A stretch of DNA of 64,000 nt from a bacterium (GTDB lineage: Bacteria > JAJVIF01), in contig JAJVIF010000001.1 in assembly GCA_022072165.1 (NCBI GenBank), forward strand, positions 62,001 through 126,000. The letters are read 5' to 3'. The notes under the pieces were generated by a model. The model was not told where the DNA came from. It did no database searches and worked only from the letters and a program-made list of their open reading frames with translations. The number at the start of each line of letters is the position of its first letter. Position 1 is the stretch's first letter. This document shows positions 1-64,000 of the stretch, one piece after another. Made by a program: the position numbers and the translations under genes.

Positions 1-22
1 CGCGGAAAAGCCGAACTCCGGT

Positions 23-51
23 TTGACACTCCAGAGGGTATCCGTTAGCAT
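23..51 (+). promoter_or_regulatory. Sigma-70-type promoter of the pilus operon
   Basis: A -35 TTGACA (23-28) and a -10 TAGCAT (46-51) are separated by exactly 17 bp. Transcription would start near 58, leaving a leader of about 90 nt before the secretin gene. No gene is seen in bases 1-146. Confidence 0.75.
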
Positions 52-146
52 TCCGGCCAGCTTTGCGACCGCCGGGCGGCCGCCTCATCGGCTGTCCCTT
101 TCATCCATCATGCTCTCAAGTGTCGGCTTGAGGAGGAGCACCGTAA

Positions 147-3100
147 GTGAAGCTGTCACAGCACCGCTGGATCCAGGCGCTGAGCGTACTCATGGGCCTG
201 TGGGTCCTGAGCGCGCTCGCCCTCGCTGAGGGGGCCGCGGCCCGGCTCACCGGAGTGAAATATCTCGAACGAGGTGGGCAGGGGGAACTGGAACTGACCC
301 TTGATGGCCAGGCGACGGTTACCGTCGAACCTCTGGCGACCAGGGATGGCCTCCAGATTCTGCTCAGTGAGACGGATCTGGCCACTGATTTCGCTCTGCC
401 GGAACTGCCGGCAGATGCGGCAGTCGCCAACCTGACCCAGAAGGCGACCATGGAAGGCGATGCCCCGCTGGTCACACTGACCGCCCGGATCCCCAAACTG
501 GCGCTCGCTCTGGAAGATGTGAAAGTGGATGCCAGCCAGGCTGGACTTGTCCGGATCATCTGGCCCATCCCCGAGAAGGCGACCCCGTCGACTCCGGCTC
601 CCAAAGCGCCGCTGCCTGGCCCGTCGGTCGCATCGACCGATCTGCTGGCCATGACTGCGCCAGCGCCGGTGCAGTTGTCAGCGGTGGGCATTGATTCCAT
701 GCCCAATGGCGAAATGGTGGTCCTCACCACTTCTGCCCCGTTGATTCCCGTGGTCCGCGAAGCCTCCTATCCGCATCGACTGATTGTCGACCTGGAAGGA
801 GCCAAAGCTTCCGACGGGCTGTTGCAGCAGTTTAAGTACAACGACCCCGACGGGCTCATTACCCGGGTGGATGTCAATGAGGCCAATGGTGCGCTGCAGG
901 TGGTCCTGCACGTCCACGCCCACGAACGCTATGACGTCGCTGACCTCGGCAACAACCGAACCGCCATTCGGGTGTACGCCGCCCTCGCGCCGATCATCCC
1001 CGAGCTGCCCCAGGCGATTGATGAGCCGGCTCCGATGCCGGTCACGGTCGCTGCGGAGCCGACCGAGGAACCCGCGCTCCCGTCACACAATGCGGTCGCA
1101 GAAACCTCAAACGACACCACTCCGAATTCCGCAGCCATGGATGAGGCCCTGGCGCGCGCGAAGGCCCGGGCCATTCTCGAAGCTGATGGCCCCATCAATA
1201 CTCGCGGCGGGGTGACCCCGGACAAGGCGAGCCAGACCATGGCGCTGGGCATGGGCGATACCGAGCCGATGGCCGGGTCGGACCCCTACACCAGCGGTCC
1301 TGGTCTCAGCCCCCTTTCCAGCAGTGATCTGGAAGAGTATCCGGACCTCCCCATCGACATGGCTGAGTTTGGCGCGGAAGGGACCTTCGACTTCCCGAGC
1401 CTCTCTGGTGCTGCGCAAAGAGAACAGATCTCCAGTGCGATTGTCTCCCTGAACTTTGTTGGAGCCAGCTTCGTCGACGTCATGATGATCCTGGCCCAGC
1501 AAGCGGGCGTGAACTTCGTCCTGGACGCTTACTGGAACCAGACCCCCACCGGCCATGTCCGCGAGCGACAGCCGGGTGGGCCGGGGAACCAGCAGGGGGG
1601 CGGCGGCGGTGGCTTCGGTCCCGGGGGTGGCTTCGGTGGCACCCAGCAGGGGTCTGTCACGATGTTCCTCCAGGAAGTCCCCTTCGATCAGGCCTTCAAG
1701 GTGCTGATGCAGTCCAACAACCTCGACTACAAGGTCTTCCGTGACAGCCCGGATGCGGAGCCCCTGCTCTTCATCTCCACCCGTGAGCGCCTCGAAGGCG
1801 AACTCGGGCTGGGCGTGGTCCAGACTTACCAGCTCCACTACATCCCTCCGGGAGACGCCTACAACTTCCTCTATCAGATGGACCTCCTCCCCTCGACCGG
1901 TGACTTCGGCATCTGGTTCTATGGCGGTGGCGGTCAGGGCGGTGGCGGTGGTACCGGCGGTGGCGGCGGTGGTCGCGGCGGCGGCGGCGGCCAGGGTGGT
2001 GGCGGCGGCGGCGGTGGTCGCGGCGGCGGTGGTGGCGGCTTCAACATGCCCCCCATGGGCGGCGGCTACGGTGGCTTCGGCCTGAACACTGGTCAGCCCG
2101 CGGGCTTTGATCCCGCAAGCGCTCCCCCCGGCGGCTTCTATGGCGGCGTTGGTGCCTCCGGCTCCTTCTATGGCATCGTCAACCCTGGCGCATTCCAGTT
2201 CAGCGCTCCCGGTCCCATCCAGCCTATGCAGGGTGGCGGCGGCGGTGGATTTGGCGGCGGCGGCGGTGGCGGCGGCCAGGGTGGTGGCGGCGGTGGCGGC
2301 GGCCAGGGCGGCGGCGGCGGTGGTGGTGGTGGCCAGGGTGGTGGCGGTGGCCAGTACACCGCGAAGCCCGGTGCCATCGGTATCATGGCCACTAAGGAAA
2401 TGCACGAGCAGATCGCAGCCGCACTGCGCCAGATCGACAAGCCCCCGAGGCAGGTCTATGTCGAAGCGACCTTCCTGACCTTCGACGACAATCCGAATCA
2501 GGTCCCCGACGTCTTTGGCCTCGACAACTTCGGCGCCTGGGCGATCGAGACCGGCGGCGACCGCTTCCCGGTGCAGTTCGATGCCACCGGCGCCGAGGGT
2601 CTGAGCTTCTCGATCCTCCCCAAGAACCAGCGGCTCCCCTTCGATGACTTCCGTGCCCGCTATCAGTACCTCTTCTCTGACCGCAAGGCGAAGATCGTCA
2701 CCGCTCCCCGCGTGGCGGTCATCGATGGCCGGACCGCGACTGTCGGTGTCACCGAGAGCCGCCCGTTCATCATCGACGGTGGCATCATCATCGACCAGTT
2801 CGGTAACGCCGTCCCGGCTCCAGACATCGTCTTCCCGGTCCAGACCGGTACCTTCCTCACCATCACACCCTTCATCGATGACTTCGGAAACATCACCATG
2901 GGCCTGAACCCGCAGATCAACTCGCTTCTGGGTGAGCCGCAGCTCATCAACGGGAACCTGATCTTCGGTACCACGCAGACTCAGGTGAATACGACCCTCC
3001 GCCTGCGCGATGGCGAGACCATCGTGATCGGTGGTCTGACCCGCCGAGACCGCGATGTCCGACGGCAGTATGTCCCCTTCCTGGGCGACATCCCGCTCAT

Positions 3101-3185
3101 CGGCAAGCTCTTCGGTCGGGAAGAGATCATCGAAGTCGACAGTCAGCTGGTGGTGCTCATCACCACGCACCTGGTTGGTTCCTAA
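147..3185 (+). CDS. pilQ: Type IV pilus secretin (PilQ-like) with glycine-rich insertions
   Basis: Outer-membrane secretin, the ring through which the pilus fibre passes. The GTG start follows AGGAGGAG at 131-138. A signal peptide covers about residues 1-31. Two AMIN-like domains (about 33-135 and 180-280), which in PilQ bind peptidoglycan, are followed by an STN/N0-like region (430-555), an N1-like region (560-775) and the C-terminal secretin barrel (790-1010). The barrel ends with the family hallmark VPFLGDIPLIGKLF. Three glycine tracts (about 473-500, 592-634 and 696-736) interrupt the N0 and N1 regions, making the protein (1012 aa) longer than typical PilQ. It is first in an operon with PilM/N/O/P-like genes. 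Family assignment is secure; use in twitching, secretion or DNA uptake is not shown. Confidence 0.9.
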   Translation: MKLSQHRWIQALSVLMGLWVLSALALAEGAAARLTGVKYLERGGQGELELTLDGQATVTVEPLATRDGLQILLSETDLATDFALPELPADAAVANLTQKATMEGDAPLVTLTARIPKLALALEDVKVDASQAGLVRIIWPIPEKATPSTPAPKAPLPGPSVASTDLLAMTAPAPVQLSAVGIDSMPNGEMVVLTTSAPLIPVVREASYPHRLIVDLEGAKASDGLLQQFKYNDPDGLITRVDVNEANGALQVVLHVHAHERYDVADLGNNRTAIRVYAALAPIIPELPQAIDEPAPMPVTVAAEPTEEPALPSHNAVAETSNDTTPNSAAMDEALARAKARAILEADGPINTRGGVTPDKASQTMALGMGDTEPMAGSDPYTSGPGLSPLSSSDLEEYPDLPIDMAEFGAEGTFDFPSLSGAAQREQISSAIVSLNFVGASFVDVMMILAQQAGVNFVLDAYWNQTPTGHVRERQPGGPGNQQGGGGGGFGPGGGFGGTQQGSVTMFLQEVPFDQAFKVLMQSNNLDYKVFRDSPDAEPLLFISTRERLEGELGLGVVQTYQLHYIPPGDAYNFLYQMDLLPSTGDFGIWFYGGGGQGGGGGTGGGGGGRGGGGGQGGGGGGGGRGGGGGGFNMPPMGGGYGGFGLNTGQPAGFDPASAPPGGFYGGVGASGSFYGIVNPGAFQFSAPGPIQPMQGGGGGGFGGGGGGGGQGGGGGGGGQGGGGGGGGGQGGGGGQYTAKPGAIGIMATKEMHEQIAAALRQIDKPPRQVYVEATFLTFDDNPNQVPDVFGLDNFGAWAIETGGDRFPVQFDATGAEGLSFSILPKNQRLPFDDFRARYQYLFSDRKAKIVTAPRVAVIDGRTATVGVTESRPFIIDGGIIIDQFGNAVPAPDIVFPVQTGTFLTITPFIDDFGNITMGLNPQINSLLGEPQLINGNLIFGTTQTQVNTTLRLRDGETIVIGGLTRRDRDVRRQYVPFLGDIPLIGKLFGREEIIEVDSQLVVLITTHLVGS

Positions 3186-3281
3186 AGCCTGATCTGCGCG
3201 CCGGCGACACGGTGAGTGCTCTGAGCACGCCGGTCGCCGGCCGCCGATGGCTTGTCGCTTATCCCTCGCGCAAGGTGCTGC

Positions 3282-5246
3282 ATGGCTGAAAAGCGGATCA
3301 TCGGTATTGACTTCACCAACAACGAACTCCGGTTGGTGGAGGTGGTTCAGAAGGGGAAGGGCGCAGTCCTCGAGCACTTCGCCGTCGGCGAGATCCCGGC
3401 AGGTGTGTTTGCGGCAGGCAAGGTCGTGGAAGTCGACCGCCTCCGCTCAGTGATCAAGGACCTCCTGACAACCCATCGATTCAAGGGCAAGAAGGCGATT
3501 CTGGGGGTCTCCGGCAAGTTCGGTGTCACCCGCCTGATTACGTTGCCCAAGATGAATCTCACCCAGACCCGGGATGCGATTCAGCTCCAGCTCTCGCAGT
3601 ACGTCCCCTTTAGCCCAGGGGACACCAGCTACGACTACAAAGTCCTGCGTGAGATCAAAGAAGAAGAGCAGTTGCAGCAGGAAATCCTGCTGGCTGCCAC
3701 CCGACGAAGCATGCTCCAGGGACTGCTGCAGGCAGTTCGTAAAGCAGGACTGACTGTCGTTGCGGTCAAGATCACGACCCTCTCCAGTTACAACCTGTTC
3801 GAGAGCGACTACTTCGATGCCGATCAGGCGGTGGGCTTCTGCGATGTCCGTGACAACGTCACCGACATCTCCTTCGTCGGAGAAAACCTCTTCCGTCTCT
3901 CCCGCTCCGTAGAATTCGGCGCTGCTTCAATCATTGAAGCTGTCCGCCGCAAGCTGGGAGGGAGTAACGAAGAGACGCTCGAGTATCTGCAGTACAACCC
4001 GGTCGATCTGACCGAGGTCTTCCAGGCCTCCGCTGAAATGGAAGCCGATATCGGAGGTCTCGCCGGGGTGACGCAGGAAGAGCCGCGCGCGAAGATCGTG
4101 CGGGATGCGGTGATCCGTGTCCTCTCGACGTTCGTGAACGAGCTCATGCGCTCAATCCGTTACTTCGAAAGCCAGCAGAAGCGTCGTGCCCGGGTCGGCA
4201 AAGTGGTGATCTTCGGGAACATCTCGTTCCTGAAGAACCTGGAGCCGTACATCGCGGAGCAGACCGGTCTTGACATCCGGGTCGTCAATGAGATCCCCGA
4301 GCTGACCAACAGCCTCAGCGAGCTGGATCAGCGCCTCTATCATGACCACGCTCCTGAGGGTGTCGTGGCGGCGGGTCTGGCTTACGACGCCGTTCTCAGC
4401 AAGCGGCTCGAGTACAACCTGATGCCGCGCGAAGCCCTGGTCCGGCGCAAGACGTACAACGCCCTGAAGTATGTCGCGGGCCTGTACATCGTCATGGTGG
4501 CCCTGGCACTGGCGTATTACTTCCAGAAGTACGAAACCGCCGAGGGCTTCAAGACAGAAATCGCGAAGACGGAGCGGGATCTCCAAAAGGTGGCTCCGTA
4601 CTTTACGGAAACCGAAAACCTCAAAGCGGAGATCAACAAAGTCGCCCCCAAGATGGAAGGGGTCATGTCCATCACCAAGAAGATGTTCCCGTGGGAAGTC
4701 CTCACAACGGAACTCGCCTACATGATGGAAGACTACTCCTGGGTGACGGAGTACAGCCTGGACGCGCAGAAGAAGGAGCTGAAGATCACCGCGATCACCT
4801 TCAAGCTCTCGAACTTCATGACCTTCTGGGTCAGCCTCCACAACTCTCGGATCTACAACGTGACCGAGGAAAAAATCGATCTGGACCTCCCCGACGTCCC
4901 ACAGGATGGCGGTCCGACGATCGCTCCTGGCAGCGGTGGCGGTGGAGGAGGAGCCGGGGCTTCTGCTCCTCCTCCTGGCGGCGTCTCCATCAGCCCGGTC
5001 TCCAATCGCGGCGGCATCGCCCAGTTCGGCGGCATGCGGCAGATGGCGCAACGCCCCCGACCGGAGCCGTACTACGGCCTCCCGCAGGGTCCTGCCGGGA
5101 TTGGCGACATCACCGACTTCTGGCGCGGTCGACAGCGACCGTTCCTGGTGACGGTCGAAGCGGGGCACACCTTCGCGATCCGCGACGAGTTCCTCAAAGC
5201 CCAGGAAGACATCTATCCCGGCCTTGACAGCCTCAAGGTTAACTAG
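3282..5246 (+). CDS. pilM: PilM-PilN fusion, type IV pilus inner-membrane platform
   Basis: One 654-aa frame carries two proteins that are normally separate. Residues 1-370 are PilM, a cytoplasmic actin-like ATPase (GIDFTNNELRLVE resembles the first phosphate loop). Around residue 377 comes NLMPRE, which matches the N-terminal PilM-binding motif of PilN (usually INLLP). A membrane segment (397-417), a coiled coil (420-460) and a small ferredoxin-like domain to about 545 follow. A glycine/proline linker (551-570) then leads to an extra tail of about 85 residues of unknown role. ATG 3282 is chosen over an in-frame ATG 30 bases upstream because AAGGTG precedes it and the protein then begins like PilM. 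No stop or frameshift lies between the halves. Confidence 0.88.
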   Translation: MAEKRIIGIDFTNNELRLVEVVQKGKGAVLEHFAVGEIPAGVFAAGKVVEVDRLRSVIKDLLTTHRFKGKKAILGVSGKFGVTRLITLPKMNLTQTRDAIQLQLSQYVPFSPGDTSYDYKVLREIKEEEQLQQEILLAATRRSMLQGLLQAVRKAGLTVVAVKITTLSSYNLFESDYFDADQAVGFCDVRDNVTDISFVGENLFRLSRSVEFGAASIIEAVRRKLGGSNEETLEYLQYNPVDLTEVFQASAEMEADIGGLAGVTQEEPRAKIVRDAVIRVLSTFVNELMRSIRYFESQQKRRARVGKVVIFGNISFLKNLEPYIAEQTGLDIRVVNEIPELTNSLSELDQRLYHDHAPEGVVAAGLAYDAVLSKRLEYNLMPREALVRRKTYNALKYVAGLYIVMVALALAYYFQKYETAEGFKTEIAKTERDLQKVAPYFTETENLKAEINKVAPKMEGVMSITKKMFPWEVLTTELAYMMEDYSWVTEYSLDAQKKELKITAITFKLSNFMTFWVSLHNSRIYNVTEEKIDLDLPDVPQDGGPTIAPGSGGGGGGAGASAPPPGGVSISPVSNRGGIAQFGGMRQMAQRPRPEPYYGLPQGPAGIGDITDFWRGRQRPFLVTVEAGHTFAIRDEFLKAQEDIYPGLDSLKVN

Positions 5247-5278
5247 TCCAACCTCCACCAGAAAGGGACCGGCACACT

Positions 5279-6238
5279 ATGGAACGTGACATTCCCCGCG
5301 GGGGAGGCCAGGACGCCACCATCGCAGCAGCGGTGGCGGCGCTCATCTTCATCGGTACCTTCGTGGCCTACTACTACATGGCCCTGAAGCCGAAAGTCGA
5401 AGAGATTGCCATGCTGGAAGGCCAGAAGCAGGCGAAGATCTCGGAGCTCCAGAACAAGCTCTCCGTGATCAAAGAGCAGAAGAACTACGAGGTGCGCCTC
5501 GCCGTCCTCCACGATCAGTGGGACGAGAACAAGCACTGGTTCATCAACGGCCTCATCGACTGGAATAGTCGGGAAGAGGTCGCCCAGACCCAGTTCAACA
5601 TCTTCCAGCTCTACGAACGGGTCATCGATATCGCCCGGGGCGCTGGCATCGACGTGGACAATCGCTCCACGGATGGCTACACCCCGTTCCAGATCGAGAT
5701 TGACGAGGCGATTAAGTTCTACCTCGATGACGAGCCCTACGACTTCCCAAACGAGTACTACTTCCTGCTCGAAGATCTAACCTTTGAGCCATCGTATCGC
5801 TTCCCCAAAGATGGGGCTGGTGGACTCGCCAGTGTCACGACCGAGGGCAAGTCGCTCTTCAATGCGCACAACTTCACGGTGACCTTCCAGGCACCGTATG
5901 AAGTGGCCGCCCGGTTCACCAAGCAGTTGCAGCAGCGCTTCGGCGAAGAGGACACGCTGGTGGCGGTCCACTGCTTCTCCAGTGCTGGTGATCCCGTGCC
6001 GCGTACGCGCTTCTCACCTTTCAGCCCGGTGACCACCACCAGTGTGGAGATCCCGGTCACCATGTACTGCACCGCATATTCAATCTTTGATGCCCCCGGC
6101 ATCACGATCAACCCGCCTCCCAGCCTCCCGGGTGAAACCGACTGCAAGGGCGGCTCCGGAGCCCGTGGCGGCGGCGGTGGTGGCGGCGGTGGAAGCACGG
6201 GCGGCGGCGGTGGTGGTCTCTCCCTGGGAGCAGGCTAA
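5279..6238 (+). CDS. pilO: PilO-like pilus assembly protein with glycine-rich C-terminus
   Basis: Bitopic inner-membrane protein in the PilO position of the operon, 32 nt after pilMN. The ribosome site AAAGGGA lies about 10 nt before ATG. A short cytoplasmic N-terminus precedes a membrane helix (about residues 15-34), a coiled coil (36-65) and a periplasmic domain. In the family this domain pairs with PilN and links to PilP and the secretin. The last 30 residues are almost only Gly and Ser, which is unusual for PilO and echoes the tracts in the two preceding proteins. Assignment rests on topology and gene order more than on strong motifs. Confidence 0.72.
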   Translation: MERDIPRGGGQDATIAAAVAALIFIGTFVAYYYMALKPKVEEIAMLEGQKQAKISELQNKLSVIKEQKNYEVRLAVLHDQWDENKHWFINGLIDWNSREEVAQTQFNIFQLYERVIDIARGAGIDVDNRSTDGYTPFQIEIDEAIKFYLDDEPYDFPNEYYFLLEDLTFEPSYRFPKDGAGGLASVTTEGKSLFNAHNFTVTFQAPYEVAARFTKQLQQRFGEEDTLVAVHCFSSAGDPVPRTRFSPFSPVTTTSVEIPVTMYCTAYSIFDAPGITINPPPSLPGETDCKGGSGARGGGGGGGGGSTGGGGGGLSLGAG

Positions 6239-6325
6239 TTCGCACCAGCCCCGGAGTGTCGCGACCTGAGCCGATGTGCGATACTAATGTCAGAGCCAGT
6301 ACGAAGCGTACAGAAGGAGCTTCCC

Positions 6326-7192
6326 ATGAAGCGCGGACGCATTCAGATCGGTCTCATCCTCTCTCTCCTGGCAGCAGGCGGAGTGATCTCGGCAGTCGCC
6401 GCTCTGGTTGGGCCTAGCGCGTCCAGCCAGGTGGCCAGTTCCGGCGTGGCCTATGCCCAGGGCGAGGGAGCACCGGTGGCTGAGGCTCCGGCCGCAACAG
6501 AAGCCGCACCGGCCGCTGAGAGTGATCTGACCAAGCGGGTCCGAAGTCTTCCGCACGGTCCCGACATCTACGAGACCCACGCGGCGCAGACGCCGCAGGG
6601 CTTGCGCTCATTTGAGACTGAAGGCATTCCTTCATTCTCGTATGCTGGCATGGACAGTCCCGTGGCTCAGACCACCGAAAAGATTCGCGAGCTCGACATC
6701 GCCAAGGCAGCGGCGCAGAAGTACGAGATCGCGAAAGAGTACCTGTCTGAAGATCGGTTCGGACGGACGGATCCCCTCGAAATCACTGATGCGGTGCCGC
6801 AGGAACTGCGACTGCTTTATGCGGGGCAGGGAGACCTGGATGCGCTCAGCGATGCCGAACTCGAGAACCTCTTCCTCTCCGGTATCCGGACGCAGTTGCA
6901 GTATGTCCCGATCACCATCATCGGCGTGGTCGACAACGGCATCCAGCGGCTGGTACTCATGGAGTATTTCGGTTCCAAGCTGACCGCCCAGGAAGGGCAG
7001 TCGATGGGTCTGGGACGTTTCCCCATCGATCCGCAGAATCCCCGGCGGTACATGGAGCTCTCCCTGACGGTGATGAAGATTCAGTCTGACTATGTGCAGT
7101 TGCAGTTCAACGTGAACTACACCCTGCTCAACGGTCAGATGGAAAGCCTCACGCCGGTCGTGCGGAAGTTCTACACCCGCATGAAGTACTAG
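6326..7192 (+). CDS. Periplasmic or lipid-anchorless PilP-like protein of the pilus operon
   Basis: This 288-aa exported protein occupies the place where pilP normally lies. The ATG at 6326 is 6 nt after AGAAGGAGC and gives a signal peptide (MKRGRIQIGLILSLLAAGG, cleaved near residue 45, after AYAQG). There is no lipobox cysteine, unlike classical PilP lipoproteins. An Ala/Glu/Pro-rich stretch follows, then a conserved-looking C-terminal half (about 150-288) rich in beta-strand patterns. No motif is clear enough to prove PilP homology. Its position, export signal and shared transcription suggest a role in joining the inner platform to the secretin. It is the last gene before the operon terminator. 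Confidence 0.5.
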   Translation: MKRGRIQIGLILSLLAAGGVISAVAALVGPSASSQVASSGVAYAQGEGAPVAEAPAATEAAPAAESDLTKRVRSLPHGPDIYETHAAQTPQGLRSFETEGIPSFSYAGMDSPVAQTTEKIRELDIAKAAAQKYEIAKEYLSEDRFGRTDPLEITDAVPQELRLLYAGQGDLDALSDAELENLFLSGIRTQLQYVPITIIGVVDNGIQRLVLMEYFGSKLTAQEGQSMGLGRFPIDPQNPRRYMELSLTVMKIQSDYVQLQFNVNYTLLNGQMESLTPVVRKFYTRMKY

Positions 7193-7216
7193 GCCCTTGT
7201 GTGAAAGCATGTCTCG

Positions 7217-7241
7217 ACGCCCCCCGTCCGGGGGGCGTTTT
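7217..7241 (+). terminator. Rho-independent terminator of the pilus operon
   Basis: A perfect GC stem (ACGCCCCCC at 7217-7225 with GGGGGGCGT at 7230-7238) is followed by TTTT, 25 nt after the last pilus gene. Confidence 0.85.
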
Positions 7242-7439
7242 GCTGTCCCAGGCCTGGGCTCATGAGTAGAGTCATGTCCCCTACAATGCCGTCAGCAAAC
7301 GGACCCTGCCGCTGGCTGTATTGACAGCAGGCTGGAGGATGCGCTGTCTCCGCAATCACCCCCAGAACCGGCACCGGCTCCCTGGTCCTTTGGGATCGCC
7401 TCTGCAGATCCTGCTGAGCCCCGGGCCAGAACACCGGTC

Positions 7440-9713
7440 ATGGTGGTCCTGCTGGGGGGACTCTGGCTGCTCTTGAACAACGCCGGGGGGAGCGATCTTG
7501 CGAAGGCCCCGCCGTACTTCTTCGCAACACTCTGGTGGGGATGGGTCCTCTGGCTCGCGTGGAGCGCGACCCGTGCGCCACAGGGGCTCTGGAACAGCCT
7601 CGACCGGAGTCTGAAACTCCCCGCCATCGCGGTGTTCACCATCTGCCTGTTGAATCTCGGTGCTGCAGCGGGTTATGCCGATGCGGGGCAATTGGCACCG
7701 CTGGCCTGGACAGGCTGGATCTGGTGGATCAGCCTGTTGCTCAGCGGCGTACTGCTGACACGCTGGCTGCAGGACGACACTCCGGGTCTGGCACCGGTCA
7801 TTCTGCAGACGCTCCTCCTATTGGGCGCACTGATCGCCCTTCATGGGTTGTTGGATTACTTTCAGGCGAACGCGTCACAGCCATTGCGGGGGGTCTTTGC
7901 CTGGCATAACCCGGCTGGCGGGTACTTCGCTATGCTGCTCCCGATTGCCCTGAGTCGGGCGCTTGGTGAGCGGGTGCCGAAGGTGGCGCTGTTCTACGGG
8001 GGAATTACCCTGCTTCTCGGAATAGCGTTGCTCGCGACCAATTCCCGTGGAGCCTGGCTCACGGGGCTCATCGGTGTGGTCTATCTGGTGGTCCGGCTTG
8101 GCTGGTCACGACTGGCCATCCCCTGGCGTCTGGGGGCGCTGGGCAGCGCTGTGGTGCTGGCGATTGTGCTCCCGTTTGTCGTGGGAGGTCCGTTGGCTCC
8201 CATCCGCGACCGGATCATCAGCCTTACTGCAACACGCGACTTTTCGGTGGAGGGGCGCGGCGCGTTTTACCAGACCGCCTGGCGTCTCTTCGTGGAAGGT
8301 CCCTCAGCGGTCCCGGAGTCCCGGGCGATGGCCGTCCTGGGAACTGGTTTTTCCACGTACCGCTTCCTCTCGCCCCTCAAGCAGACCGACCCCCGGTACT
8401 ACTCGTCCGATCCCCATTCGTTCTTTTTCCAGTGGCTGGTAGAACTGGGGATCATCGGACTCGCGGGCTGCTGCCTCCTGTGGGGATGGTGGGGCTGGGT
8501 GCAATGGGGAACCCCGCTGCTGCGGATGCCGTCGCCAGATGCCGCTCCCGCTGCGCCGCACCTCTGGGAGGGGCAGCATCTCGACCTGCACGGCATCATT
8601 GCCGGACTTCTCGCAGGCTGGCTGCACTGGCTCATCGATTTCGATGCGACCTACATGCTCATTGTCTGGACCGCGATCACGCTCATGGCGATTGTGGTCG
8701 CGACCCTCCGGACACAGGCAGGTGCTCCGCCACTCTGGAACATCACCCCGCAACAGCCCGCAGCGCCAGCTGGCAACACGCGGCTGCGCGAATGGCGCAT
8801 CAGTCAACTCCTGGGGAGTCTGCTGCTGCTGGGGCTCCTGGCTGGGGCGGTCGCGTCCGCCCTGTTCGCCGCCAGTAAATTCTTCTACGACCGGGCGGAG
8901 GATGCCTTCAAGGCCTGGGAGCGGCAGCCGACTCTCGACCTGCTGCCCCGGGCGCAATCTGACTACGCCCTCGCCGCTGCGCTCTGGCCCTATGACGGCG
9001 ATGGCTGGCGAGGCTTGAGCGTGACGGAACTCTGGCTCGGCACGCAGGCGATGCCGTTTGATCCCGAAATCGGCACGCAGACGTTGCTGGAAGCCCGCAA
9101 GCACGCTGTGACCGCCACGAAGTTTGCCGCGTACAACGCCCGCAACTGGAACAACCTGGCGCAGGTCGATGCAGCATTACTCCGTGCCGGCGCGATGGAT
9201 CAGGCCACCGCCGCCAACAACATGCAAGTCGCCCTCATCACTGCCATTACCCGCGACCCCCTGAACAATCCCCGGTACTACATCCAGCTCACCCAGGCAC
9301 TGTCGCTGGGCGAGCCCTCGGAGAATCGCGACCGGGCGATCGTCCTCAACATCGACCGGCTGATGCAGTACTACCCACCATCACAGATCAGCGAGTTCTC
9401 GAAAACCCGGCTGGACTGGCAGCATCTGCCGCTGAGCTATGCCCAGGTCTGGCCGTTTTATCTGCTCGCTCTCCGCAGTCTGGAGGATGCCAATGGGATT
9501 CAGCGGGCCCGGCTCGTGGCGCTGGAGCAAATCCTGCCAGCGCTCAAAGATTCGGAGTATGTCCCACTGGAAGTAAAGGCGAAGGTCTTGCCGGTGGTTC
9601 GGCAAGTGGTAGACGAAATCGACCGCCCTACGGGCGAGGTGGTGCTGACACCCGAGTTGCTCCAGGCGCTGCAGGGTATCGGCACGTCTGAGGAAGCCAC
9701 GGAGGATTCCTGA
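7440..9713 (+). CDS. O-antigen ligase/polymerase family membrane protein with C-terminal helical repeat region
   Basis: A 757-aa polytopic protein. The first 470 residues hold about ten to twelve hydrophobic segments. A large external loop near residues 270-330 carries a pattern typical of the Wzy_C family (GTGFSTYRF and DPHSFFFQWLVELGI). Members ligate or polymerise surface glycans in the inner membrane. The remaining 280 residues are soluble, alpha-helical and TPR-like. ATG 7440 lacks a good ribosome site, and the frame stays open upstream to 7266 without another ATG, GTG or TTG, so the true N-terminus could be longer with an unusual start. A -10-like TACAAT lies at 7282. The stop overlaps the start of the next gene (TGATG). 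The sugar substrate is unknown. Confidence 0.75.
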   Translation: MVVLLGGLWLLLNNAGGSDLAKAPPYFFATLWWGWVLWLAWSATRAPQGLWNSLDRSLKLPAIAVFTICLLNLGAAAGYADAGQLAPLAWTGWIWWISLLLSGVLLTRWLQDDTPGLAPVILQTLLLLGALIALHGLLDYFQANASQPLRGVFAWHNPAGGYFAMLLPIALSRALGERVPKVALFYGGITLLLGIALLATNSRGAWLTGLIGVVYLVVRLGWSRLAIPWRLGALGSAVVLAIVLPFVVGGPLAPIRDRIISLTATRDFSVEGRGAFYQTAWRLFVEGPSAVPESRAMAVLGTGFSTYRFLSPLKQTDPRYYSSDPHSFFFQWLVELGIIGLAGCCLLWGWWGWVQWGTPLLRMPSPDAAPAAPHLWEGQHLDLHGIIAGLLAGWLHWLIDFDATYMLIVWTAITLMAIVVATLRTQAGAPPLWNITPQQPAAPAGNTRLREWRISQLLGSLLLLGLLAGAVASALFAASKFFYDRAEDAFKAWERQPTLDLLPRAQSDYALAAALWPYDGDGWRGLSVTELWLGTQAMPFDPEIGTQTLLEARKHAVTATKFAAYNARNWNNLAQVDAALLRAGAMDQATAANNMQVALITAITRDPLNNPRYYIQLTQALSLGEPSENRDRAIVLNIDRLMQYYPPSQISEFSKTRLDWQHLPLSYAQVWPFYLLALRSLEDANGIQRARLVALEQILPALKDSEYVPLEVKAKVLPVVRQVVDEIDRPTGEVVLTPELLQALQGIGTSEEATEDS

Positions 9714-10558
9714 TGTCACTCCAGTTGCCACAACGCACCGCTCCGCTGCCTGATGTCGTCGCGCAGTTACGCGCCGACGGCTTCGGGGACCACCCGGTCG
9801 CGCTGGTCCTCGGGAGTGGTCTCTCGCTGGCCCAGCCATTTGTCCGGGGAGCAGAACGCCCCTATGCCACGATTCCAGGCTTCCCAACGGCGGGTGTCGC
9901 GGGACACAAGGGGATGCTGAGTGTCTGGAACGCTCCGGCAGGCACCTCGAGTCTGGTCTTCGAGGGACGTCCGCATCTTTATGAAGGCTGGAGCATGGAG
10001 GAGGTCGTATTTCCGGTCCGGCTCATGCACGCACTGGGAGTCCGGACACTAATCATCACCAATGCGGCAGGGGGGCTCTCCCCCGACTATGAGGTGGGCG
10101 ACTTCATTCTGCTCACAGACCATATCAGTTTGTTTCCGCCAGGACTCACAGCTCATGGCACGGCAGATCGGGACCGCTGGCTGGCCGACAACGGTCACTC
10201 GCCTTACAGTGCTCCGCTGCGGGAGGCCATAGAGGCTCGCTGGCCGGCAGCACTCCGGGGTCCCCAGCGGGGAGTATATGCCGCCGTGCTGGGGCCCAAC
10301 TATGAGACGGCTGCTGAAATCCGGGTGTTTGGCAAGCTGGGAGCTGACCTCATCGGAATGAGCACCGCCGCTGAAGCGGTCATGGCGCAGCATCTTGGAC
10401 TCCGGGTGCTGGGGCTCTCCTTCGTCTCCAATTCCCTCGCCCGGCCGCCGGCGGGTCCGCTGACGCATCTGGAAGTCCTGGAAGCGGGCAAGGCCGCCGC
10501 AGCGCATCTTGGGGCGATCCTGCAGGCGGCCTGGCCGACTCTCGTGCAGGTTCCCTGA
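9713..10558 (+). CDS. punA: Purine nucleoside phosphorylase
   Basis: Cleaves purine ribonucleosides with phosphate to free base and ribose-1-phosphate in purine salvage. The 281-aa length fits trimeric PNP. Visible family signatures are LVLGSGLS near the N-terminus, EGRPHLYEGW, ITNAAGGLSPDYEVGDF, GPNYETAAEIR (the base-site region) and GMSTAAEAVMAQHLGLRVLG. The ATG overlaps the preceding stop by one base and has GGAGG upstream, so translation is coupled to the membrane protein gene. Methylthioadenosine phosphorylase is a related alternative, but the Glu in GPNYETAAE and the overall motifs favour PNP. Confidence 0.88.
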   Translation: MSLQLPQRTAPLPDVVAQLRADGFGDHPVALVLGSGLSLAQPFVRGAERPYATIPGFPTAGVAGHKGMLSVWNAPAGTSSLVFEGRPHLYEGWSMEEVVFPVRLMHALGVRTLIITNAAGGLSPDYEVGDFILLTDHISLFPPGLTAHGTADRDRWLADNGHSPYSAPLREAIEARWPAALRGPQRGVYAAVLGPNYETAAEIRVFGKLGADLIGMSTAAEAVMAQHLGLRVLGLSFVSNSLARPPAGPLTHLEVLEAGKAAAAHLGAILQAAWPTLVQVP

Positions 10559-10588
10559 GGAACCCAGTCTCTCCCTGAAGGGGCGACG

Positions 10589-10594
10589 TATACT
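10589..10594 (+). promoter_or_regulatory. Candidate -10 element before thioredoxin reductase
   Basis: TATACT lies 60 nt before the trxB start, just after the PNP gene. No convincing -35 hexamer sits 17 bp upstream, so the call is tentative. Confidence 0.4.
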
Positions 10595-10654
10595 CGCTGA
10601 GGACTGCTCACATTGGGCAGGAACGGTCAGCACCGAGGAGAAGCACGCGCACAA

Positions 10655-11659
10655 ATGACTGATCAGGCTGTCATCCTGGCCCCCAACGGGGAGCAGTACT
10701 GGGACACCATCATCATCGGCGGCGGTCCCGGCGGGATGGGGGCAGCCCTCTATTCCGCCCGGGCGCTGATGAGCACGCTGCTCCTGGACCGGACGGTCCT
10801 GGGAGGTGCGCTGCTGCTCACCGAGCACATCGCGAACTATGCCGGCTTCCCCGAAGGTGTCGGCGGCTTTGAACTGGCCCAGCGGATGGAGCAGCAAATC
10901 CGCAACTACGATGTCGACATCCGGATGCTCGAAGTCACCAGTGTCACCCACGATGACCTGGACCCCTCGGCGTTTAAAGTCGTCACGAACGATGGGATCG
11001 CCCGGTGCTGGACCCTGATCCTGGCTGCGGGTAACACTGCCCGTCGGCTCGATGCGCCTGGCGCGGATGAGTTCTTCGGCCGTGGGGTCTCCACCTGTGC
11101 TGTCTGCGATGGCGCGTTTTATCGGAATCGCCCCGTAGCAGTGGTTGGCGGCGGTGACAGCGCTCTGGAAGAGGGGCTCTTCCTGACCCGCTTCGCCTCG
11201 GAGGTCCACATCATTCATCGACGGGATGAGTTTCGCGCGGAGAAAATCTTTGTCCGTGAAGCGCAGGAACATCCGAAGATTCAGCTGCATCTGAATCGGG
11301 TGGTGGCGGAGGTTCGGGGGGAGGAGACGGTTAAAAGTCTGCAACTCATCGACACGCTGACCCAGCAGCCCGCAGAGGACCTGCCCGTCGATGGCGTCTT
11401 CATTTACATCGGCTCGACCCCGAACTCCGGGATCGTGCAGCTCCCCATCGACCGGGACAGCGCGGGTTACATCATCGCGAACAAGCGGACCCAGACCAGC
11501 ATCGCGGGCTGCTTTGCAATCGGCGATATTGTCTCCGGGTCCCGTCGTCAGGTCGCGATCAGCGTCGGCGAAGGCTGCGTGTCAGCGCTGGAGGCGGAGG
11601 CGTATCTCACGGAGCTGCGCCGCCATCAGCAGCCCTCGACGTCAGTGGCGGCGGAATAG
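10655..11659 (+). CDS. trxB: Thioredoxin reductase (NADPH, FAD)
   Basis: Transfers electrons from NADPH through FAD and a disulfide to thioredoxin. The FAD site IIGGGPGGMGAALYSAR is at residues about 20-36. The redox pair is CAVC near residue 149, in place of the common CATC. GGGDSALEEGLFL is the NADPH fold, with HRRDEFRA giving the arginines that select NADPH. A final GCFAIGDI motif binds FAD. ATG 10655 is chosen over an in-frame TTG at 10613 because the protein then begins just ahead of the FAD domain; GAGGAG lies 14 nt upstream, a rather long spacing. The protein of 334 aa is normal. It stands just upstream of the thiamin genes, 18 nt from thiD2. Confidence 0.92.
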   Translation: MTDQAVILAPNGEQYWDTIIIGGGPGGMGAALYSARALMSTLLLDRTVLGGALLLTEHIANYAGFPEGVGGFELAQRMEQQIRNYDVDIRMLEVTSVTHDDLDPSAFKVVTNDGIARCWTLILAAGNTARRLDAPGADEFFGRGVSTCAVCDGAFYRNRPVAVVGGGDSALEEGLFLTRFASEVHIIHRRDEFRAEKIFVREAQEHPKIQLHLNRVVAEVRGEETVKSLQLIDTLTQQPAEDLPVDGVFIYIGSTPNSGIVQLPIDRDSAGYIIANKRTQTSIAGCFAIGDIVSGSRRQVAISVGEGCVSALEAEAYLTELRRHQQPSTSVAAE

Positions 11660-11677
11660 GGCACAAAGGTCGCTGTC

Positions 11678-12124
11678 GTGGACCCCGCATCCATTGATCA
11701 TGGTCTCCGCAGATTGCTGGATGCTGCCAGCAACCGGACTCGTGAGGGCCTGCGGGTGCTGGAAGATCTGGCGCGCTTCGTTTGGGACGACCCAGTCCTT
11801 GTCGAAGCGGCGAAGTCTCTGCGTCACGATGTCACCACAGCAGTCCAGCGACTCGAAGCGCAGACCGGTCCGCTGATTCATGCGCGGGATACGGTCGCGG
11901 ATGTCGGGACCTCCCTCACAACACGTACCGAAGCGGCGCGCGCCGATGCCAGTGCTCTGGTACGGGCGAATGCCGGCCGTGCCGAAGAGGGGCTCCGCTC
12001 CCTCGAGGAGGCGGTCAAGCTCCTTGATGGCGCGCTGGCTGGAGAATTCAAAGCCCTGCGGTATCGGGCGTACACCCTGGAAGCAGCAGCGCTCCAATGC
12101 GCTGAGGGGCGCCACGATGGCTAA
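11678..12124 (+). CDS. thiD2: ThiD2-type hydroxymethylpyrimidine phosphate kinase, stand-alone
   Basis: This 148-aa protein matches the ThiD2 domain that cyanobacteria carry as the N-terminal half of ThiE. Shared features are RLLDAASNRTREGLRVLED near residue 10, RANAGRAEEGLRSLEE near 105 and the closing LRYRAYTLEAA. ThiD2 phosphorylates HMP-P to HMP-PP, the pyrimidine donor for thiamin phosphate synthase. Here the domain is its own gene. Its GTG start follows AAAGG, and its last 8 bases overlap thiE in another frame, so the two halves are translated as coupled proteins rather than one chain. Confidence 0.82.
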   Translation: MDPASIDHGLRRLLDAASNRTREGLRVLEDLARFVWDDPVLVEAAKSLRHDVTTAVQRLEAQTGPLIHARDTVADVGTSLTTRTEAARADASALVRANAGRAEEGLRSLEEAVKLLDGALAGEFKALRYRAYTLEAAALQCAEGRHDG

Positions 12125-12797
12125 AACCAAACGGTGGGGCGACTTCCAGTTTCCGGGGCTGTACTACATCCACACCTTTGCCGGAGTCGGCAAAGAGGAG
12201 CGGACCGGGCTCTATCGCACCTGCATGGATGCAGTCCTGGGGGGGTGCCGACTGATCCAGCTCCGCCTCAAAGGTCCCTTCGGACCCACAGTATCCGAAA
12301 TCCTCCGCCTGATGATCGCGGACTTCGATGGGAGCGACGCCCGGTTTCTGATGAACGACCGGGCGGAATGGGCGATGGCGGTCGGAGCCCATGGTGTGCA
12401 TGTCGGCGAAGAGGGCGACTCCACCGTGGCAGAAGCGCGGCAACTGCTCGGTCCTCAGGCACTCATCGGAGCCACCACGAAAACTCCCGCACAGCTGGCC
12501 GCAGCGCTGTCCGCCGATGTCGACTACGTTTCATGGGGAGCATTGTTCGGGTCCTCAACGAAGCCTGAAGCCATCCCTGGCAGCCTGGAAGGGATCGCGA
12601 CGCTCAAAACGCAGTTGCCAGAAGCGGTGCGACTCTGTGTTATCGGGGGGATCACCGAAGAACGGATCCCGCAGGTGATGAGGCAGCCGGGAGTCGACCT
12701 GATCGCGGTTGGGGCGGCCATCCAGCGGGCTACTGATCCCGAACTGGCCACGCTGAAGCTTGTCGATGCCATTCGACTGGCGACTCCGCCGTCCTGA
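12117..12797 (+). CDS. thiE: Thiamin phosphate synthase
   Basis: Joins HMP-PP and thiazole phosphate to thiamin phosphate. The TIM-barrel family pattern is seen in order: GGCRLIQLRLKG (substrate loop, where many ThiE have QLREK), FLMNDRAEWAMAVGAHGVHVG (diphosphate and magnesium region), IGATTKT, DYVSWGALFGSSTKP and VIGGI. ATG 12117 sits within the last codons of thiD2. The frame is open far upstream, but that part is antisense-like coding shadow. The 226-aa length is typical of free ThiE. The variant QLRLKG loop could alter substrate handling. Confidence 0.88.
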   Translation: MAKTKRWGDFQFPGLYYIHTFAGVGKEERTGLYRTCMDAVLGGCRLIQLRLKGPFGPTVSEILRLMIADFDGSDARFLMNDRAEWAMAVGAHGVHVGEEGDSTVAEARQLLGPQALIGATTKTPAQLAAALSADVDYVSWGALFGSSTKPEAIPGSLEGIATLKTQLPEAVRLCVIGGITEERIPQVMRQPGVDLIAVGAAIQRATDPELATLKLVDAIRLATPPS

Positions 12798-12815
12798 TGC
12801 CCGCGCTCAGGCTGC

Positions 12816-12821
12816 GATAAT
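12816..12821 (+). promoter_or_regulatory. -10 element giving a probably leaderless thiS mRNA
   Basis: GATAAT ends 6 nt before the GTG start of thiS and no ribosome site is present. A transcript beginning at the usual distance would start at or next to the GTG. Confidence 0.5.
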
Positions 12822-12827
12822 GCGACT

Positions 12828-13052
12828 GTGTCCACAGAGCCGCAGACCACCATCCAGATCACCCTGAACGGGGAAACGCGTCAGATTCCCGTGAGTCTGA
12901 CCATCGCCGGGCTGTTCGAGCTCCTCCAAATGTCGCCTGAGGCCATCATTGTCGAGCGGAATCAGACCGTAGTGCCCCGGAGTACGTTCGCAACACTGAC
13001 GCTGGAGCCTGGCGATCGCATCGAGCTGATGCGACTCATCGGTGGCGGCTGA
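12828..13052 (+). CDS. thiS: Sulfur carrier protein ThiS
   Basis: Small ubiquitin-like protein of 74 aa that carries sulfur as a C-terminal thiocarboxylate to ThiG during thiazole formation. It ends in the required Gly-Gly (RLIGGG) and has the beta-grasp pattern ITLNGETRQIP, followed by LEPGDRIELMRLIGGG. The GTG start has no Shine-Dalgarno and a -10 element directly upstream. It follows thiE by 30 nt. No adenylating ThiF or ThiO, ThiC or ThiH gene is present in this window. Confidence 0.85.
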   Translation: MSTEPQTTIQITLNGETRQIPVSLTIAGLFELLQMSPEAIIVERNQTVVPRSTFATLTLEPGDRIELMRLIGGG

Positions 13053-13098
13053 GAAGCAAATTTGCGCGGTTTGTCGCCCCGCTGTTGCCTGGGTTGGT

Positions 13099-13104
13099 TA
13101 GAAT
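13099..13104 (+). promoter_or_regulatory. -10 element giving a probably leaderless phosphodiesterase mRNA
   Basis: TAGAAT stands 6 nt before GTG 13111. No Shine-Dalgarno is present in between. Confidence 0.5.
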
Positions 13105-13110
13105 CGGAAT

Positions 13111-13857
13111 GTGACCTGGCCTGCATTGCCCGATATCCGACCCCTCGCCATCGCCCATCGCGGCGCGAGTGAGGAGCTACTTGAAAACACCCTGCCTGCG
13201 ATTGAGCGCGCTATCGAGCTCGGGGCCGAAGGGGTGGAGATCGACGTCCAGCTCTCCCGGGATGGCCAGGTCATGGTCTTTCACGATGCCGACCTGACCC
13301 GTCTCGCCGGGGACTCGTCGCTGGTCCGCAACCTGGATGCTGCCGCTTTGCAGGAAATCGCGCTTCGGGATCCGGTGGACCCAACGCGGCGGATCTATCA
13401 CATGCCGACCCTCCGGGAGGTTCTGGCCTGCTGCTATGGTCGGGCCCAGGTGGATGTGGAGCTCAAGACCGATCATCCGGATCTGGTATCGGCGGTGTTA
13501 CATGAGATTCGGGATGCCGATTTCGTGGACTACACCTACCTGACCTCTTTTAATCCACACTACCTGAAGCGACTGGCAGAACTGGCACCGGACATCTGGA
13601 TCGGCTCACTTATCGCGATGGAGGAGCAGTTCGGCGAACTGTTGGAGAGCCCCTACCCGGGGGCCTGTATTCCCCTCTGGCTCGCTGATGAGGCGCGGGT
13701 CAACCAGTTGCGGGAACGACAAAAGACGGTGGTCGTCTGGACCGTCAACAACCTCGACGACATCTATCGGTGCCTCGAGCTTGGTGTCGACGCTGTCGTC
13801 AGCAATCATCCTGAGCGGGTCCTCCAGGCGCGTGACACCTTCCAGGGGGAGGGCTGA
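13111..13857 (+). CDS. ugpQ: Glycerophosphodiester phosphodiesterase family protein
   Basis: Hydrolyses glycerophosphodiesters, releasing glycerol-3-phosphate and an alcohol. The 248-aa protein shows the GDPD signature at its start: AIAHRGASEELLENTLPA (His-Arg and Glu of the active site), EIDVQLSRDGQVMVFHD (metal and catalytic residues), ELKTD, and TVNNLDDIYRCLELGVDAVVSNHP near the end. No signal peptide is visible, so it is cytoplasmic. The GTG start appears leaderless. Its TGA overlaps the ATG of the following HAD gene. Its place inside the thiamin cluster is unexplained. Confidence 0.88.
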   Translation: MTWPALPDIRPLAIAHRGASEELLENTLPAIERAIELGAEGVEIDVQLSRDGQVMVFHDADLTRLAGDSSLVRNLDAAALQEIALRDPVDPTRRIYHMPTLREVLACCYGRAQVDVELKTDHPDLVSAVLHEIRDADFVDYTYLTSFNPHYLKRLAELAPDIWIGSLIAMEEQFGELLESPYPGACIPLWLADEARVNQLRERQKTVVVWTVNNLDDIYRCLELGVDAVVSNHPERVLQARDTFQGEG

Positions 13858-14621
13858 TGCCGCTGCATCGTCTGCCACAGGCGATCATTTTCGATCTCTT
13901 CGGTACTCTCGTGGAAGAATTCGACACCGCGGCGATCGCCCAGCTCATGCACGACTGCTATTTGCGCGTGACCGCCGACCCGCTCTTCGCCCCCATCCGG
14001 GGCGTCCCCCCGGAGCATTTCGCGGACGCGATGAAGTTTCAGTATCAGTCCCGGTACCGTGCTGCGGCCCAGGGTGATGCCAGGTCGCCGCAGGTGGCCC
14101 ATGCCATCGCCGACATGCTGGTACGGATAGCGCCAGGGGTCGAGTTTCCGCCCGAAGCGATTCCCCGTTTCATCGAGCACTACGGCGCGGTTGAGCGCCT
14201 GGTGCCGTTTCCGGAAACCCTGGAGGTGCTCCGGACCTGCCGGAGTTGGGGACTCCAGACCGCGTTGCTGTCCAATGTCTTTTTCCCGGGGGCAATCTAT
14301 GAGCGCCAGTTAGCGGACCTCGGGCTCAATGACTGGCTGTCGCCTCGTTGTTTCTCGGCGGACATGCCGTACATGAAGCCGCATCCCGAAGCATTCCGCT
14401 TCGTCGCTGATGCGCTGCATCTGGCCCCGGGGGATTGTCTGATGATCGGCGACCGGGTTGATCTCGATATCAAAGGCGCAGTAGCCGCTGGAATGCCCGC
14501 GGTCCTCATTGGCCAGTCTGTGGCAGCCGACCATCCTGAGGTCCCCGTGGTCGCTTCGTTGGGCGATCTGTTGCCATTGCTGGAGAAGGCGGGCGAGTAC
14601 ACTCCTGCCGGAGCTGAGTAG
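13857..14621 (+). CDS. HAD-superfamily phosphatase
   Basis: Haloacid-dehalogenase-fold hydrolase of 254 aa. Motif I is FDLFGTL, where the first Asp is the nucleophile and the second Asp of the phosphatase DxD pattern is replaced by Phe, as in many dehalogenase-like members. Motif II is LLSN, the motif III Lys is in MKPHPEAF, and motif IV is IGDRVDLDIKGA. A helical cap lies between I and II. ATG overlaps the preceding stop (TGATG), implying coupled translation. It sits between the phosphodiesterase and thiG, so a role as a thiamin phosphate or thiazole phosphate phosphatase is possible but only an inference. Confidence 0.8.
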   Translation: MPLHRLPQAIIFDLFGTLVEEFDTAAIAQLMHDCYLRVTADPLFAPIRGVPPEHFADAMKFQYQSRYRAAAQGDARSPQVAHAIADMLVRIAPGVEFPPEAIPRFIEHYGAVERLVPFPETLEVLRTCRSWGLQTALLSNVFFPGAIYERQLADLGLNDWLSPRCFSADMPYMKPHPEAFRFVADALHLAPGDCLMIGDRVDLDIKGAVAAGMPAVLIGQSVAADHPEVPVVASLGDLLPLLEKAGEYTPAGAE

Positions 14622-14645
14622 CCCTCCGCCCCAGGAGATCCCGTC

Positions 14646-15419
14646 ATGACCGCTGATCGTCCATTCCAGGTCGGCCCTTACACCTTCACCAGTCGCCTCA
14701 TCGTCGGGACTGGCAAGTTCGCCGACTTCCCCACCATGCAGGCCGCTCACGACGCTTCTGGCGCGGATCTCGTGACCGTGGCCATCGGACGAGTGGACCT
14801 CACCCAGCGCGAAAGCATCCTCGACTTCATTGACCGCAAGCGCATGACGCTCCTTCCGAATACCGCCGGAGCCTATACCGTGGAAGAAGCCGTCCGGCTG
14901 GCACGTCTGGCCCGCTCGGCGGGAGTAGGGGACCTGATCAAGGTCGAGGTACTGGGAGATCCCGACACCCTGCTGCCGGATGTGGTGGGCACCATTGAGT
15001 GCACCCGCATCCTGGCTCGCGAAGGTTTCATTCCCATGGTTTACACCTCGGATGACCCCATCGTGGCGCGTCAGCTGGAAGCGTCTGGGGCGGCGGCCAT
15101 CATGCCGCTGGCGAGCATGATCGGTTCCGGGCAGGGGTTCTACGACCTCACGGGGATCCGCCTGATTCGCGCCCAGACGAGTTTGCCGGTGATAGTCGAT
15201 GCCGGCCTGGGAGTCCCCAGCGATGCGGCCATCGCGATGGAACTCGGCGCGGATGCGGTGCTGGTGAACACCGCGATTGCGAAAGCCACGGACCCTGTGG
15301 CGATGGCCCAGGGGTTCCGCCTGGCAGTCGAAGGGGGACGTCTTGGCTACCTCGCCGGACGCATACCCCGCAGCGAGAAGGGCCAGGTGTCGAGCGTCGG
15401 CGCAGGCTTCGGAAGCTGA
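14646..15419 (+). CDS. thiG: Thiazole synthase ThiG
   Basis: Forms the thiazole phosphate ring of thiamin from deoxyxylulose phosphate, dehydroglycine and ThiS thiocarboxylate. Family motifs are [10 protein letters not shown] near residue 16, [28 protein letters not shown] with the Schiff-base lysine near residue 99, and [35 protein letters not shown] lies 8 nt before ATG. At 257 aa it is full length. It follows the HAD gene by 24 nt and precedes rsmD by 7 nt. Confidence 0.93.
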
Positions 15420-15426
15420 TATCCCA

Positions 15427-16047
15427 ATGCTGAAGCTGCAGATCGAAGGGGGACGACTGAAGGGGGCGATCGTGCATGTCGCACACTCCCCATCCATTCG
15501 TCCCACTCTGGCACGGGTCCGGGAAGCGGCCTTCAACGCCTGGCAGTTTCAGGTACCGGGGAGTCTGTTCATCGATGGCTTCGCTGGCAGCGGACTCATG
15601 GGGCTGGAAGCCTGGTCCCGGGGGGCCGAGCGCATCATCGCCATCGAGCAGGACCCGCTGGCGGTCCGCCGAATGCGGGAAGCCGTGCGCCGATTAGGCG
15701 GCGAAAGAAATGTGCGTCAGGAACTGGAGCGCGCCTGGTCGGTGCGCCAGGGAAGCGTGGAGAAGGAAGTCCTCGCCCTGGCAGCAGAAGGGGTCCAGGC
15801 GGACCTCATCTATCTCGACCCGCCGTACCACTATGCCGGACTCAGTGATCTCATCACCCTGATCCTGGATATCGACCTTCTGCGCCCGGGTGGCGAGTTG
15901 ATGATCGAATGCGCCGACCGCGATACGGTCCGGCTCCCACCGCCAGATTTCCTCACGGGTGGGCACTTTTCCCGGGAACATCGGCATGGCGGTACCCGGC
16001 TGGTCCGGTACGAAGCGGATGAACGTCCGGAAGCCGTTCCCGGGTGA
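15427..16047 (+). CDS. rsmD: 16S rRNA (guanine966-N2)-methyltransferase RsmD
   Basis: Methylates G966 of 16S rRNA using S-adenosylmethionine. Seen are the RsmD start pattern (IEGGRLKGA), SIRPTLARVREAAFNAW, the SAM loop FIDGFAGSGLMGLEA, the acidic residue in IAIEQD, and the catalytic DPPY in LIYLDPPYHY. ATG 15427 is placed 7 nt after thiG, with GGAAG in the end of that gene. The 206-aa length is normal. RsmD next to CoaD and RpmF is a widely conserved bacterial order, which supports both calls. Confidence 0.9.
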   Translation: MLKLQIEGGRLKGAIVHVAHSPSIRPTLARVREAAFNAWQFQVPGSLFIDGFAGSGLMGLEAWSRGAERIIAIEQDPLAVRRMREAVRRLGGERNVRQELERAWSVRQGSVEKEVLALAAEGVQADLIYLDPPYHYAGLSDLITLILDIDLLRPGGELMIECADRDTVRLPPPDFLTGGHFSREHRHGGTRLVRYEADERPEAVPG

Positions 16048-16053
16048 GCCTCG

Positions 16054-16059
16054 TACAAT
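16054..16059 (+). promoter_or_regulatory. -10 element giving a probably leaderless coaD-fusion mRNA
   Basis: TACAAT ends 6 nt before ATG 16066. The intervening six bases contain no Shine-Dalgarno. Confidence 0.5.
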
Positions 16060-16065
16060 AGAGCC

Positions 16066-17373
16066 ATGCCCCCGCCGCTGACCATTACTTCTCATGCGAT
16101 CGCTCAGTTTGCTGAGCATGTGGCCCCGCTCCCGGAGTCAGAGGTGCGGGAACTGTTCAATCGGGTGCACCGGGAACAGGTGCTGCTGACAGCTCAGGAT
16201 CCCAAGTATCCCGAGACACCGTTCTTCTGGGGGACCCTGAACGGCCGGGACTTTGCCCTCGCCATTGGCCCTGATCGGGCGATTCCCGGGGGGCACTACG
16301 TCGCAACCACTATCGGTTTGGGACACCTGGAGCGGATCCTGAGGTCCCGTCGCGCCCGACAACAGAGTGTGCGGCTGGAATCATCAGGCAAACCAGGCGC
16401 AGGGCTCACGAACCGGCCGTTCCAGGAACTGGCCGCGACTGTGCGGGAAGTGGATGTCGACTGGCCGGAGGAGGGGAGTCAGTCCCTGACCTGGAAGCAG
16501 ACGCCGATGCCCGGCCAAACACAAGCCTGGGCGCAGATCTGGCGCTGGCTGGAACTCCTAAGCGGCGTCAAAGTCGTACGACTGGAGTGCAATCCGCTGG
16601 CTGATCCGCCGGGCTGGTGGGCGACGCTGCGACAAGGACAACGAGAGCCGCTGATCTTCGTGGGGTCCAGCCCGATGGCGGAGCTGTACATCCTCGACCA
16701 GCCGGCACAGATCATCTCTTTTCCTGACCCGCTGGTTGCCGGGCGGCTGCGGGTCGTCCCGCTCCCTGCCGGTCGGGGACATCAGACGGGCCTCCCCGAA
16801 GAAGCGCGGGAAGCACCACTGATGTCCGTCAGTGGTAATCAGCAGCGACGGTTGCCGGTCCGGGCGCTGTATCCGGGGACCTTCGACCCGATCACCAAAG
16901 GCCACCTACACCTCCTGAGCCGCGCCTGCCAGTTGTTCGATACGGTCGTCATCGCCGCTGCCGACAATGCCGAAAAGTCGACCGTCTTTTCCCTGGAGGA
17001 GCGGCTGGCATTGGTGCAACAGGAAGTCGAAGGGTCCGGACTGACGGGGGTTGAGGTCACCAGTTATCGGGAGCTGACGGTTGATTTTGCTGTGGCGCAG
17101 GGCTGTCAGGTCATAGTCCGGGGCCTGCGGGCGGTGTCCGACTATGAGTATGAAGTGCAGATGGCGATCATCAACCGCAACATCGCGCCTCAGGTCGATA
17201 CAGTCTTTCTCATGGCGGATCAGGACCACAGCTTTATTTCTTCCTCTATCATTAAGGATATCCTGATGCACGGTGGGGGGGTCGACCGGGTCGTCGGGAT
17301 GGTTTCACCGGCCATCGCTGCCGAGCTCCGGCAGCGGTTGCTGGGGGCTGAAGCAGCGGTGATGGAGCCCTGA
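16066..17373 (+). CDS. coaD: Phosphopantetheine adenylyltransferase (CoaD) with unknown 260-aa N-terminal region
   Basis: Residues about 262-435 are CoaD, which makes dephospho-CoA from phosphopantetheine and ATP. Visible are RALYPGTFDPITKGHLHLL (TxGH nucleotidyl-transfer motif), RGLRAVSDYEYEVQMA and FISSSIIKDI. The first 260 residues are in the same uninterrupted frame and match nothing I recognise. They begin ITSHAIAQFAEHVAPLPE, a helix pattern seen in several small bacterial families. The ATG at 16066 lies 6 nt after a -10 element. An internal ATG at 16824 with weak GGGAAG upstream could yield plain CoaD, so fusion, dual product or two genes remain possible. Bacterial CoaD is normally about 160 aa. 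Confidence 0.85.
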   Translation: MPPPLTITSHAIAQFAEHVAPLPESEVRELFNRVHREQVLLTAQDPKYPETPFFWGTLNGRDFALAIGPDRAIPGGHYVATTIGLGHLERILRSRRARQQSVRLESSGKPGAGLTNRPFQELAATVREVDVDWPEEGSQSLTWKQTPMPGQTQAWAQIWRWLELLSGVKVVRLECNPLADPPGWWATLRQGQREPLIFVGSSPMAELYILDQPAQIISFPDPLVAGRLRVVPLPAGRGHQTGLPEEAREAPLMSVSGNQQRRLPVRALYPGTFDPITKGHLHLLSRACQLFDTVVIAAADNAEKSTVFSLEERLALVQQEVEGSGLTGVEVTSYRELTVDFAVAQGCQVIVRGLRAVSDYEYEVQMAIINRNIAPQVDTVFLMADQDHSFISSSIIKDILMHGGGVDRVVGMVSPAIAAELRQRLLGAEAAVMEP

Positions 17374-17400
17374 TCCGGTTGGGGTCCGGAGGGCGCAGGC

Positions 17401-17429
17401 TTGACAAACAGGCGCAGACCAGTTAGGTT
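17401..17429 (+). promoter_or_regulatory. Strong promoter of rpmF-acpP-rnc
   Basis: TTGACA (17401-17406) and TAGGTT (17424-17429) are spaced by 17 bp, placing the start near 17436, about 38 nt before rpmF. Confidence 0.8.
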
Positions 17430-17473
17430 TCTCCTTCTGTCGATTACCTTCGCGAAAGCAAGGGGTCCGTACC

Positions 17474-17668
17474 GTGCCACTGCCTAAGTACAAGCACTCG
17501 AAGTCCAACACCCGGACCCGTCGCGCGGCCTGGCTGAACAGCCTCCGTGCTCCGGCGATGCAGCGGTGTGCCAAGTGCGACACGCCCAAGCTCTCGCACC
17601 GGGCCTGCCCGGTCTGCGGGTTTTACAACGGACGCCATGCGCCGCAGGTGAAACGCGCCCGCGCGTAG
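17474..17668 (+). CDS. rpmF: 50S ribosomal protein L32
   Basis: Small ribosomal protein of 64 aa of the large subunit. It begins MPLPKYKHSKSNTRTRRA and has the zinc ribbon CAKCDTPKLSHRACPVCGFY with two CxxC pairs, so it is the zinc-binding form. The GTG start is preceded by AAGGGG. In most bacteria rpmF is followed by plsX and fatty-acid genes; here acpP follows directly after 61 nt. Confidence 0.95.
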   Translation: MPLPKYKHSKSNTRTRRAAWLNSLRAPAMQRCAKCDTPKLSHRACPVCGFYNGRHAPQVKRARA

Positions 17669-17729
17669 TTTCTGTCCGGCAGTCTTTTCGTCTATCACGT
17701 TCCCATCGGATCTCGCAGGAGCACACGTC

Positions 17730-17966
17730 ATGGCCGAGTTCGCCGCTCTCAAAGAAATCATTGTCAAGCAGCTCGGAGTCCCCGAGGAGAAAGTGAAGGA
17801 AGAGGCCAGCATCCAGGAAGATCTGGGAGCGGACAGCCTCGATGTGGTTGAACTGATCATGGCGATCGAGGAAAAGTTCGGCCTGAACATCGAGGACGAT
17901 CAGGCGCAGGGCTTCGCGACGGTTGGCGACGTCTGGAAGTTCCTGAACAACAACGGCGTGAATTAG
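17730..17966 (+). CDS. acpP: Acyl carrier protein
   Basis: Carries growing fatty-acyl chains on a phosphopantetheine arm. The 78-aa acidic helical protein has the attachment serine in GADSLDVVELIMAIEEKF (residue about 37). CAGGAG lies 9 nt before ATG. CoaD, which makes the arm precursor, is encoded just upstream, and rnc follows, as in many genomes. Confidence 0.96.
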   Translation: MAEFAALKEIIVKQLGVPEEKVKEEASIQEDLGADSLDVVELIMAIEEKFGLNIEDDQAQGFATVGDVWKFLNNNGVN

Positions 17967-18107
17967 TCGGTCGCCGGCGCACCGGCGGCGTTGGAATCCA
18001 CAGATGCCCGGGGGAACGGTGAAGAAGCACCGTCGCCCGGGCATCGGCATTCGCGCCAGCATCACCAGCGAGCGACCAGTCGCCGCGATCCTGCGAAAGA
18101 GCCCGTC

Positions 18108-18866
18108 ATGGCCAAGCCCGTGGCTCCCCATCCGCTTCAGTTCTCTGCCGACTGGCACGCCAGCCTCCTTGTTCTGCTTGCCCGCTGGGGCATCACTCCC
18201 AAAAACATCCGGCACTATCAGCGCGCTTTTACGCACTCTTCGGCGGTCGACAACCAGGCGGAATCGTACGAGCTGTACGAGTTCATGGGCGATGCCATGA
18301 TCGATGTGGTGGTGATTGAAGAACTGGTGCGTCGCTATCCCCAGGAGCTTGTTGGTGCGCTGGCGAAGGCGAAGAGTCAGGCGGTCTCCATGCATGAGCT
18401 AGCCCGCCTCAGCCAGGAACTCCAGCTGGAGGGACTGCTGCAACTGGATCTGCGGGGACATGGCCGAACACGTGGGATTTCTGAGGGGATTCAGGCCGAC
18501 ATCTATGAATCGCTGGTAGGCGCAGTCTATCTGGACCGGGGGTATGCCGCAGCGAAAAGGGTGCTGAAAGACACCCTGCGTGGGGTGCTGCAGGTGGATC
18601 TCGAAGCCCGCCAGGCCGAGGACTTCAAGAGCCGCCTCCAGGAGCGGGTGCAGTCGTTGTTCAAGGAAGTCCCGACCTATGAGGTGGTGACTACTAGTGG
18701 TCCGGACCATGAAAAAACGTTCCGGGTGGTCGCGAGCTTTCGGGGCGTACCGCTGGCCCAAGGGCGCGGACGCTCTAAGAAAGAAGCGGAGCAGGACTCC
18801 GCCCGGAAGACCCTCGCGCAGTTCCAGCGCTATTTCGTTGCGTTCCTCCCGGCTGCCACCGAGTAA
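18108..18866 (+). CDS. rnc: Ribonuclease III
   Basis: Cleaves double-stranded RNA in rRNA and mRNA processing. The nuclease domain (residues 15-165) has YELYEFMGDAMID in place of the usual NERLEFLGDAVL, keeping the catalytic Glu and Asp, and ADIYESLVGAVYLDRG with the second Asp and Glu pair. A C-terminal double-stranded RNA binding domain (about 175-245) ends GRSKKEAEQDSARKTL. ATG 18108 is chosen because AAAGAG precedes it and the frame upstream lacks conserved sequence. The 252-aa length is normal. The order acpP-rnc-smc is partly kept, with a large gene inserted before smc. Confidence 0.9.
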   Translation: MAKPVAPHPLQFSADWHASLLVLLARWGITPKNIRHYQRAFTHSSAVDNQAESYELYEFMGDAMIDVVVIEELVRRYPQELVGALAKAKSQAVSMHELARLSQELQLEGLLQLDLRGHGRTRGISEGIQADIYESLVGAVYLDRGYAAAKRVLKDTLRGVLQVDLEARQAEDFKSRLQERVQSLFKEVPTYEVVTTSGPDHEKTFRVVASFRGVPLAQGRGRSKKEAEQDSARKTLAQFQRYFVAFLPAATE

Positions 18867-18937
18867 TTCCCAGGTGCCACCGCCTGTTCCACTGTGGATC
18901 TCTCTCCAACATGCTGCCTAATGCAGCGCAATCTGCC

Positions 18938-18943
18938 TATAAT
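18938..18943 (+). promoter_or_regulatory. -10 element of the large secreted protein gene
   Basis: A perfect TATAAT lies 67 nt before ATG 19011. The matching -35 is weak. The leader contains AAAAGGAG near its end. Confidence 0.5.
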
Positions 18944-19010
18944 GGCGTCCGCTCACCGCCGCGGGCTGGCCGGAGGCTGCCCTGCTGTGTGTTCTGAAAA
19001 GGAGACTCGT

Positions 19011-21830
19011 ATGACGACCCCCCGCATCCCGAGCGCGACTCGTTGGGCCCTGCCGCTGTTGGCCCTGGGGCTGCTGGCCGCCCCAGCCCCCGGCAACGCG
19101 CAAGCCGCGAATCCCTCCAGTTGGCGTTCAGCCATCAATGGCGATGGCCTCTGGCTGATGGAGCCCTACGTTTCAGAATTCGTCCAGCGCGGCACCTGGG
19201 TGCGCTTTAACAACATCGATGCCCTGGGCTATGCCAGCGTTGGTGATGTGGTCCCTTTCCCCGTGGAGTTCGAAGCCGCCTTCGATCCCGCCTGGGGTGG
19301 CGGCGAGCAGCGGGTCTACGCTGAAATCATCGTCAAAGTTGACGGGCAGGTCACCTTCACGGAACGGATTCCGGAAGCCGGCTACTGGCCCTCGGATTCC
19401 CTGCAGGTGACAGCCCATCGCACGGCCATGATTGGCATCGGACAGGCTCCGGCTGATGGCGAACTGACCATCGAAGTCCTCGGCATCCTGTACAACGATG
19501 GCAATCAGAGCCTGGTGGATGCCAATGGTCTGCCGATTTACGACGGTTCCATTTATCAGGGGCATCCCTACTACGGCGGGTCGCGTTTCAGCACAGTAAG
19601 CGTGCTGAAGGAAACGCGCCGAGTCCAGCATCTGCGGGTGGACAACCCCTTTGTGGTCGACAACCTCGCCATGAAGACCACCGGGACCTGCCCCGGTCCG
19701 GCGGAAGTGAGCTTCGTCGCCCGGACCGCCTTTGGTGGACTGAATGCGCTGCATCCCAAGGCCATTGATGTCCGGGTCACGGGACTGGAAGACAAAGATG
19801 GCTGGGACTGGAGCCCCGAGATGGGGTCCCTGACCATGGGGCCCAACGATCACCGGCAGATGCAGTACACCGGGGTCTATCGTGGTGCTGATCCCTGTGA
19901 GGTCTATCGCTACGCTGGTGACATCGTCGTCACTGCGAGTGGCAAGTTCGGCGCGGTCCCGTCAAGTAACTGGAACCCGGACATCCAGCAGCGGATTCGC
20001 CAGTACTGGGAAGAGCGGACCTGGCGGAGTCGGTTCACCCTGGGCTCGGGTGTTTCGGCAAAGCCTATGCCGATTGCGGTGACAGCCTCCTGTCAGGGTG
20101 AAGGCGAAAACTGTGACCAGGCGCTGGAGCCAGCCGCCATCGAAATGCAGACTGAAGCGCGGTTCCGCTCCACCGAGCGCGCGCCGCGTCGCGATGATGG
20201 CCCGCTCCAGAATCCCGACGATCTGAGCATCTTCATTCCGGCCGGTGCCCTCGAGGGGGAAACCATTCGCGGGACGGTCGTAGCCCGCGGCGGATCCCGG
20301 GAAGGTCTGAGCCCCGAATCCCTGCGGCAGATCACCATCAACAATGACCAGGTCAAGCCCTTTGAGAAGACCGTCACCAACGATGACAAGTCGGCGTCCG
20401 CCCAGCAGTTCACCTACACCGTGACCAACGGTGGTGGCCTCATTCAGGCGGCGCTGAGCACCTCGAAGGGACCGGTGCAGCTCACCACCATGACCATCAT
20501 GGCGGAGGAGAGCTTCGATTCCGTCAACACCACGGTGCTGACAGCGAACGTACCGGATGTCTGGTGCGCGAACCCCTCCGGGACTCCGCTCTGGGCTCCG
20601 GGCGCTGGGGCGGGCACCTCGCCGCTGGCCTCTCTCCCTTCCGAGGCTTATGTCCCGAAGATCTCCTGGACGGACCCGGCGGCACCGCTGGTGACTGGCC
20701 TCGCGGGCTCCGGTCCTCGGCAGTTGGTGACCCTGACGGATGCTGAAATCGGTCAGGCGGCCGCAGCGAATCCATACATGGCCCTCGGTCTGGTCGATGC
20801 CCTCAGCGAGCGCTATCGCCAGTGGGCGGTGGACCCGTACAAGTCCGCCGTTGACATCGTCCAGGGGACCGCACCGGCGTATATCAGCCCCGGCAGCTAC
20901 TTCACCTATGTTGGCCCCACGCCTTCCGCTGGTGGGCGGTACACCGCCTCCAACGGCAGGATGGAGCAGAACCAGGCGGGCTACGCTTCCGGTTGGGATC
21001 CGAACAAGTCCACCCTGCAGAACATCGCGTTGCTGGATCCCCAGACTGGTGCTGTGGTCGAGCGGATTCCGGTGATCTCTCAGTCGTCGATCATGGCGAC
21101 TGGGTATGTGCCCGAGGGCATCAGCCCCGGCGCGTACAACATCGGACTGGAGACCAATGACGGCCAGATGGTGAAGACCGCCCGCAAGACCATCGCGGTC
21201 CAGATGGCCACGGACAACGACAAAGTGGTCCAGCGTGGTACGCAGGGACAAATCCGCTTTGAAGTGAAGGGTCATGACAAGGGCAAGGAAAAGGAGCAGG
21301 ACGAGAAGAAAGATGGCAAGGAACTCCGTCCGGAACTCCGCTTCTTCTGGAATACGATCAGTATGCTCCCGGGTGACTGGACGCAGCTGGGCTACGCCCC
21401 GCGCCGTGGATCCTTCCTGAATGAGTTCGCGGGCGCACAGCGTCCGGATGCCGGACAGCAGCAGGGCCAGGGGCAGGGGGCTCAGAAGAAGACCTCCGAA
21501 ACTGACCGGCTCTGGAAGAAGGAGAAGAAGCAGCCGGAAATGTTCGTGACGATCTTCAACCTGACGCCGAACATCATCCGGTTCGCTGACGGTCGCGAAG
21601 TGGTCACCATGCCGGTGTATTCCGACACCACGGAGTTCCAGCTGGCCTTTACCGGCCTTTCGACTGGTCCGTATGCCGTCCGCATTCAGGTGGAAGAGCC
21701 GAACTTCTCAGCCCTCGAGCCCGATCGGCTGCGGAATCTCAATCCCGAGGAGAATCCCCTTCTCAAGCTCGCCACCAACGGTTGGGATGAGTCGGTACTC
21801 GAAGGGTACGACCTCCCCATCGGCCAGTAG
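19011..21830 (+). CDS. Large secreted protein of unknown function
   Basis: I do not recognise this 939-aa protein. A signal peptide (about residues 1-28, cut near GNAQA) follows a start with AAAAGGAG at a good distance. The mature chain is rich in Gly, Pro, Thr and beta-strand patterns suggestive of stacked immunoglobulin-like domains. Only a few cysteines occur (GTCPG, DPCEVY, SCQGEGENCD, VWCAN). Near residues 760-780 is a highly charged run of Lys, Glu and Asp, and near 815-850 a Gln/Gly/Lys-rich stretch. No catalytic motif or membrane anchor is visible. It has its own promoter and terminator, so it is probably monocistronic. A surface or cell-envelope structural role is plausible only by inference. 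Confidence 0.75.
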   Translation: MTTPRIPSATRWALPLLALGLLAAPAPGNAQAANPSSWRSAINGDGLWLMEPYVSEFVQRGTWVRFNNIDALGYASVGDVVPFPVEFEAAFDPAWGGGEQRVYAEIIVKVDGQVTFTERIPEAGYWPSDSLQVTAHRTAMIGIGQAPADGELTIEVLGILYNDGNQSLVDANGLPIYDGSIYQGHPYYGGSRFSTVSVLKETRRVQHLRVDNPFVVDNLAMKTTGTCPGPAEVSFVARTAFGGLNALHPKAIDVRVTGLEDKDGWDWSPEMGSLTMGPNDHRQMQYTGVYRGADPCEVYRYAGDIVVTASGKFGAVPSSNWNPDIQQRIRQYWEERTWRSRFTLGSGVSAKPMPIAVTASCQGEGENCDQALEPAAIEMQTEARFRSTERAPRRDDGPLQNPDDLSIFIPAGALEGETIRGTVVARGGSREGLSPESLRQITINNDQVKPFEKTVTNDDKSASAQQFTYTVTNGGGLIQAALSTSKGPVQLTTMTIMAEESFDSVNTTVLTANVPDVWCANPSGTPLWAPGAGAGTSPLASLPSEAYVPKISWTDPAAPLVTGLAGSGPRQLVTLTDAEIGQAAAANPYMALGLVDALSERYRQWAVDPYKSAVDIVQGTAPAYISPGSYFTYVGPTPSAGGRYTASNGRMEQNQAGYASGWDPNKSTLQNIALLDPQTGAVVERIPVISQSSIMATGYVPEGISPGAYNIGLETNDGQMVKTARKTIAVQMATDNDKVVQRGTQGQIRFEVKGHDKGKEKEQDEKKDGKELRPELRFFWNTISMLPGDWTQLGYAPRRGSFLNEFAGAQRPDAGQQQGQGQGAQKKTSETDRLWKKEKKQPEMFVTIFNLTPNIIRFADGREVVTMPVYSDTTEFQLAFTGLSTGPYAVRIQVEEPNFSALEPDRLRNLNPEENPLLKLATNGWDESVLEGYDLPIGQ

Positions 21831-21858
21831 TTTTGGCTTCTTGAGACGCAGCTACAGC

Positions 21859-21889
21859 GCGCCGGGACCTGGTCCCGGCGCTCGCTTTT
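21859..21889 (+). terminator. Rho-independent terminator
   Basis: GCCGGGACC (21861-21869) pairs perfectly with GGTCCCGGC (21871-21879), extended by two pairs, followed by CTCGCTTTT. It lies 30 nt after the large secreted protein gene. Confidence 0.8.
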
Positions 21890-22040
21890 GTAGTGCCGGG
21901 TGAAGTAAGGCAGCGCAGAGTCCGGGGAGAATTTCTGCCCATCAGGACTGAGCCTGCGTGCTAGACTCGCTCTTCCATTCAGAGGAGCTGAGGCATCGGT
22001 TGACGTCCCGCGACTGCCTCCGGAAAGGTCATTCCGCGAC

Positions 22041-25000
22041 GTGCGTCTGCATGAACTGGAACTCGTCGGATTCAAGTCCTTCGGCGATCGCACCCGGTTG
22101 CGATTCGATCCCGCATTCACGGCCATTGTCGGACCCAACGGGTCGGGAAAATCCAATCTCGTCGATGCCATCCGCTGGCTGTTGGGCGAACAGTCGCATA
22201 AGCAGCTTCGCACACCGGACTCCTCAGAGGTCCTGTTTCAGGGGGAGCAGGCCACCGACCGGATGAACTTCGCGGAAGTCTCCATGACCTTGTCACCAGT
22301 TGCGGATGACATGGCAGAGACCCTGACTGAGCCACTGATCGTGGGGCGGCACTATGAGCGCGATGGGACCAATCACTATCTGCTCAATGGCTCCCGCAGC
22401 CGACTGAAGGAAGTCCGGTCGACCCTGAACGAGGCCGGGTTTGGACTCAACGCGATGAGCATCCTCAGCCAGGGGCGCATCGATGCGGTGCTGTCGCTGC
22501 ATCCGGCGGAGCGACGGGTCATTCTGGAAGAGGTCTCCCAGATTCATGGGTTCCAGGTGAACAAGGACAAGACCCTCGACAAGATCGCAGCGACCCGCGA
22601 CAACCTCCAACGCCTGGAAGATGTGCTTCGCGAAGTGACCGACCGGATGGCGGAACTGGCGCAACAGGCGCTGGCCGCCCGACGGCACGGTGAGCTCACC
22701 GCTGCGCGGGCGGACCGGGAGCAGAGCCTCCTCGCCCGGGATCTGGATCGTCGTGCCCGGGCGGTCCAGGCCCTCCGGCAGGAACTCGCCGATGCGGCGG
22801 CGGCGGTCGACAGCTACCGGTCGCAGGTGCAGGAACTCCGGGAAGAACTCACTGGCGTCGAAACCCAGGCCCAGGACCTCCAGCGAATCCTCACCGCCCA
22901 TCTGGCGTCGCAGGCAGAACTGGCAGTCCGGGCTTCGGAGTCCCGCAACCAGGCGACCCGCCAAACTGAACAGGCGACCCAGCTGCAGAGCTCGCTGGCG
23001 AGCCTGACACGTCGCCGCGAGGCGCTGACATCACGACTGAAAGACCTGGAAGCGACGATTGCCACCGTGACCGGCGAACTCGATGGACTCAGGGGACACG
23101 CGGTCGCTGCGAAAGAGCGTGCCGAGTCGGCACGGACGTCGTGGCAGCAACTCCAGCAGGACCTGACTTCTACCCAGGAGGCCTGGCAGGCTGCCAGGAC
23201 CAGTCGCGCATCGCTGGAAGCGCAGCGCCAGCGCCTGGAGCGGGAAATCGCAGTTCTCACTTCCACCCGGGATCAGTTCGCGGTCAGCCTGGCGGAACTG
23301 GGACCGCATCTGGAGTCGCTGGCAGCCCAGATGCCAGCCCTGAATGAAGCGGTTGAAGCAGCCCGTCTGGCTACAGTCGAAGGCGACACTGCCTGGCAGC
23401 AGGCGCAGGCGGGAGTCGCGCCAGCCGCAGAAAAATTGCAATCGCTGCGCGAGCAGGTGAGCCGGCTGGAGCAGACCCTGCAGGATGCCCGGAGCGGGCA
23501 GGCGGCGATCACCGCCGAGCGCAAGTCGCTGGAGCAACTTGAAAAGGTCCGGGAAGGATACGAGGGGGGCGGACGCGCCCTGCTCGATGCCGCCCAGCAG
23601 GGCAGGCGGTCCGGATCGCTGACACCCCTGCTCGATCAACTCACGGTGCTGCCGGGCTATGAGCTGGCGGTGGAGGCGATGCTCGGTCCGCTGACACAGG
23701 CTCTGATCGCCGAAGACTGGACAGCCCTCGATGCCGCCTTCGACTGGCTCGTACAGGAGGATCGAGGACGTGCCTTGTTGGTCGCGCCCGAAATGGTTCC
23801 CCCCCTGAGTCGTCCGGCTCCCGCGCCTGTTGCTGTGCCCCATGACCCTGCCCCCAGCGACTGGCAGCAGGTGTATGGCCCCGCAGCGCCGATCGTGCAA
23901 ACGACTACACCAGCACTCCCCCTGGTGCGGTACCTGTCCGATGCCCTGGCAGCGCCTGCTTCCCTGGAGCCGCTACTCCAGGCGCTCTATGGCGATGTCC
24001 GGGTGGCAGACTCCCTCGAAGACGCACGGCGCGCTCATGAGGCCGGCGAGCGCAGCACCTGGGTGACCAGGCAGGGGGAAGTCCTGCATCCCTGGGGTGG
24101 TGTCCTGGGAGGTGCCACCACTGCCCTCGAGGGGGGGCTGATCTCGCGACATGCGCGGCTGGAGTATCTGCGGGAACAGGAAGCCGACAGCAGCCGTCAG
24201 GTGGAGCAACTCGCCACCGCCCTCGCGACCGCCCGGAAGTCCGAAGCCGAAGCGCAGCGCGACCTCGAGCAACAGCGGCAGCTCGTCCAGGAGGCCCGGG
24301 CTCGCCATACGGAGCTGCTGCATCAACTGTCGGTCAGTGAGCAGCAGTCCCGGCAGGCACAGGGGACCCAACAGGAACTGGAGCAGCGACAGCAGCAGTT
24401 GACCCGGACGATCGCCGAAGGGACTCACCAGCTGGAGCAGCAGGAGGCGCTGCTCGGGCAGGTCGATGCCCAGCTGGAAGGGACAGCTAATGCCGCTGCC
24501 CTGGAGCAACAGGTCACACGACTGCGTGAGGATGTCCAGCGGACCCAGTCCACCGCGCATGAGGCGGAACTCCGGTCGCAGGAACTCATCTCCCGGATCG
24601 CAGCCCTCGAGCAGCAGAGTCGCGAAGCGCTGGCGGAGCAAGAGCGGCTGCAAGCCGAGTCCGTACCGCTGGCGGAGGAACTTGCAACCACCGAAGCCGC
24701 CCTCCAGGCGCTGGAAGGCGACCTCCCGCAGCTGGAGTTGTTCGCATCCGAAGCGGGCGCGGCCCTGGAAGCTTCCCGGGCGGAAGAGCACCGGCTTCGG
24801 GGCGAACTGCAGGAATCGCAGAGTGCGCTGGCTGAAGGACGGAGCGATCTGGCGGGACTCGAAGGTGACCTGGCGCAAGCGCTGGGCGAAAAAGAATCGC
24901 TGCAGATTCGGCTGGCGAGAGCAGAGGCGGATGTCGATCTTCTCGGCACCCAGGTCACGGGCCATCCCTGGTTTCAGGAGCGGTTCCCATCGCTGGCTGA

Positions 25001-25760
25001 AGGACTGGAGACACTGTTCGCCGATCCATCATGGAAGGCCTTCTTAGATCCCCTCGCGCCGGCAGCGCAGCTGAAGCGGGAGCTGGCGGAGATCGAGACG
25101 CAACTCGCGGACCTCGGGGAGGTCAACACCCTCGCCGCCCGGGACTATGCCCATCAGGAGGAACGTCACGGCACCCTCCGTGACCAGCGGCAGGACCTGC
25201 TGGATGCCATCGCCGATCTGGAAGCATCCTTGCGGGAAATTGAATCGAAGTCACGTCAAGCGCTGGAGGATGTCTACGACCGGACCCGTGCGAATTTTCA
25301 GGAAGTCTTTGGGGAACTCTTCCCTGGTGGCGAGGCCCGTCTGGAGTGGAGCGATCCTGATCATATTCTGGAATCCGGACTGGAGATCTCGGTTCACTTC
25401 CCCGGCAAAGGGGGACGCCACCTCATGCAGTTTTCCGGTGGCGAGCGGACGCTCATCGCCATCGCGTTTCTCTTCGCCGTGCTGCAGGCGAAGCCCCCGA
25501 CGTTCGTCATCCTTGATGAGGTCGAGGCCGCTCTGGATGATGCAAATGTCGAGAAGTTCCTCCGGCTGGTGGACCTCTACAAGCATCACTTCCAGTTCGT
25601 GGTCATTACGCACAACAAGCTGACGATGGAACATGCGCCGCTACTCTACGGCGTCACCCTGCGCAAAGGCGGGCACTCGCAGATTTTGTCGGTGCGGGTA
25701 CAGGAGTGGATTGCTTCCCAGGAAGGCGCGACGGAAGCACCAGTTCTCGCGAACGCCTGA
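22041..25760 (+). CDS. smc: Chromosome segregation protein SMC
   Basis: ATPase that organises and condenses the chromosome. The 1239-aa protein has the full SMC plan: Walker A GPNGSGKS (residues 31-38) after LELVGFKSFGD, a long coiled coil, a hinge (about 510-660), the returning coil, the ABC signature FSGGERTLIAIAFLF (about 1131) and Walker B FVILDEVEAALDDANV (about 1155), then the switch His in VVITHNK. The GTG start has GGAAAGG about 12 nt upstream. A -10-like TAGACT lies at 21962. No scpA or scpB is adjacent. Confidence 0.95.
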   Translation: MRLHELELVGFKSFGDRTRLRFDPAFTAIVGPNGSGKSNLVDAIRWLLGEQSHKQLRTPDSSEVLFQGEQATDRMNFAEVSMTLSPVADDMAETLTEPLIVGRHYERDGTNHYLLNGSRSRLKEVRSTLNEAGFGLNAMSILSQGRIDAVLSLHPAERRVILEEVSQIHGFQVNKDKTLDKIAATRDNLQRLEDVLREVTDRMAELAQQALAARRHGELTAARADREQSLLARDLDRRARAVQALRQELADAAAAVDSYRSQVQELREELTGVETQAQDLQRILTAHLASQAELAVRASESRNQATRQTEQATQLQSSLASLTRRREALTSRLKDLEATIATVTGELDGLRGHAVAAKERAESARTSWQQLQQDLTSTQEAWQAARTSRASLEAQRQRLEREIAVLTSTRDQFAVSLAELGPHLESLAAQMPALNEAVEAARLATVEGDTAWQQAQAGVAPAAEKLQSLREQVSRLEQTLQDARSGQAAITAERKSLEQLEKVREGYEGGGRALLDAAQQGRRSGSLTPLLDQLTVLPGYELAVEAMLGPLTQALIAEDWTALDAAFDWLVQEDRGRALLVAPEMVPPLSRPAPAPVAVPHDPAPSDWQQVYGPAAPIVQTTTPALPLVRYLSDALAAPASLEPLLQALYGDVRVADSLEDARRAHEAGERSTWVTRQGEVLHPWGGVLGGATTALEGGLISRHARLEYLREQEADSSRQVEQLATALATARKSEAEAQRDLEQQRQLVQEARARHTELLHQLSVSEQQSRQAQGTQQELEQRQQQLTRTIAEGTHQLEQQEALLGQVDAQLEGTANAAALEQQVTRLREDVQRTQSTAHEAELRSQELISRIAALEQQSREALAEQERLQAESVPLAEELATTEAALQALEGDLPQLELFASEAGAALEASRAEEHRLRGELQESQSALAEGRSDLAGLEGDLAQALGEKESLQIRLARAEADVDLLGTQVTGHPWFQERFPSLAEGLETLFADPSWKAFLDPLAPAAQLKRELAEIETQLADLGEVNTLAARDYAHQEERHGTLRDQRQDLLDAIADLEASLREIESKSRQALEDVYDRTRANFQEVFGELFPGGEARLEWSDPDHILESGLEISVHFPGKGGRHLMQFSGGERTLIAIAFLFAVLQAKPPTFVILDEVEAALDDANVEKFLRLVDLYKHHFQFVVITHNKLTMEHAPLLYGVTLRKGGHSQILSVRVQEWIASQEGATEAPVLANA

Positions 25761-25784
25761 GCCAGTGATTGCCTGAAGATGACA

Positions 25785-25816
25785 CAGACCCCGGGGCTTC
25801 CCGGGGTCTGGTCGTT
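25785..25816. terminator. Terminator between convergent smc and amidase genes
   Basis: CAGACCCCGGG and CCCGGGGTCTG form an 11-bp perfect stem with loop GCTT. The plus-strand tail is GTCGTTT, so it probably serves smc and perhaps also the opposing gene. Confidence 0.7.
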
Positions 25817-25858
25817 TCGCGCAAGCGCAGACTTGCGACAGTGTTGCGGTGGCTCCGG

Positions 25859-28015
25859 TTAGCCGAGCGAGAAGATCGACCAGCGGCGCTCCTGCGGGGT
25901 GCTCCCCGGAATCCCGGTCTCATCTGCTTCAGTGGCAGGCGGATCTGTTGTCGTGTTGGGACTGCTGAAGCTGGGAACCACGGGGAGTGGCGGCGGCGGA
26001 CGGAGTCCGGTGGGAGAGCCAAAGTCGATCTCCGGGTCGCGACCGGTCGGTGAGGGGAGCTGACGATCCGGGAGATAGTCGCGACGGGGTGGGGGGATCA
26101 TGGGCATCGGCAGCTTAGGAGCTGCTGACGGTCCATCGCCCAGCCTGAAAAGATCATGGGTTCCCTCACCCGGCGCGGACGCCGGGGTCGTAACTGGTGC
26201 GGTGGGAGTAGTGCCCAGCGCGACTTCCAGCAGCATGTGCTCGCTGAGCGAATCCAGCCAGCCGGGAAGATCGGGCATGGGGTGCGACTGCACTCCCTGC
26301 GGCAGGGAGGTTCGTCCGGTAAGAACTGCGACGATGCCGTTGGTGAGTCCGGTCATCAGTTGCTTCTCAAAGGCGCGCGACGGGTCAATAAAGAGGGCGT
26401 ACTCCTCCGGATTGGACATGTAGCCACATTCCACCAGGACGCTGGGAATGCTGGGATGCTTGGTGACTCGCAACTCGCCGAAGAGGGCACCACGACCGCC
26501 CCGTTTGGTCTCCGAGGCCATGTGCTCAAAGAGCGTATGGGCGATGGCTTTGTCGCTTGCCTTATTGAAATAGACTTCCGTTCCTGAGAGGGCATCCGAG
26601 GGGATTTTCCGGAAGCTGTTGCAGTGCACTGACACGAAGAGATCGGCTTTATGCTCGGTTGCGAGATTCACCCGAGCCGCCAGATCGACTTTGAGATCCT
26701 CGCTCAGGGTGGTGTCGGCCTTGCGTGTCAGGATGACGCGAATCCCGAGGGCCTGCAGCCGCTCCGCCAGGTCGAGGGACATCCGCAAATTGAGGTCTTT
26801 CTCCAGCAGGCGTACCGGCCCCATCATGCCGGGCTCCATGGCTGCTCCTGGCCAGCGACCACCGTGACCGGGATCAATCACGACTGTCTTGCCCCGCAGG
26901 CCTTCGAGGCCTTTAGGGGTGACAGCGAGTCGCGGTTTGAGCTGCAGCAATGTCCGACTGCTCGCCTGATCAAATGACAGCGTCGCCTGAGGTGCAGATT
27001 TCGTCAGTTCGACTGTCATCACGACCGTCTGATTGTCCCCGGGTACCAATGACACCCGGCGGATGCCAGTGTCGGTCAGTTCCGGACGATGCTGATATGG
27101 GGTTGGAGACCCCGCCATCTCCGCAGCCGTGAATGTCACCCGTAGCAGAAGGGGCGAGACCTGCTCCAGCGTCGCAGATTTCGCATGGAGTCCGTCCAGC
27201 ACCAGCCCGCTGCCATCCTGTGCCAGTCCGATCCTGATGTTGGTGCTCGGCAGCAATTGCGGTGCCTGGAACTGTCCGAGGGGGAGGGTCGTGAGCTTCT
27301 GCTGTCCCACCAGGGGCGAGCGCCAGCGGCTGTCAGTCAGGTCGTACACGATCCTTGCGACCGGCGGGGTCGCTTCGAACTGACCGAGGCGGATGGCGGA
27401 GTAGCCCGCTTCCGTGGCCGGATACGAGGTCGGGTGCTTCTGATCCAGGACTGCCCCGGGGAGATTGACGACATAACGGGGAGGGTTGTCGAGGAAGAAG
27501 CCGGTCGGTGTGAGTGGCGCGCCGCTCCGGAGCTGGTACCCCGCACCGGTCTGCTCCAGGCGCGTCAACGCTCCCAGCTGCAGGTCCTGCTGCCTGGTCA
27601 TCGTGGCGGTGAGCCCGAGGTAGCGCTCCATCTGGGGGATCGTGAGGAACCACTGCCGATCCCGTTCGATGGCGACAGGGGAGAGCTTCTCCACCCGTCC
27701 GGCAATCTGCACTTCCTGCTTGCCGAACAGGAAGTGGACGGTCCCCTGCCAGGAGGACTGAATGGTCAGCGTAGCCTCTTTGGGGGCTTCGATCAGTGTC
27801 AGGTCCAGCGCTTTCGCACTGGCCGCGACTGGCAAATACCGCAAGCCCCCCTTGAATCGATAGGCGAGTGGCAGCGGCTTTTTGCCCACCAGCACCTGCC
27901 CATCCCGGGCTTGCGCCGGGGTCGGACCATTGACCAGAGGCAAAAGGCAGGTTGCGAGGAAGAGGACGCCCAACGGACGGGCGATCCAGGCGGCGAGGCT
28001 AGACTGTCCAAACAT
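25859..28015 (-). CDS. N-acetylmuramoyl-L-alanine amidase (Amidase_3) with N-terminal sensor-like domains
   Basis: Exported zinc enzyme that cuts the bond between MurNAc and the stem peptide of peptidoglycan. A signal peptide (about residues 1-36) precedes a copper-amine-oxidase-N-like region (38-130) and an AMIN-like domain (165-345). The Amidase_3 catalytic domain runs from about 372 to 560: VIDPGHGG (first zinc His), the Glu in LLEKDLNLR, SVHCNS (second zinc His) and SVLVECGYMSN (catalytic Glu). A Pro-rich tail of about 150 residues follows. The 718-aa length is larger than typical AmiC. It lies 192 nt downstream of the M1-like peptidase on the same strand. Confidence 0.9.
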   Translation of the reverse strand: MFGQSSLAAWIARPLGVLFLATCLLPLVNGPTPAQARDGQVLVGKKPLPLAYRFKGGLRYLPVAASAKALDLTLIEAPKEATLTIQSSWQGTVHFLFGKQEVQIAGRVEKLSPVAIERDRQWFLTIPQMERYLGLTATMTRQQDLQLGALTRLEQTGAGYQLRSGAPLTPTGFFLDNPPRYVVNLPGAVLDQKHPTSYPATEAGYSAIRLGQFEATPPVARIVYDLTDSRWRSPLVGQQKLTTLPLGQFQAPQLLPSTNIRIGLAQDGSGLVLDGLHAKSATLEQVSPLLLRVTFTAAEMAGSPTPYQHRPELTDTGIRRVSLVPGDNQTVVMTVELTKSAPQATLSFDQASSRTLLQLKPRLAVTPKGLEGLRGKTVVIDPGHGGRWPGAAMEPGMMGPVRLLEKDLNLRMSLDLAERLQALGIRVILTRKADTTLSEDLKVDLAARVNLATEHKADLFVSVHCNSFRKIPSDALSGTEVYFNKASDKAIAHTLFEHMASETKRGGRGALFGELRVTKHPSIPSVLVECGYMSNPEEYALFIDPSRAFEKQLMTGLTNGIVAVLTGRTSLPQGVQSHPMPDLPGWLDSLSEHMLLEVALGTTPTAPVTTPASAPGEGTHDLFRLGDGPSAAPKLPMPMIPPPRRDYLPDRQLPSPTGRDPEIDFGSPTGLRPPPPLPVVPSFSSPNTTTDPPATEADETGIPGSTPQERRWSIFSLG

Positions 28016-28207
28016 GCGTCAACACGCTCCACGAGCTGGGGTTCCCCGGTCCAGTTCGGAAGCTTCCACACCAAAGCTGGCAGGCTGCGGTGGGCAACAT
28101 CTGGCAGCAGCGAGGCTGCCAAAAGGCTGCTTCAGACAGATTAATATCGACTAAGTGGTGTCCGTTGTGACCACTCCCGCCCCGAAAGTCCAGTTCGCCG
28201 TCCTGCG

Positions 28208-30562
28208 CTATTGCCCCAGCGCCTGGCGCAGGAGTCGGTAGTCCACCGGGTCACGCCCGTGATCCACCACCTTCCCCTCTTTGAGCGCGATCCAGGAATC
28301 CATAGGATAGAACGGCAGCTTGCGGAGCAGGGCGAGCACCGCTTCCTGTGTCCTGCCGTATACGACCCCGACGCAAAACTCCGGATGTCCCGGCTGCTTC
28401 ACCAGCCGGAAGACCGCGTCGTACTCGCCCAGCACCAACAAATCACGGGTCGCGACGGTCTTGCTATTGAACTCCACGCCATAGGGCACGGTGATCAGGT
28501 CGTAGATCCAGGCCTCATCGTCGAGGGTCCCGATGGCGAAGATGTTGGTCAGCGCGATCCGGTCAGGCTCCGCCGCCTCCGGGGGCATCAGGGTGATGGC
28601 GCTGGGGCCGACAAAGAGGCGCGGCAGATCAAACTGCTGATTCGCCAAAAACTGGAGGTCCGCTTCGGTCATCACTAAAGAGGTCGGACCAGTCCGTCGC
28701 AGGAACTCCAGCGATGCGGTTTTTTCGGCATCGGGCACCCAGCGCAGCATGTCGTACCCCGGATCGATCTCCAGCCAGGTGGTGGTCGACGGCACACTGA
28801 AGCTGGTCACCAGCTCCGCCTCCGTGTTCCAGTCGGCCTGCAGGTCCAGGACCAGCTCGCCATCCCAGGCTGTGGCACCGGAGTAGGCGACCACTCGCGT
28901 CGGGGGCAGGTGGCTGGCGCGGAAATCGGAAATCTGGACATCCAGCGTGATCTGATTCAGCGCGCCAGCTGAGTGACTCTTTTGTGTGACTTTGTCCAGC
29001 ACCAGTAGCGGCATGCCGCGCTGGTCATACCAGGTCGCGGCATAGGCCTGCACCCAGGCATCGCGATTCCCGCTCGCCTTCCCTTGCGCTTTCAGTCTGT
29101 CGAAGAGAAGCCCCGTCAAGTCCGTCAGACTGGCAGTCTTGCCGCCAAACTCCCGGACGAACCGCTGGAGCATCGCGAAAAACGCCTCATCCCCCAGCCA
29201 GATCCGCCAGCCGTGAATCAGTAGTCCGAGCTTGTGATAGCCAGCGTTCTGATTGGCATCGGGGCTGTACCGCTCGTCGTTGGTGGAGACGAACTCGTTG
29301 ATCGCAGGGACCTCATCCCAACGCAGGGCGTATGACAAATCCTCCAGGTGGAGCTTCCGCTGCTGAGCCGCAAACTCGGGTCCCTGGTGGACTTCGTCAT
29401 AGAGGAGATTCGCCAGGTAGAACGTGATGCCTTCGGTCCAGTTGCCCCCTTCGCCACTCCAGATCACATGGTTCCCAAACCAGCAGTGCAGGATTTCGTG
29501 CCCCAGGGCGTAGGGGTCCAGGAAATGCGCGTTGATCACATGTCCACCGAGCAACGTGAAGCTCGGATAGCCTTCGCCCACAGAGGCGTGAGTCTCGATG
29601 ACCGCGAAGGATTCGAAGGGGTACGGGCCGACCCGTTCGGCAAAAAACTGCACGTACTCCTCGGACTTTTTCATCAGCGGAGCATCAGCCACTTTGCCCC
29701 GGGTTTCCGGGAAGAGAAAGCTCGCGAACTCGATCCCATCAAGGGTGTCCCGCTCCACCGTGTAGTCCCCCGCGACCAGGACAATCTGCCCCTGCCGGAC
29801 ATCGGAGCGATACCGCACCTGACGAGTCGCGCCATCTACGCTGTCCTGGAGCAGCCGTCCCTGAGACCAGGCCTGCCAGGTCGAGGGGAAGCTGCAGGTG
29901 AGATCAAACGTGGAGAGTGGTCCCAGAACATCCGGGAACCAGAACTTCGCGCCGTTGAGGTAGACCGCCTCGCCACTAAAGGGCGACATATCGAGATCCC
30001 CATAGGGGCCTCGGTAGGTCATGGTGACGGTGAGCTCATCGCCGACTTTCGTGAAGCTGGGGAGCTGCATCGCGACAATCTGCACGTTCAGGCCCTGCGA
30101 ACGGATCGTCTCTGGCTTGATGGCATCCGGCACGTCGTCTGTCGCGAACTGTCCGGCGGCGGCATCGCTGATGTACTGATCGATGAGCTGATCACTTCGC
30201 AGCATCTCAGTGGTGAAAGTGGTCGAGAGTTCCCGGTCGCCTTGCTGAACGGTCACCGACTCCACCACGAAGTCCCGGAAGAGGAGGAGGTGAATCCGGC
30301 GAGTCTCCATCCGGATTTCCAGTGTTTCGGTGGTGGTGGCGGCGAGTACGCCCGTATCCGGATCGAGGGTGACGTTGAGATCGTGGTGGTGAATGGTCAG
30401 TTCACTCCCCAGATCCCGGATCCGCGCCACATCGCTGTCCAGCTGACGTCCCAAGGACTCCAGCGTCTGCTGCAAGAGTGGGGTCGGTCCCTCGGAAGGT
30501 GCGGCCCAGGCAGGGACCAGCAGCAACAACGAACAGAGGAGCAGGGGGAGTCGGGAACGCAT
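28208..30562 (-). CDS. Secreted M1-like metallopeptidase
   Basis: Exported protein of 784 aa with a signal peptide (MRSRLPLLLCSLLLLVPAWA). The zinc site is GHEILHCWFGNHV around residue 355, followed by GGNWTEGIT with the third ligand. The spacing from the second His to this Glu is 17 residues, one fewer than in classical M1 aminopeptidases, as in a gluzincin subgroup with GNWxEG. An N-terminal beta-rich domain and a long helical C-terminal region are present. ATG 30562 is chosen over one 30 nt upstream because ACGGAGGT then lies 10 nt before it and the signal peptide starts cleanly. The substrate is unknown. Confidence 0.8.
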   Translation of the reverse strand: MRSRLPLLLCSLLLLVPAWAAPSEGPTPLLQQTLESLGRQLDSDVARIRDLGSELTIHHHDLNVTLDPDTGVLAATTTETLEIRMETRRIHLLLFRDFVVESVTVQQGDRELSTTFTTEMLRSDQLIDQYISDAAAGQFATDDVPDAIKPETIRSQGLNVQIVAMQLPSFTKVGDELTVTMTYRGPYGDLDMSPFSGEAVYLNGAKFWFPDVLGPLSTFDLTCSFPSTWQAWSQGRLLQDSVDGATRQVRYRSDVRQGQIVLVAGDYTVERDTLDGIEFASFLFPETRGKVADAPLMKKSEEYVQFFAERVGPYPFESFAVIETHASVGEGYPSFTLLGGHVINAHFLDPYALGHEILHCWFGNHVIWSGEGGNWTEGITFYLANLLYDEVHQGPEFAAQQRKLHLEDLSYALRWDEVPAINEFVSTNDERYSPDANQNAGYHKLGLLIHGWRIWLGDEAFFAMLQRFVREFGGKTASLTDLTGLLFDRLKAQGKASGNRDAWVQAYAATWYDQRGMPLLVLDKVTQKSHSAGALNQITLDVQISDFRASHLPPTRVVAYSGATAWDGELVLDLQADWNTEAELVTSFSVPSTTTWLEIDPGYDMLRWVPDAEKTASLEFLRRTGPTSLVMTEADLQFLANQQFDLPRLFVGPSAITLMPPEAAEPDRIALTNIFAIGTLDDEAWIYDLITVPYGVEFNSKTVATRDLLVLGEYDAVFRLVKQPGHPEFCVGVVYGRTQEAVLALLRKLPFYPMDSWIALKEGKVVDHGRDPVDYRLLRQALGQ

Positions 30563-30722
30563 ACCAGGGACGACCTCCGTGACGTGGTGCACGGGAGTGT
30601 ACTGAACCCGCTCCGCCAGCGGAGGACTCTGTAGGGCACAATACGTCTAAGGGCCAGCAGGGCCTGAGGGGAGGCTTTCTGCCATCGCGACTGCCGCCGT
30701 CGCCCGGGACTATCAGCAGCAG

Positions 30723-33020
30723 GTGCTGGAGGCACCCCGCCCCCCGGGGCTGGCCTATGTCCTCTTCTTTCTGCTGGGCGTCCTCGCGATCAACACCTTC
30801 TATCTCGTCTTCGAGCAGGAAGAACGCCGTTTCTGGCTCTGGGCGGGACTCGCTGCTGGATTTGTCCTGTCGTGGAACCTGCCGCGCACCTGGCGGATAG
30901 CCTTTCATCGACTCATCGACCTGGGGAGTGTGCTGACCCTCGTCTGGTTCATCAATGCCATGTCCGACCCGGATGAGTTCAGCCGGTTCGGGAACTACCT
31001 GGGGCAGATGGTCTGCATCTTTTTGGTGCTCTTTAGCTTCCGGACTTACCGACACAGCGACTTCAGCTGGCTGATGGTCATCGCTATCGTCATCATGCTC
31101 CTTTGCTCTATTCCTATCTACGCCGCCAGCTTCATTTACAGCATTTTCCTGTTTCTGCTGCTCCTCGCGTTCGCCCTGGTGGCCCTCAATCTCTATCCCG
31201 CCGAGGGCGACCATCGGGAGGAAGAGCCAATTCTGACCACGCCAGAGTGGGGTGGTCACGCAGGACGGATGCTGGTGCTGAGTCTGTCCATCTTTGTGGT
31301 GGCGGCGGGTCTCTTCGCCGGACTCCCCCAGCGGGGAGGAAGCGCTGAGCAGGATCGGGGACGAGTCCGTGCAGTCTTTGGGGTCGGGACACTCTCGGCA
31401 GAGACCAAAGGAGCGCTGAGTGCCGAGGATCTGGAACAGGCGGCAGGCATCGGTGGCGGCAGCGCGTATAGCGGATTTTCCGAGAGCTTCGATATCACTA
31501 CCGGACGCTCCGGCGCGATCCAGGAGGATGTCCGGCCGATTCTCGAAGTACGCGCCAGTGGGCAGCCCTACATGCGGGCCCTGGCCTGGGATATCTACAA
31601 CGGACGCTCCTGGCTCCGGAGCGAGCAGGCGCTCAGGCGGACCGCCCTGCACGGCAAGCTGCAGCCGGGGGACTATGGCAACGAAAAGCGCGACATCTAC
31701 ACTCTCCCGCCCCACGACTCCACGAGTCTCGCGCAGCAGCTGGAAACCCGGGCGCTTCAGCGGGCGGAGATCAAACTTGTGGGTTCCACCAACACCGGGC
31801 AGGGCTTCCTCTTCCTGCCATGGCATCCATTGCAGGTAGAAGGCAATTTCGAGAGCCTGTCAGTTGATGACCTCGAAACCTGGAAGCTGCTGACCGATCA
31901 GCCTGAAGGCTATCCCCCAGACACCGACCGGTACACCCTGAGCAAGGGAGATCAGTACTTCGCGACCTTCGAGCCGGTGAGCCTGCGCCGCACTCCCCTC
32001 GTACCCGCCCCGCCTTTGGAGCAGGCAGCGCTGGAGCGTTATCTGCAGCTGCCGGAGAGCGTACCGGCCAGCATCCGGGAACGGGGGCAGCAACTCCGGG
32101 ATCCCGCCGGGGACCCCTGGGCGACCGCCCTCGCGGTGCAGTCGTATCTCCGGAGCAGTAAGCGGTATTCCCTCCGGCCCCCGGTGATGGGGACCGAAGT
32201 GAAAGACGTGGTGTCGTACTGGCTGGATCAAAGCGAGGAGGGAGGTCACTGCGAACTTTTCGCGACATCCGCAGTTGTCCTGCTGCGGGCAGCTGGCGTC
32301 CCGAGCCGCACCGTGACCGGCTTCGCGCCGGGCACCTACTCGCTCAACAAGGGCGTCTGGATTATCCGGGGCAAAGATGCTCACGCCTGGGCGGAAATCT
32401 ATGTTTCTGGTCGCGGCTGGGTCCCCTTTGACCCCACCCCCGCCAGCTGGGGGGAGGATGTCACTGACACCATGTCGGAAGTCACCAGCCGCATTTCCCG
32501 CAGTCTCGAGCAGTACTTCATCTATGACCCCCGCAGCTTCTGGACCCGGGATGTCCCGAATCATCTGCGGACCCTGGCCCGCTCGACTTCACGAGCCCTG
32601 CGACAAGCCCTCCGCGAAAGCCGGGAACCGGGAACCGGGGGGCTCCCGCAGGGACTCTGGTGGATGTTGCTGGCAGGGGGGATCGCAGGGAGTGTGGGGT
32701 ACCTGGCTCCCTTTATGCGATATCGCGTGCCGCTGGGAGACTGGCGGACCCTCCGGTACCGCCAGACCCATGCGTGGAGCCTGCGACGCTACGAACTCCT
32801 CTGGCGTCGACTCCAGCGACAACGTCCTGACTTGCCTGATGGCCTGACCTTGCGGGAAGCCGGGGACTTGCTCCGTCCGGAAGCGCCTGAGTTGGCAACA
32901 GCGCTGGTTGAACTTCATGAGCCATTTCATGGGTTTCACTATGCTGCTCCCGCTGAGCGACTCACCTGGCGTGACCGGTTGCGTACGGCCTGGCGCCGGG
33001 TCCCGCGACGTCAACGCTAG
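30723..33020 (+). CDS. TgpA-type membrane transglutaminase-like protein
   Basis: Membrane protein of 765 aa with about six hydrophobic helices in the first 210 residues (DUF3488 type). A periplasmic transglutaminase-like domain has Cys in GGHCELFATSAVVLLRAAGV, His in KDAHAWAEIY and Asp in VPFDPTPASW. Another helix lies at about 640-660, then a DUF4129-like cytoplasmic tail. Such proteins are thiol hydrolases or transferases acting in the envelope. The GTG at 30723 has no ribosome site. The only strong one, GAGGGGAGG at 30666-30674, lies 9 nt before an in-frame ATC at 30684, which would add 13 residues. The gene is divergent from the peptidase gene. Confidence 0.85.
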   Translation: MLEAPRPPGLAYVLFFLLGVLAINTFYLVFEQEERRFWLWAGLAAGFVLSWNLPRTWRIAFHRLIDLGSVLTLVWFINAMSDPDEFSRFGNYLGQMVCIFLVLFSFRTYRHSDFSWLMVIAIVIMLLCSIPIYAASFIYSIFLFLLLLAFALVALNLYPAEGDHREEEPILTTPEWGGHAGRMLVLSLSIFVVAAGLFAGLPQRGGSAEQDRGRVRAVFGVGTLSAETKGALSAEDLEQAAGIGGGSAYSGFSESFDITTGRSGAIQEDVRPILEVRASGQPYMRALAWDIYNGRSWLRSEQALRRTALHGKLQPGDYGNEKRDIYTLPPHDSTSLAQQLETRALQRAEIKLVGSTNTGQGFLFLPWHPLQVEGNFESLSVDDLETWKLLTDQPEGYPPDTDRYTLSKGDQYFATFEPVSLRRTPLVPAPPLEQAALERYLQLPESVPASIRERGQQLRDPAGDPWATALAVQSYLRSSKRYSLRPPVMGTEVKDVVSYWLDQSEEGGHCELFATSAVVLLRAAGVPSRTVTGFAPGTYSLNKGVWIIRGKDAHAWAEIYVSGRGWVPFDPTPASWGEDVTDTMSEVTSRISRSLEQYFIYDPRSFWTRDVPNHLRTLARSTSRALRQALRESREPGTGGLPQGLWWMLLAGGIAGSVGYLAPFMRYRVPLGDWRTLRYRQTHAWSLRRYELLWRRLQRQRPDLPDGLTLREAGDLLRPEAPELATALVELHEPFHGFHYAAPAERLTWRDRLRTAWRRVPRRQR

Positions 33021-33046
33021 ATGCAGGGAGGCGTGTGCTAAGTCGC

Positions 33047-33052
33047 TACAAT
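33047..33052 (+). promoter_or_regulatory. -10 element giving a probably leaderless methyltransferase mRNA
   Basis: TACAAT ends 7 nt before ATG 33060 and no ribosome site lies between them. Confidence 0.5.
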
Positions 33053-33059
33053 GCCAGAC

Positions 33060-33845
33060 ATGGATGTCCAGAGCTTCTATGCGCAACTCGCGCCGTACTA
33101 CGACCACTTCTACAACTTCAACGCCCCCGGGGGCAAAACGGATCAGGAAGTCAGCTTCCTGCAATGGGCGCTGGGAGAGCACCAGCCCCCCGAGGTGCGC
33201 ATTCTGGATGTCGCCTGCGGCACCGGACGCCATCTGCTGGAGCTGCATCGACGTGGGTATCGGCAGGCGGAAGGCTGCGATCTCTCGCCCGACATGATTG
33301 GCCTCGCTCACAGCAAGCTGGAGTCCGAGGGCTTCCCGATGCCCCTGTTCGAAGCCGACATGCAGTCGCTGCCCGTGGAAAAGGGACCTTACGACGCAGT
33401 GACGATGTGGCTGACTGCCATCGGGCACATGGTCACCAATGCGGAGCTGTTTGCGACCCTGAAGAGTCTCTACGCCATGCTGCGACCCGGAGGGCTGCTG
33501 GTCCTGGAGACCATCAACTACTTCTGGATCATGGACCACTTCATGCCGCAGGAAGACACCTGGATCCCCACGGACGAGGGGTACATCCACCGGCACATTA
33601 CCCGACGACTTGATACTGTCAAAGCCACGATTCTGCACTCCGAGTTCATTTTGGTTGCCCGGCATGATCGGCAGGAGCATCGGCATTACGCCGCCGAACT
33701 GCGGGGTTTGTCCTGGCCAGAGCTGGAGGGCTATCTGTCTCAGCACGGGTTCTGCGACATCACCCTCTACCCGGAAGCCACCGCCCGGACCCCGGCAACC
33801 AGTGTCGCTCCCCGGCTGCTGATCACCGCCCGACGTCCTGAATAG
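33060..33845 (+). CDS. SAM-dependent methyltransferase
   Basis: Class I methyltransferase of 261 aa. The SAM loop ILDVACGTGRHLLELHRRG lies near residue 45, with the acidic motif GCDLSPDMIGLA and the post-motif VTMWLTAIGHM. The N-terminus (FYAQLAPYYDHFY) is typical of small-molecule methyltransferases. ATG 33060 is preferred over the ATG nine bases earlier, which overlaps the -10 element. The substrate cannot be read from sequence. It stands alone between the transglutaminase gene and the tRNA-tuf operon. Confidence 0.82.
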   Translation: MDVQSFYAQLAPYYDHFYNFNAPGGKTDQEVSFLQWALGEHQPPEVRILDVACGTGRHLLELHRRGYRQAEGCDLSPDMIGLAHSKLESEGFPMPLFEADMQSLPVEKGPYDAVTMWLTAIGHMVTNAELFATLKSLYAMLRPGGLLVLETINYFWIMDHFMPQEDTWIPTDEGYIHRHITRRLDTVKATILHSEFILVARHDRQEHRHYAAELRGLSWPELEGYLSQHGFCDITLYPEATARTPATSVAPRLLITARRPE

Positions 33846-33897
33846 TCCCTTTCGGCTCTCGGTTGGGCCGAGTTGTGCGCCAGTCGGGTCAAAGCCC

Positions 33898-33926
33898 TTG
33901 ACCCGGTTCACCGCGTGTGATAGGTT
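33898..33926 (+). promoter_or_regulatory. Strong promoter of the tRNA-tuf operon
   Basis: TTGACC (33898-33903) and TAGGTT (33921-33926) are separated by 17 bp. The start would fall near 33933, 46 nt before the first tRNA. Confidence 0.8.
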
Positions 33927-33978
33927 TCCCCTTCGCCTGCCAGCGTTGCTGGCGGGCAACCGCGTGTCAGAGAGGCCC

Positions 33979-34051
33979 GCCGGTGTAGCTCAGCTGGTAG
34001 AGCAGCTGACTTGTAATCAGCAGGTCGTCCGTTCGAATCGGATCGCCGGCT
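33979..34051 (+). tRNA. thrU: tRNA-Thr (anticodon TGT)
   Basis: Acceptor GCCGGTG pairs with CGCCGGC; anticodon stem GCTGA/TCAGC encloses loop CTTGTAA; the T arm contains GTTCGAATC. Discriminator base T. The CCA end is not encoded. First of four tRNAs upstream of tuf. Confidence 0.95.
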
Positions 34052-34151
34052 CGGCCCTGCGGCTCCGCAGGACGGACCCTCGACGCGCCGCTGTTTTTGG
34101 CAGCGACGGTACCTTCACAAGCGAACAGGTCATGCCGGGGATCCCCAGTTT

Positions 34152-34237
34152 GGTGGGATGTCCGAGTGGCTAAAGGAGGCAGACTGTAAATCTGCTGGCG
34201 ACCGCCTACGTAGGTTCGAATCCTACTCCCACCACCA
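34152..34237 (+). tRNA. tyrU: tRNA-Tyr (anticodon GTA)
   Basis: Class II tRNA with a long variable arm. Acceptor GGTGGGA pairs with TCCCACC; anticodon loop CTGTAAA between CAGA and TCTG; T loop GGTTCGAATCC. Discriminator A followed by an encoded CCA. Confidence 0.95.
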
Positions 34238-34310
34238 CCACTTCCCCGGCCTCGCACCACGCTGCCTCCAGGCAGCCTGGCGCGGGTGGGGCGGGTCCCG
34301 GCGGTGACGT

Positions 34311-34387
<77 letters not shown>

Positions 34388-34451
34388 ACTCACCCCAGCC
34401 TGGACCCGCCCCTCGTGGCCCCACGGAGGACGACAGTCTGGCCTGCAGTGG

Positions 34452-34527
<76 letters not shown>

Positions 34528-34694
34528 GTTTCTTTTGCTCGTCGCGACATCCCCGGGGCATGGGATTTCGCCCTTCCGGAACCCGGCGGCCATGATGGCC
34601 TGACGGTCCCGGGCCTTCGCTTCAACTACCCGCGTGGCTTCTCTGGCTGACCAGCTGGGCGAGAGCGCGGACGCACGCAGAGGTCCTGAGCCAC

Positions 34695-35882
34695 ATGGCT
34701 AAAGAGAAGTTCGATCGCTCAAAACCGCATGTCAACATCGGTACCATCGGGCACATCGACCATGGCAAGACGACGCTGACTGCCGCTATCACCAAGGTGC
34801 TGGCGGAAAAGGGCGGCGCCAAGTTCATGGCGTTCGATGATATCGATAAGGCGCCGGAAGAAAAAGCCCGCGGGATCACCATCAACACCGCCCACGTCGA
34901 GTACCAGACCGAAAATCGGCACTACGCTCACGTGGACTGCCCGGGTCACGCCGACTACATCAAGAACATGATCACCGGGGCCGCGCAGATGGACGGCGCG
35001 ATTCTGGTGGTCGCCGCGACTGACGGCCCCATGCCGCAGACCCGCGAGCACATCCTCCTGGCCCGCCAGGTCGGCGTTCCCTACATCGTCGTCGCCCTGA
35101 ACAAGGTCGACATGGTGGAAGACCCCGAGCTCATCGAGCTCGTCGAGATGGAAATCCGGGAGCTCCTGACCAAGTATGAGTTCCCCGGCGATGACATCCC
35201 GATCGTCCCGGTCTCCGGTCTCAAGGCCCTCGAGGGGGATCCCGCCTGGACTCCCAATGTCGAGAAGCTGATGGAAGCGGTCGACAGCTACATCCCGCTC
35301 CCCGAGCGCCAGAAGGACAAGCCCTTCCTGATGCCGGTGGAGGACGTCTTCACCATCACGGGCCGCGGTACGGTCGCCACCGGGCGCATCGAGCGGGGCC
35401 AGGTGAAGACCGGCGAGAAGGTCGAAATCCTCGGTATGGGTCGCGAGAAAAAGGACACCACCGTCACGGGTGTGGAAATGTTCCGCAAGATCCTCGACTA
35501 CGGTGAGGCAGGCGACAATGTCGGCCTCCTCCTGCGCGGGGTGGAGCGGGACCAGATCGAGCGCGGCCAGGTCATCGCGGCCCCCGGCTCCACCAAGGTC
35601 CACACCAAGTTCTCCGCCAATGTCTACGTCCTGAGCAAGGAAGAAGGTGGTCGCCACACCCCGTTCTTTAAGGGGTACCGGCCACAGTTCTACTTCCGCA
35701 CCACGGACGTGACCGGCGCGGTGATCCTCCCCGCTGGCGTCGAGATGGTGATGCCGGGCGACAACATCACAGTGGATGTTGAGCTCATCACTCCCATCGC
35801 CATGGAAGAGGGACTCCGCTTCGCCATCCGCGAAGGTGGCCGCACGGTCGGCGCCGGCGTGGTGGGCAAGATCTCGGAATAA
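34695..35882 (+). CDS. tuf: Elongation factor Tu
   Basis: GTPase that brings aminoacyl-tRNA to the ribosome. The 395-aa protein has the G1 loop [14 protein letters not shown], switch [27 protein letters not shown] with the catalytic His, NKVDMVED for guanine binding, and the full domains 2 and 3 ending [10 protein letters not shown]. The G1 loop has Ile where many bacteria have Val. AGAGGT lies about 10 nt before ATG. It is transcribed behind four tRNAs, matching the tufB arrangement of E. coli. No second tuf follows fusA in this window. Confidence 0.98.
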
Positions 35883-35921
35883 GCCGCCCGACATCCGGTA
35901 TGATGGATGTCCCGGTTTCTT

Positions 35922-35986
35922 CAGGGGGGCCCGCTGGTCCGCCAGCAGGTCCCCCTGAGCCTGTCCCTGCCGCCAGTGGCGGCAGG
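35922..35986 (+). other. Two strong hairpins between tuf and secE
   Basis: The first (35922-35956) pairs AGGGGG/CCCCCT with an inner CTGG/CCAG stem. The second pairs CCTGCCGCC (35966-35974) with GGCGGCAGG (35978-35986). Neither has a T tract, so RNA processing or stability is more likely than termination. No tRNA-Trp is found here. Confidence 0.6.
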
Positions 35987-36006
35987 TCGTGCCAAGGGAG
36001 TCAGGA

Positions 36007-36276
36007 ATGGCCGACACCACCACCGCAACGATGCAGGATGACCCCCGTGGGTCTGCGCCACCACCGGCTGCTGCCGGGGGGGGGGCTGGTGGATGGCCGG
36101 CATTCCGCGATTACCTCCTGGAGACCAAGGCTGAGGTGAAGCGGATTACCTGGCCTGAGCAGGACCACTGGGTCAACTCGTCGGTGATCACACTCCTCAC
36201 CATCGTCGCACTCAGCGCGCTGATGGCGGTGTACAACGCGATCTTCAACCAGATCGCCGGGCTCCTGTTCGGGTAG
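36007..36276 (+). CDS. secE: Preprotein translocase subunit SecE
   Basis: Small essential subunit of the SecYEG protein-export channel. The 89-aa protein has a disordered N-terminus (to about residue 32), the conserved amphipathic helix around YLLETKAEVKRITWPEQDHW, and a single membrane helix (about 60-85). ATG 36007 is preferred over an in-frame ATG 18 nt earlier because AAGGGAGTCAGGA stands directly upstream. It precedes nusG, as in nearly all bacteria. Confidence 0.93.
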   Translation: MADTTTATMQDDPRGSAPPPAAAGGGAGGWPAFRDYLLETKAEVKRITWPEQDHWVNSSVITLLTIVALSALMAVYNAIFNQIAGLLFG

Positions 36277-36308
36277 CCTCGGGACGGCGGAACAGAAAGG
36301 AGGCTGGC

Positions 36309-36848
36309 ATGGCCTGGTACATCGCGCACACGAAGTCCGGCTTCGAGAGCAAAGTCAAGCGGGCTATTGAAAGCCAGCGCCGGCTCAAAAAGCTGGAAGC
36401 CAAGATATTCCGCGTCCTGGTACCGGAAGAGGAAAAGATCGAACGGGTTCGGGCGAATGAGAAGCCCCGCGCCGTAAAGCACAAAATCTACCCGGGCTAC
36501 GTCTTCATCGAGATGGAGCTCACGAACGAGACTCAGGCGCTCATCAAGGACATCGACGGGGTCACACACTTCGTCGGCGGCGCCAGTGGGAAAGAGCCTC
36601 TTCCGGTGAAGCAGGAAGAGATTCAGCTCATCCTCAAGCGGATGGGCGAGATGACGGCCCTGCCCCAGATCGATCTGGAAGTGGGAGAAACCGTCCGCGT
36701 GCTGCAGGGCCCCTTCGCCGATTTCGAGGGAACCGTGCAGGACATCGATCTGGAGAAGCAGAAAGCCAAGGTCATGCTCTCGGTCTTCGGCCGCGAGACG
36801 CCCGTGGAGTTCGAATTCGTCGGGATCGAAAAAGTGGGGAAGGACTAG
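36309..36848 (+). CDS. nusG: Transcription termination/antitermination protein NusG
   Basis: Binds RNA polymerase and couples transcription to Rho or the ribosome. The 179-aa protein begins MAWYIAHTKSGFESKVKRAI (NGN domain) and ends with a KOW domain around VLQGPFADFEGTVQDID. It includes YPGYVFIEMEL, the typical core. AAAGGAGG lies 7 nt before ATG. Position between secE and rplK is standard. Confidence 0.97.
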   Translation: MAWYIAHTKSGFESKVKRAIESQRRLKKLEAKIFRVLVPEEEKIERVRANEKPRAVKHKIYPGYVFIEMELTNETQALIKDIDGVTHFVGGASGKEPLPVKQEEIQLILKRMGEMTALPQIDLEVGETVRVLQGPFADFEGTVQDIDLEKQKAKVMLSVFGRETPVEFEFVGIEKVGKD

Positions 36849-36913
36849 CAGTCCGCCCAAACGACTTTCCTCGCATCCACCGGGTGTGAGGTTGCCAAGG
36901 GAGCAGCAGCGCG

Positions 36914-37339
36914 ATGGCACCGAAGGACATCAAAGCGATCGTCAAACTCCAGCTCAAGGCTGGGCAAGCCACCCCGGCCCCCCCGGTTGGTCCGGCGCTG
37001 GGTCAGCACGGTATCAATCTGGGCCAGTTCACCCTGGCCTACAACGAAGCGACCCGCGATCGCATGGGGGATGTCATCCCGGTGGAGATCACGATCTATG
37101 AAGATCGCACCTTCACGTTCGTCACCAAGACCCCCCCGGTCCCCTTCCTCATCAAGAAGCTGGGCAACATCCCCAAGGGGTCCGGGACCGCCGGCAAAGC
37201 GAAGGTTGGAAAGCTCAGCCGGGCCACTGTCCGCGAAATCGCAGAAATCAAGCTGGCCGACCTCAACACCGAGGACATCAACATGGCCATGCGCATTGTC
37301 GAGGGGACAGCCCGCAGCATGGGCATCGCGGTCGAATAG
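36914..37339 (+). CDS. rplK: 50S ribosomal protein L11
   Basis: Forms the base of the L7/L12 stalk at the GTPase centre. The 141-aa protein has the N-terminal [18 protein letters not shown] loop, where thiostrepton-type drugs act in the family, and the RNA-binding C-terminal domain ending [15 protein letters not shown] precedes ATG. It is followed by rplA after 98 nt. Confidence 0.98.
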
Positions 37340-37437
37340 CGACCCGCCAATTCCCCGTCACCAGACAGCTTTTTTCATTCGCACTACGCCCGGCAATCTG
37401 GCCGTTCGCGTAGGAGCGCCTCCAAGGAGCGCGAATC

Positions 37438-38145
37438 ATGCCCAAACACGGGAAGAACTACCGGGCCAAGGTTGAACCCCTGGACCGGAAGCAGATCTAC
37501 GACTACAAGCAGGCACTGGAACTGCTGAAGTCCGCCAACTACACCAAGTTTGACCAGACAGTCGACATCGCCATCTGCACGGGACTTGATGTCCGTCATG
37601 CGGACCAGCAGATCCGCGGCGCGGTCTCCCTGCCGCAGGGTACCGGCAAAACGGTCCGCGTCCTGGTCTTCGCCTCCGGCGAGAAGATCAACGAAGCCGA
37701 GCAGGCGGGCGCGGATATCGTCGGTGGCGATGAGCTTGGCGAGAAGATCAAGGGCGGCTTCATGGACTTCGAGGTCGTGCTTGCGACCCCGGACATGATG
37801 CGTGTGGTCGGTGGCCTCGGCCGCATCCTCGGCCCCCGTGGCCTGATGCCGAACCCGAAGACCGGGACCGTCACCAACGACATCGGCCGGACCGTGGAAG
37901 AGTACAAGTCCGGGAAGGTCAACTACCGGGCCGAGTCAGGCGGCGTCGTGCATGGCCTGATCGGCAAGCTGTCCTTCTCGGTGGACCAGCTCGCCGAGAA
38001 CTTCGAGACGTTTTACAGCGCCATTCTGCGGGCGAAGCCGACCGGTTCCAAGGGGATCTACATCAAGAAGGTGTACGTCTCCAGCACCATGGGCCCTGGC
38101 CTGCGCATCGATATGAAGTCCATCCCGGCCGAGAGCGCCGCGTAA
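37438..38145 (+). CDS. rplA: 50S ribosomal protein L1
   Basis: Mobile L1-stalk protein of the large subunit, 235 aa. Visible are the family signature [18 protein letters not shown] and the closing GLRIDMKSI. In many bacteria L1 represses its own operon by binding the mRNA leader. Here a 98-nt rplK-rplA spacer contains a run of Ts (near 37370) but no clear copy of the rRNA target. CAAGGAG lies before ATG. Confidence 0.98.
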
Positions 38146-38159
38146 CGAGGAGGCCGACG

Positions 38160-38672
38160 ATGGTTGCAGGCAACAAGTTCCCGATCGTCGAGGAATTCAC
38201 CACCATGCTGGGGCAGAGCAAGTCTGCCGTGGTGGCGGAGTATCAGGGGCTGACCCACAAGCAGCTCCAGGTCCTCCGGAAGTCGCTCAAGGCGTCCGGG
38301 GCCGAAATGAAGATCGTGAAGAACACCCTGGCCCGACGCGCCTGCCAGGAGACCGGCATGGACGTTCTCACGCCGGAACTCACTGGCCCGCTGGCGTTCA
38401 TCCTCTCCTACGAGGAAGTCAACGTCGGCCCCAAGGTGATGCTGGAGTTCGCCCGCAAGCACCCCAAGCTCAAGGTGCGGGGTGGCTACACCGAGGGGAC
38501 GCGCCTCGATGCCAACGGCGTGAAAGAACTGGCCACCATGGCCGGGAAGCCTGAGCTCCGGGCACAGTTCCTGCGCATCCTGCAGGGCGTGCAGACGAAC
38601 TTCCTCACTACCCTCGAGGCGGTGCCGAAGGAGTTCCTGCAGACCCTCAGCGCCAAGGGGGACCAGGCGTAA
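38160..38672 (+). CDS. rplJ: 50S ribosomal protein L10
   Basis: Anchors the L7/L12 dimers to the ribosome. The 170-aa protein shows QSKSAVVAEYQGLTHKQLQ, then KIVKNTLARRA and a C-terminal helix that carries L12. GAGGAGG lies 7 nt before ATG and only 14 nt separate it from rplA. Confidence 0.97.
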   Translation: MVAGNKFPIVEEFTTMLGQSKSAVVAEYQGLTHKQLQVLRKSLKASGAEMKIVKNTLARRACQETGMDVLTPELTGPLAFILSYEEVNVGPKVMLEFARKHPKLKVRGGYTEGTRLDANGVKELATMAGKPELRAQFLRILQGVQTNFLTTLEAVPKEFLQTLSAKGDQA

Positions 38673-38729
38673 GTCCTGGACTCACCCGCAACATTTACCC
38701 AGTCCGTGCCGGCTGCCCCGGTGGTGCGA

Positions 38730-38750
38730 CCAGCCCCGCAATCGGGCTGG
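38730..38750 (+). other. Hairpin in the rplJ-rplL spacer
   Basis: CCAGCCC (38730-38736) pairs with GGGCTGG (38744-38750) across CGCAATC, in a 140-nt gap before rplL. It may let L7/L12 expression exceed L10 or mark a processing site. Confidence 0.5.
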
Positions 38751-38812
38751 CAGCGTGGCAGACCGCTTCCAACATCCTGTCTTTCCATCTAACGCGACGA
38801 GGTACGTAAGCT

Positions 38813-39196
38813 GTGAGCATCACTCAGGAGCAGATCATCGAAGCCCTCGAGGGCATGACCATCGTTGAGCTGAACGCGCTCAACAAGACTCTCCAGGAGA
38901 AGTGGGACATCAATCCGGCGGCCTTCGCCCCCGTGGCTGTTGCGGCCGCTGGAGCGGGTGGCGGCGAGGCCGTGGTGGAAGAGAAGACCTCCTTCACCGT
39001 CGTGCTCGAAGGTGCCGGGGATGCCAAGATCCAGGTCATCAAGGTCGTCCGCGAAATCACGGGCCTGGGGCTGAAAGAAGCCAAGGACATCGTGGACTCC
39101 GCGCCGAAGCCGCTCAAGGAAAATGTGAGCAAGGACGAGGCCGACGACATCAAGAAGAAGGTCGAAGAAGCGGGCGGTGTCGTCTCCCTCAAATAG
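38813..39196 (+). CDS. rplL: 50S ribosomal protein L7/L12
   Basis: Flexible multi-copy stalk protein that recruits translational GTPases. The 127-aa acidic protein has an N-terminal dimer helix, an Ala/Gly hinge (about 40-55) and the conserved C-terminal domain [20 protein letters not shown]. The GTG start has GAGG about 10 nt upstream. A terminator follows 113 nt downstream. Confidence 0.97.
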
Positions 39197-39309
39197 CGCC
39201 TCCGGCTCGCAGGACCTCCGTCCTGCCCTGATACCCAGGTAGTCCGACGCGTTTTAGGGGAGGCAGCATCATCCGGCCGATTCGTCCGAGCTGACCGACA
39301 TGAATACTT

Positions 39310-39346
39310 CCCCCGCTCCCCCGTTGGGGCGAGCGGGGGGCTTTTG
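39310..39346 (+). terminator. Terminator or attenuator between rplL and rpoB
   Basis: CCCCCGCTC (39310-39318) pairs with GAGCGGGGG (39331-39339), with an inner CCCC/GGGG stem and loop GTT, then GCTTTTG. It separates ribosomal from polymerase genes. E. coli has a partial attenuator at the same place. A second hairpin (39399-39415) precedes rpoB. Confidence 0.85.
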
Positions 39347-39473
39347 TGTGCAATTGGGGGCAGAGCCGGCGTGTGGCCACGCACGACGGCAGAACCCCGA
39401 CCGGCCTGGCCGGTCACCCAGTGGCCCCATGTGACAGGCAGTCTGTCCTGTGCAACGAAGGCGAGGTGCACCT

Positions 39474-43016
<3,543 letters not shown>

Positions 43017-43021
43017 TCGAT

Positions 43022-43091
43022 CCGGCAGGCAGCGTGACCCTGACACCATGCGCTGGTGTCGCCCGGCAGCCGACTTCCCCAGTCCTGCCGG
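43022..43091 (+). other. Structured RNA element between rpoB and rpoC
   Basis: An outer pair CCGGCAGG (43022-43029) with CCTGCCGG (43084-43091) encloses a hairpin GACACCA (43042-43048), loop TGCGC, TGGTGTC (43054-43060). No T tract follows. The spacer is 117 nt, and the rpoC ribosome site lies beyond it. Confidence 0.6.
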
Positions 43092-43133
43092 TTCGGGTCC
43101 CCGGGGATGGTGGAAGCCGAAGGAGGCAACAGC

Positions 43134-47684
<4,551 letters not shown>

Positions 47685-47733
47685 GGAAGGCATCGCTGGC
47701 AGCGCCAGTTCCCCACGTCGCAACGACTCATCC

Positions 47734-47763
47734 GCCCGGTGGCCTGGCCACCGGGCTTTTCAT
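47734..47763 (+). terminator. Rho-independent terminator after rpoC
   Basis: GCCCGGTGGCC (47734-47744) and GGCCACCGGGC (47746-47756) form a perfect stem followed by TTTTCATTTT. Confidence 0.9.
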
Positions 47764-47870
47764 TTTGAGTCCAGTCATCCGGGACCCGCGTGGAGTGAGA
47801 CATGTCACGCCAACGTGAAGCAGGTTAGGTACGCTCACCGTCACCAGGCCATCAGAGGGAGGCAAGATCG

Positions 47871-48443
47871 TTGAGCCGCCAAATCGTCGTAGTCCAGGGA
47901 CACCCCGACCCGAATCCGGTCCACTTCAATCACGCGCTGGCGGAAGCCTACAGCCAGGCCGCCGAAGTGGCTGGCCATAACGTCACGCTGATTGAAGTGG
48001 CGAAGCTTGATTTTCCGTTGCTGCGGAACAAGCAGGAGTTTGACGAAGCGCCGCTCCCCGGATGCCTCCAGCAGCCGCAGACAGACATCTTCGCGGCTGA
48101 CCATCTGGTCTTCTTTTTCCCTCTGTGGCTCGGCACGATGCCAGCCATTCTCAAGGGCTTCCTGGAGCAGGTGCTCCGTCCCCCGGATCCCAACGACCCC
48201 ATGTCGCTGGTGCAGCAACTGAAGGGAAAGAGTGCGCGCATCGTGGTCACTATGGGGATGCCCGTGCCGTTGTTCCGCTGGTACTTCGGGGCACATGGGT
48301 TGAAGAGCTTCGAGCAGAGCGTGCTCCGCTTTTGTGGCATCAGTACGATTCGGGAAAGTCTGATTGGGACCGTCGAAAGCAGCGCGCCGCAACGGGAACG
48401 CTGGCTGGCAGCGATGGCGAAGCTCGGCGCTCGGGGGGAGTAG
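47871..48443 (+). CDS. NAD(P)H quinone oxidoreductase, flavodoxin fold
   Basis: FMN- or FAD-dependent two-electron reductase of the Flavodoxin_2 family, 190 aa. It begins IVVVQGHPDPNPVHFNHALA (flavin phosphate loop) and has FFFPLWLGTMPAILKGFLEQ, the isoalloxazine loop of the family. The TTG start is supported by GGGAGG 8 nt upstream. The likely function is quinone or electrophile detoxification. It is a single gene between the rpoC terminator and the lipoprotein genes. Confidence 0.82.
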   Translation: MSRQIVVVQGHPDPNPVHFNHALAEAYSQAAEVAGHNVTLIEVAKLDFPLLRNKQEFDEAPLPGCLQQPQTDIFAADHLVFFFPLWLGTMPAILKGFLEQVLRPPDPNDPMSLVQQLKGKSARIVVTMGMPVPLFRWYFGAHGLKSFEQSVLRFCGISTIRESLIGTVESSAPQRERWLAAMAKLGARGE

Positions 48444-48528
48444 TTGCCCGACGGGAACCTTTTGGTCCGCGAAGCGTCGTATCATCTGTAGGCCGGTAGC
48501 GGAACCTCCGAAAGGACGACTACACACG

Positions 48529-49482
48529 ATGCGACAGATCATCATTCTTGGACTTCTGGCCACTTCAGCACTCCTGCTGGGTTGCTCTTCAGGTGCTGGA
48601 GCGACTCCGGTCCTCTCCGGACTGATGGACCACAACCCCACCCTCCAGGCCATCGGCGATTCCGTCGCCCCTGCTTCCCTGGTTTCCGCGACCGAAGGAG
48701 CCGACGGGGAGACCCGTACGAAGCGCTGGAATCGCGATGGCGAACATCGCGGTGAGGCAAAGCAGCGCGGCGAAGGCTCCCGTGGGGCTGAAGGCCGGGG
48801 GATGCGCGGTGGTCGGCCAGGTGGCGGGCACATGGGTGACCGTTTCGGGCAACTGCTCGATGACCCCTGTGTCCAGAAAACTGGCGACCCCAAAGCTGGG
48901 GGCTCCGCCACTTTCAGCCAGTGCGAAGTCCGGGGCGGCACCCTGACCGGAACGGTCACCTGGTCTCCGGACCAGGACCCGGCAGATGACGCCTTCAGCA
49001 AATCCACCACGAAACAACTGACCTTCATCAAAACAGCTGACCGCGCCATGGTGCCGGAACTCGGTCCCGCCAGGATGTGGGCCGAGGCGGAGGGGATGCA
49101 ACTGCTGCCCGAGTCCTGGGACCGGGCGGAAATCAGCTCCAGCATCCAGATGCGGGGCAGCAAAGGTAACCGCGACTCCTTCCAGCGGACTGGTACCACC
49201 ACCATCCTTATGTATGACGGCACCACCCAGGTGCGGAATATCGTCGTCACCTGGAATGCGCCGAGCGATGTCACCCTGGCGGTGGATGGAAACAGTAAGA
49301 CCATCGATCTCTCCCAGATGCGTGACCGGATGAAGGAACGCATGGGGGAGCGCAAAGGTGAGCGGGGCGAGCGGAACAGCGAAGGCCGGGAGAAGTTCCG
49401 GCAGCGTAAGGCGAAAGACGCTGGCGCAGTCCGCCAGGACGCCGAAGCCGGCACTGTCCAACTGACATCCGACGAGCGCTAA
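48529..49482 (+). CDS. Lipoprotein of unknown function, paralogue of the next gene
   Basis: 317 aa. ATG 48529 gives a lipoprotein signal with lipobox LLLGC (Cys at residue 22), so the protein is membrane anchored. GAAAGGA lies about 13 nt upstream. After a low-complexity Arg/Gly/Glu segment, residues about 105-150 read DDPCVQKTGDP, then SQCEVRGGTLTGTVTW, aligning with the neighbouring lipoprotein. The C-terminus is charged (Arg, Glu, Lys rich) and probably disordered. No enzyme motif is visible. I do not recognise the family. Confidence 0.75.
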   Translation: MRQIIILGLLATSALLLGCSSGAGATPVLSGLMDHNPTLQAIGDSVAPASLVSATEGADGETRTKRWNRDGEHRGEAKQRGEGSRGAEGRGMRGGRPGGGHMGDRFGQLLDDPCVQKTGDPKAGGSATFSQCEVRGGTLTGTVTWSPDQDPADDAFSKSTTKQLTFIKTADRAMVPELGPARMWAEAEGMQLLPESWDRAEISSSIQMRGSKGNRDSFQRTGTTTILMYDGTTQVRNIVVTWNAPSDVTLAVDGNSKTIDLSQMRDRMKERMGERKGERGERNSEGREKFRQRKAKDAGAVRQDAEAGTVQLTSDER

Positions 49483-49500
49483 GCATCGTTACCAGCAGCG

Positions 49501-49528
49501 GCAAAGACCGGGCGCACCCGGTCTTTGC
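49501..49528. terminator. Perfect inverted repeat after the first lipoprotein gene
   Basis: GCAAAGACCGGG and CCCGGTCTTTGC pair fully across loop CGCA, 18 nt after the stop. No T tract follows, so it may be a weak or bidirectional terminator. Confidence 0.6.
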
Positions 49529-49625
49529 GCTGTTGATTGAAACATTTTGCCTCCAGCAGGCGTCAAATCGTGTAAGCTCTTGTTAGCCCTTCCCCAGACT
49601 CATTGCCCCAGGTGGTGACCTCCCC

Positions 49626-50375
49626 ATGCGGACTTTGCTTCTCACACTGACCCTGACGACTGTGACGCTGCTGGCGTCCTGTGGTTCCGGTGGCTCGTCG
49701 ACCACCGCGCCTGCCCCAACTGGTCCGGACGCAGAAGCCCGGGTCGGTGCCGTGGCTCAGGCGGGCGATGCGGTCGCCGCAGAACTGACCGCCGAGAACG
49801 AAATCGCGCCGATGATCGGTCTGGAGCGCGATCGCCCGAATCTGCGGGATCTCGATGACTGCGCGACCCTCTCCGGCACCCCGCTCAATGGGTCCATCAC
49901 GTACAACAGTTGCGTAACCCCCCGGGGGACGCTGTCGGGCACGACCTCCTGGATGTTCGAGCCGCCGACGAGCTGGACTTCCACCCGGGACCTGACCTTT
50001 ACGCGGGCGCATGATGGCGCGACCACTACGATCGTCGGGACCGCCACCTGGACCCGTTCCCTGGGGCTCGATGGGGTCCGGGGAATCCGCCGCCAGGGGG
50101 CGACCACCACCACGACTCCGGAGCGCCGAATCGAGACTGCCTCGGACCTCCGCTGGTCCTGGGGACGGTCCGATGCGGGCGTCACTCGCTCCTGGCCGAC
50201 CGGCACCGCTTCCACCAGCATCTACGAAGGCGCCAGTCTGGTCCACTCGGTCCAACTGACCTTTGATGGCACGTCTACCGTGATTGCCCTGATCAACGGT
50301 GAAGAGTACCGGTACTCGCTGCTCGGGAACCGGCCGCCGGAGTTCAAGGGGCGACGGGATCCCAAACGCCGATAG
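49626..50375 (+). CDS. Lipoprotein of unknown function, paralogue of the preceding gene
   Basis: 249 aa with a clear lipoprotein signal (lipobox LLASC, Cys at residue 19). The central part LDDCATLSGTP, then NSCVTPRGTLSGTTSW matches the previous lipoprotein in cysteine spacing and in the GTLxGT..W motif. The C-terminal IYEGASLVHSVQLTFDG also parallels it. A beta-rich fold is likely. ATG 49626 lies after a weak ribosome site. It ends just before the terminator and promoter of the str operon. Confidence 0.75.
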   Translation: MRTLLLTLTLTTVTLLASCGSGGSSTTAPAPTGPDAEARVGAVAQAGDAVAAELTAENEIAPMIGLERDRPNLRDLDDCATLSGTPLNGSITYNSCVTPRGTLSGTTSWMFEPPTSWTSTRDLTFTRAHDGATTTIVGTATWTRSLGLDGVRGIRRQGATTTTTPERRIETASDLRWSWGRSDAGVTRSWPTGTASTSIYEGASLVHSVQLTFDGTSTVIALINGEEYRYSLLGNRPPEFKGRRDPKRR

Positions 50376-50400
50376 ACCTGCCCGAACATTGACCCACTCA

Positions 50401-50425
50401 CCGGGGGCGCGTACAGCGCCCCCGG
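50401..50425 (+). terminator. Hairpin ending the lipoprotein gene, abutting the rpsL promoter
   Basis: CCGGGGGCGC and GCGCCCCCGG form a 10-bp perfect stem over loop GTACA. The -35 of the next promoter begins at the very next base. Confidence 0.7.
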
Positions 50426-50454
50426 TTGACATTCTCTGCCGAGCGCGGTAGATT
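50426..50454 (+). promoter_or_regulatory. Strong promoter of rpsL-rpsG-fusA
   Basis: TTGACA (50426-50431) and TAGATT (50449-50454) with 17 bp between. The start would be near 50461, about 34 nt before rpsL. Confidence 0.85.
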
Positions 50455-50494
50455 ATCCGTCTGTCTCTTCAGCCAAGGAGTGCTACCAGCCAGG

Positions 50495-50902
50495 ATGCCC
50501 ACGATCAACCAGCTGGTCCGCAAGGGCCGCGAAGCAGTCAAAAAGAAGAACAAGGTCCCCGCGCTGCAGGCGTGTCCGCAGAAGCGTGGTGTCTGCACCC
50601 GCGTCTGGACCGTCAGCCCCAAGAAGCCGAACTCGGCGTTGCGGAAGGTGGCTCGTGTCCGCCTGACCAACCAGATCGAGGTCACGGCCTACATTCCGGG
50701 CATCGGGCATAACCTGCAGGAGCACTCCGTTGTGCTGATCCGCGGTGGCCGTGTCAAGGACCTTGGTGGGGTGCGTTATCACATCCTCCGAGGCACCTTG
50801 GACACCGCCGGTGTCGCGAATCGCAAGAAGGCGCGTTCCAAGTACGGTGCCAAGCGACCCAAGCCGGGTCAGGCCGCCGCAGCGCCCGGGAAGAAGAAGT
50901 AA
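50495..50902 (+). CDS. rpsL: 30S ribosomal protein S12
   Basis: Decoding-centre protein of 135 aa. ATG 50495 gives the standard start [31 protein letters not shown] holds the lysine loop that contacts 16S rRNA. The second loop reads [15 protein letters not shown]; nearly all bacteria have KDLPGVRYH, so the proline (position 90 in E. coli numbering) is glycine here. The Asp that RimO modifies is kept. AAGGAG lies 14 nt upstream, rather far. Length is normal with a short Lys-rich tail. Confidence 0.98.
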
Positions 50903-50982
50903 CCAGCATCCCCTGGGGATGCGTCCTGGCGCGGTGTCTTGCCGCGCCAGTTGTCTGTCAGAAGCCAAGGAGGCAGTAGGCT

Positions 50983-51453
50983 ATGCGTGGTGGCGCCCCG
51001 AAGCGTCGAGTCACCCATCCGGACTCCGTGTATCACTCGGAGCTGGTGGCCCGCATGATCAACCGCGTGATGTGGAACGGGAAGAAGGGGACCGCCGAGA
51101 AAATTGTCTACGGCGCCCTGGACCGGCTGATCAAGAAGACCGGCGAGGGTAACGCCGTCCGGGCTTTCGAGAAGGCCCTGGACAATGTCCGCCCGAACCT
51201 CGAGATCCGCTCCAAGCGCGTCGGCGGGTCCACCTACCAGGTGCCCGTCGAGGTCCGGCCCGAAAAGCAGGAAGCCATGGCCATGCGCTGGCTGATCAAC
51301 TACGCCCGGCAGCGCAAGGGCAAGCCGATGGCAGACAAGCTCGGCCAGGAGCTGATTGACGCCTTCAACAACACGGGTTCTGCCGTGAAAAAGAAGGAAG
51401 ATACCCACAAGATGGCGGAGGCGAACCGCGCCTACGCTCACTACCGGTTCTAA
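50983..51453 (+). CDS. rpsG: 30S ribosomal protein S7
   Basis: Nucleates the 3' domain of 16S rRNA, 156 aa. It begins MRGGAPKRRVTHPDSVYHS, has NGKKGTAEKIVYGAL and VGGSTYQVPVEVRPEK, and ends MAEANRAYAHYRF. AAGGAGG lies 9 nt before ATG. In E. coli S7 represses this operon by binding the rpsL-rpsG spacer; here that spacer is 80 nt and the larger structured gap lies after rpsG. Confidence 0.98.
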   Translation: MRGGAPKRRVTHPDSVYHSELVARMINRVMWNGKKGTAEKIVYGALDRLIKKTGEGNAVRAFEKALDNVRPNLEIRSKRVGGSTYQVPVEVRPEKQEAMAMRWLINYARQRKGKPMADKLGQELIDAFNNTGSAVKKKEDTHKMAEANRAYAHYRF

Positions 51454-51491
51454 ATCGCCCTTAATCAGGTGAAAATAGAACTGGTCACGCC

Positions 51492-51562
51492 GTGGCCCAG
51501 GGGCGTAACAACCCGGCAACGTCCTGAGTGGATGGAATGCTGCCGTTACGCGCCTGGGCCAC
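51492..51562 (+). repeat. Long inverted repeat in the fusA leader
   Basis: The rpsG-fusA gap is 257 nt. Within it GTGGCCCAGGGGCGTAAC (51492-51509) pairs with GTTACGCGCCTGGGCCAC (51545-51562) in 17 of 18 positions, leaving a 35-nt loop. No T tract follows, so it is not a classical terminator. Nothing else gene-like is seen in the gap. Confidence 0.8.
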
Positions 51563-51710
51563 ACTGTGTGTCAGTGCCATGGCTGGCGCTGGCCGGTCCA
51601 CCGGGGATCACGCGGGTAGCCTCCAGCACCCGACCATCGAGCAGCGATGGCAAAGCCGGGGATTTATCGGGCAGATCGCGGGTTCCCCCCGCAAGGAGAC
51701 GCAACGCACC

Positions 51711-53816
51711 ATGACCGCCGTGAAGTCGCCCCTGGGGCTCATCCGGAATATCGGGATCGCCGCACACGTGGACGCGGGTAAAACCACTACCACGGAGCGC
51801 ATCCTGTACTACACCGGCCGCAGCCACAAAATGGGAGAGGTCCACGAAGGGACCGCCACCATGGACTGGATGGCACAGGAGCGGGAGCGGGGGATCACCA
51901 TCACCTCCGCCGCCACCTATTGCCAGTGGAAAGACCACCAGATCAACATCATCGACACTCCGGGGCACGTCGACTTCACCATGGAAGTCGAGCGCTCCCT
52001 GCGGGTGATGGATGGGGTCGTGGCGGTCTTCTGCGCCGTCGGCGGCGTCCAGAGCCAGTCCGAAACAGTCTGGCGACAGGCCGACCGCTATCGTGTGCCG
52101 CGGGTCGTGTTCATCAACAAGATGGACCGCACCGGCGCTGACTTTAAGCGCGTCGTGGAGCAGATCCGCAAGCGCCTCCGCACCCGGGCCGTGCCGATCC
52201 ACATCCCCTGGGGTGCGGAAGACAAGTTCAACGGCATCGTGGATGTCCTCTCCCGGATCCTCTACACCTTCGATGAGGAAGGAAATCTCATCGAGAACCG
52301 GGAGATTCCGGCGGAGTTGCAGGCGGATCTCGACGAGGCCACCGAAGACCTGGTCTCGGCCCTAACCGACTACGACGAAGCCATCATGGAGAAGTACCTC
52401 GAGGGCGATCTGGACCTCGAACTCATGAAGGCGACCCTGCGCAAAGCTACGATCGCCATGCAGGTGACGCCGGTCCTGTGCGGCTCGGCGTACAAGAAAA
52501 AGGGCGTCCAGCTCATGCTCGATGCCGTCCTCGATTACCTGCCCTCGCCCCTCGACATCCCCACCATGACCGCCACCGAAAAGGATGGCGATGGGGACGA
52601 AATGCTGATCGAACCCGATCCCGAGAAGCCGTTCGCGGGGCTGGCGTTCAAGATTATGACCGACCCCTACCTGGGGAAGCTGACCTACATCCGGGTGTAC
52701 CAGGGGACCCTGAGCCAGGGCGCAATGGTCTTCAACACCCGCGAGGGAAAGAAGGAGCGCATCTCCAAGCTCCTCCGGATGCACGCGAACCACAAGGAAG
52801 AAATGGCCGCCATGCAGGCCGGGGAGATCTGCGCCGTGGGGGGCCTGAAGTTCACCACCACCGGCGATACCCTCATGGCCGAGGATATCGATTACGTCCT
52901 GGAGAGCATTCACGTCCCGGAGCCGGTGATGGGGGTTGCCATCGAGCCCTTCACTGCCCAGGATCAGGACAAACTCTCGACCGCGCTGCATCGCCTCGCT
53001 GAGGAAGACCCCACCTTCCGGACCCAGGTCGATCCCGAGACCGGGCAGACCATCATCCGGGGGATGGGTGAGCTCCACCTCGACATCATCGTGGACCGCA
53101 TCAAACGCGAGTTCAATGTCGGCGCGAAAGTCGGCAAGCCGCAGGTGGCCTATCGCGAAGCCATCACCCAGTCGGTGAAAATCGAAGAGAAGCACGTCCG
53201 GCAGTCCGGCGGCAAGGGCCAGTATGCCCATGTCGTGATCGAGGTCGAGCCCGTGGAAGAGCACGAGCTGGCGGAGCTCACGGAGGGCAAGGCCGACGAC
53301 GCCGGGATTGTCTTCATTGACAAGATCACCGGTGGTGTCATTCCCAAGCAGTTCATCCCGCCGGTGGAACGTGGGATCCGGGCCGCCGCTGCTGGCGGTG
53401 CGCACAGCCCCTATCCGCTCATCAATACCCGGGTCCGCCTGGTGTTCGGCTCCTTCCACGATGTGGACTCCTCCGAAATGGCCTTTGAGATCTGCGGGTC
53501 CAAGGCCATCAAGGAAGCCGTCAAGAAAGCGCGTCCGGTCCTCAAAGAGCCGATCATGAAGGTCGAGATCGAGACCCCGGAAGAGTTCATGGGGGATGTC
53601 ATCGGCGACCTCTCCAGCCGTCGCGGCATGGTAGAGCGAACCGAGGCCAAGGGCGATGGCATGATGACCATCGTTGGCTACGTCCCCTTGAGCGAGATGT
53701 TTGGGTACACGACCGACCTGCGGTCGAAGTCCCAGGGACGCGCCAGCTCCATCATGGAGTTCAGCCACTACGACACCGTGCCGTCGCACCTGGCGGCGGA
53801 ACTGGCAACCGTGTAG
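51711..53816 (+). CDS. fusA: Elongation factor G
   Basis: GTPase that drives translocation, 701 aa. G motifs are [16 protein letters not shown] (G1), [10 protein letters not shown] (switch I), DTPGHVDF (G3) and NKMDRTGAD (G4). Domains II to V follow, ending with [19 protein letters not shown] near the C-terminus. ATG 51711 is used because AAGGAGA precedes it and the upstream open frame is not conserved. It is separated from rpsG by a structured leader. No tuf follows; the operon stops at a terminator. Confidence 0.97.
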
Positions 53817-53856
53817 CTGTAAAGCTGTCAGGGTTCGCCACGGTACGAAGCAACAG

Positions 53857-53888
53857 ACGGCGCAGCCTCGGCTGCGCCGTGTTGTTTG
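53857..53888 (+). terminator. Rho-independent terminator after fusA
   Basis: ACGGCGCAGCC (53857-53867) pairs perfectly with GGCTGCGCCGT (53870-53880), followed by GTTGTTTG. Confidence 0.8.
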
Positions 53889-53945
53889 TGGTGCTTGCTG
53901 GGAGATTGCAGCGATGACATATTGAAGCCTGTGTTATCGCTGGAG

Positions 53946-53974
53946 TTGACATGGTATTGGGGAGGTGTTATTTT
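53946..53974 (+). promoter_or_regulatory. Consensus promoter of the cysteine-rich protein gene
   Basis: TTGACA (53946-53951) and TATTTT (53969-53974) with a 17-bp spacer. The tandem repeat starts at the next base, so transcription begins inside the repeat. Confidence 0.75.
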
Positions 53975-54012
53975 CTCCCTATCTCCCTATCTCCCTATCT
54001 CCCTATCTCCCT
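53975..54012 (+). repeat. Tandem repeat, 4.75 copies of CTCCCTAT
   Basis: Four perfect copies of the 8-mer CTCCCTAT and a final CTCCCT. The array covers the expected transcription start and the first part of the leader. Pure repeats of this size often change copy number by slippage. Confidence 0.9.
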
Positions 54013-54029
54013 GCCATGGCAGGTGGGAG
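54007..54029 (+). promoter_or_regulatory. Hairpin beside the ribosome binding site
   Basis: CTCC plus CTGCCA (54007-54016) pairs with TGGCAG (54017-54022) and GGAG (54026-54029) across a three-base bulge. The ribosome site GGAGG (54031-54035) starts two bases later. Confidence 0.55.
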
Positions 54030-54041
54030 CGGAGGCAAGGC

Positions 54042-54461
54042 ATGTTAGGTAAGTCTCTGCCAGCACTGGGTTGGACCCCGTTGTTGGTACTCTGCTTTCT
54101 GCTTAGCCCGCTCCTTCAGGTCAACGCAGTCGCTGGATGCTGCTGGTTTTTGGAAGACTGCGCGACGGGCTGGTACGAGTGTGAGATCTACTGTGACGGC
54201 AGTTATCCGAACTGTATAGTCTATGAGAACTGCCAGGGCCAGGACGTGATCGGAAGTGGATGCGCAAGCGGCATCCTGTCCTGTGCTGGGCAGTACATCG
54301 AGTGCAACGGGTCCTACTTTTTGACCAGTTGCGAATGCGATCAGACTTTTGATCGCAACTCCTGCCCTCCAACTCTCACTCAGTGCATCGACGGTGATCC
54401 GCCATGCCACTGGGACATGCATTACATCCTCAAGTGCGACACGCCCAATCCTTGCTGTTAG
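54042..54461 (+). CDS. Small secreted cysteine-rich protein
   Basis: 139 aa. ATG 54042 has GGAGG 6 nt upstream; an upstream frame-open start would run through the repeat and spoil the signal peptide. The signal (MLGKSLPALGWTPLLVLCFL, cut near VNA) leaves about 110 residues with 18 cysteines, roughly one in six, and clusters such as GCCWF and NPCC. Trp, Tyr and acidic residues are common. No known motif is recognised. Such content points to many disulfides and a compact extracellular or periplasmic protein. A lipoprotein gene follows after 19 nt and is probably in the same transcript. Confidence 0.78.
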   Translation: MLGKSLPALGWTPLLVLCFLLSPLLQVNAVAGCCWFLEDCATGWYECEIYCDGSYPNCIVYENCQGQDVIGSGCASGILSCAGQYIECNGSYFLTSCECDQTFDRNSCPPTLTQCIDGDPPCHWDMHYILKCDTPNPCC

Positions 54462-54480
54462 CAAAAAGGAGTCTCCCCTG

Positions 54481-55509
54481 ATGAAGAAGCTCAATACGAC
54501 AGTCCTGCGCCTCGGCTTGGCTGCCATCCTCGCGCTGACCGCCTGCAACGCGGCGAAGGTTGCAACAGAGCACGCCCCGGTGGCTGGCAGGGAGCAGACC
54601 ACTCCCCCGACCGCCGTGGCCGGCTGGAAGCCGTCGACTGGATTTGCCCCCCTGGCAGCAGGGGAGGCGGACGCCCAGATCTTCTGGCAGGCCATGCACA
54701 CGAAGGCAGACCTCGCCGAGGCCCTGCGCCACTACTACCGGATTGAAGGGAGTTTCCCCACGGATCCTGCAGCACTGTTCGAGCGCGGCGCACTCTTTCA
54801 TGTCCCTGCCGGTGTGCCGGAAGGGGAGTCTCCTTTCGTGACGTTGGGGCCAGATGAGTTGCCGGCTGATGGGCGAACCGGTATCCGGGTCATTCCAACA
54901 GTCTGGGAGATCGTCCGGACCTCGGGCGACGCCGCTCCGATTGTCCTGGAAGTGCGTCTGGATAATCTGATCTCGATGGTCGGGAAAGAACTGACCAACA
55001 CCCCGGTCCGAAGCGCATCGAGTTTGCAGGCCGACTATGCCAGCCTCTGGGCGCAGCATCCGTTGCCCAGCGATGGAGAAGTGCAGCAGTCAGCAGAAAA
55101 GGCCGCGAACGGCTACCTCTTCGCCTCCAGTTCCTGGGAGGATGCGCAAATCCGGCTGCTGGATGTCGCACTGCGGACCCGTCTGACCACCTTCATCCAG
55201 TGTCGCGGGCGCATGCCAGCGACCTGGGAGGAAGTCCTGGCCCTGACTCAGGAGGAGCCGCTCGGTTACCAGAACCAGCGCGAGCTGGCTGCGCCGCTCA
55301 CGACTGAAACCCGGGGAGTACTGCTGAGTGTGGATAAGTCTGACCTCACCGTCCGACTGCGCCGAAAACCTGCAGTTCCCGCAGTCGACACCGTCTATCT
55401 GCGCTACCGGCTAAGCCTGGATGGCGAGGGACTGGAGCGTGCAGAAGCCGCTATGTCTGCGGCAGAGGGGTCGCAGTTCGAGCCCCTCCTGGTTGCGATG
55501 CTACATTAG
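54481..55509 (+). CDS. Lipoprotein of unknown function
   Basis: 342 aa. ATG 54481 has AAGGAG 8 nt upstream and yields a lipoprotein signal with lipobox LTAC (Cys about residue 22). The mature N-terminus is Pro/Ala rich. Two stretches, LRHYYRIEGSFPTDPAALFE and TFIQCRGRMPATWEEVLALT, resemble the helix-turn seen after the N-terminal helix of pilin-like proteins, which may indicate an internal duplication. No enzymatic motif is seen. It is the second gene of the cysteine-rich protein operon and ends at a terminator. Confidence 0.7.
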   Translation: MKKLNTTVLRLGLAAILALTACNAAKVATEHAPVAGREQTTPPTAVAGWKPSTGFAPLAAGEADAQIFWQAMHTKADLAEALRHYYRIEGSFPTDPAALFERGALFHVPAGVPEGESPFVTLGPDELPADGRTGIRVIPTVWEIVRTSGDAAPIVLEVRLDNLISMVGKELTNTPVRSASSLQADYASLWAQHPLPSDGEVQQSAEKAANGYLFASSSWEDAQIRLLDVALRTRLTTFIQCRGRMPATWEEVLALTQEEPLGYQNQRELAAPLTTETRGVLLSVDKSDLTVRLRRKPAVPAVDTVYLRYRLSLDGEGLERAEAAMSAAEGSQFEPLLVAMLH

Positions 55510-55549
55510 CTCCTCGTGCCCCAACGCTGCGCCGCAATCGAACACTCGT

Positions 55550-55580
55550 GCCCCAGCGGCTCTCGCTGGGGCTTTGCGTT
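55550..55580 (+). terminator. Rho-independent terminator
   Basis: GCCCCAGCG (55550-55558) pairs with CGCTGGGGC (55564-55572), followed by TTTGCGTTT. It closes the cysteine-rich protein and lipoprotein operon. Confidence 0.8.
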
Positions 55581-55586
55581 TCTCGC

Positions 55587-55615
55587 TTGACTCCGCAGTG
55601 CGCTCCCTCTATATT
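55587..55615 (+). promoter_or_regulatory. Promoter of a probably leaderless ArsR-family gene
   Basis: TTGACT (55587-55592) and TATATT (55610-55615) are 17 bp apart. The GTG start is 7 nt after the -10 and no ribosome site exists. Confidence 0.75.
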
Positions 55616-55622
55616 TAACCGA

Positions 55623-56024
55623 GTGGTTACTAAACCAGACAGTTCAGCAGCGACTCCCGATCCCGACGCCCTAAGCGCGGTCTTCGGCGCGCTCGCTGAT
55701 CCCACCCGACGCGCCATCCTCCGTCGCCTCAGCCAGGGCGATGCCTCGGTGAGCGAGATCGCACGTCCCTTCGCGATGTCCCTTCCTGCCGTTTCGAAAC
55801 ATCTGCGGGTGCTGGAACGAGCCGGGCTGATCCGCCGAAGTCGGCAGGCGCAGTCGCGTCCCTGCACCCTGGATGCCGCCCCGCTCAAAGCCGCAGCGGA
55901 GTGGGTCGGAACTTATCGCGAATTCTGGGAGGGGAGCCTGGATCGCTTGGATGCTTACCTCACCGAACTACAACAGCTCACAGCGCCGCTTTTGAAGGAG
56001 CCTTTCGATGACCCCGAGTCCTGA
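55623..56024 (+). CDS. ArsR-family transcriptional regulator
   Basis: Winged-helix repressor of 133 aa. It shows ALSAVFGALADPTRRAILRR, the recognition helix MSLPAVSKHLRVLERAGLI and the wing RRSRQAQSRPCTLD, as in ArsR proteins paired with AHSA1 genes. There is no metal-binding ELCVCD motif, so it is not a metal sensor of the classical kind. GTG 55623 fits the promoter; an in-frame ATG at 55548 lies within the preceding terminator. The last 17 bases overlap the next gene. Confidence 0.85.
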   Translation: MVTKPDSSAATPDPDALSAVFGALADPTRRAILRRLSQGDASVSEIARPFAMSLPAVSKHLRVLERAGLIRRSRQAQSRPCTLDAAPLKAAAEWVGTYREFWEGSLDRLDAYLTELQQLTAPLLKEPFDDPES

Positions 56025-56997
56025 TGCCCCGGTCCACTGCTACGAAGTCCAGGGCAACTGCCTGATCTTTCACCGCGACTTCGCCTTCCCCCGCGCCCTG
56101 GTCTATCAGGCCTGGACCGATTCCGCCCACCTGGACCACTGGTGGGGACCCCTGGGATTCCGCAACACCACCGAAGAGTTCGACTTCCGGGAAGGGGGCG
56201 TCTGGAAGCTGATCATGCACGGACCGGATGGCACCGACTACCCGAACCGGTTGCGGTACACCACCATCACGCCGCATGAGCGGATCGCGTACCGCCACGA
56301 TGAAGGAGGCGATGAGGATCTCCATGCCTTCGATGTAACCGTGGACTTCATCGAACTCAGCGAAGGAGGGACCCGGGTCACGATGTGTCTCGCCTTTGCC
56401 AGCCCAGAGACAGCACAACAGATCATCGAGAGTGCCGGCGCCATCGAAGGGCACCGGGGGACCATGCTCCGGCTGGAGCGATTCGTCCCCGTGCTCATCG
56501 ATCGGGAAGTCAGCACCAAGGCAGGCTTCCTCATCATGACCCGGACTCTTGCGGCTCCCAGAGACCTCGTCTGGCGCGCCTGGACTGAAGCTGGCATGCT
56601 GGCGCGCTGGTTCGGGCCGGAAGCCTTCTCGGTCCCGCACTGTACAGTCGACCTGCGGGTGGGGGGGAAATGGCATCTGGCGATGCAGGCCCCGGATGGC
56701 AACATCTTCTGGTGCGGCGGGGAGTATCGCCGCATCGAAGCGCCATCACAGTTGGTGTACCGAGACTTTTTCTCCAACGAAGCAGGTGAGATCGTCTCGC
56801 CAGAGGCATTCGGCATGCCGGACTATCCGTCGGAAAATCTGATGACAGTGGACTTCGAGGAACTCTCCGAACAGTCCACTCGGATCACCCTCACAGCATC
56901 GACCGACATCGCCATCGCCATGAAGTACATGGCGGATCTCGGCTGGAGCAGCTCACTGGTGAAACTGGAGATCCTCCTGGCAGAGCCGCTGTCCTGA
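56008..56997 (+). CDS. Double AHSA1/SRPBCC-domain protein
   Basis: 329 aa made of two related START-like domains. The first has FPRALVYQAWTDSAHLDHWW (from about residue 27) and the second APRDLVWRAWTEAGMLARWF (from about 182), so the protein is an internal duplication. This fold makes a hydrophobic ligand cavity. GAAGGAG lies about 10 nt before ATG, inside the ArsR gene. ArsR-AHSA1 pairs are common, usually with one domain. The ligand is unknown. Confidence 0.87.
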   Translation: MTPSPDAPVHCYEVQGNCLIFHRDFAFPRALVYQAWTDSAHLDHWWGPLGFRNTTEEFDFREGGVWKLIMHGPDGTDYPNRLRYTTITPHERIAYRHDEGGDEDLHAFDVTVDFIELSEGGTRVTMCLAFASPETAQQIIESAGAIEGHRGTMLRLERFVPVLIDREVSTKAGFLIMTRTLAAPRDLVWRAWTEAGMLARWFGPEAFSVPHCTVDLRVGGKWHLAMQAPDGNIFWCGGEYRRIEAPSQLVYRDFFSNEAGEIVSPEAFGMPDYPSENLMTVDFEELSEQSTRITLTASTDIAIAMKYMADLGWSSSLVKLEILLAEPLS

Positions 56998-57025
56998 CAG
57001 TCGCTTTGTTCCACCCGAAAGTGGC

Positions 57026-57055
57026 GAGCAGCGAGGCCGCTGGGCCTCGCTGCTC
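57026..57055 (+). other. Long perfect hairpin after the AHSA1 gene
   Basis: GAGCAGCGAGGCC (57026-57038) pairs with GGCCTCGCTGCTC (57043-57055) over GCTG. No T tract follows, so termination efficiency is uncertain. The rest of the 408-nt gap (56998-57405) holds the ribosomal promoter and its leader; no gene is seen. Confidence 0.65.
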
Positions 57056-57228
57056 TCGCATAGGGGGAAGACGCTCCAGGCTTTGGGATCACGATCGATT
57101 CATCCTTCGAAGTCTTTCGCGGCTCTTCTGATGCCTCGATTAGTGATGCAGAGTAGGAGCCTGCCCGTTGCCCCAGGGTTCACGAGCACGACTGTCCGGG
57201 CGACTCTTAAATTTTTCAGAATGGGGAC

Positions 57229-57257
57229 TTGCATCTCTTGTAGAGGCGCGTTATCCT
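57229..57257 (+). promoter_or_regulatory. Promoter of the rpmG-rpsJ-S10 operon with AT-rich upstream element
   Basis: TTGCAT (57229-57234) and TATCCT (57252-57257) are spaced by 17 bp. An AT-rich run TTAAATTTTT just upstream could act as an UP element. The leader is about 140 nt and includes a GTGCC/GGCAC hairpin near its start. Confidence 0.7.
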
Positions 57258-57405
57258 CCTCAGTCCGTGCCCGTAACAGGCACACTCACCCGCGGGTAAA
57301 GTGGGTCAAGGCCAGGTCTCCTGGATCCCCCCACCTGCCCCCCGCGGATCTTGCGTTGTCTGAGGGCCTAGTGCCCGCAGCCAAGGGAAAGGGGATCACC
57401 CCAGC

Positions 57406-57570
57406 ATGGCTAAGAGCGATGTCCGCCCTGTGATCCACCTGGCGTGCGAGACCTGTAAGCGTCGGAACTACCACACCGAGAAGAATCGCCGGAATACGGC
57501 GGCCAAGCTCGAGTTGAAGAAGTTCTGCCCCTTCTGCCGCAGCCATACCCTGCATAAAGAGACCAAGTAG
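57406..57570 (+). CDS. rpmG: 50S ribosomal protein L33
   Basis: 54-aa large-subunit protein. It reads [20 protein letters not shown] followed by a second pair in FCPFCRSHT, so it is the zinc-binding form with two CxxC motifs. AAGGGAAAGGGG lies upstream of ATG. L33 normally precedes secE; here it is the first gene of the S10 operon, 18 nt before rpsJ. Confidence 0.95.
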
Positions 57571-57588
57571 GCAGTCTGGGAGCGCGCG

Positions 57589-57909
57589 ATGGCGAAGCAG
57601 AAGATCCGCATCAAGCTCAAGGCGTACGACACCAACCTCCTCGATCAGTCCGCCCGGAAGATCGTGGAGACCGCCCGCAAGTCGGGCGCTGAGGTGTCGG
57701 GGCCAGTGCCGCTGCCGATCAAGCACGAGGTTTATTGCGTCATTCGCGGACCTCACGTCGATAAGGAAAGCCGGGAGCACTTCGAGATCCGCACGCACAA
57801 GCGGCTCATCGACATCCACCGGCCGACCCAGGAAACGGTCGATGCCCTGACGCAGCTGGAGCTGCCCGCGGGTGTCGATGCCGAGATCAAGACTAAAGTC
57901 ACTAACTGA
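57589..57909 (+). CDS. rpsJ: 30S ribosomal protein S10
   Basis: 106-aa small-subunit protein, also NusE in antitermination. It shows [18 protein letters not shown] near the start, GPVPLPIK and the conserved [14 protein letters not shown] loop. GGGAG lies just before ATG. It opens the canonical S10 gene order here, after rpmG. Confidence 0.98.
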
Positions 57910-57979
57910 CGTTCCCGGACGCGGATGCGTCTGGACCCGCTGCCGGCCATCAGGTCGGTAAGGCCGAAGGGAGCCATAT

Positions 57980-58708
57980 ATGGCCTACGGACATCGTCGC
58001 TACAAAGGGTCTCGCGCCCAGGCGTTTGGCTACAAGCGCGGGATGACCACCATCCTCAATGAGGATGGCACCGCGCTGGGCGTAACGCTCATTGAGCTGA
58101 CTCCCATGACCGTCACCCAGGTGAAAACTGCCGCCACCGATGGCTATTCTGCGTTGCAGATTGGCCTGGAGCCCACGGCCCCCCATCGTCTCTCCAAGGC
58201 GGAACTGGGGCACCTTCAACGGGATGCCGCGGCCAGTCTCCCGGCCTTCCGCCTGCTCAAAGAGCTGCGGGATCCGGAGACCGTCACCCCCGTCGGGGAG
58301 GTCATCCCCACCGAGCAGTTTGCCGCCGGGCACCTGATCAATGTGCAGGCCACCAGCAAGGGCAAGGGATTCGCGGGTGTCGTGAAGCGCTATCACTTTC
58401 ACGGCCAGGACCGCACCCACGGCGTCAGCCAGGTGCACCGCAAGCCGATGACCGGTGGCGCGACCGACGCTGCCCGGACCATGCCGGGCTCCAAGCGCCC
58501 CGGACATATGGGCCACGAGACCGTGACGGTCCGCAACCTGCGGATTGTCCACCGGGATGACGAGCTCAATCTGATCGCCGTCGCTGGGGCGGTCCCCGGA
58601 CCGACCGGCTCCCTCGTGAAGCTCTCCTATCAGGGCGAGTTCCGCGAAAAGAAGGCGATCTACACCGGCGCTCGCGTTGGTCAGCAGAAGCAGAAGAAAA
58701 AGAAGTAG
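57980..58708 (+). CDS. rplC: 50S ribosomal protein L3
   Basis: Binds the start of the 23S 3' domain near the peptidyl transferase centre, 242 aa. The extended loop contains [14 protein letters not shown], and [18 protein letters not shown] closes it. It is longer than E. coli L3 at the N-terminus ([16 protein letters not shown]). GAAGGGAG lies about 7 nt before ATG. A 182-nt structured gap follows it. Confidence 0.96.
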
Positions 58709-58719
58709 TCCGTCCGCGT

Positions 58720-58863
58720 GTCCCCGTTGGGGACCCGCCGTTTGCCAGGGTACGGTGCGGGTGGCTCCCCCGGAGTATCCCCACCATCGCAAGTGCTGCG
58801 GAGTGGCAAGTTTCGGCCCCGGGCCGATGAGTCGCTCTGGCGCGATCCCCCTGACGGGGTCGC
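58720..58863 (+). other. Structured spacer between rplC and rplD
   Basis: The 182-nt gap carries GTCCCC/GGGGAC (58720-58734) and GCGATCCCC/GGGGTCGC with a bulged T (58842-58863). No T tract or reading frame is apparent. Such a gap is unusual between L3 and L4 genes. Confidence 0.6.
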
Positions 58864-58890
58864 AATCCGAAGGAAGGGTCGAACACGGCC

Positions 58891-59547
58891 ATGGTCCAGG
58901 TTGCCAAAAAAGACACCGCCGGCAAAGCGACCGGGAACGTCGAAGTTCCCGCCCCGGCGGCGTTAACGGCCAACGACTACGCCATCGTGGCGCGCTCCAT
59001 CGAGCGCCAGCGGGCTAACGCCCGCCAGCCCTGGGCGCACACCAAAACTCGGGCCGAAGTGTCCGGTGGTGGTAAAAAGCCCTGGCGGCAGAAGGGGACC
59101 GGCCGCGCCCGTGCCGGGTCTTCCCGAAGCCCCCTCTGGCGGCACGGTGGTGTGACTTGGGGTCCCCGCAATACGCGGGTCTGGTCCAAGGGCCTGAACA
59201 AGAAGGAGCGCCAGCGCGCGATTCGCGTCGCCATCCAGGACCACGCCCTCCGGGGTTCCATGGTTCTGCTGGATGGCCTCGCCATCGCGAAGCCCCGCAC
59301 GAAAGATGCGGCAGCCGTCCTGGCGAGCCTCGGCCTCACCGGCAAGATTCTCGTGGTGGTCGATAACCCGACTCCCGAGACTGCTGAAGCCCACGACGCG
59401 ATCGTGAAGTCCTTCCGCAACCTCGACCGGGTGACAGTCCTCCCGGCCGCCCGTATTAACGCCATGCTGCTCGTGGGGCACAACCATATGGTGTGCACCA
59501 CCGGGGCCTGGGATGCCATCCAGTCCACCTGGTTCAAGCAGGCGTAA
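58891..59547 (+). CDS. rplD: 50S ribosomal protein L4
   Basis: 218-aa protein whose long loop lines the exit tunnel. The loop reads ARQPWAHTKTRAEVSGGGKK then PWRQKGTGRARAGSSRSPLW, the site where macrolide changes arise in other bacteria; the sequence is wild type there. In E. coli L4 also represses its operon. AAGGAAGGG lies upstream of ATG at a rather long distance. Confidence 0.97.
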   Translation: MVQVAKKDTAGKATGNVEVPAPAALTANDYAIVARSIERQRANARQPWAHTKTRAEVSGGGKKPWRQKGTGRARAGSSRSPLWRHGGVTWGPRNTRVWSKGLNKKERQRAIRVAIQDHALRGSMVLLDGLAIAKPRTKDAAAVLASLGLTGKILVVVDNPTPETAEAHDAIVKSFRNLDRVTVLPAARINAMLLVGHNHMVCTTGAWDAIQSTWFKQA

Positions 59548-59558
59548 AGGAGGCTTCG

Positions 59559-59846
59559 ATGCATCTGTACGACGTGATTCAGGCCCCGATCCTCACGGAA
59601 AAGGCCCACATCCAGACCGTCGGGGCGAAGTACTCCTTCAAGGTGCACCCCCGGGCGAACAAGATCCAGATCAAGCATGCGATCGAGGCGCTCTACGGCG
59701 TCTCGGTGACAGACGTCAATACCGCCAGCTTCATGGGCAAGGTGAAGGGCTCCTGGCGTCGCAAGGGCAGCCGTCCTGACTGGAAAAAGGCTGTCGTCAC
59801 CCTGAAGGAAGGGGATGTCATCGAGGAGCTCTTCGAGGCCGCCTAG
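59559..59846 (+). CDS. rplW: 50S ribosomal protein L23
   Basis: 95-aa tunnel-exit protein that docks trigger factor and SRP. It reads LYDVIQAPILTEKAHIQTVG and has the loop before SWRRKGSRPDWKKAVVTL. ATG 59559 follows AAAGGAGG by 5 nt; an upstream in-frame start would overlap rplD. Gap to rplD is 11 nt. Confidence 0.96.
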   Translation: MHLYDVIQAPILTEKAHIQTVGAKYSFKVHPRANKIQIKHAIEALYGVSVTDVNTASFMGKVKGSWRRKGSRPDWKKAVVTLKEGDVIEELFEAA

Positions 59847-59879
59847 TGCGGTCGCGGGAACAGACGAGGACACCAGACC

Positions 59880-60728
59880 ATGCCCATTAAAAAGTACAAG
59901 CCATATACCCCGTCACGTCGTGGCATGTCCACGCTCGTGGTGCCGGAACTCTCGAAGGACCGGCCGGTGAAGGCCCTGACCACCGGGCGTCGCGAAAAGG
60001 CGGGCCGGAACAACACCGGACGCACCACCGCGCGGTTCCGGGGCGGGGGACACAAGCAGCTCCTCCGGGATGTCGACTTCAAGCGCAACAAGCTCGGCGT
60101 CGTCGCCCGCGTGAAGCAGCTGGAGTACGACCCCAACCGGACCGCGAACCTGGCGTTGCTCCACTACGAAGATGGTGTCAAGGCGTACATCGTCGCTCCC
60201 CATGGCCTGAAAGCCGGCGACACCGTCATGGCGAGCCCCGATGCCCCGATCCGCGTTGGCAATGCGCTCCCCCTGGCGAACATCCCCCTTGGGACGCTGG
60301 TCCACTGTGTGGAACTGCAGCCCGGACGTGGCGCACAGTTGGCCCGTGGAGCCGGTGCGGCCGCCCAGGTCATGGCCAAAGAGGGTAAGTACGTCCAGCT
60401 CCGCCTCCCCTCCGGGGAAGTCCGGAACTTCCAGCCCACCTGCCGCGCGACTGTTGGCCAGGTCGGGAACCTGGAGAAAGAAAACGTCAAGATCGGAAAG
60501 GCGGGTCGCAGCCGCTGGCTGGGGCGCCGCCCGCACAACCGCGGCACCGTCATGAACCCTGTGGATCACCCGCACGGTGGGGGCGAGGGCAAGTCGAACT
60601 CCGGACGTCCGCCGACCAGCCCCTGGGGCCTGCAGGCGAAGGGGGCCAAGACCCGCCGCAAAAACAAGCCGTCCGACATGTACATCGTCAAGCGCGTCAA
60701 CAAGCGCCGCGATTCGAAGAAGAAGTAG
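59880..60728 (+). CDS. rplB: 50S ribosomal protein L2
   Basis: Core protein needed for subunit joining and peptidyl transfer, 282 aa. It begins [20 protein letters not shown] and has the conserved [12 protein letters not shown] with the important His near residue 229, then a basic C-terminal tail. Only a weak ribosome site is seen before ATG (GAGGACACC). Confidence 0.98.
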
Positions 60729-60755
60729 TCCCAGGACCAGGAGGCCTCTGCCTGT

Positions 60756-61043
60756 ATGAGCCGCAGCAGCAAAAAGGGACCGTACGTTGAACTGTCCCTG
60801 CTCAAGAAGATCCGGACCATGAATGAGTCCGGTGACCGGCGGGTACTCAAGACCTGGGCCCGGGACTGCACCATCGTGCCGGAGTTCGTCCGGCACACGA
60901 TCGCGGTCCATGATGGGCGTCGGCACCTGCCGGTGTACATCGAGGAAAACATGATCGGGCACAAGCTGGGGGAGTTCGCACCGACCCGGCAGTTCCGTGG
61001 CCACCCCGGTGGCAAAGGCGACAAGAAAAGCGGCAAGCGATAA
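60756..61043 (+). CDS. rpsS: 30S ribosomal protein S19
   Basis: 95-aa head protein of the small subunit. It begins [19 protein letters not shown] and has [20 protein letters not shown] and [20 protein letters not shown] lies about 12 nt before ATG. It follows rplB by 27 nt. Confidence 0.98.
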
Positions 61044-61085
61044 GTTTCGCCGCCCCTGTCAGCGGCAAGGAGCAAGGAGCCAAAC

Positions 61086-61454
61086 GTGGCTGAACAAAGC
61101 GCATATCGCATCGTGGCACGGGCCAGCCGGGTTCCTGGCAGCCCCTTCAAGCTGCGCCGGTACGCCCGCCTGATTTCCGGTCGGCCCGTGGAGGAAGCGC
61201 TCGATCTGCTGAGCGTCATGCCCTCCCCGAACGCCCGGAAGGTCTGGAAGGTCGTCCAGCAGGCCCGGGCTAATGCGGAGAACAACTTCCAGCAGGATGC
61301 TGCCGATCTGGTGATCTCCCAGATCTGGGTCAACGAAGGGCCGCGCCTCAAGCGCTTCCAGCCCCGGGCCCGCGGCCGCGCGTTCCCGATTTTGAAGCGC
61401 ACCAGCCACATCACGCTGGAACTCGGTCCGAAGCCTGTGAAGGAGAGTAACTAG
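61086..61454 (+). CDS. rplV: 50S ribosomal protein L22
   Basis: 122-aa protein lining the exit tunnel. It shows the domain V-contacting hairpin GPRLKRFQPRARGRAFPILK and ends THITLELG, the macrolide-related loop being intact. GTG start with AAGGAG about 7 nt upstream. It ends 2 nt before rpsC. Confidence 0.96.
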   Translation: MAEQSAYRIVARASRVPGSPFKLRRYARLISGRPVEEALDLLSVMPSPNARKVWKVVQQARANAENNFQQDAADLVISQIWVNEGPRLKRFQPRARGRAFPILKRTSHITLELGPKPVKESN

Positions 61455-61456
61455 CC

Positions 61457-62101
61457 ATGGGCCAGAAAGTCAGCCCCCTAGGGTTTCGGGTCGGCATCTC
61501 CAAGCCCTGGCGCGCCACCTGGTTCGCCGAAGGCCCGACCTACAGCCGTAACCTGCTGGAAGACGTGAAAATCCGTCGGCTGGTCCAGGGTCGCTTCAAG
61601 AACGCCGGTATTGACCGGATTGAGACAGAACGCGACCACGGCCGGGTCAAAATCATCATCTACTCCTCCAAGCCGGGCATCATCATCGGCTCCGGAGGGC
61701 AGAACATCGAGAAGCTGCGCCAGTTCCTGCAGTCGCAGGTGAAGAGCGAGATTCTGGTCAACATCCAGTCGATCCAGAAGCCGGACCTCTCGTCCAATCT
61801 CGTGGCGCAGAACATCGCGCGTCAGCTCGAAGACCGCCGCCGGTTCCGCCGTACCGTCAAGCAGGCGCTGCAGCGGGTCATGAAGGCGGGGGCCAAGGGC
61901 TGCAAGATTCGCGTCAAGGGACGCCTGGATGGCAACGAAATGAGCCGCCAGGAGACCGTGCGCGAAGGACGCGTCCCCCTGCATACCCTGCGGGCGGATA
62001 TCGACTACGGCCAGGAGCCGGCCAAGACCACCTATGGCGTCGTTGGCGTCACCGTCTGGATCTACCGCGGTGATGTCGCCCACGCCTTCAAGGGGAATTA
62101 G
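61457..62101 (+). CDS. rpsC: 30S ribosomal protein S3
   Basis: 214-aa protein at the mRNA entry site. It begins MGQKVSPLGFRVGISKPW, contains a KH-type RNA domain with IIIGSGGQNIEKLR, and ends with the IDYGQEPAKTTYGVVGV region. Start nearly abuts rplV, with GGAGAG in the end of that gene. Confidence 0.98.
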   Translation: MGQKVSPLGFRVGISKPWRATWFAEGPTYSRNLLEDVKIRRLVQGRFKNAGIDRIETERDHGRVKIIIYSSKPGIIIGSGGQNIEKLRQFLQSQVKSEILVNIQSIQKPDLSSNLVAQNIARQLEDRRRFRRTVKQALQRVMKAGAKGCKIRVKGRLDGNEMSRQETVREGRVPLHTLRADIDYGQEPAKTTYGVVGVTVWIYRGDVAHAFKGN

Positions 62102-62110
62102 GAGCCACCG

Positions 62111-62518
62111 ATGCTGCAGCCCAAGCGCCTGAAATGGCGCCGCCCGCACCGGATCTACCCGACCGGCTACGCCTGGAAGGGAAATCAGATCAGCTTCGGG
62201 GAATATGGCCTCCAGGCGACCTCGGGCGCCCGGATCACGGCCCGGCAGATCGAAGCCGCCCGTATCGCCATGACCCGCAAGATCAAGCGCGGTGGCAAGA
62301 TCTGGATCCGGATCTTCCCCCACCAGGTCATCACCTCCAAGCCACTGGAGACTCGCATGGGGAAAGGGAAGGGCTCGCCCGACCACTACGTCGCGCTGGT
62401 CCGCCCCGGCACCATGATGTTCGAGATGAGTGGCGTCCCGGTCGACCTGGCCAAAGCCGCCATGCGCCTGGCGAAGTACAAACTGCCCTGCCGCACCCAG
62501 TTCGTGGTGAAGCAGTAA
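62111..62518 (+). CDS. rplP: 50S ribosomal protein L16
   Basis: 135-aa protein near the A site. It begins [20 protein letters not shown] and has [48 protein letters not shown] lies before ATG, which follows rpsC by 9 nt. Confidence 0.98.
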
Positions 62519-62531
62519 AGGAGGCCCGCCC

Positions 62532-62732
62532 ATGAAGTCCGATGCCAGCCTGGCGGATCTGCGGAACCTGCCGGATCAGGAACTGGGCAAGAAGTACAGC
62601 GAGCTCAAGCGAAAGCTGTATGACGCCCGGATGCGGATCCAGGGCCTGCCCTCCTCGGAAATCCGCCGTACGCGGCGCACTGTCGCCCAACTCCTGACCA
62701 TTGCCCGCGAACGCGGCCTGCGTATCTCCTAA
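62532..62732 (+). CDS. rpmC: 50S ribosomal protein L29
   Basis: 66-aa helical hairpin protein at the tunnel exit. It has DLRNLPDQELGKKYSELKRK, EIRRTRRTVAQLLTIARERG. AAAGGAGG lies 8 nt before ATG. Spacing from rplP is 13 nt. Confidence 0.96.
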   Translation: MKSDASLADLRNLPDQELGKKYSELKRKLYDARMRIQGLPSSEIRRTRRTVAQLLTIARERGLRIS

Positions 62733-62754
62733 AGGAGCCGAGGAAGTCACCAGC

Positions 62755-63021
62755 ATGGGAACTGAGACCGGTACTCCCGTCAAGCGCGTCCTGCGCGGCC
62801 GGGTCAAGAGCACCAAGATGCAGAAGACCATCGTGGTCGTGGTCGAGCGCACCAAGCGCCATCGGCTCTACGAAAAGGTGCTGCGCGAGCATAAGCACTA
62901 CATGGCCCACGATCCCGAAGAGACCGCCCATGAAGGGGACTTCGTCGAGATCATCGAGCACCGGCCCCTGTCCCGGCACAAGCGCTGGGCCCTCCACAAG
63001 ATTCTCGAGCGTGCCCGCTAA
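62755..63021 (+). CDS. rpsQ: 30S ribosomal protein S17
   Basis: 88-aa OB-fold protein. It contains RVLRGRVKSTKMQKTIVVVV and the closing PLSRHKRWALHKILERA. ATG 62755 is used; an in-frame upstream start would lie inside rpmC. GAGGAAG is close upstream. Confidence 0.96.
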   Translation: MGTETGTPVKRVLRGRVKSTKMQKTIVVVVERTKRHRLYEKVLREHKHYMAHDPEETAHEGDFVEIIEHRPLSRHKRWALHKILERAR

Positions 63022-63035
63022 GGAGACCCTGACCG

Positions 63036-63407
63036 ATGATTCAGACCGAAAGCCGGCTTAAGGTCGCGGATAACTCCGGTGCCAAAGAACTCCTGGTGAT
63101 CCAGGTGATGGGCGGCACGCGGCGACGCTATGGCTCCATTGGAGACATCGTCAAAGCCGCCGTCAAAAAGGCGATCCCCGAGGGGACCGTGAAAAAAGGT
63201 GACGTGGTCCGGGCGGTCATCGTCCGCACCCGCAAAGAAGTCAGCCGTCCGGATGGCAGCAAGATCCGGTTCGATGACAACGCCGCCGTGATCATCGGCA
63301 AGACCGATGAGAACCCGGTGGGAACCCGCGTCTTCGGCCCCGTGGGCCGGGAGCTCCGCGAGAAGCGGTTCATGAAGATCGTCTCGCTCTCCCCCGAGGT
63401 TCTGTAG
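63036..63407 (+). CDS. rplN: 50S ribosomal protein L14
   Basis: 123-aa protein at the subunit interface. It begins [20 protein letters not shown] and has the signature [19 protein letters not shown], ending [18 protein letters not shown] lies 11 nt before ATG. Confidence 0.98.
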
Positions 63408-63443
63408 TAGCGACGGCGAGACCGTCAGGAAGGAGTGCCCGCT

Positions 63444-63794
63444 ATGGCGCGCACGATGGGGCCGACACTGAAGGCCCTGCATCAGATGAAGCTTCACGTC
63501 AAGACCGGCGACACCGTCCGGATCCTGGCGGGGAAGGACCGGGATAAGACCGGCAAAATCCTGACCGTCGACCGGGAGCGTCGGCGCGTGGTCGTGGAGG
63601 GCGTCAACGTCCATAAGCGGTTCCGCAAAGGCCCCACCCGGGGCCAGGGCGAGATCGTGGAACAGCCCCTTCCCGTGCATGCGTCCAACGTCATGCTGGT
63701 CTGCCCCCATTGCGGCGCGACCACCCGCACCAAGGCGGGCTTCGAGGGCGAGAAAAAGGTCCGTATGTGCCGGAAGTGCGAGGCGGTCGTTTAG
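63444..63794 (+). CDS. rplX: 50S ribosomal protein L24
   Basis: 116-aa protein that initiates large-subunit assembly. The KOW part reads VKTGDTVRILAGKDRDKTGK. The C-terminus has CPHCG and CRKC pairs, so it is the zinc-ribbon form. ATG 63444 is preferred over an in-frame GTG nine bases upstream because GGAAGGAG then has a normal spacing. Confidence 0.96.
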   Translation: MARTMGPTLKALHQMKLHVKTGDTVRILAGKDRDKTGKILTVDRERRRVVVEGVNVHKRFRKGPTRGQGEIVEQPLPVHASNVMLVCPHCGATTRTKAGFEGEKKVRMCRKCEAVV

Positions 63795-63822
63795 ACCGGC
63801 TCCAGGAGGAGACTGACGAACC

Positions 63823-64000
63823 ATGGCAAAAGCACCAGCAGCAAAGAAGGGCGGCGGCAAGCCAGCACCCAAGGGGGGCGGCGGTGGCCCCATGGGCGCT
63901 CCCTCCAAGGCGAAGGTCAAGAGCGGCGCCAAGATTGAAGGCGAAGGCCCGCAGTATGCCCCCAGCCAGGCCGGCCTCCGGATGCGCCAGCGGATGCAGG
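63823..64000 (+). CDS. rplE: Probable 50S ribosomal protein L5, N-terminal part, with low-complexity extension
   Basis: The gene runs off the window. CAGGAGGAG lies 12 nt before ATG. By order after rplX it should be rplE. The 59 visible residues are mostly a Lys/Ala/Gly/Pro-rich extension (MAKAPAAKKGGGKPAPKG) absent from typical L5; the closing GLRMRQRMQ could be the usual L5 start helix. No L5-specific motif is reached yet, so identity depends on gene order. Confidence 0.7.
   Translation, partial: MAKAPAAKKGGGKPAPKGGGGGPMGAPSKAKVKSGAKIEGEGPQYAPSQAGLRMRQRMQ

What the first reader, a model, noticed from the sequence alone, without database searches (positions are those of the whole stretch)
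53946..54041. Repeat-tuned RNA switch candidate before a secreted protein gene
A consensus promoter runs directly into 4.75 copies of CTCCCTAT. The last copy pairs with GGAG next to the ribosome site, and every other copy offers the same CTCC(C) partner for the GGGAG and GGAGG purines. Change in copy number by slippage could shift promoter start, leader folding and ribosome access, giving heritable on-off or graded expression of a surface protein.
Basis: inference. Interest (0 to 1): 0.65.

Follow-up and report, generated by a model that had tools for sequence, protein, structure and literature searches.

The report
Microsatellite-tuned leaders of secreted-protein operons

Summary
In detail: a perfect 39-nt CTCCCTAT array abuts the -10 of a TTGACA-17-TATTTT promoter, and a Shine-Dalgarno site and a gene for a secreted Cys-rich protein plus a lipoprotein follow. 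The decisive evidence is elsewhere in the genome. Paralogous or similarly organised two-gene cassettes carry other microsatellites at the same place: 8-, 9-, 10-, 12- and 17-mer arrays in the 5' leader, or AG/CT/GT arrays in the -35/-10 spacer. All nine long AG/GT arrays in the whole genome lie just upstream of exported-protein operons, eight of them directly behind a TTGAC -35, some with a spacer of exactly 17 bp. In a 39% sample, 5 of 6 clear non-coding arrays are of this kind. Two nearly identical duplicated leaders differ by exactly two repeat units. So this is best read as one locus of a microsatellite 'phasome' (contingency loci) controlling an orphan secretome. Slippage in a population and any effect on expression are inferred, not shown. 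The proposed CTCC:GGAG pairing is not special: permuted units fold the RBS equally, the effect saturates at the natural copy number, and most paralogues show no copy-number effect. The mechanism class is known (hifAB, hmw1A, uspA2); the protein families and the lineage are new.

The parts
53857..53880 (+). terminator-like hairpin after fusA, separating the cassette from the str operon
   Evidence: 10-pair stem then T-rich tail
53946..53974 (+). sigma70-type promoter TTGACA-17-TATTTT (10/12, TG before -10)
   Evidence: paralogous cassettes have TTGAC-like promoters at the corresponding place
53974..54012 (+). perfect octamer array (CTCCCTAT x4.75, 39 nt with the preceding T) abutting the -10; probable transcription start inside copy 1
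   Evidence: minus strand has five GGG tracts 5 nt apart
54007..54029 (+). leader hairpin CTCCCTGCCATGGCAGGTGGGAG formed with the last repeat copy
   Evidence: MFE fold
54031..54035 (+). Shine-Dalgarno GGAGG, 6 nt before ATG
54042..54461 (+). P0001, 139-aa secreted Cys-rich protein (Sec signal ..LLQVNA-VAGCC..)
   Evidence: 7 profile hits in own genome (8th weak, E 0.08); no Pfam/NCBIfam family
54481..55509 (+). P0002, 342-aa lipoprotein (ALTAC lipobox), second gene of the cassette
   Evidence: 5 other members by single query and about 18 loci by profile in own genome; no Pfam or confident PDB match

Best explanation
The array is the variable element of a microsatellite contingency locus. Replication slippage would change the number of CTCCCTAT units in the initially transcribed leader of a two-gene cassette (secreted Cys-rich protein + lipoprotein). 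That would change leader length and its distance and pairing to the hairpin/SD, and so cause graded or switch-like, heritable changes in expression. Shown: the array, the promoter and SD, the cassette family, the placement of unrelated microsatellites at the equivalent place of about 20 exported-protein operons, and a copy-number difference between two recently duplicated leaders. Inferred: slippage in a living population, the effect on expression, and its direction. By folding, contraction would open the RBS and expansion would do little.
For: (1) Paralogous or similarly organised cassettes carry different arrays between promoter and start: 10-mer x3.8, 9-mers x3.7, x2.6 and x2.6, 10-mers x4.1 and x6.4, 12-mer x5.3, 17-mer x4.1. 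(2) Unbiased whole-genome searches for AG (16 nt) and GT (14 nt) give nine loci, all upstream of exported-protein operons. Eight follow TTGAC directly, with spacers 16, 17, 17, 17, 19, 21, 21, 25 to the most plausible -10; one reads TTGACT-17-TATAAT. (3) Unbiased 1.264-Mb sample: of six non-coding arrays of 19 nt or more (period 2-20, setting aside short GC-rich hexamers), five precede such operons (post hoc binomial 4e-13 to 1e-6 depending on the assumed target). (4) Direct copy-number divergence: leaders at C1:479301 and C1:480844 align with an exact 18-nt, two-unit gap in the array and near-identical flanks; AG promoters at C3:163487 and C1:1545137 differ by two units, spacer 17 against 21. 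(5) The same octamer is length-variable elsewhere: 4 to 14 copies between near-identical flanks in dispersed Moorena elements (L007, L045, L051, L065, L084).
Against: No second strain and no reads, so variation at this locus itself is unseen. 4.75 copies is short for a highly mutable array. Some family members lack a clear array (C1:1543411 none, C1:651587 1.8 copies, C3:107055 only A8). Folding gives only a modest copy-number effect.
Confidence: 0.75

Rival explanations
1. One reading: CTCC(C) of each copy pairs with GGGAG/GGAGG and copy number tunes RBS occlusion.
For: The MFE at natural length pairs the last copy in the hairpin and an upstream copy with GGAGG; RBS opening cost 17.1 kcal/mol is the 91st percentile of 234 genes.
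Against: Effect saturates at about 4 copies; permuted octamers close the RBS as well (rank 0.56); five of the eight other arrays change the RBS by about 1 kcal/mol or less, and the rest are not graded the same way.
Confidence: 0.15
2. Neutral microsatellites tolerated in leaders of dispensable, fast-evolving genes, with no selected switching role.
For: The genes are orphan and lineage-specific; the lineage may be slippage-prone; the same octamer forms long arrays in intergenic DNA of cyanobacteria.
Against: Arrays are almost absent from the rest of the sampled genome; dinucleotide arrays sit exactly between TTGAC and the -10, three at 17 bp.
Confidence: 0.15
3. The array is a multi-site landing pad for an RNA- or DNA-binding regulator, as proposed for TAACTGA repeats in Beggiatoaceae (PMC4679880).
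For: Repeats lie just upstream of start codons in both cases.
Against: Units differ completely between paralogues (2- to 17-mers), so no shared binding site exists.
Confidence: 0.07
4. A G-quadruplex or i-motif formed by the array (five GGG tracts 5 nt apart on the template strand) controls transcription.
For: Sequence shows the tracts directly.
Against: The dinucleotide, 12-mer and 17-mer arrays at the equivalent position lack such G-tracts.
Confidence: 0.05

Closest known systems
Haemophilus influenzae hmw1A/hmw2A heptamer repeats (PMC8262952, PMC2651432)
   Same: 7-8-nt tandem units in the promoter/leader of a surface protein; copy number changes transcript level; paralogues and strains use different unit classes
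   Different: there the array lies between two promoters and has 13-38 copies; here a single promoter, 4.75 copies, no expression data
H. influenzae hifA/hifB (TA)n promoter spacer; N. meningitidis porA poly-G spacer (PMC2651432, PMC3899988)
   Same: dinucleotide or mononucleotide repeat in the -35/-10 spacer: the architecture of the AG/CT/GT sister loci in this genome
   Different: the window's own array is downstream of the -10, not in the spacer
Moraxella catarrhalis uspA2 (AGAT)n (PMC7302503; placed in the 5' UTR according to PMC4679880)
   Same: repeat in the leader upstream of a surface-protein gene; graded mRNA response with an optimum
   Different: tetramer, 12-20 copies; unrelated protein
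Streptococcus gallolyticus pil1 GCAGA leader-peptide attenuation (PMC3894217)
   Same: leader repeat upstream of a hairpin and a surface operon
   Different: no start codon precedes or lies in the CTCCCTAT array within the predicted transcript, and no terminator in the leader
TAACTGA direct repeats of Beggiatoaceae and cyanobacteria (PMC4679880)
   Same: one short unit recurring as intergenic arrays in distant phyla, often upstream of start codons
   Different: there one unit serves many unrelated genes; here many units serve one class of operon

Membership tests
SSR-mediated contingency (phase-variable) locus | tandem array above chance in promoter, leader or 5' coding region | tested here: met
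SSR-mediated contingency (phase-variable) locus | arrays concentrated at surface/secreted-protein genes | tested here: met
   9 of 9 AG/GT arrays genome-wide; 5 of 6 arrays in a 39% sample
SSR-mediated contingency (phase-variable) locus | copy number varies between lineages or cells | tested here: inconclusive
   two-unit difference between duplicated leaders in the same genome; no strain or read data for the window locus
SSR-mediated contingency (phase-variable) locus | copy number alters expression | not testable with these tools
   folding suggests at most a small effect
promoter-spacer phase variation (hifAB type) | repeat lies between -35 and -10 | tested here: not met
   window array is 3' of the -10; met for eight other loci of this genome
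RNA switch by anti-SD repeats | repeat-SD pairing stronger than for arbitrary repeats and copy-number dependent | tested here: not met
pil1-type leader-peptide attenuation | leader ORF through the repeat plus intrinsic terminator | tested here: not met
   no start codon before or in the array within the predicted transcript; no terminator called between array and ATG

The most novel reading that the evidence does not exclude
An uncultured bacterium with no sequenced genus- or family-level relative keeps a genome-wide microsatellite phasome: about 20 operons encoding orphan secreted Cys-rich proteins and lipoproteins, each with its own repeat class, switched either by promoter-spacer length (AG/CT/GT) or by leader length (8- to 17-mers), giving combinatorial secretome variation.
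Probability: 0.6. Interest if true: 0.72.

Novelty: new member of a known kind. Interest (0 to 1): 0.6.

Why it matters
SSR phase variation is best documented in host-adapted pathogens. Here a whole exported-protein repertoire of a poorly known lineage appears to be under it, with two switching architectures side by side, and it points to a contest (host, phage, predator or competitor) in which these unknown Cys-rich proteins take part. It is testable from raw reads alone.

Tried and rejected
Orthologous leader in relatives: the only three class relatives held lack the lipoprotein family and the P0001 gene, and in G003 fusA is followed directly by tuf. The octamer in 385 genomes (own included): one other genome only. 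The octamer in viral contigs: none. Anti-SD pairing tested by copy number, paralogues and permuted units and not supported. A shared mobile element around octamer arrays: flanks in other phyla are unrelated to the window. Rho/rut idea for the C-rich RNA: considered, not general to the paralogous arrays.

Full report
Observation. Perfect period-8 runs of 39 nt do not occur by chance (longest 19 nt in 50 Markov copies of the window; expectation about 4e-12 per genome), and the array is unique in the 3.26-Mb genome. The gene encodes a 139-aa Cys-rich protein with a Sec signal, followed by a 342-aa lipoprotein. A terminator-like hairpin closes fusA upstream.

The cassette is a family. The lipoprotein has five other members by single-sequence search and about 18 loci by profile, all in this genome; the Cys-rich protein has seven profile matches, plus one weak one. 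They come as two-gene cassettes. Neither protein has a Pfam match, the lipoprotein family has no confident PDB match, and the Cys-rich family has no NCBIfam match. The lipoprotein family (profile A1 and P0002) is not found in the three other genomes of the class; the Cys-rich protein was sought there only by single sequence, without a match.

The leaders of the relatives carry other microsatellites. Beside CTCCCTAT there are GTTACCCGCT x3.8 (C2:39355-39392), CTCGCGTAC x3.7 (C1:479353-479385), CTTCGCGTA x2.6 (C1:480887-480909), AGTTCCTGC x2.6 (C1:650233-650255), CAGGTAACGG x4.1 (C1:1716550-1716590), a 17-mer x4.1 whose units each contain AAAGGAG and ATG (C1:1804372-1804441), a 12-mer x5.3 (C1:811390-811453) and CTGTTACTCG x6.4 (C3:75421-75484). 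The last two were found in a sample of the genome taken without reference to the family.

A second architecture uses dinucleotides. Searching the whole genome for AG (16 nt) and GT (14 nt) gave nine loci. All nine precede operons for small exported proteins plus lipoproteins; in eight the repeat follows TTGAC immediately and ends at a plausible -10. Examples: TTGACT-(CT)n-TATAAT with exactly 17 bp at C2:315474; TTGACA-(AG)n with 17 bp to GAATAT at C3:163530 but 21 bp at C1:1545071. A tenth, imperfect AG tract at C2:53930 has the same setting, and a short (GT)5.5 lies between -35 and -10 at C3:238709. Some of these operons (C2:551968, C2:53930, C3:163487, C4:114753) encode a different small exported protein; homology to P0001 is not shown for them or for the 811347 and 75396 genes, only the shared organisation.

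Enrichment. In 1.264 Mb taken at roughly regular intervals (the window and its neighbours included), six non-coding arrays of 19 nt or more (period 2-20, homopolymers, coding repeats and short GC-rich hexamer repeats set aside) were found; five precede such operons, and the sixth is a GC-rich 20-mer. Binomial estimates depend on an assumed target size and were made after seeing the data, so they are indicative only. The dinucleotide search is the cleaner test, because it did not use the family.

Evidence of length change. The leaders at C1:479301 and C1:480844 are duplicates that align closely except for one 18-nt gap that removes exactly two repeat units. In the cyanobacterium Moorena, near-identical flanks surround 4 to 14 copies of the same CTCCCTAT unit.

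Mechanism. The array lies after the -10, so copy number changes leader length, not promoter spacing. The proposed pairing of CTCC with GGGAG/GGAGG is visible in the fold. But opening the RBS costs 15.3 kcal/mol with one copy, 17.1 with the natural four and 17.6 with ten. In five of the eight other arrays the change is about 1 kcal/mol or less, and the rest are irregular. Arrays of permuted octamers close the RBS equally (natural rank 0.56). I therefore favour a leader-length or initial-transcript effect that does not depend on the unit's sequence; that step is inference.

Comparison. Spacer repeats are the hifAB/porA type (PMC2651432, PMC3899988); leader repeats resemble hmw1A, where more heptamers mean less transcript (PMC8262952), and uspA2 (PMC7302503; in the 5' UTR according to PMC4679880). 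H. influenzae hmw and YadA-type genes also use different repeat classes in different strains and loci (PMC2651432). So the kind is known; the proteins, the lineage and the breadth within one genome are new. Whether the locus is truly phase variable remains to be shown from reads or strains.

Noticed in passing
L006-L084: Exact arrays of the same octamer CTCCCTAT (4.6 to 25 copies) recur in Cyanobacteria (Moorena, Calothrix, Pleurocapsales, Anabaena, Microcystis), a Planctomycetota MAG, Chloroflexus, Aeromonas, Pandoraea and a Syntrophaceae MAG, often mixed with CTCCCCAT, with unrelated flanks; why this unit recurs is unexplained.
   Followed up: partly
L148, G000 C1:1804372-1804441: 17-mer repeat x4.1 in which every unit contains an SD-like AAAGGAG and an ATG; 17 is not a multiple of 3, so copy number changes which ATG is in frame.
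   Followed up: partly
window 53817-57588: In the class relative G003 fusA is followed by tuf; here the cassette, an ArsR-type regulator and a two-domain AHSA1 protein lie between fusA and rpsJ.
   Followed up: partly
window 36076-36085: G10 homopolymer; G11 at C3:27449 and C12 at C2:241841 also occur and could be further contingency tracts.
   Followed up: no
L087, G000 C1:24245-24350: GC-rich 20-mer CAGCGACCGGGGGCTCTGCT x5.3 in an intergenic region, not linked to the cassette family; similar GC-rich words appear upstream of C1:1716700.
   Followed up: no
window 1922-2351: Long GGC-rich tandem repeats of period 3-27; not examined further.
   Followed up: no
L217, L218, L233, L238: A second type of small exported protein with a downstream lipoprotein also sits behind AG/GT promoter-spacer repeats, so the switch is not limited to the P0001 family.
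   Followed up: partly
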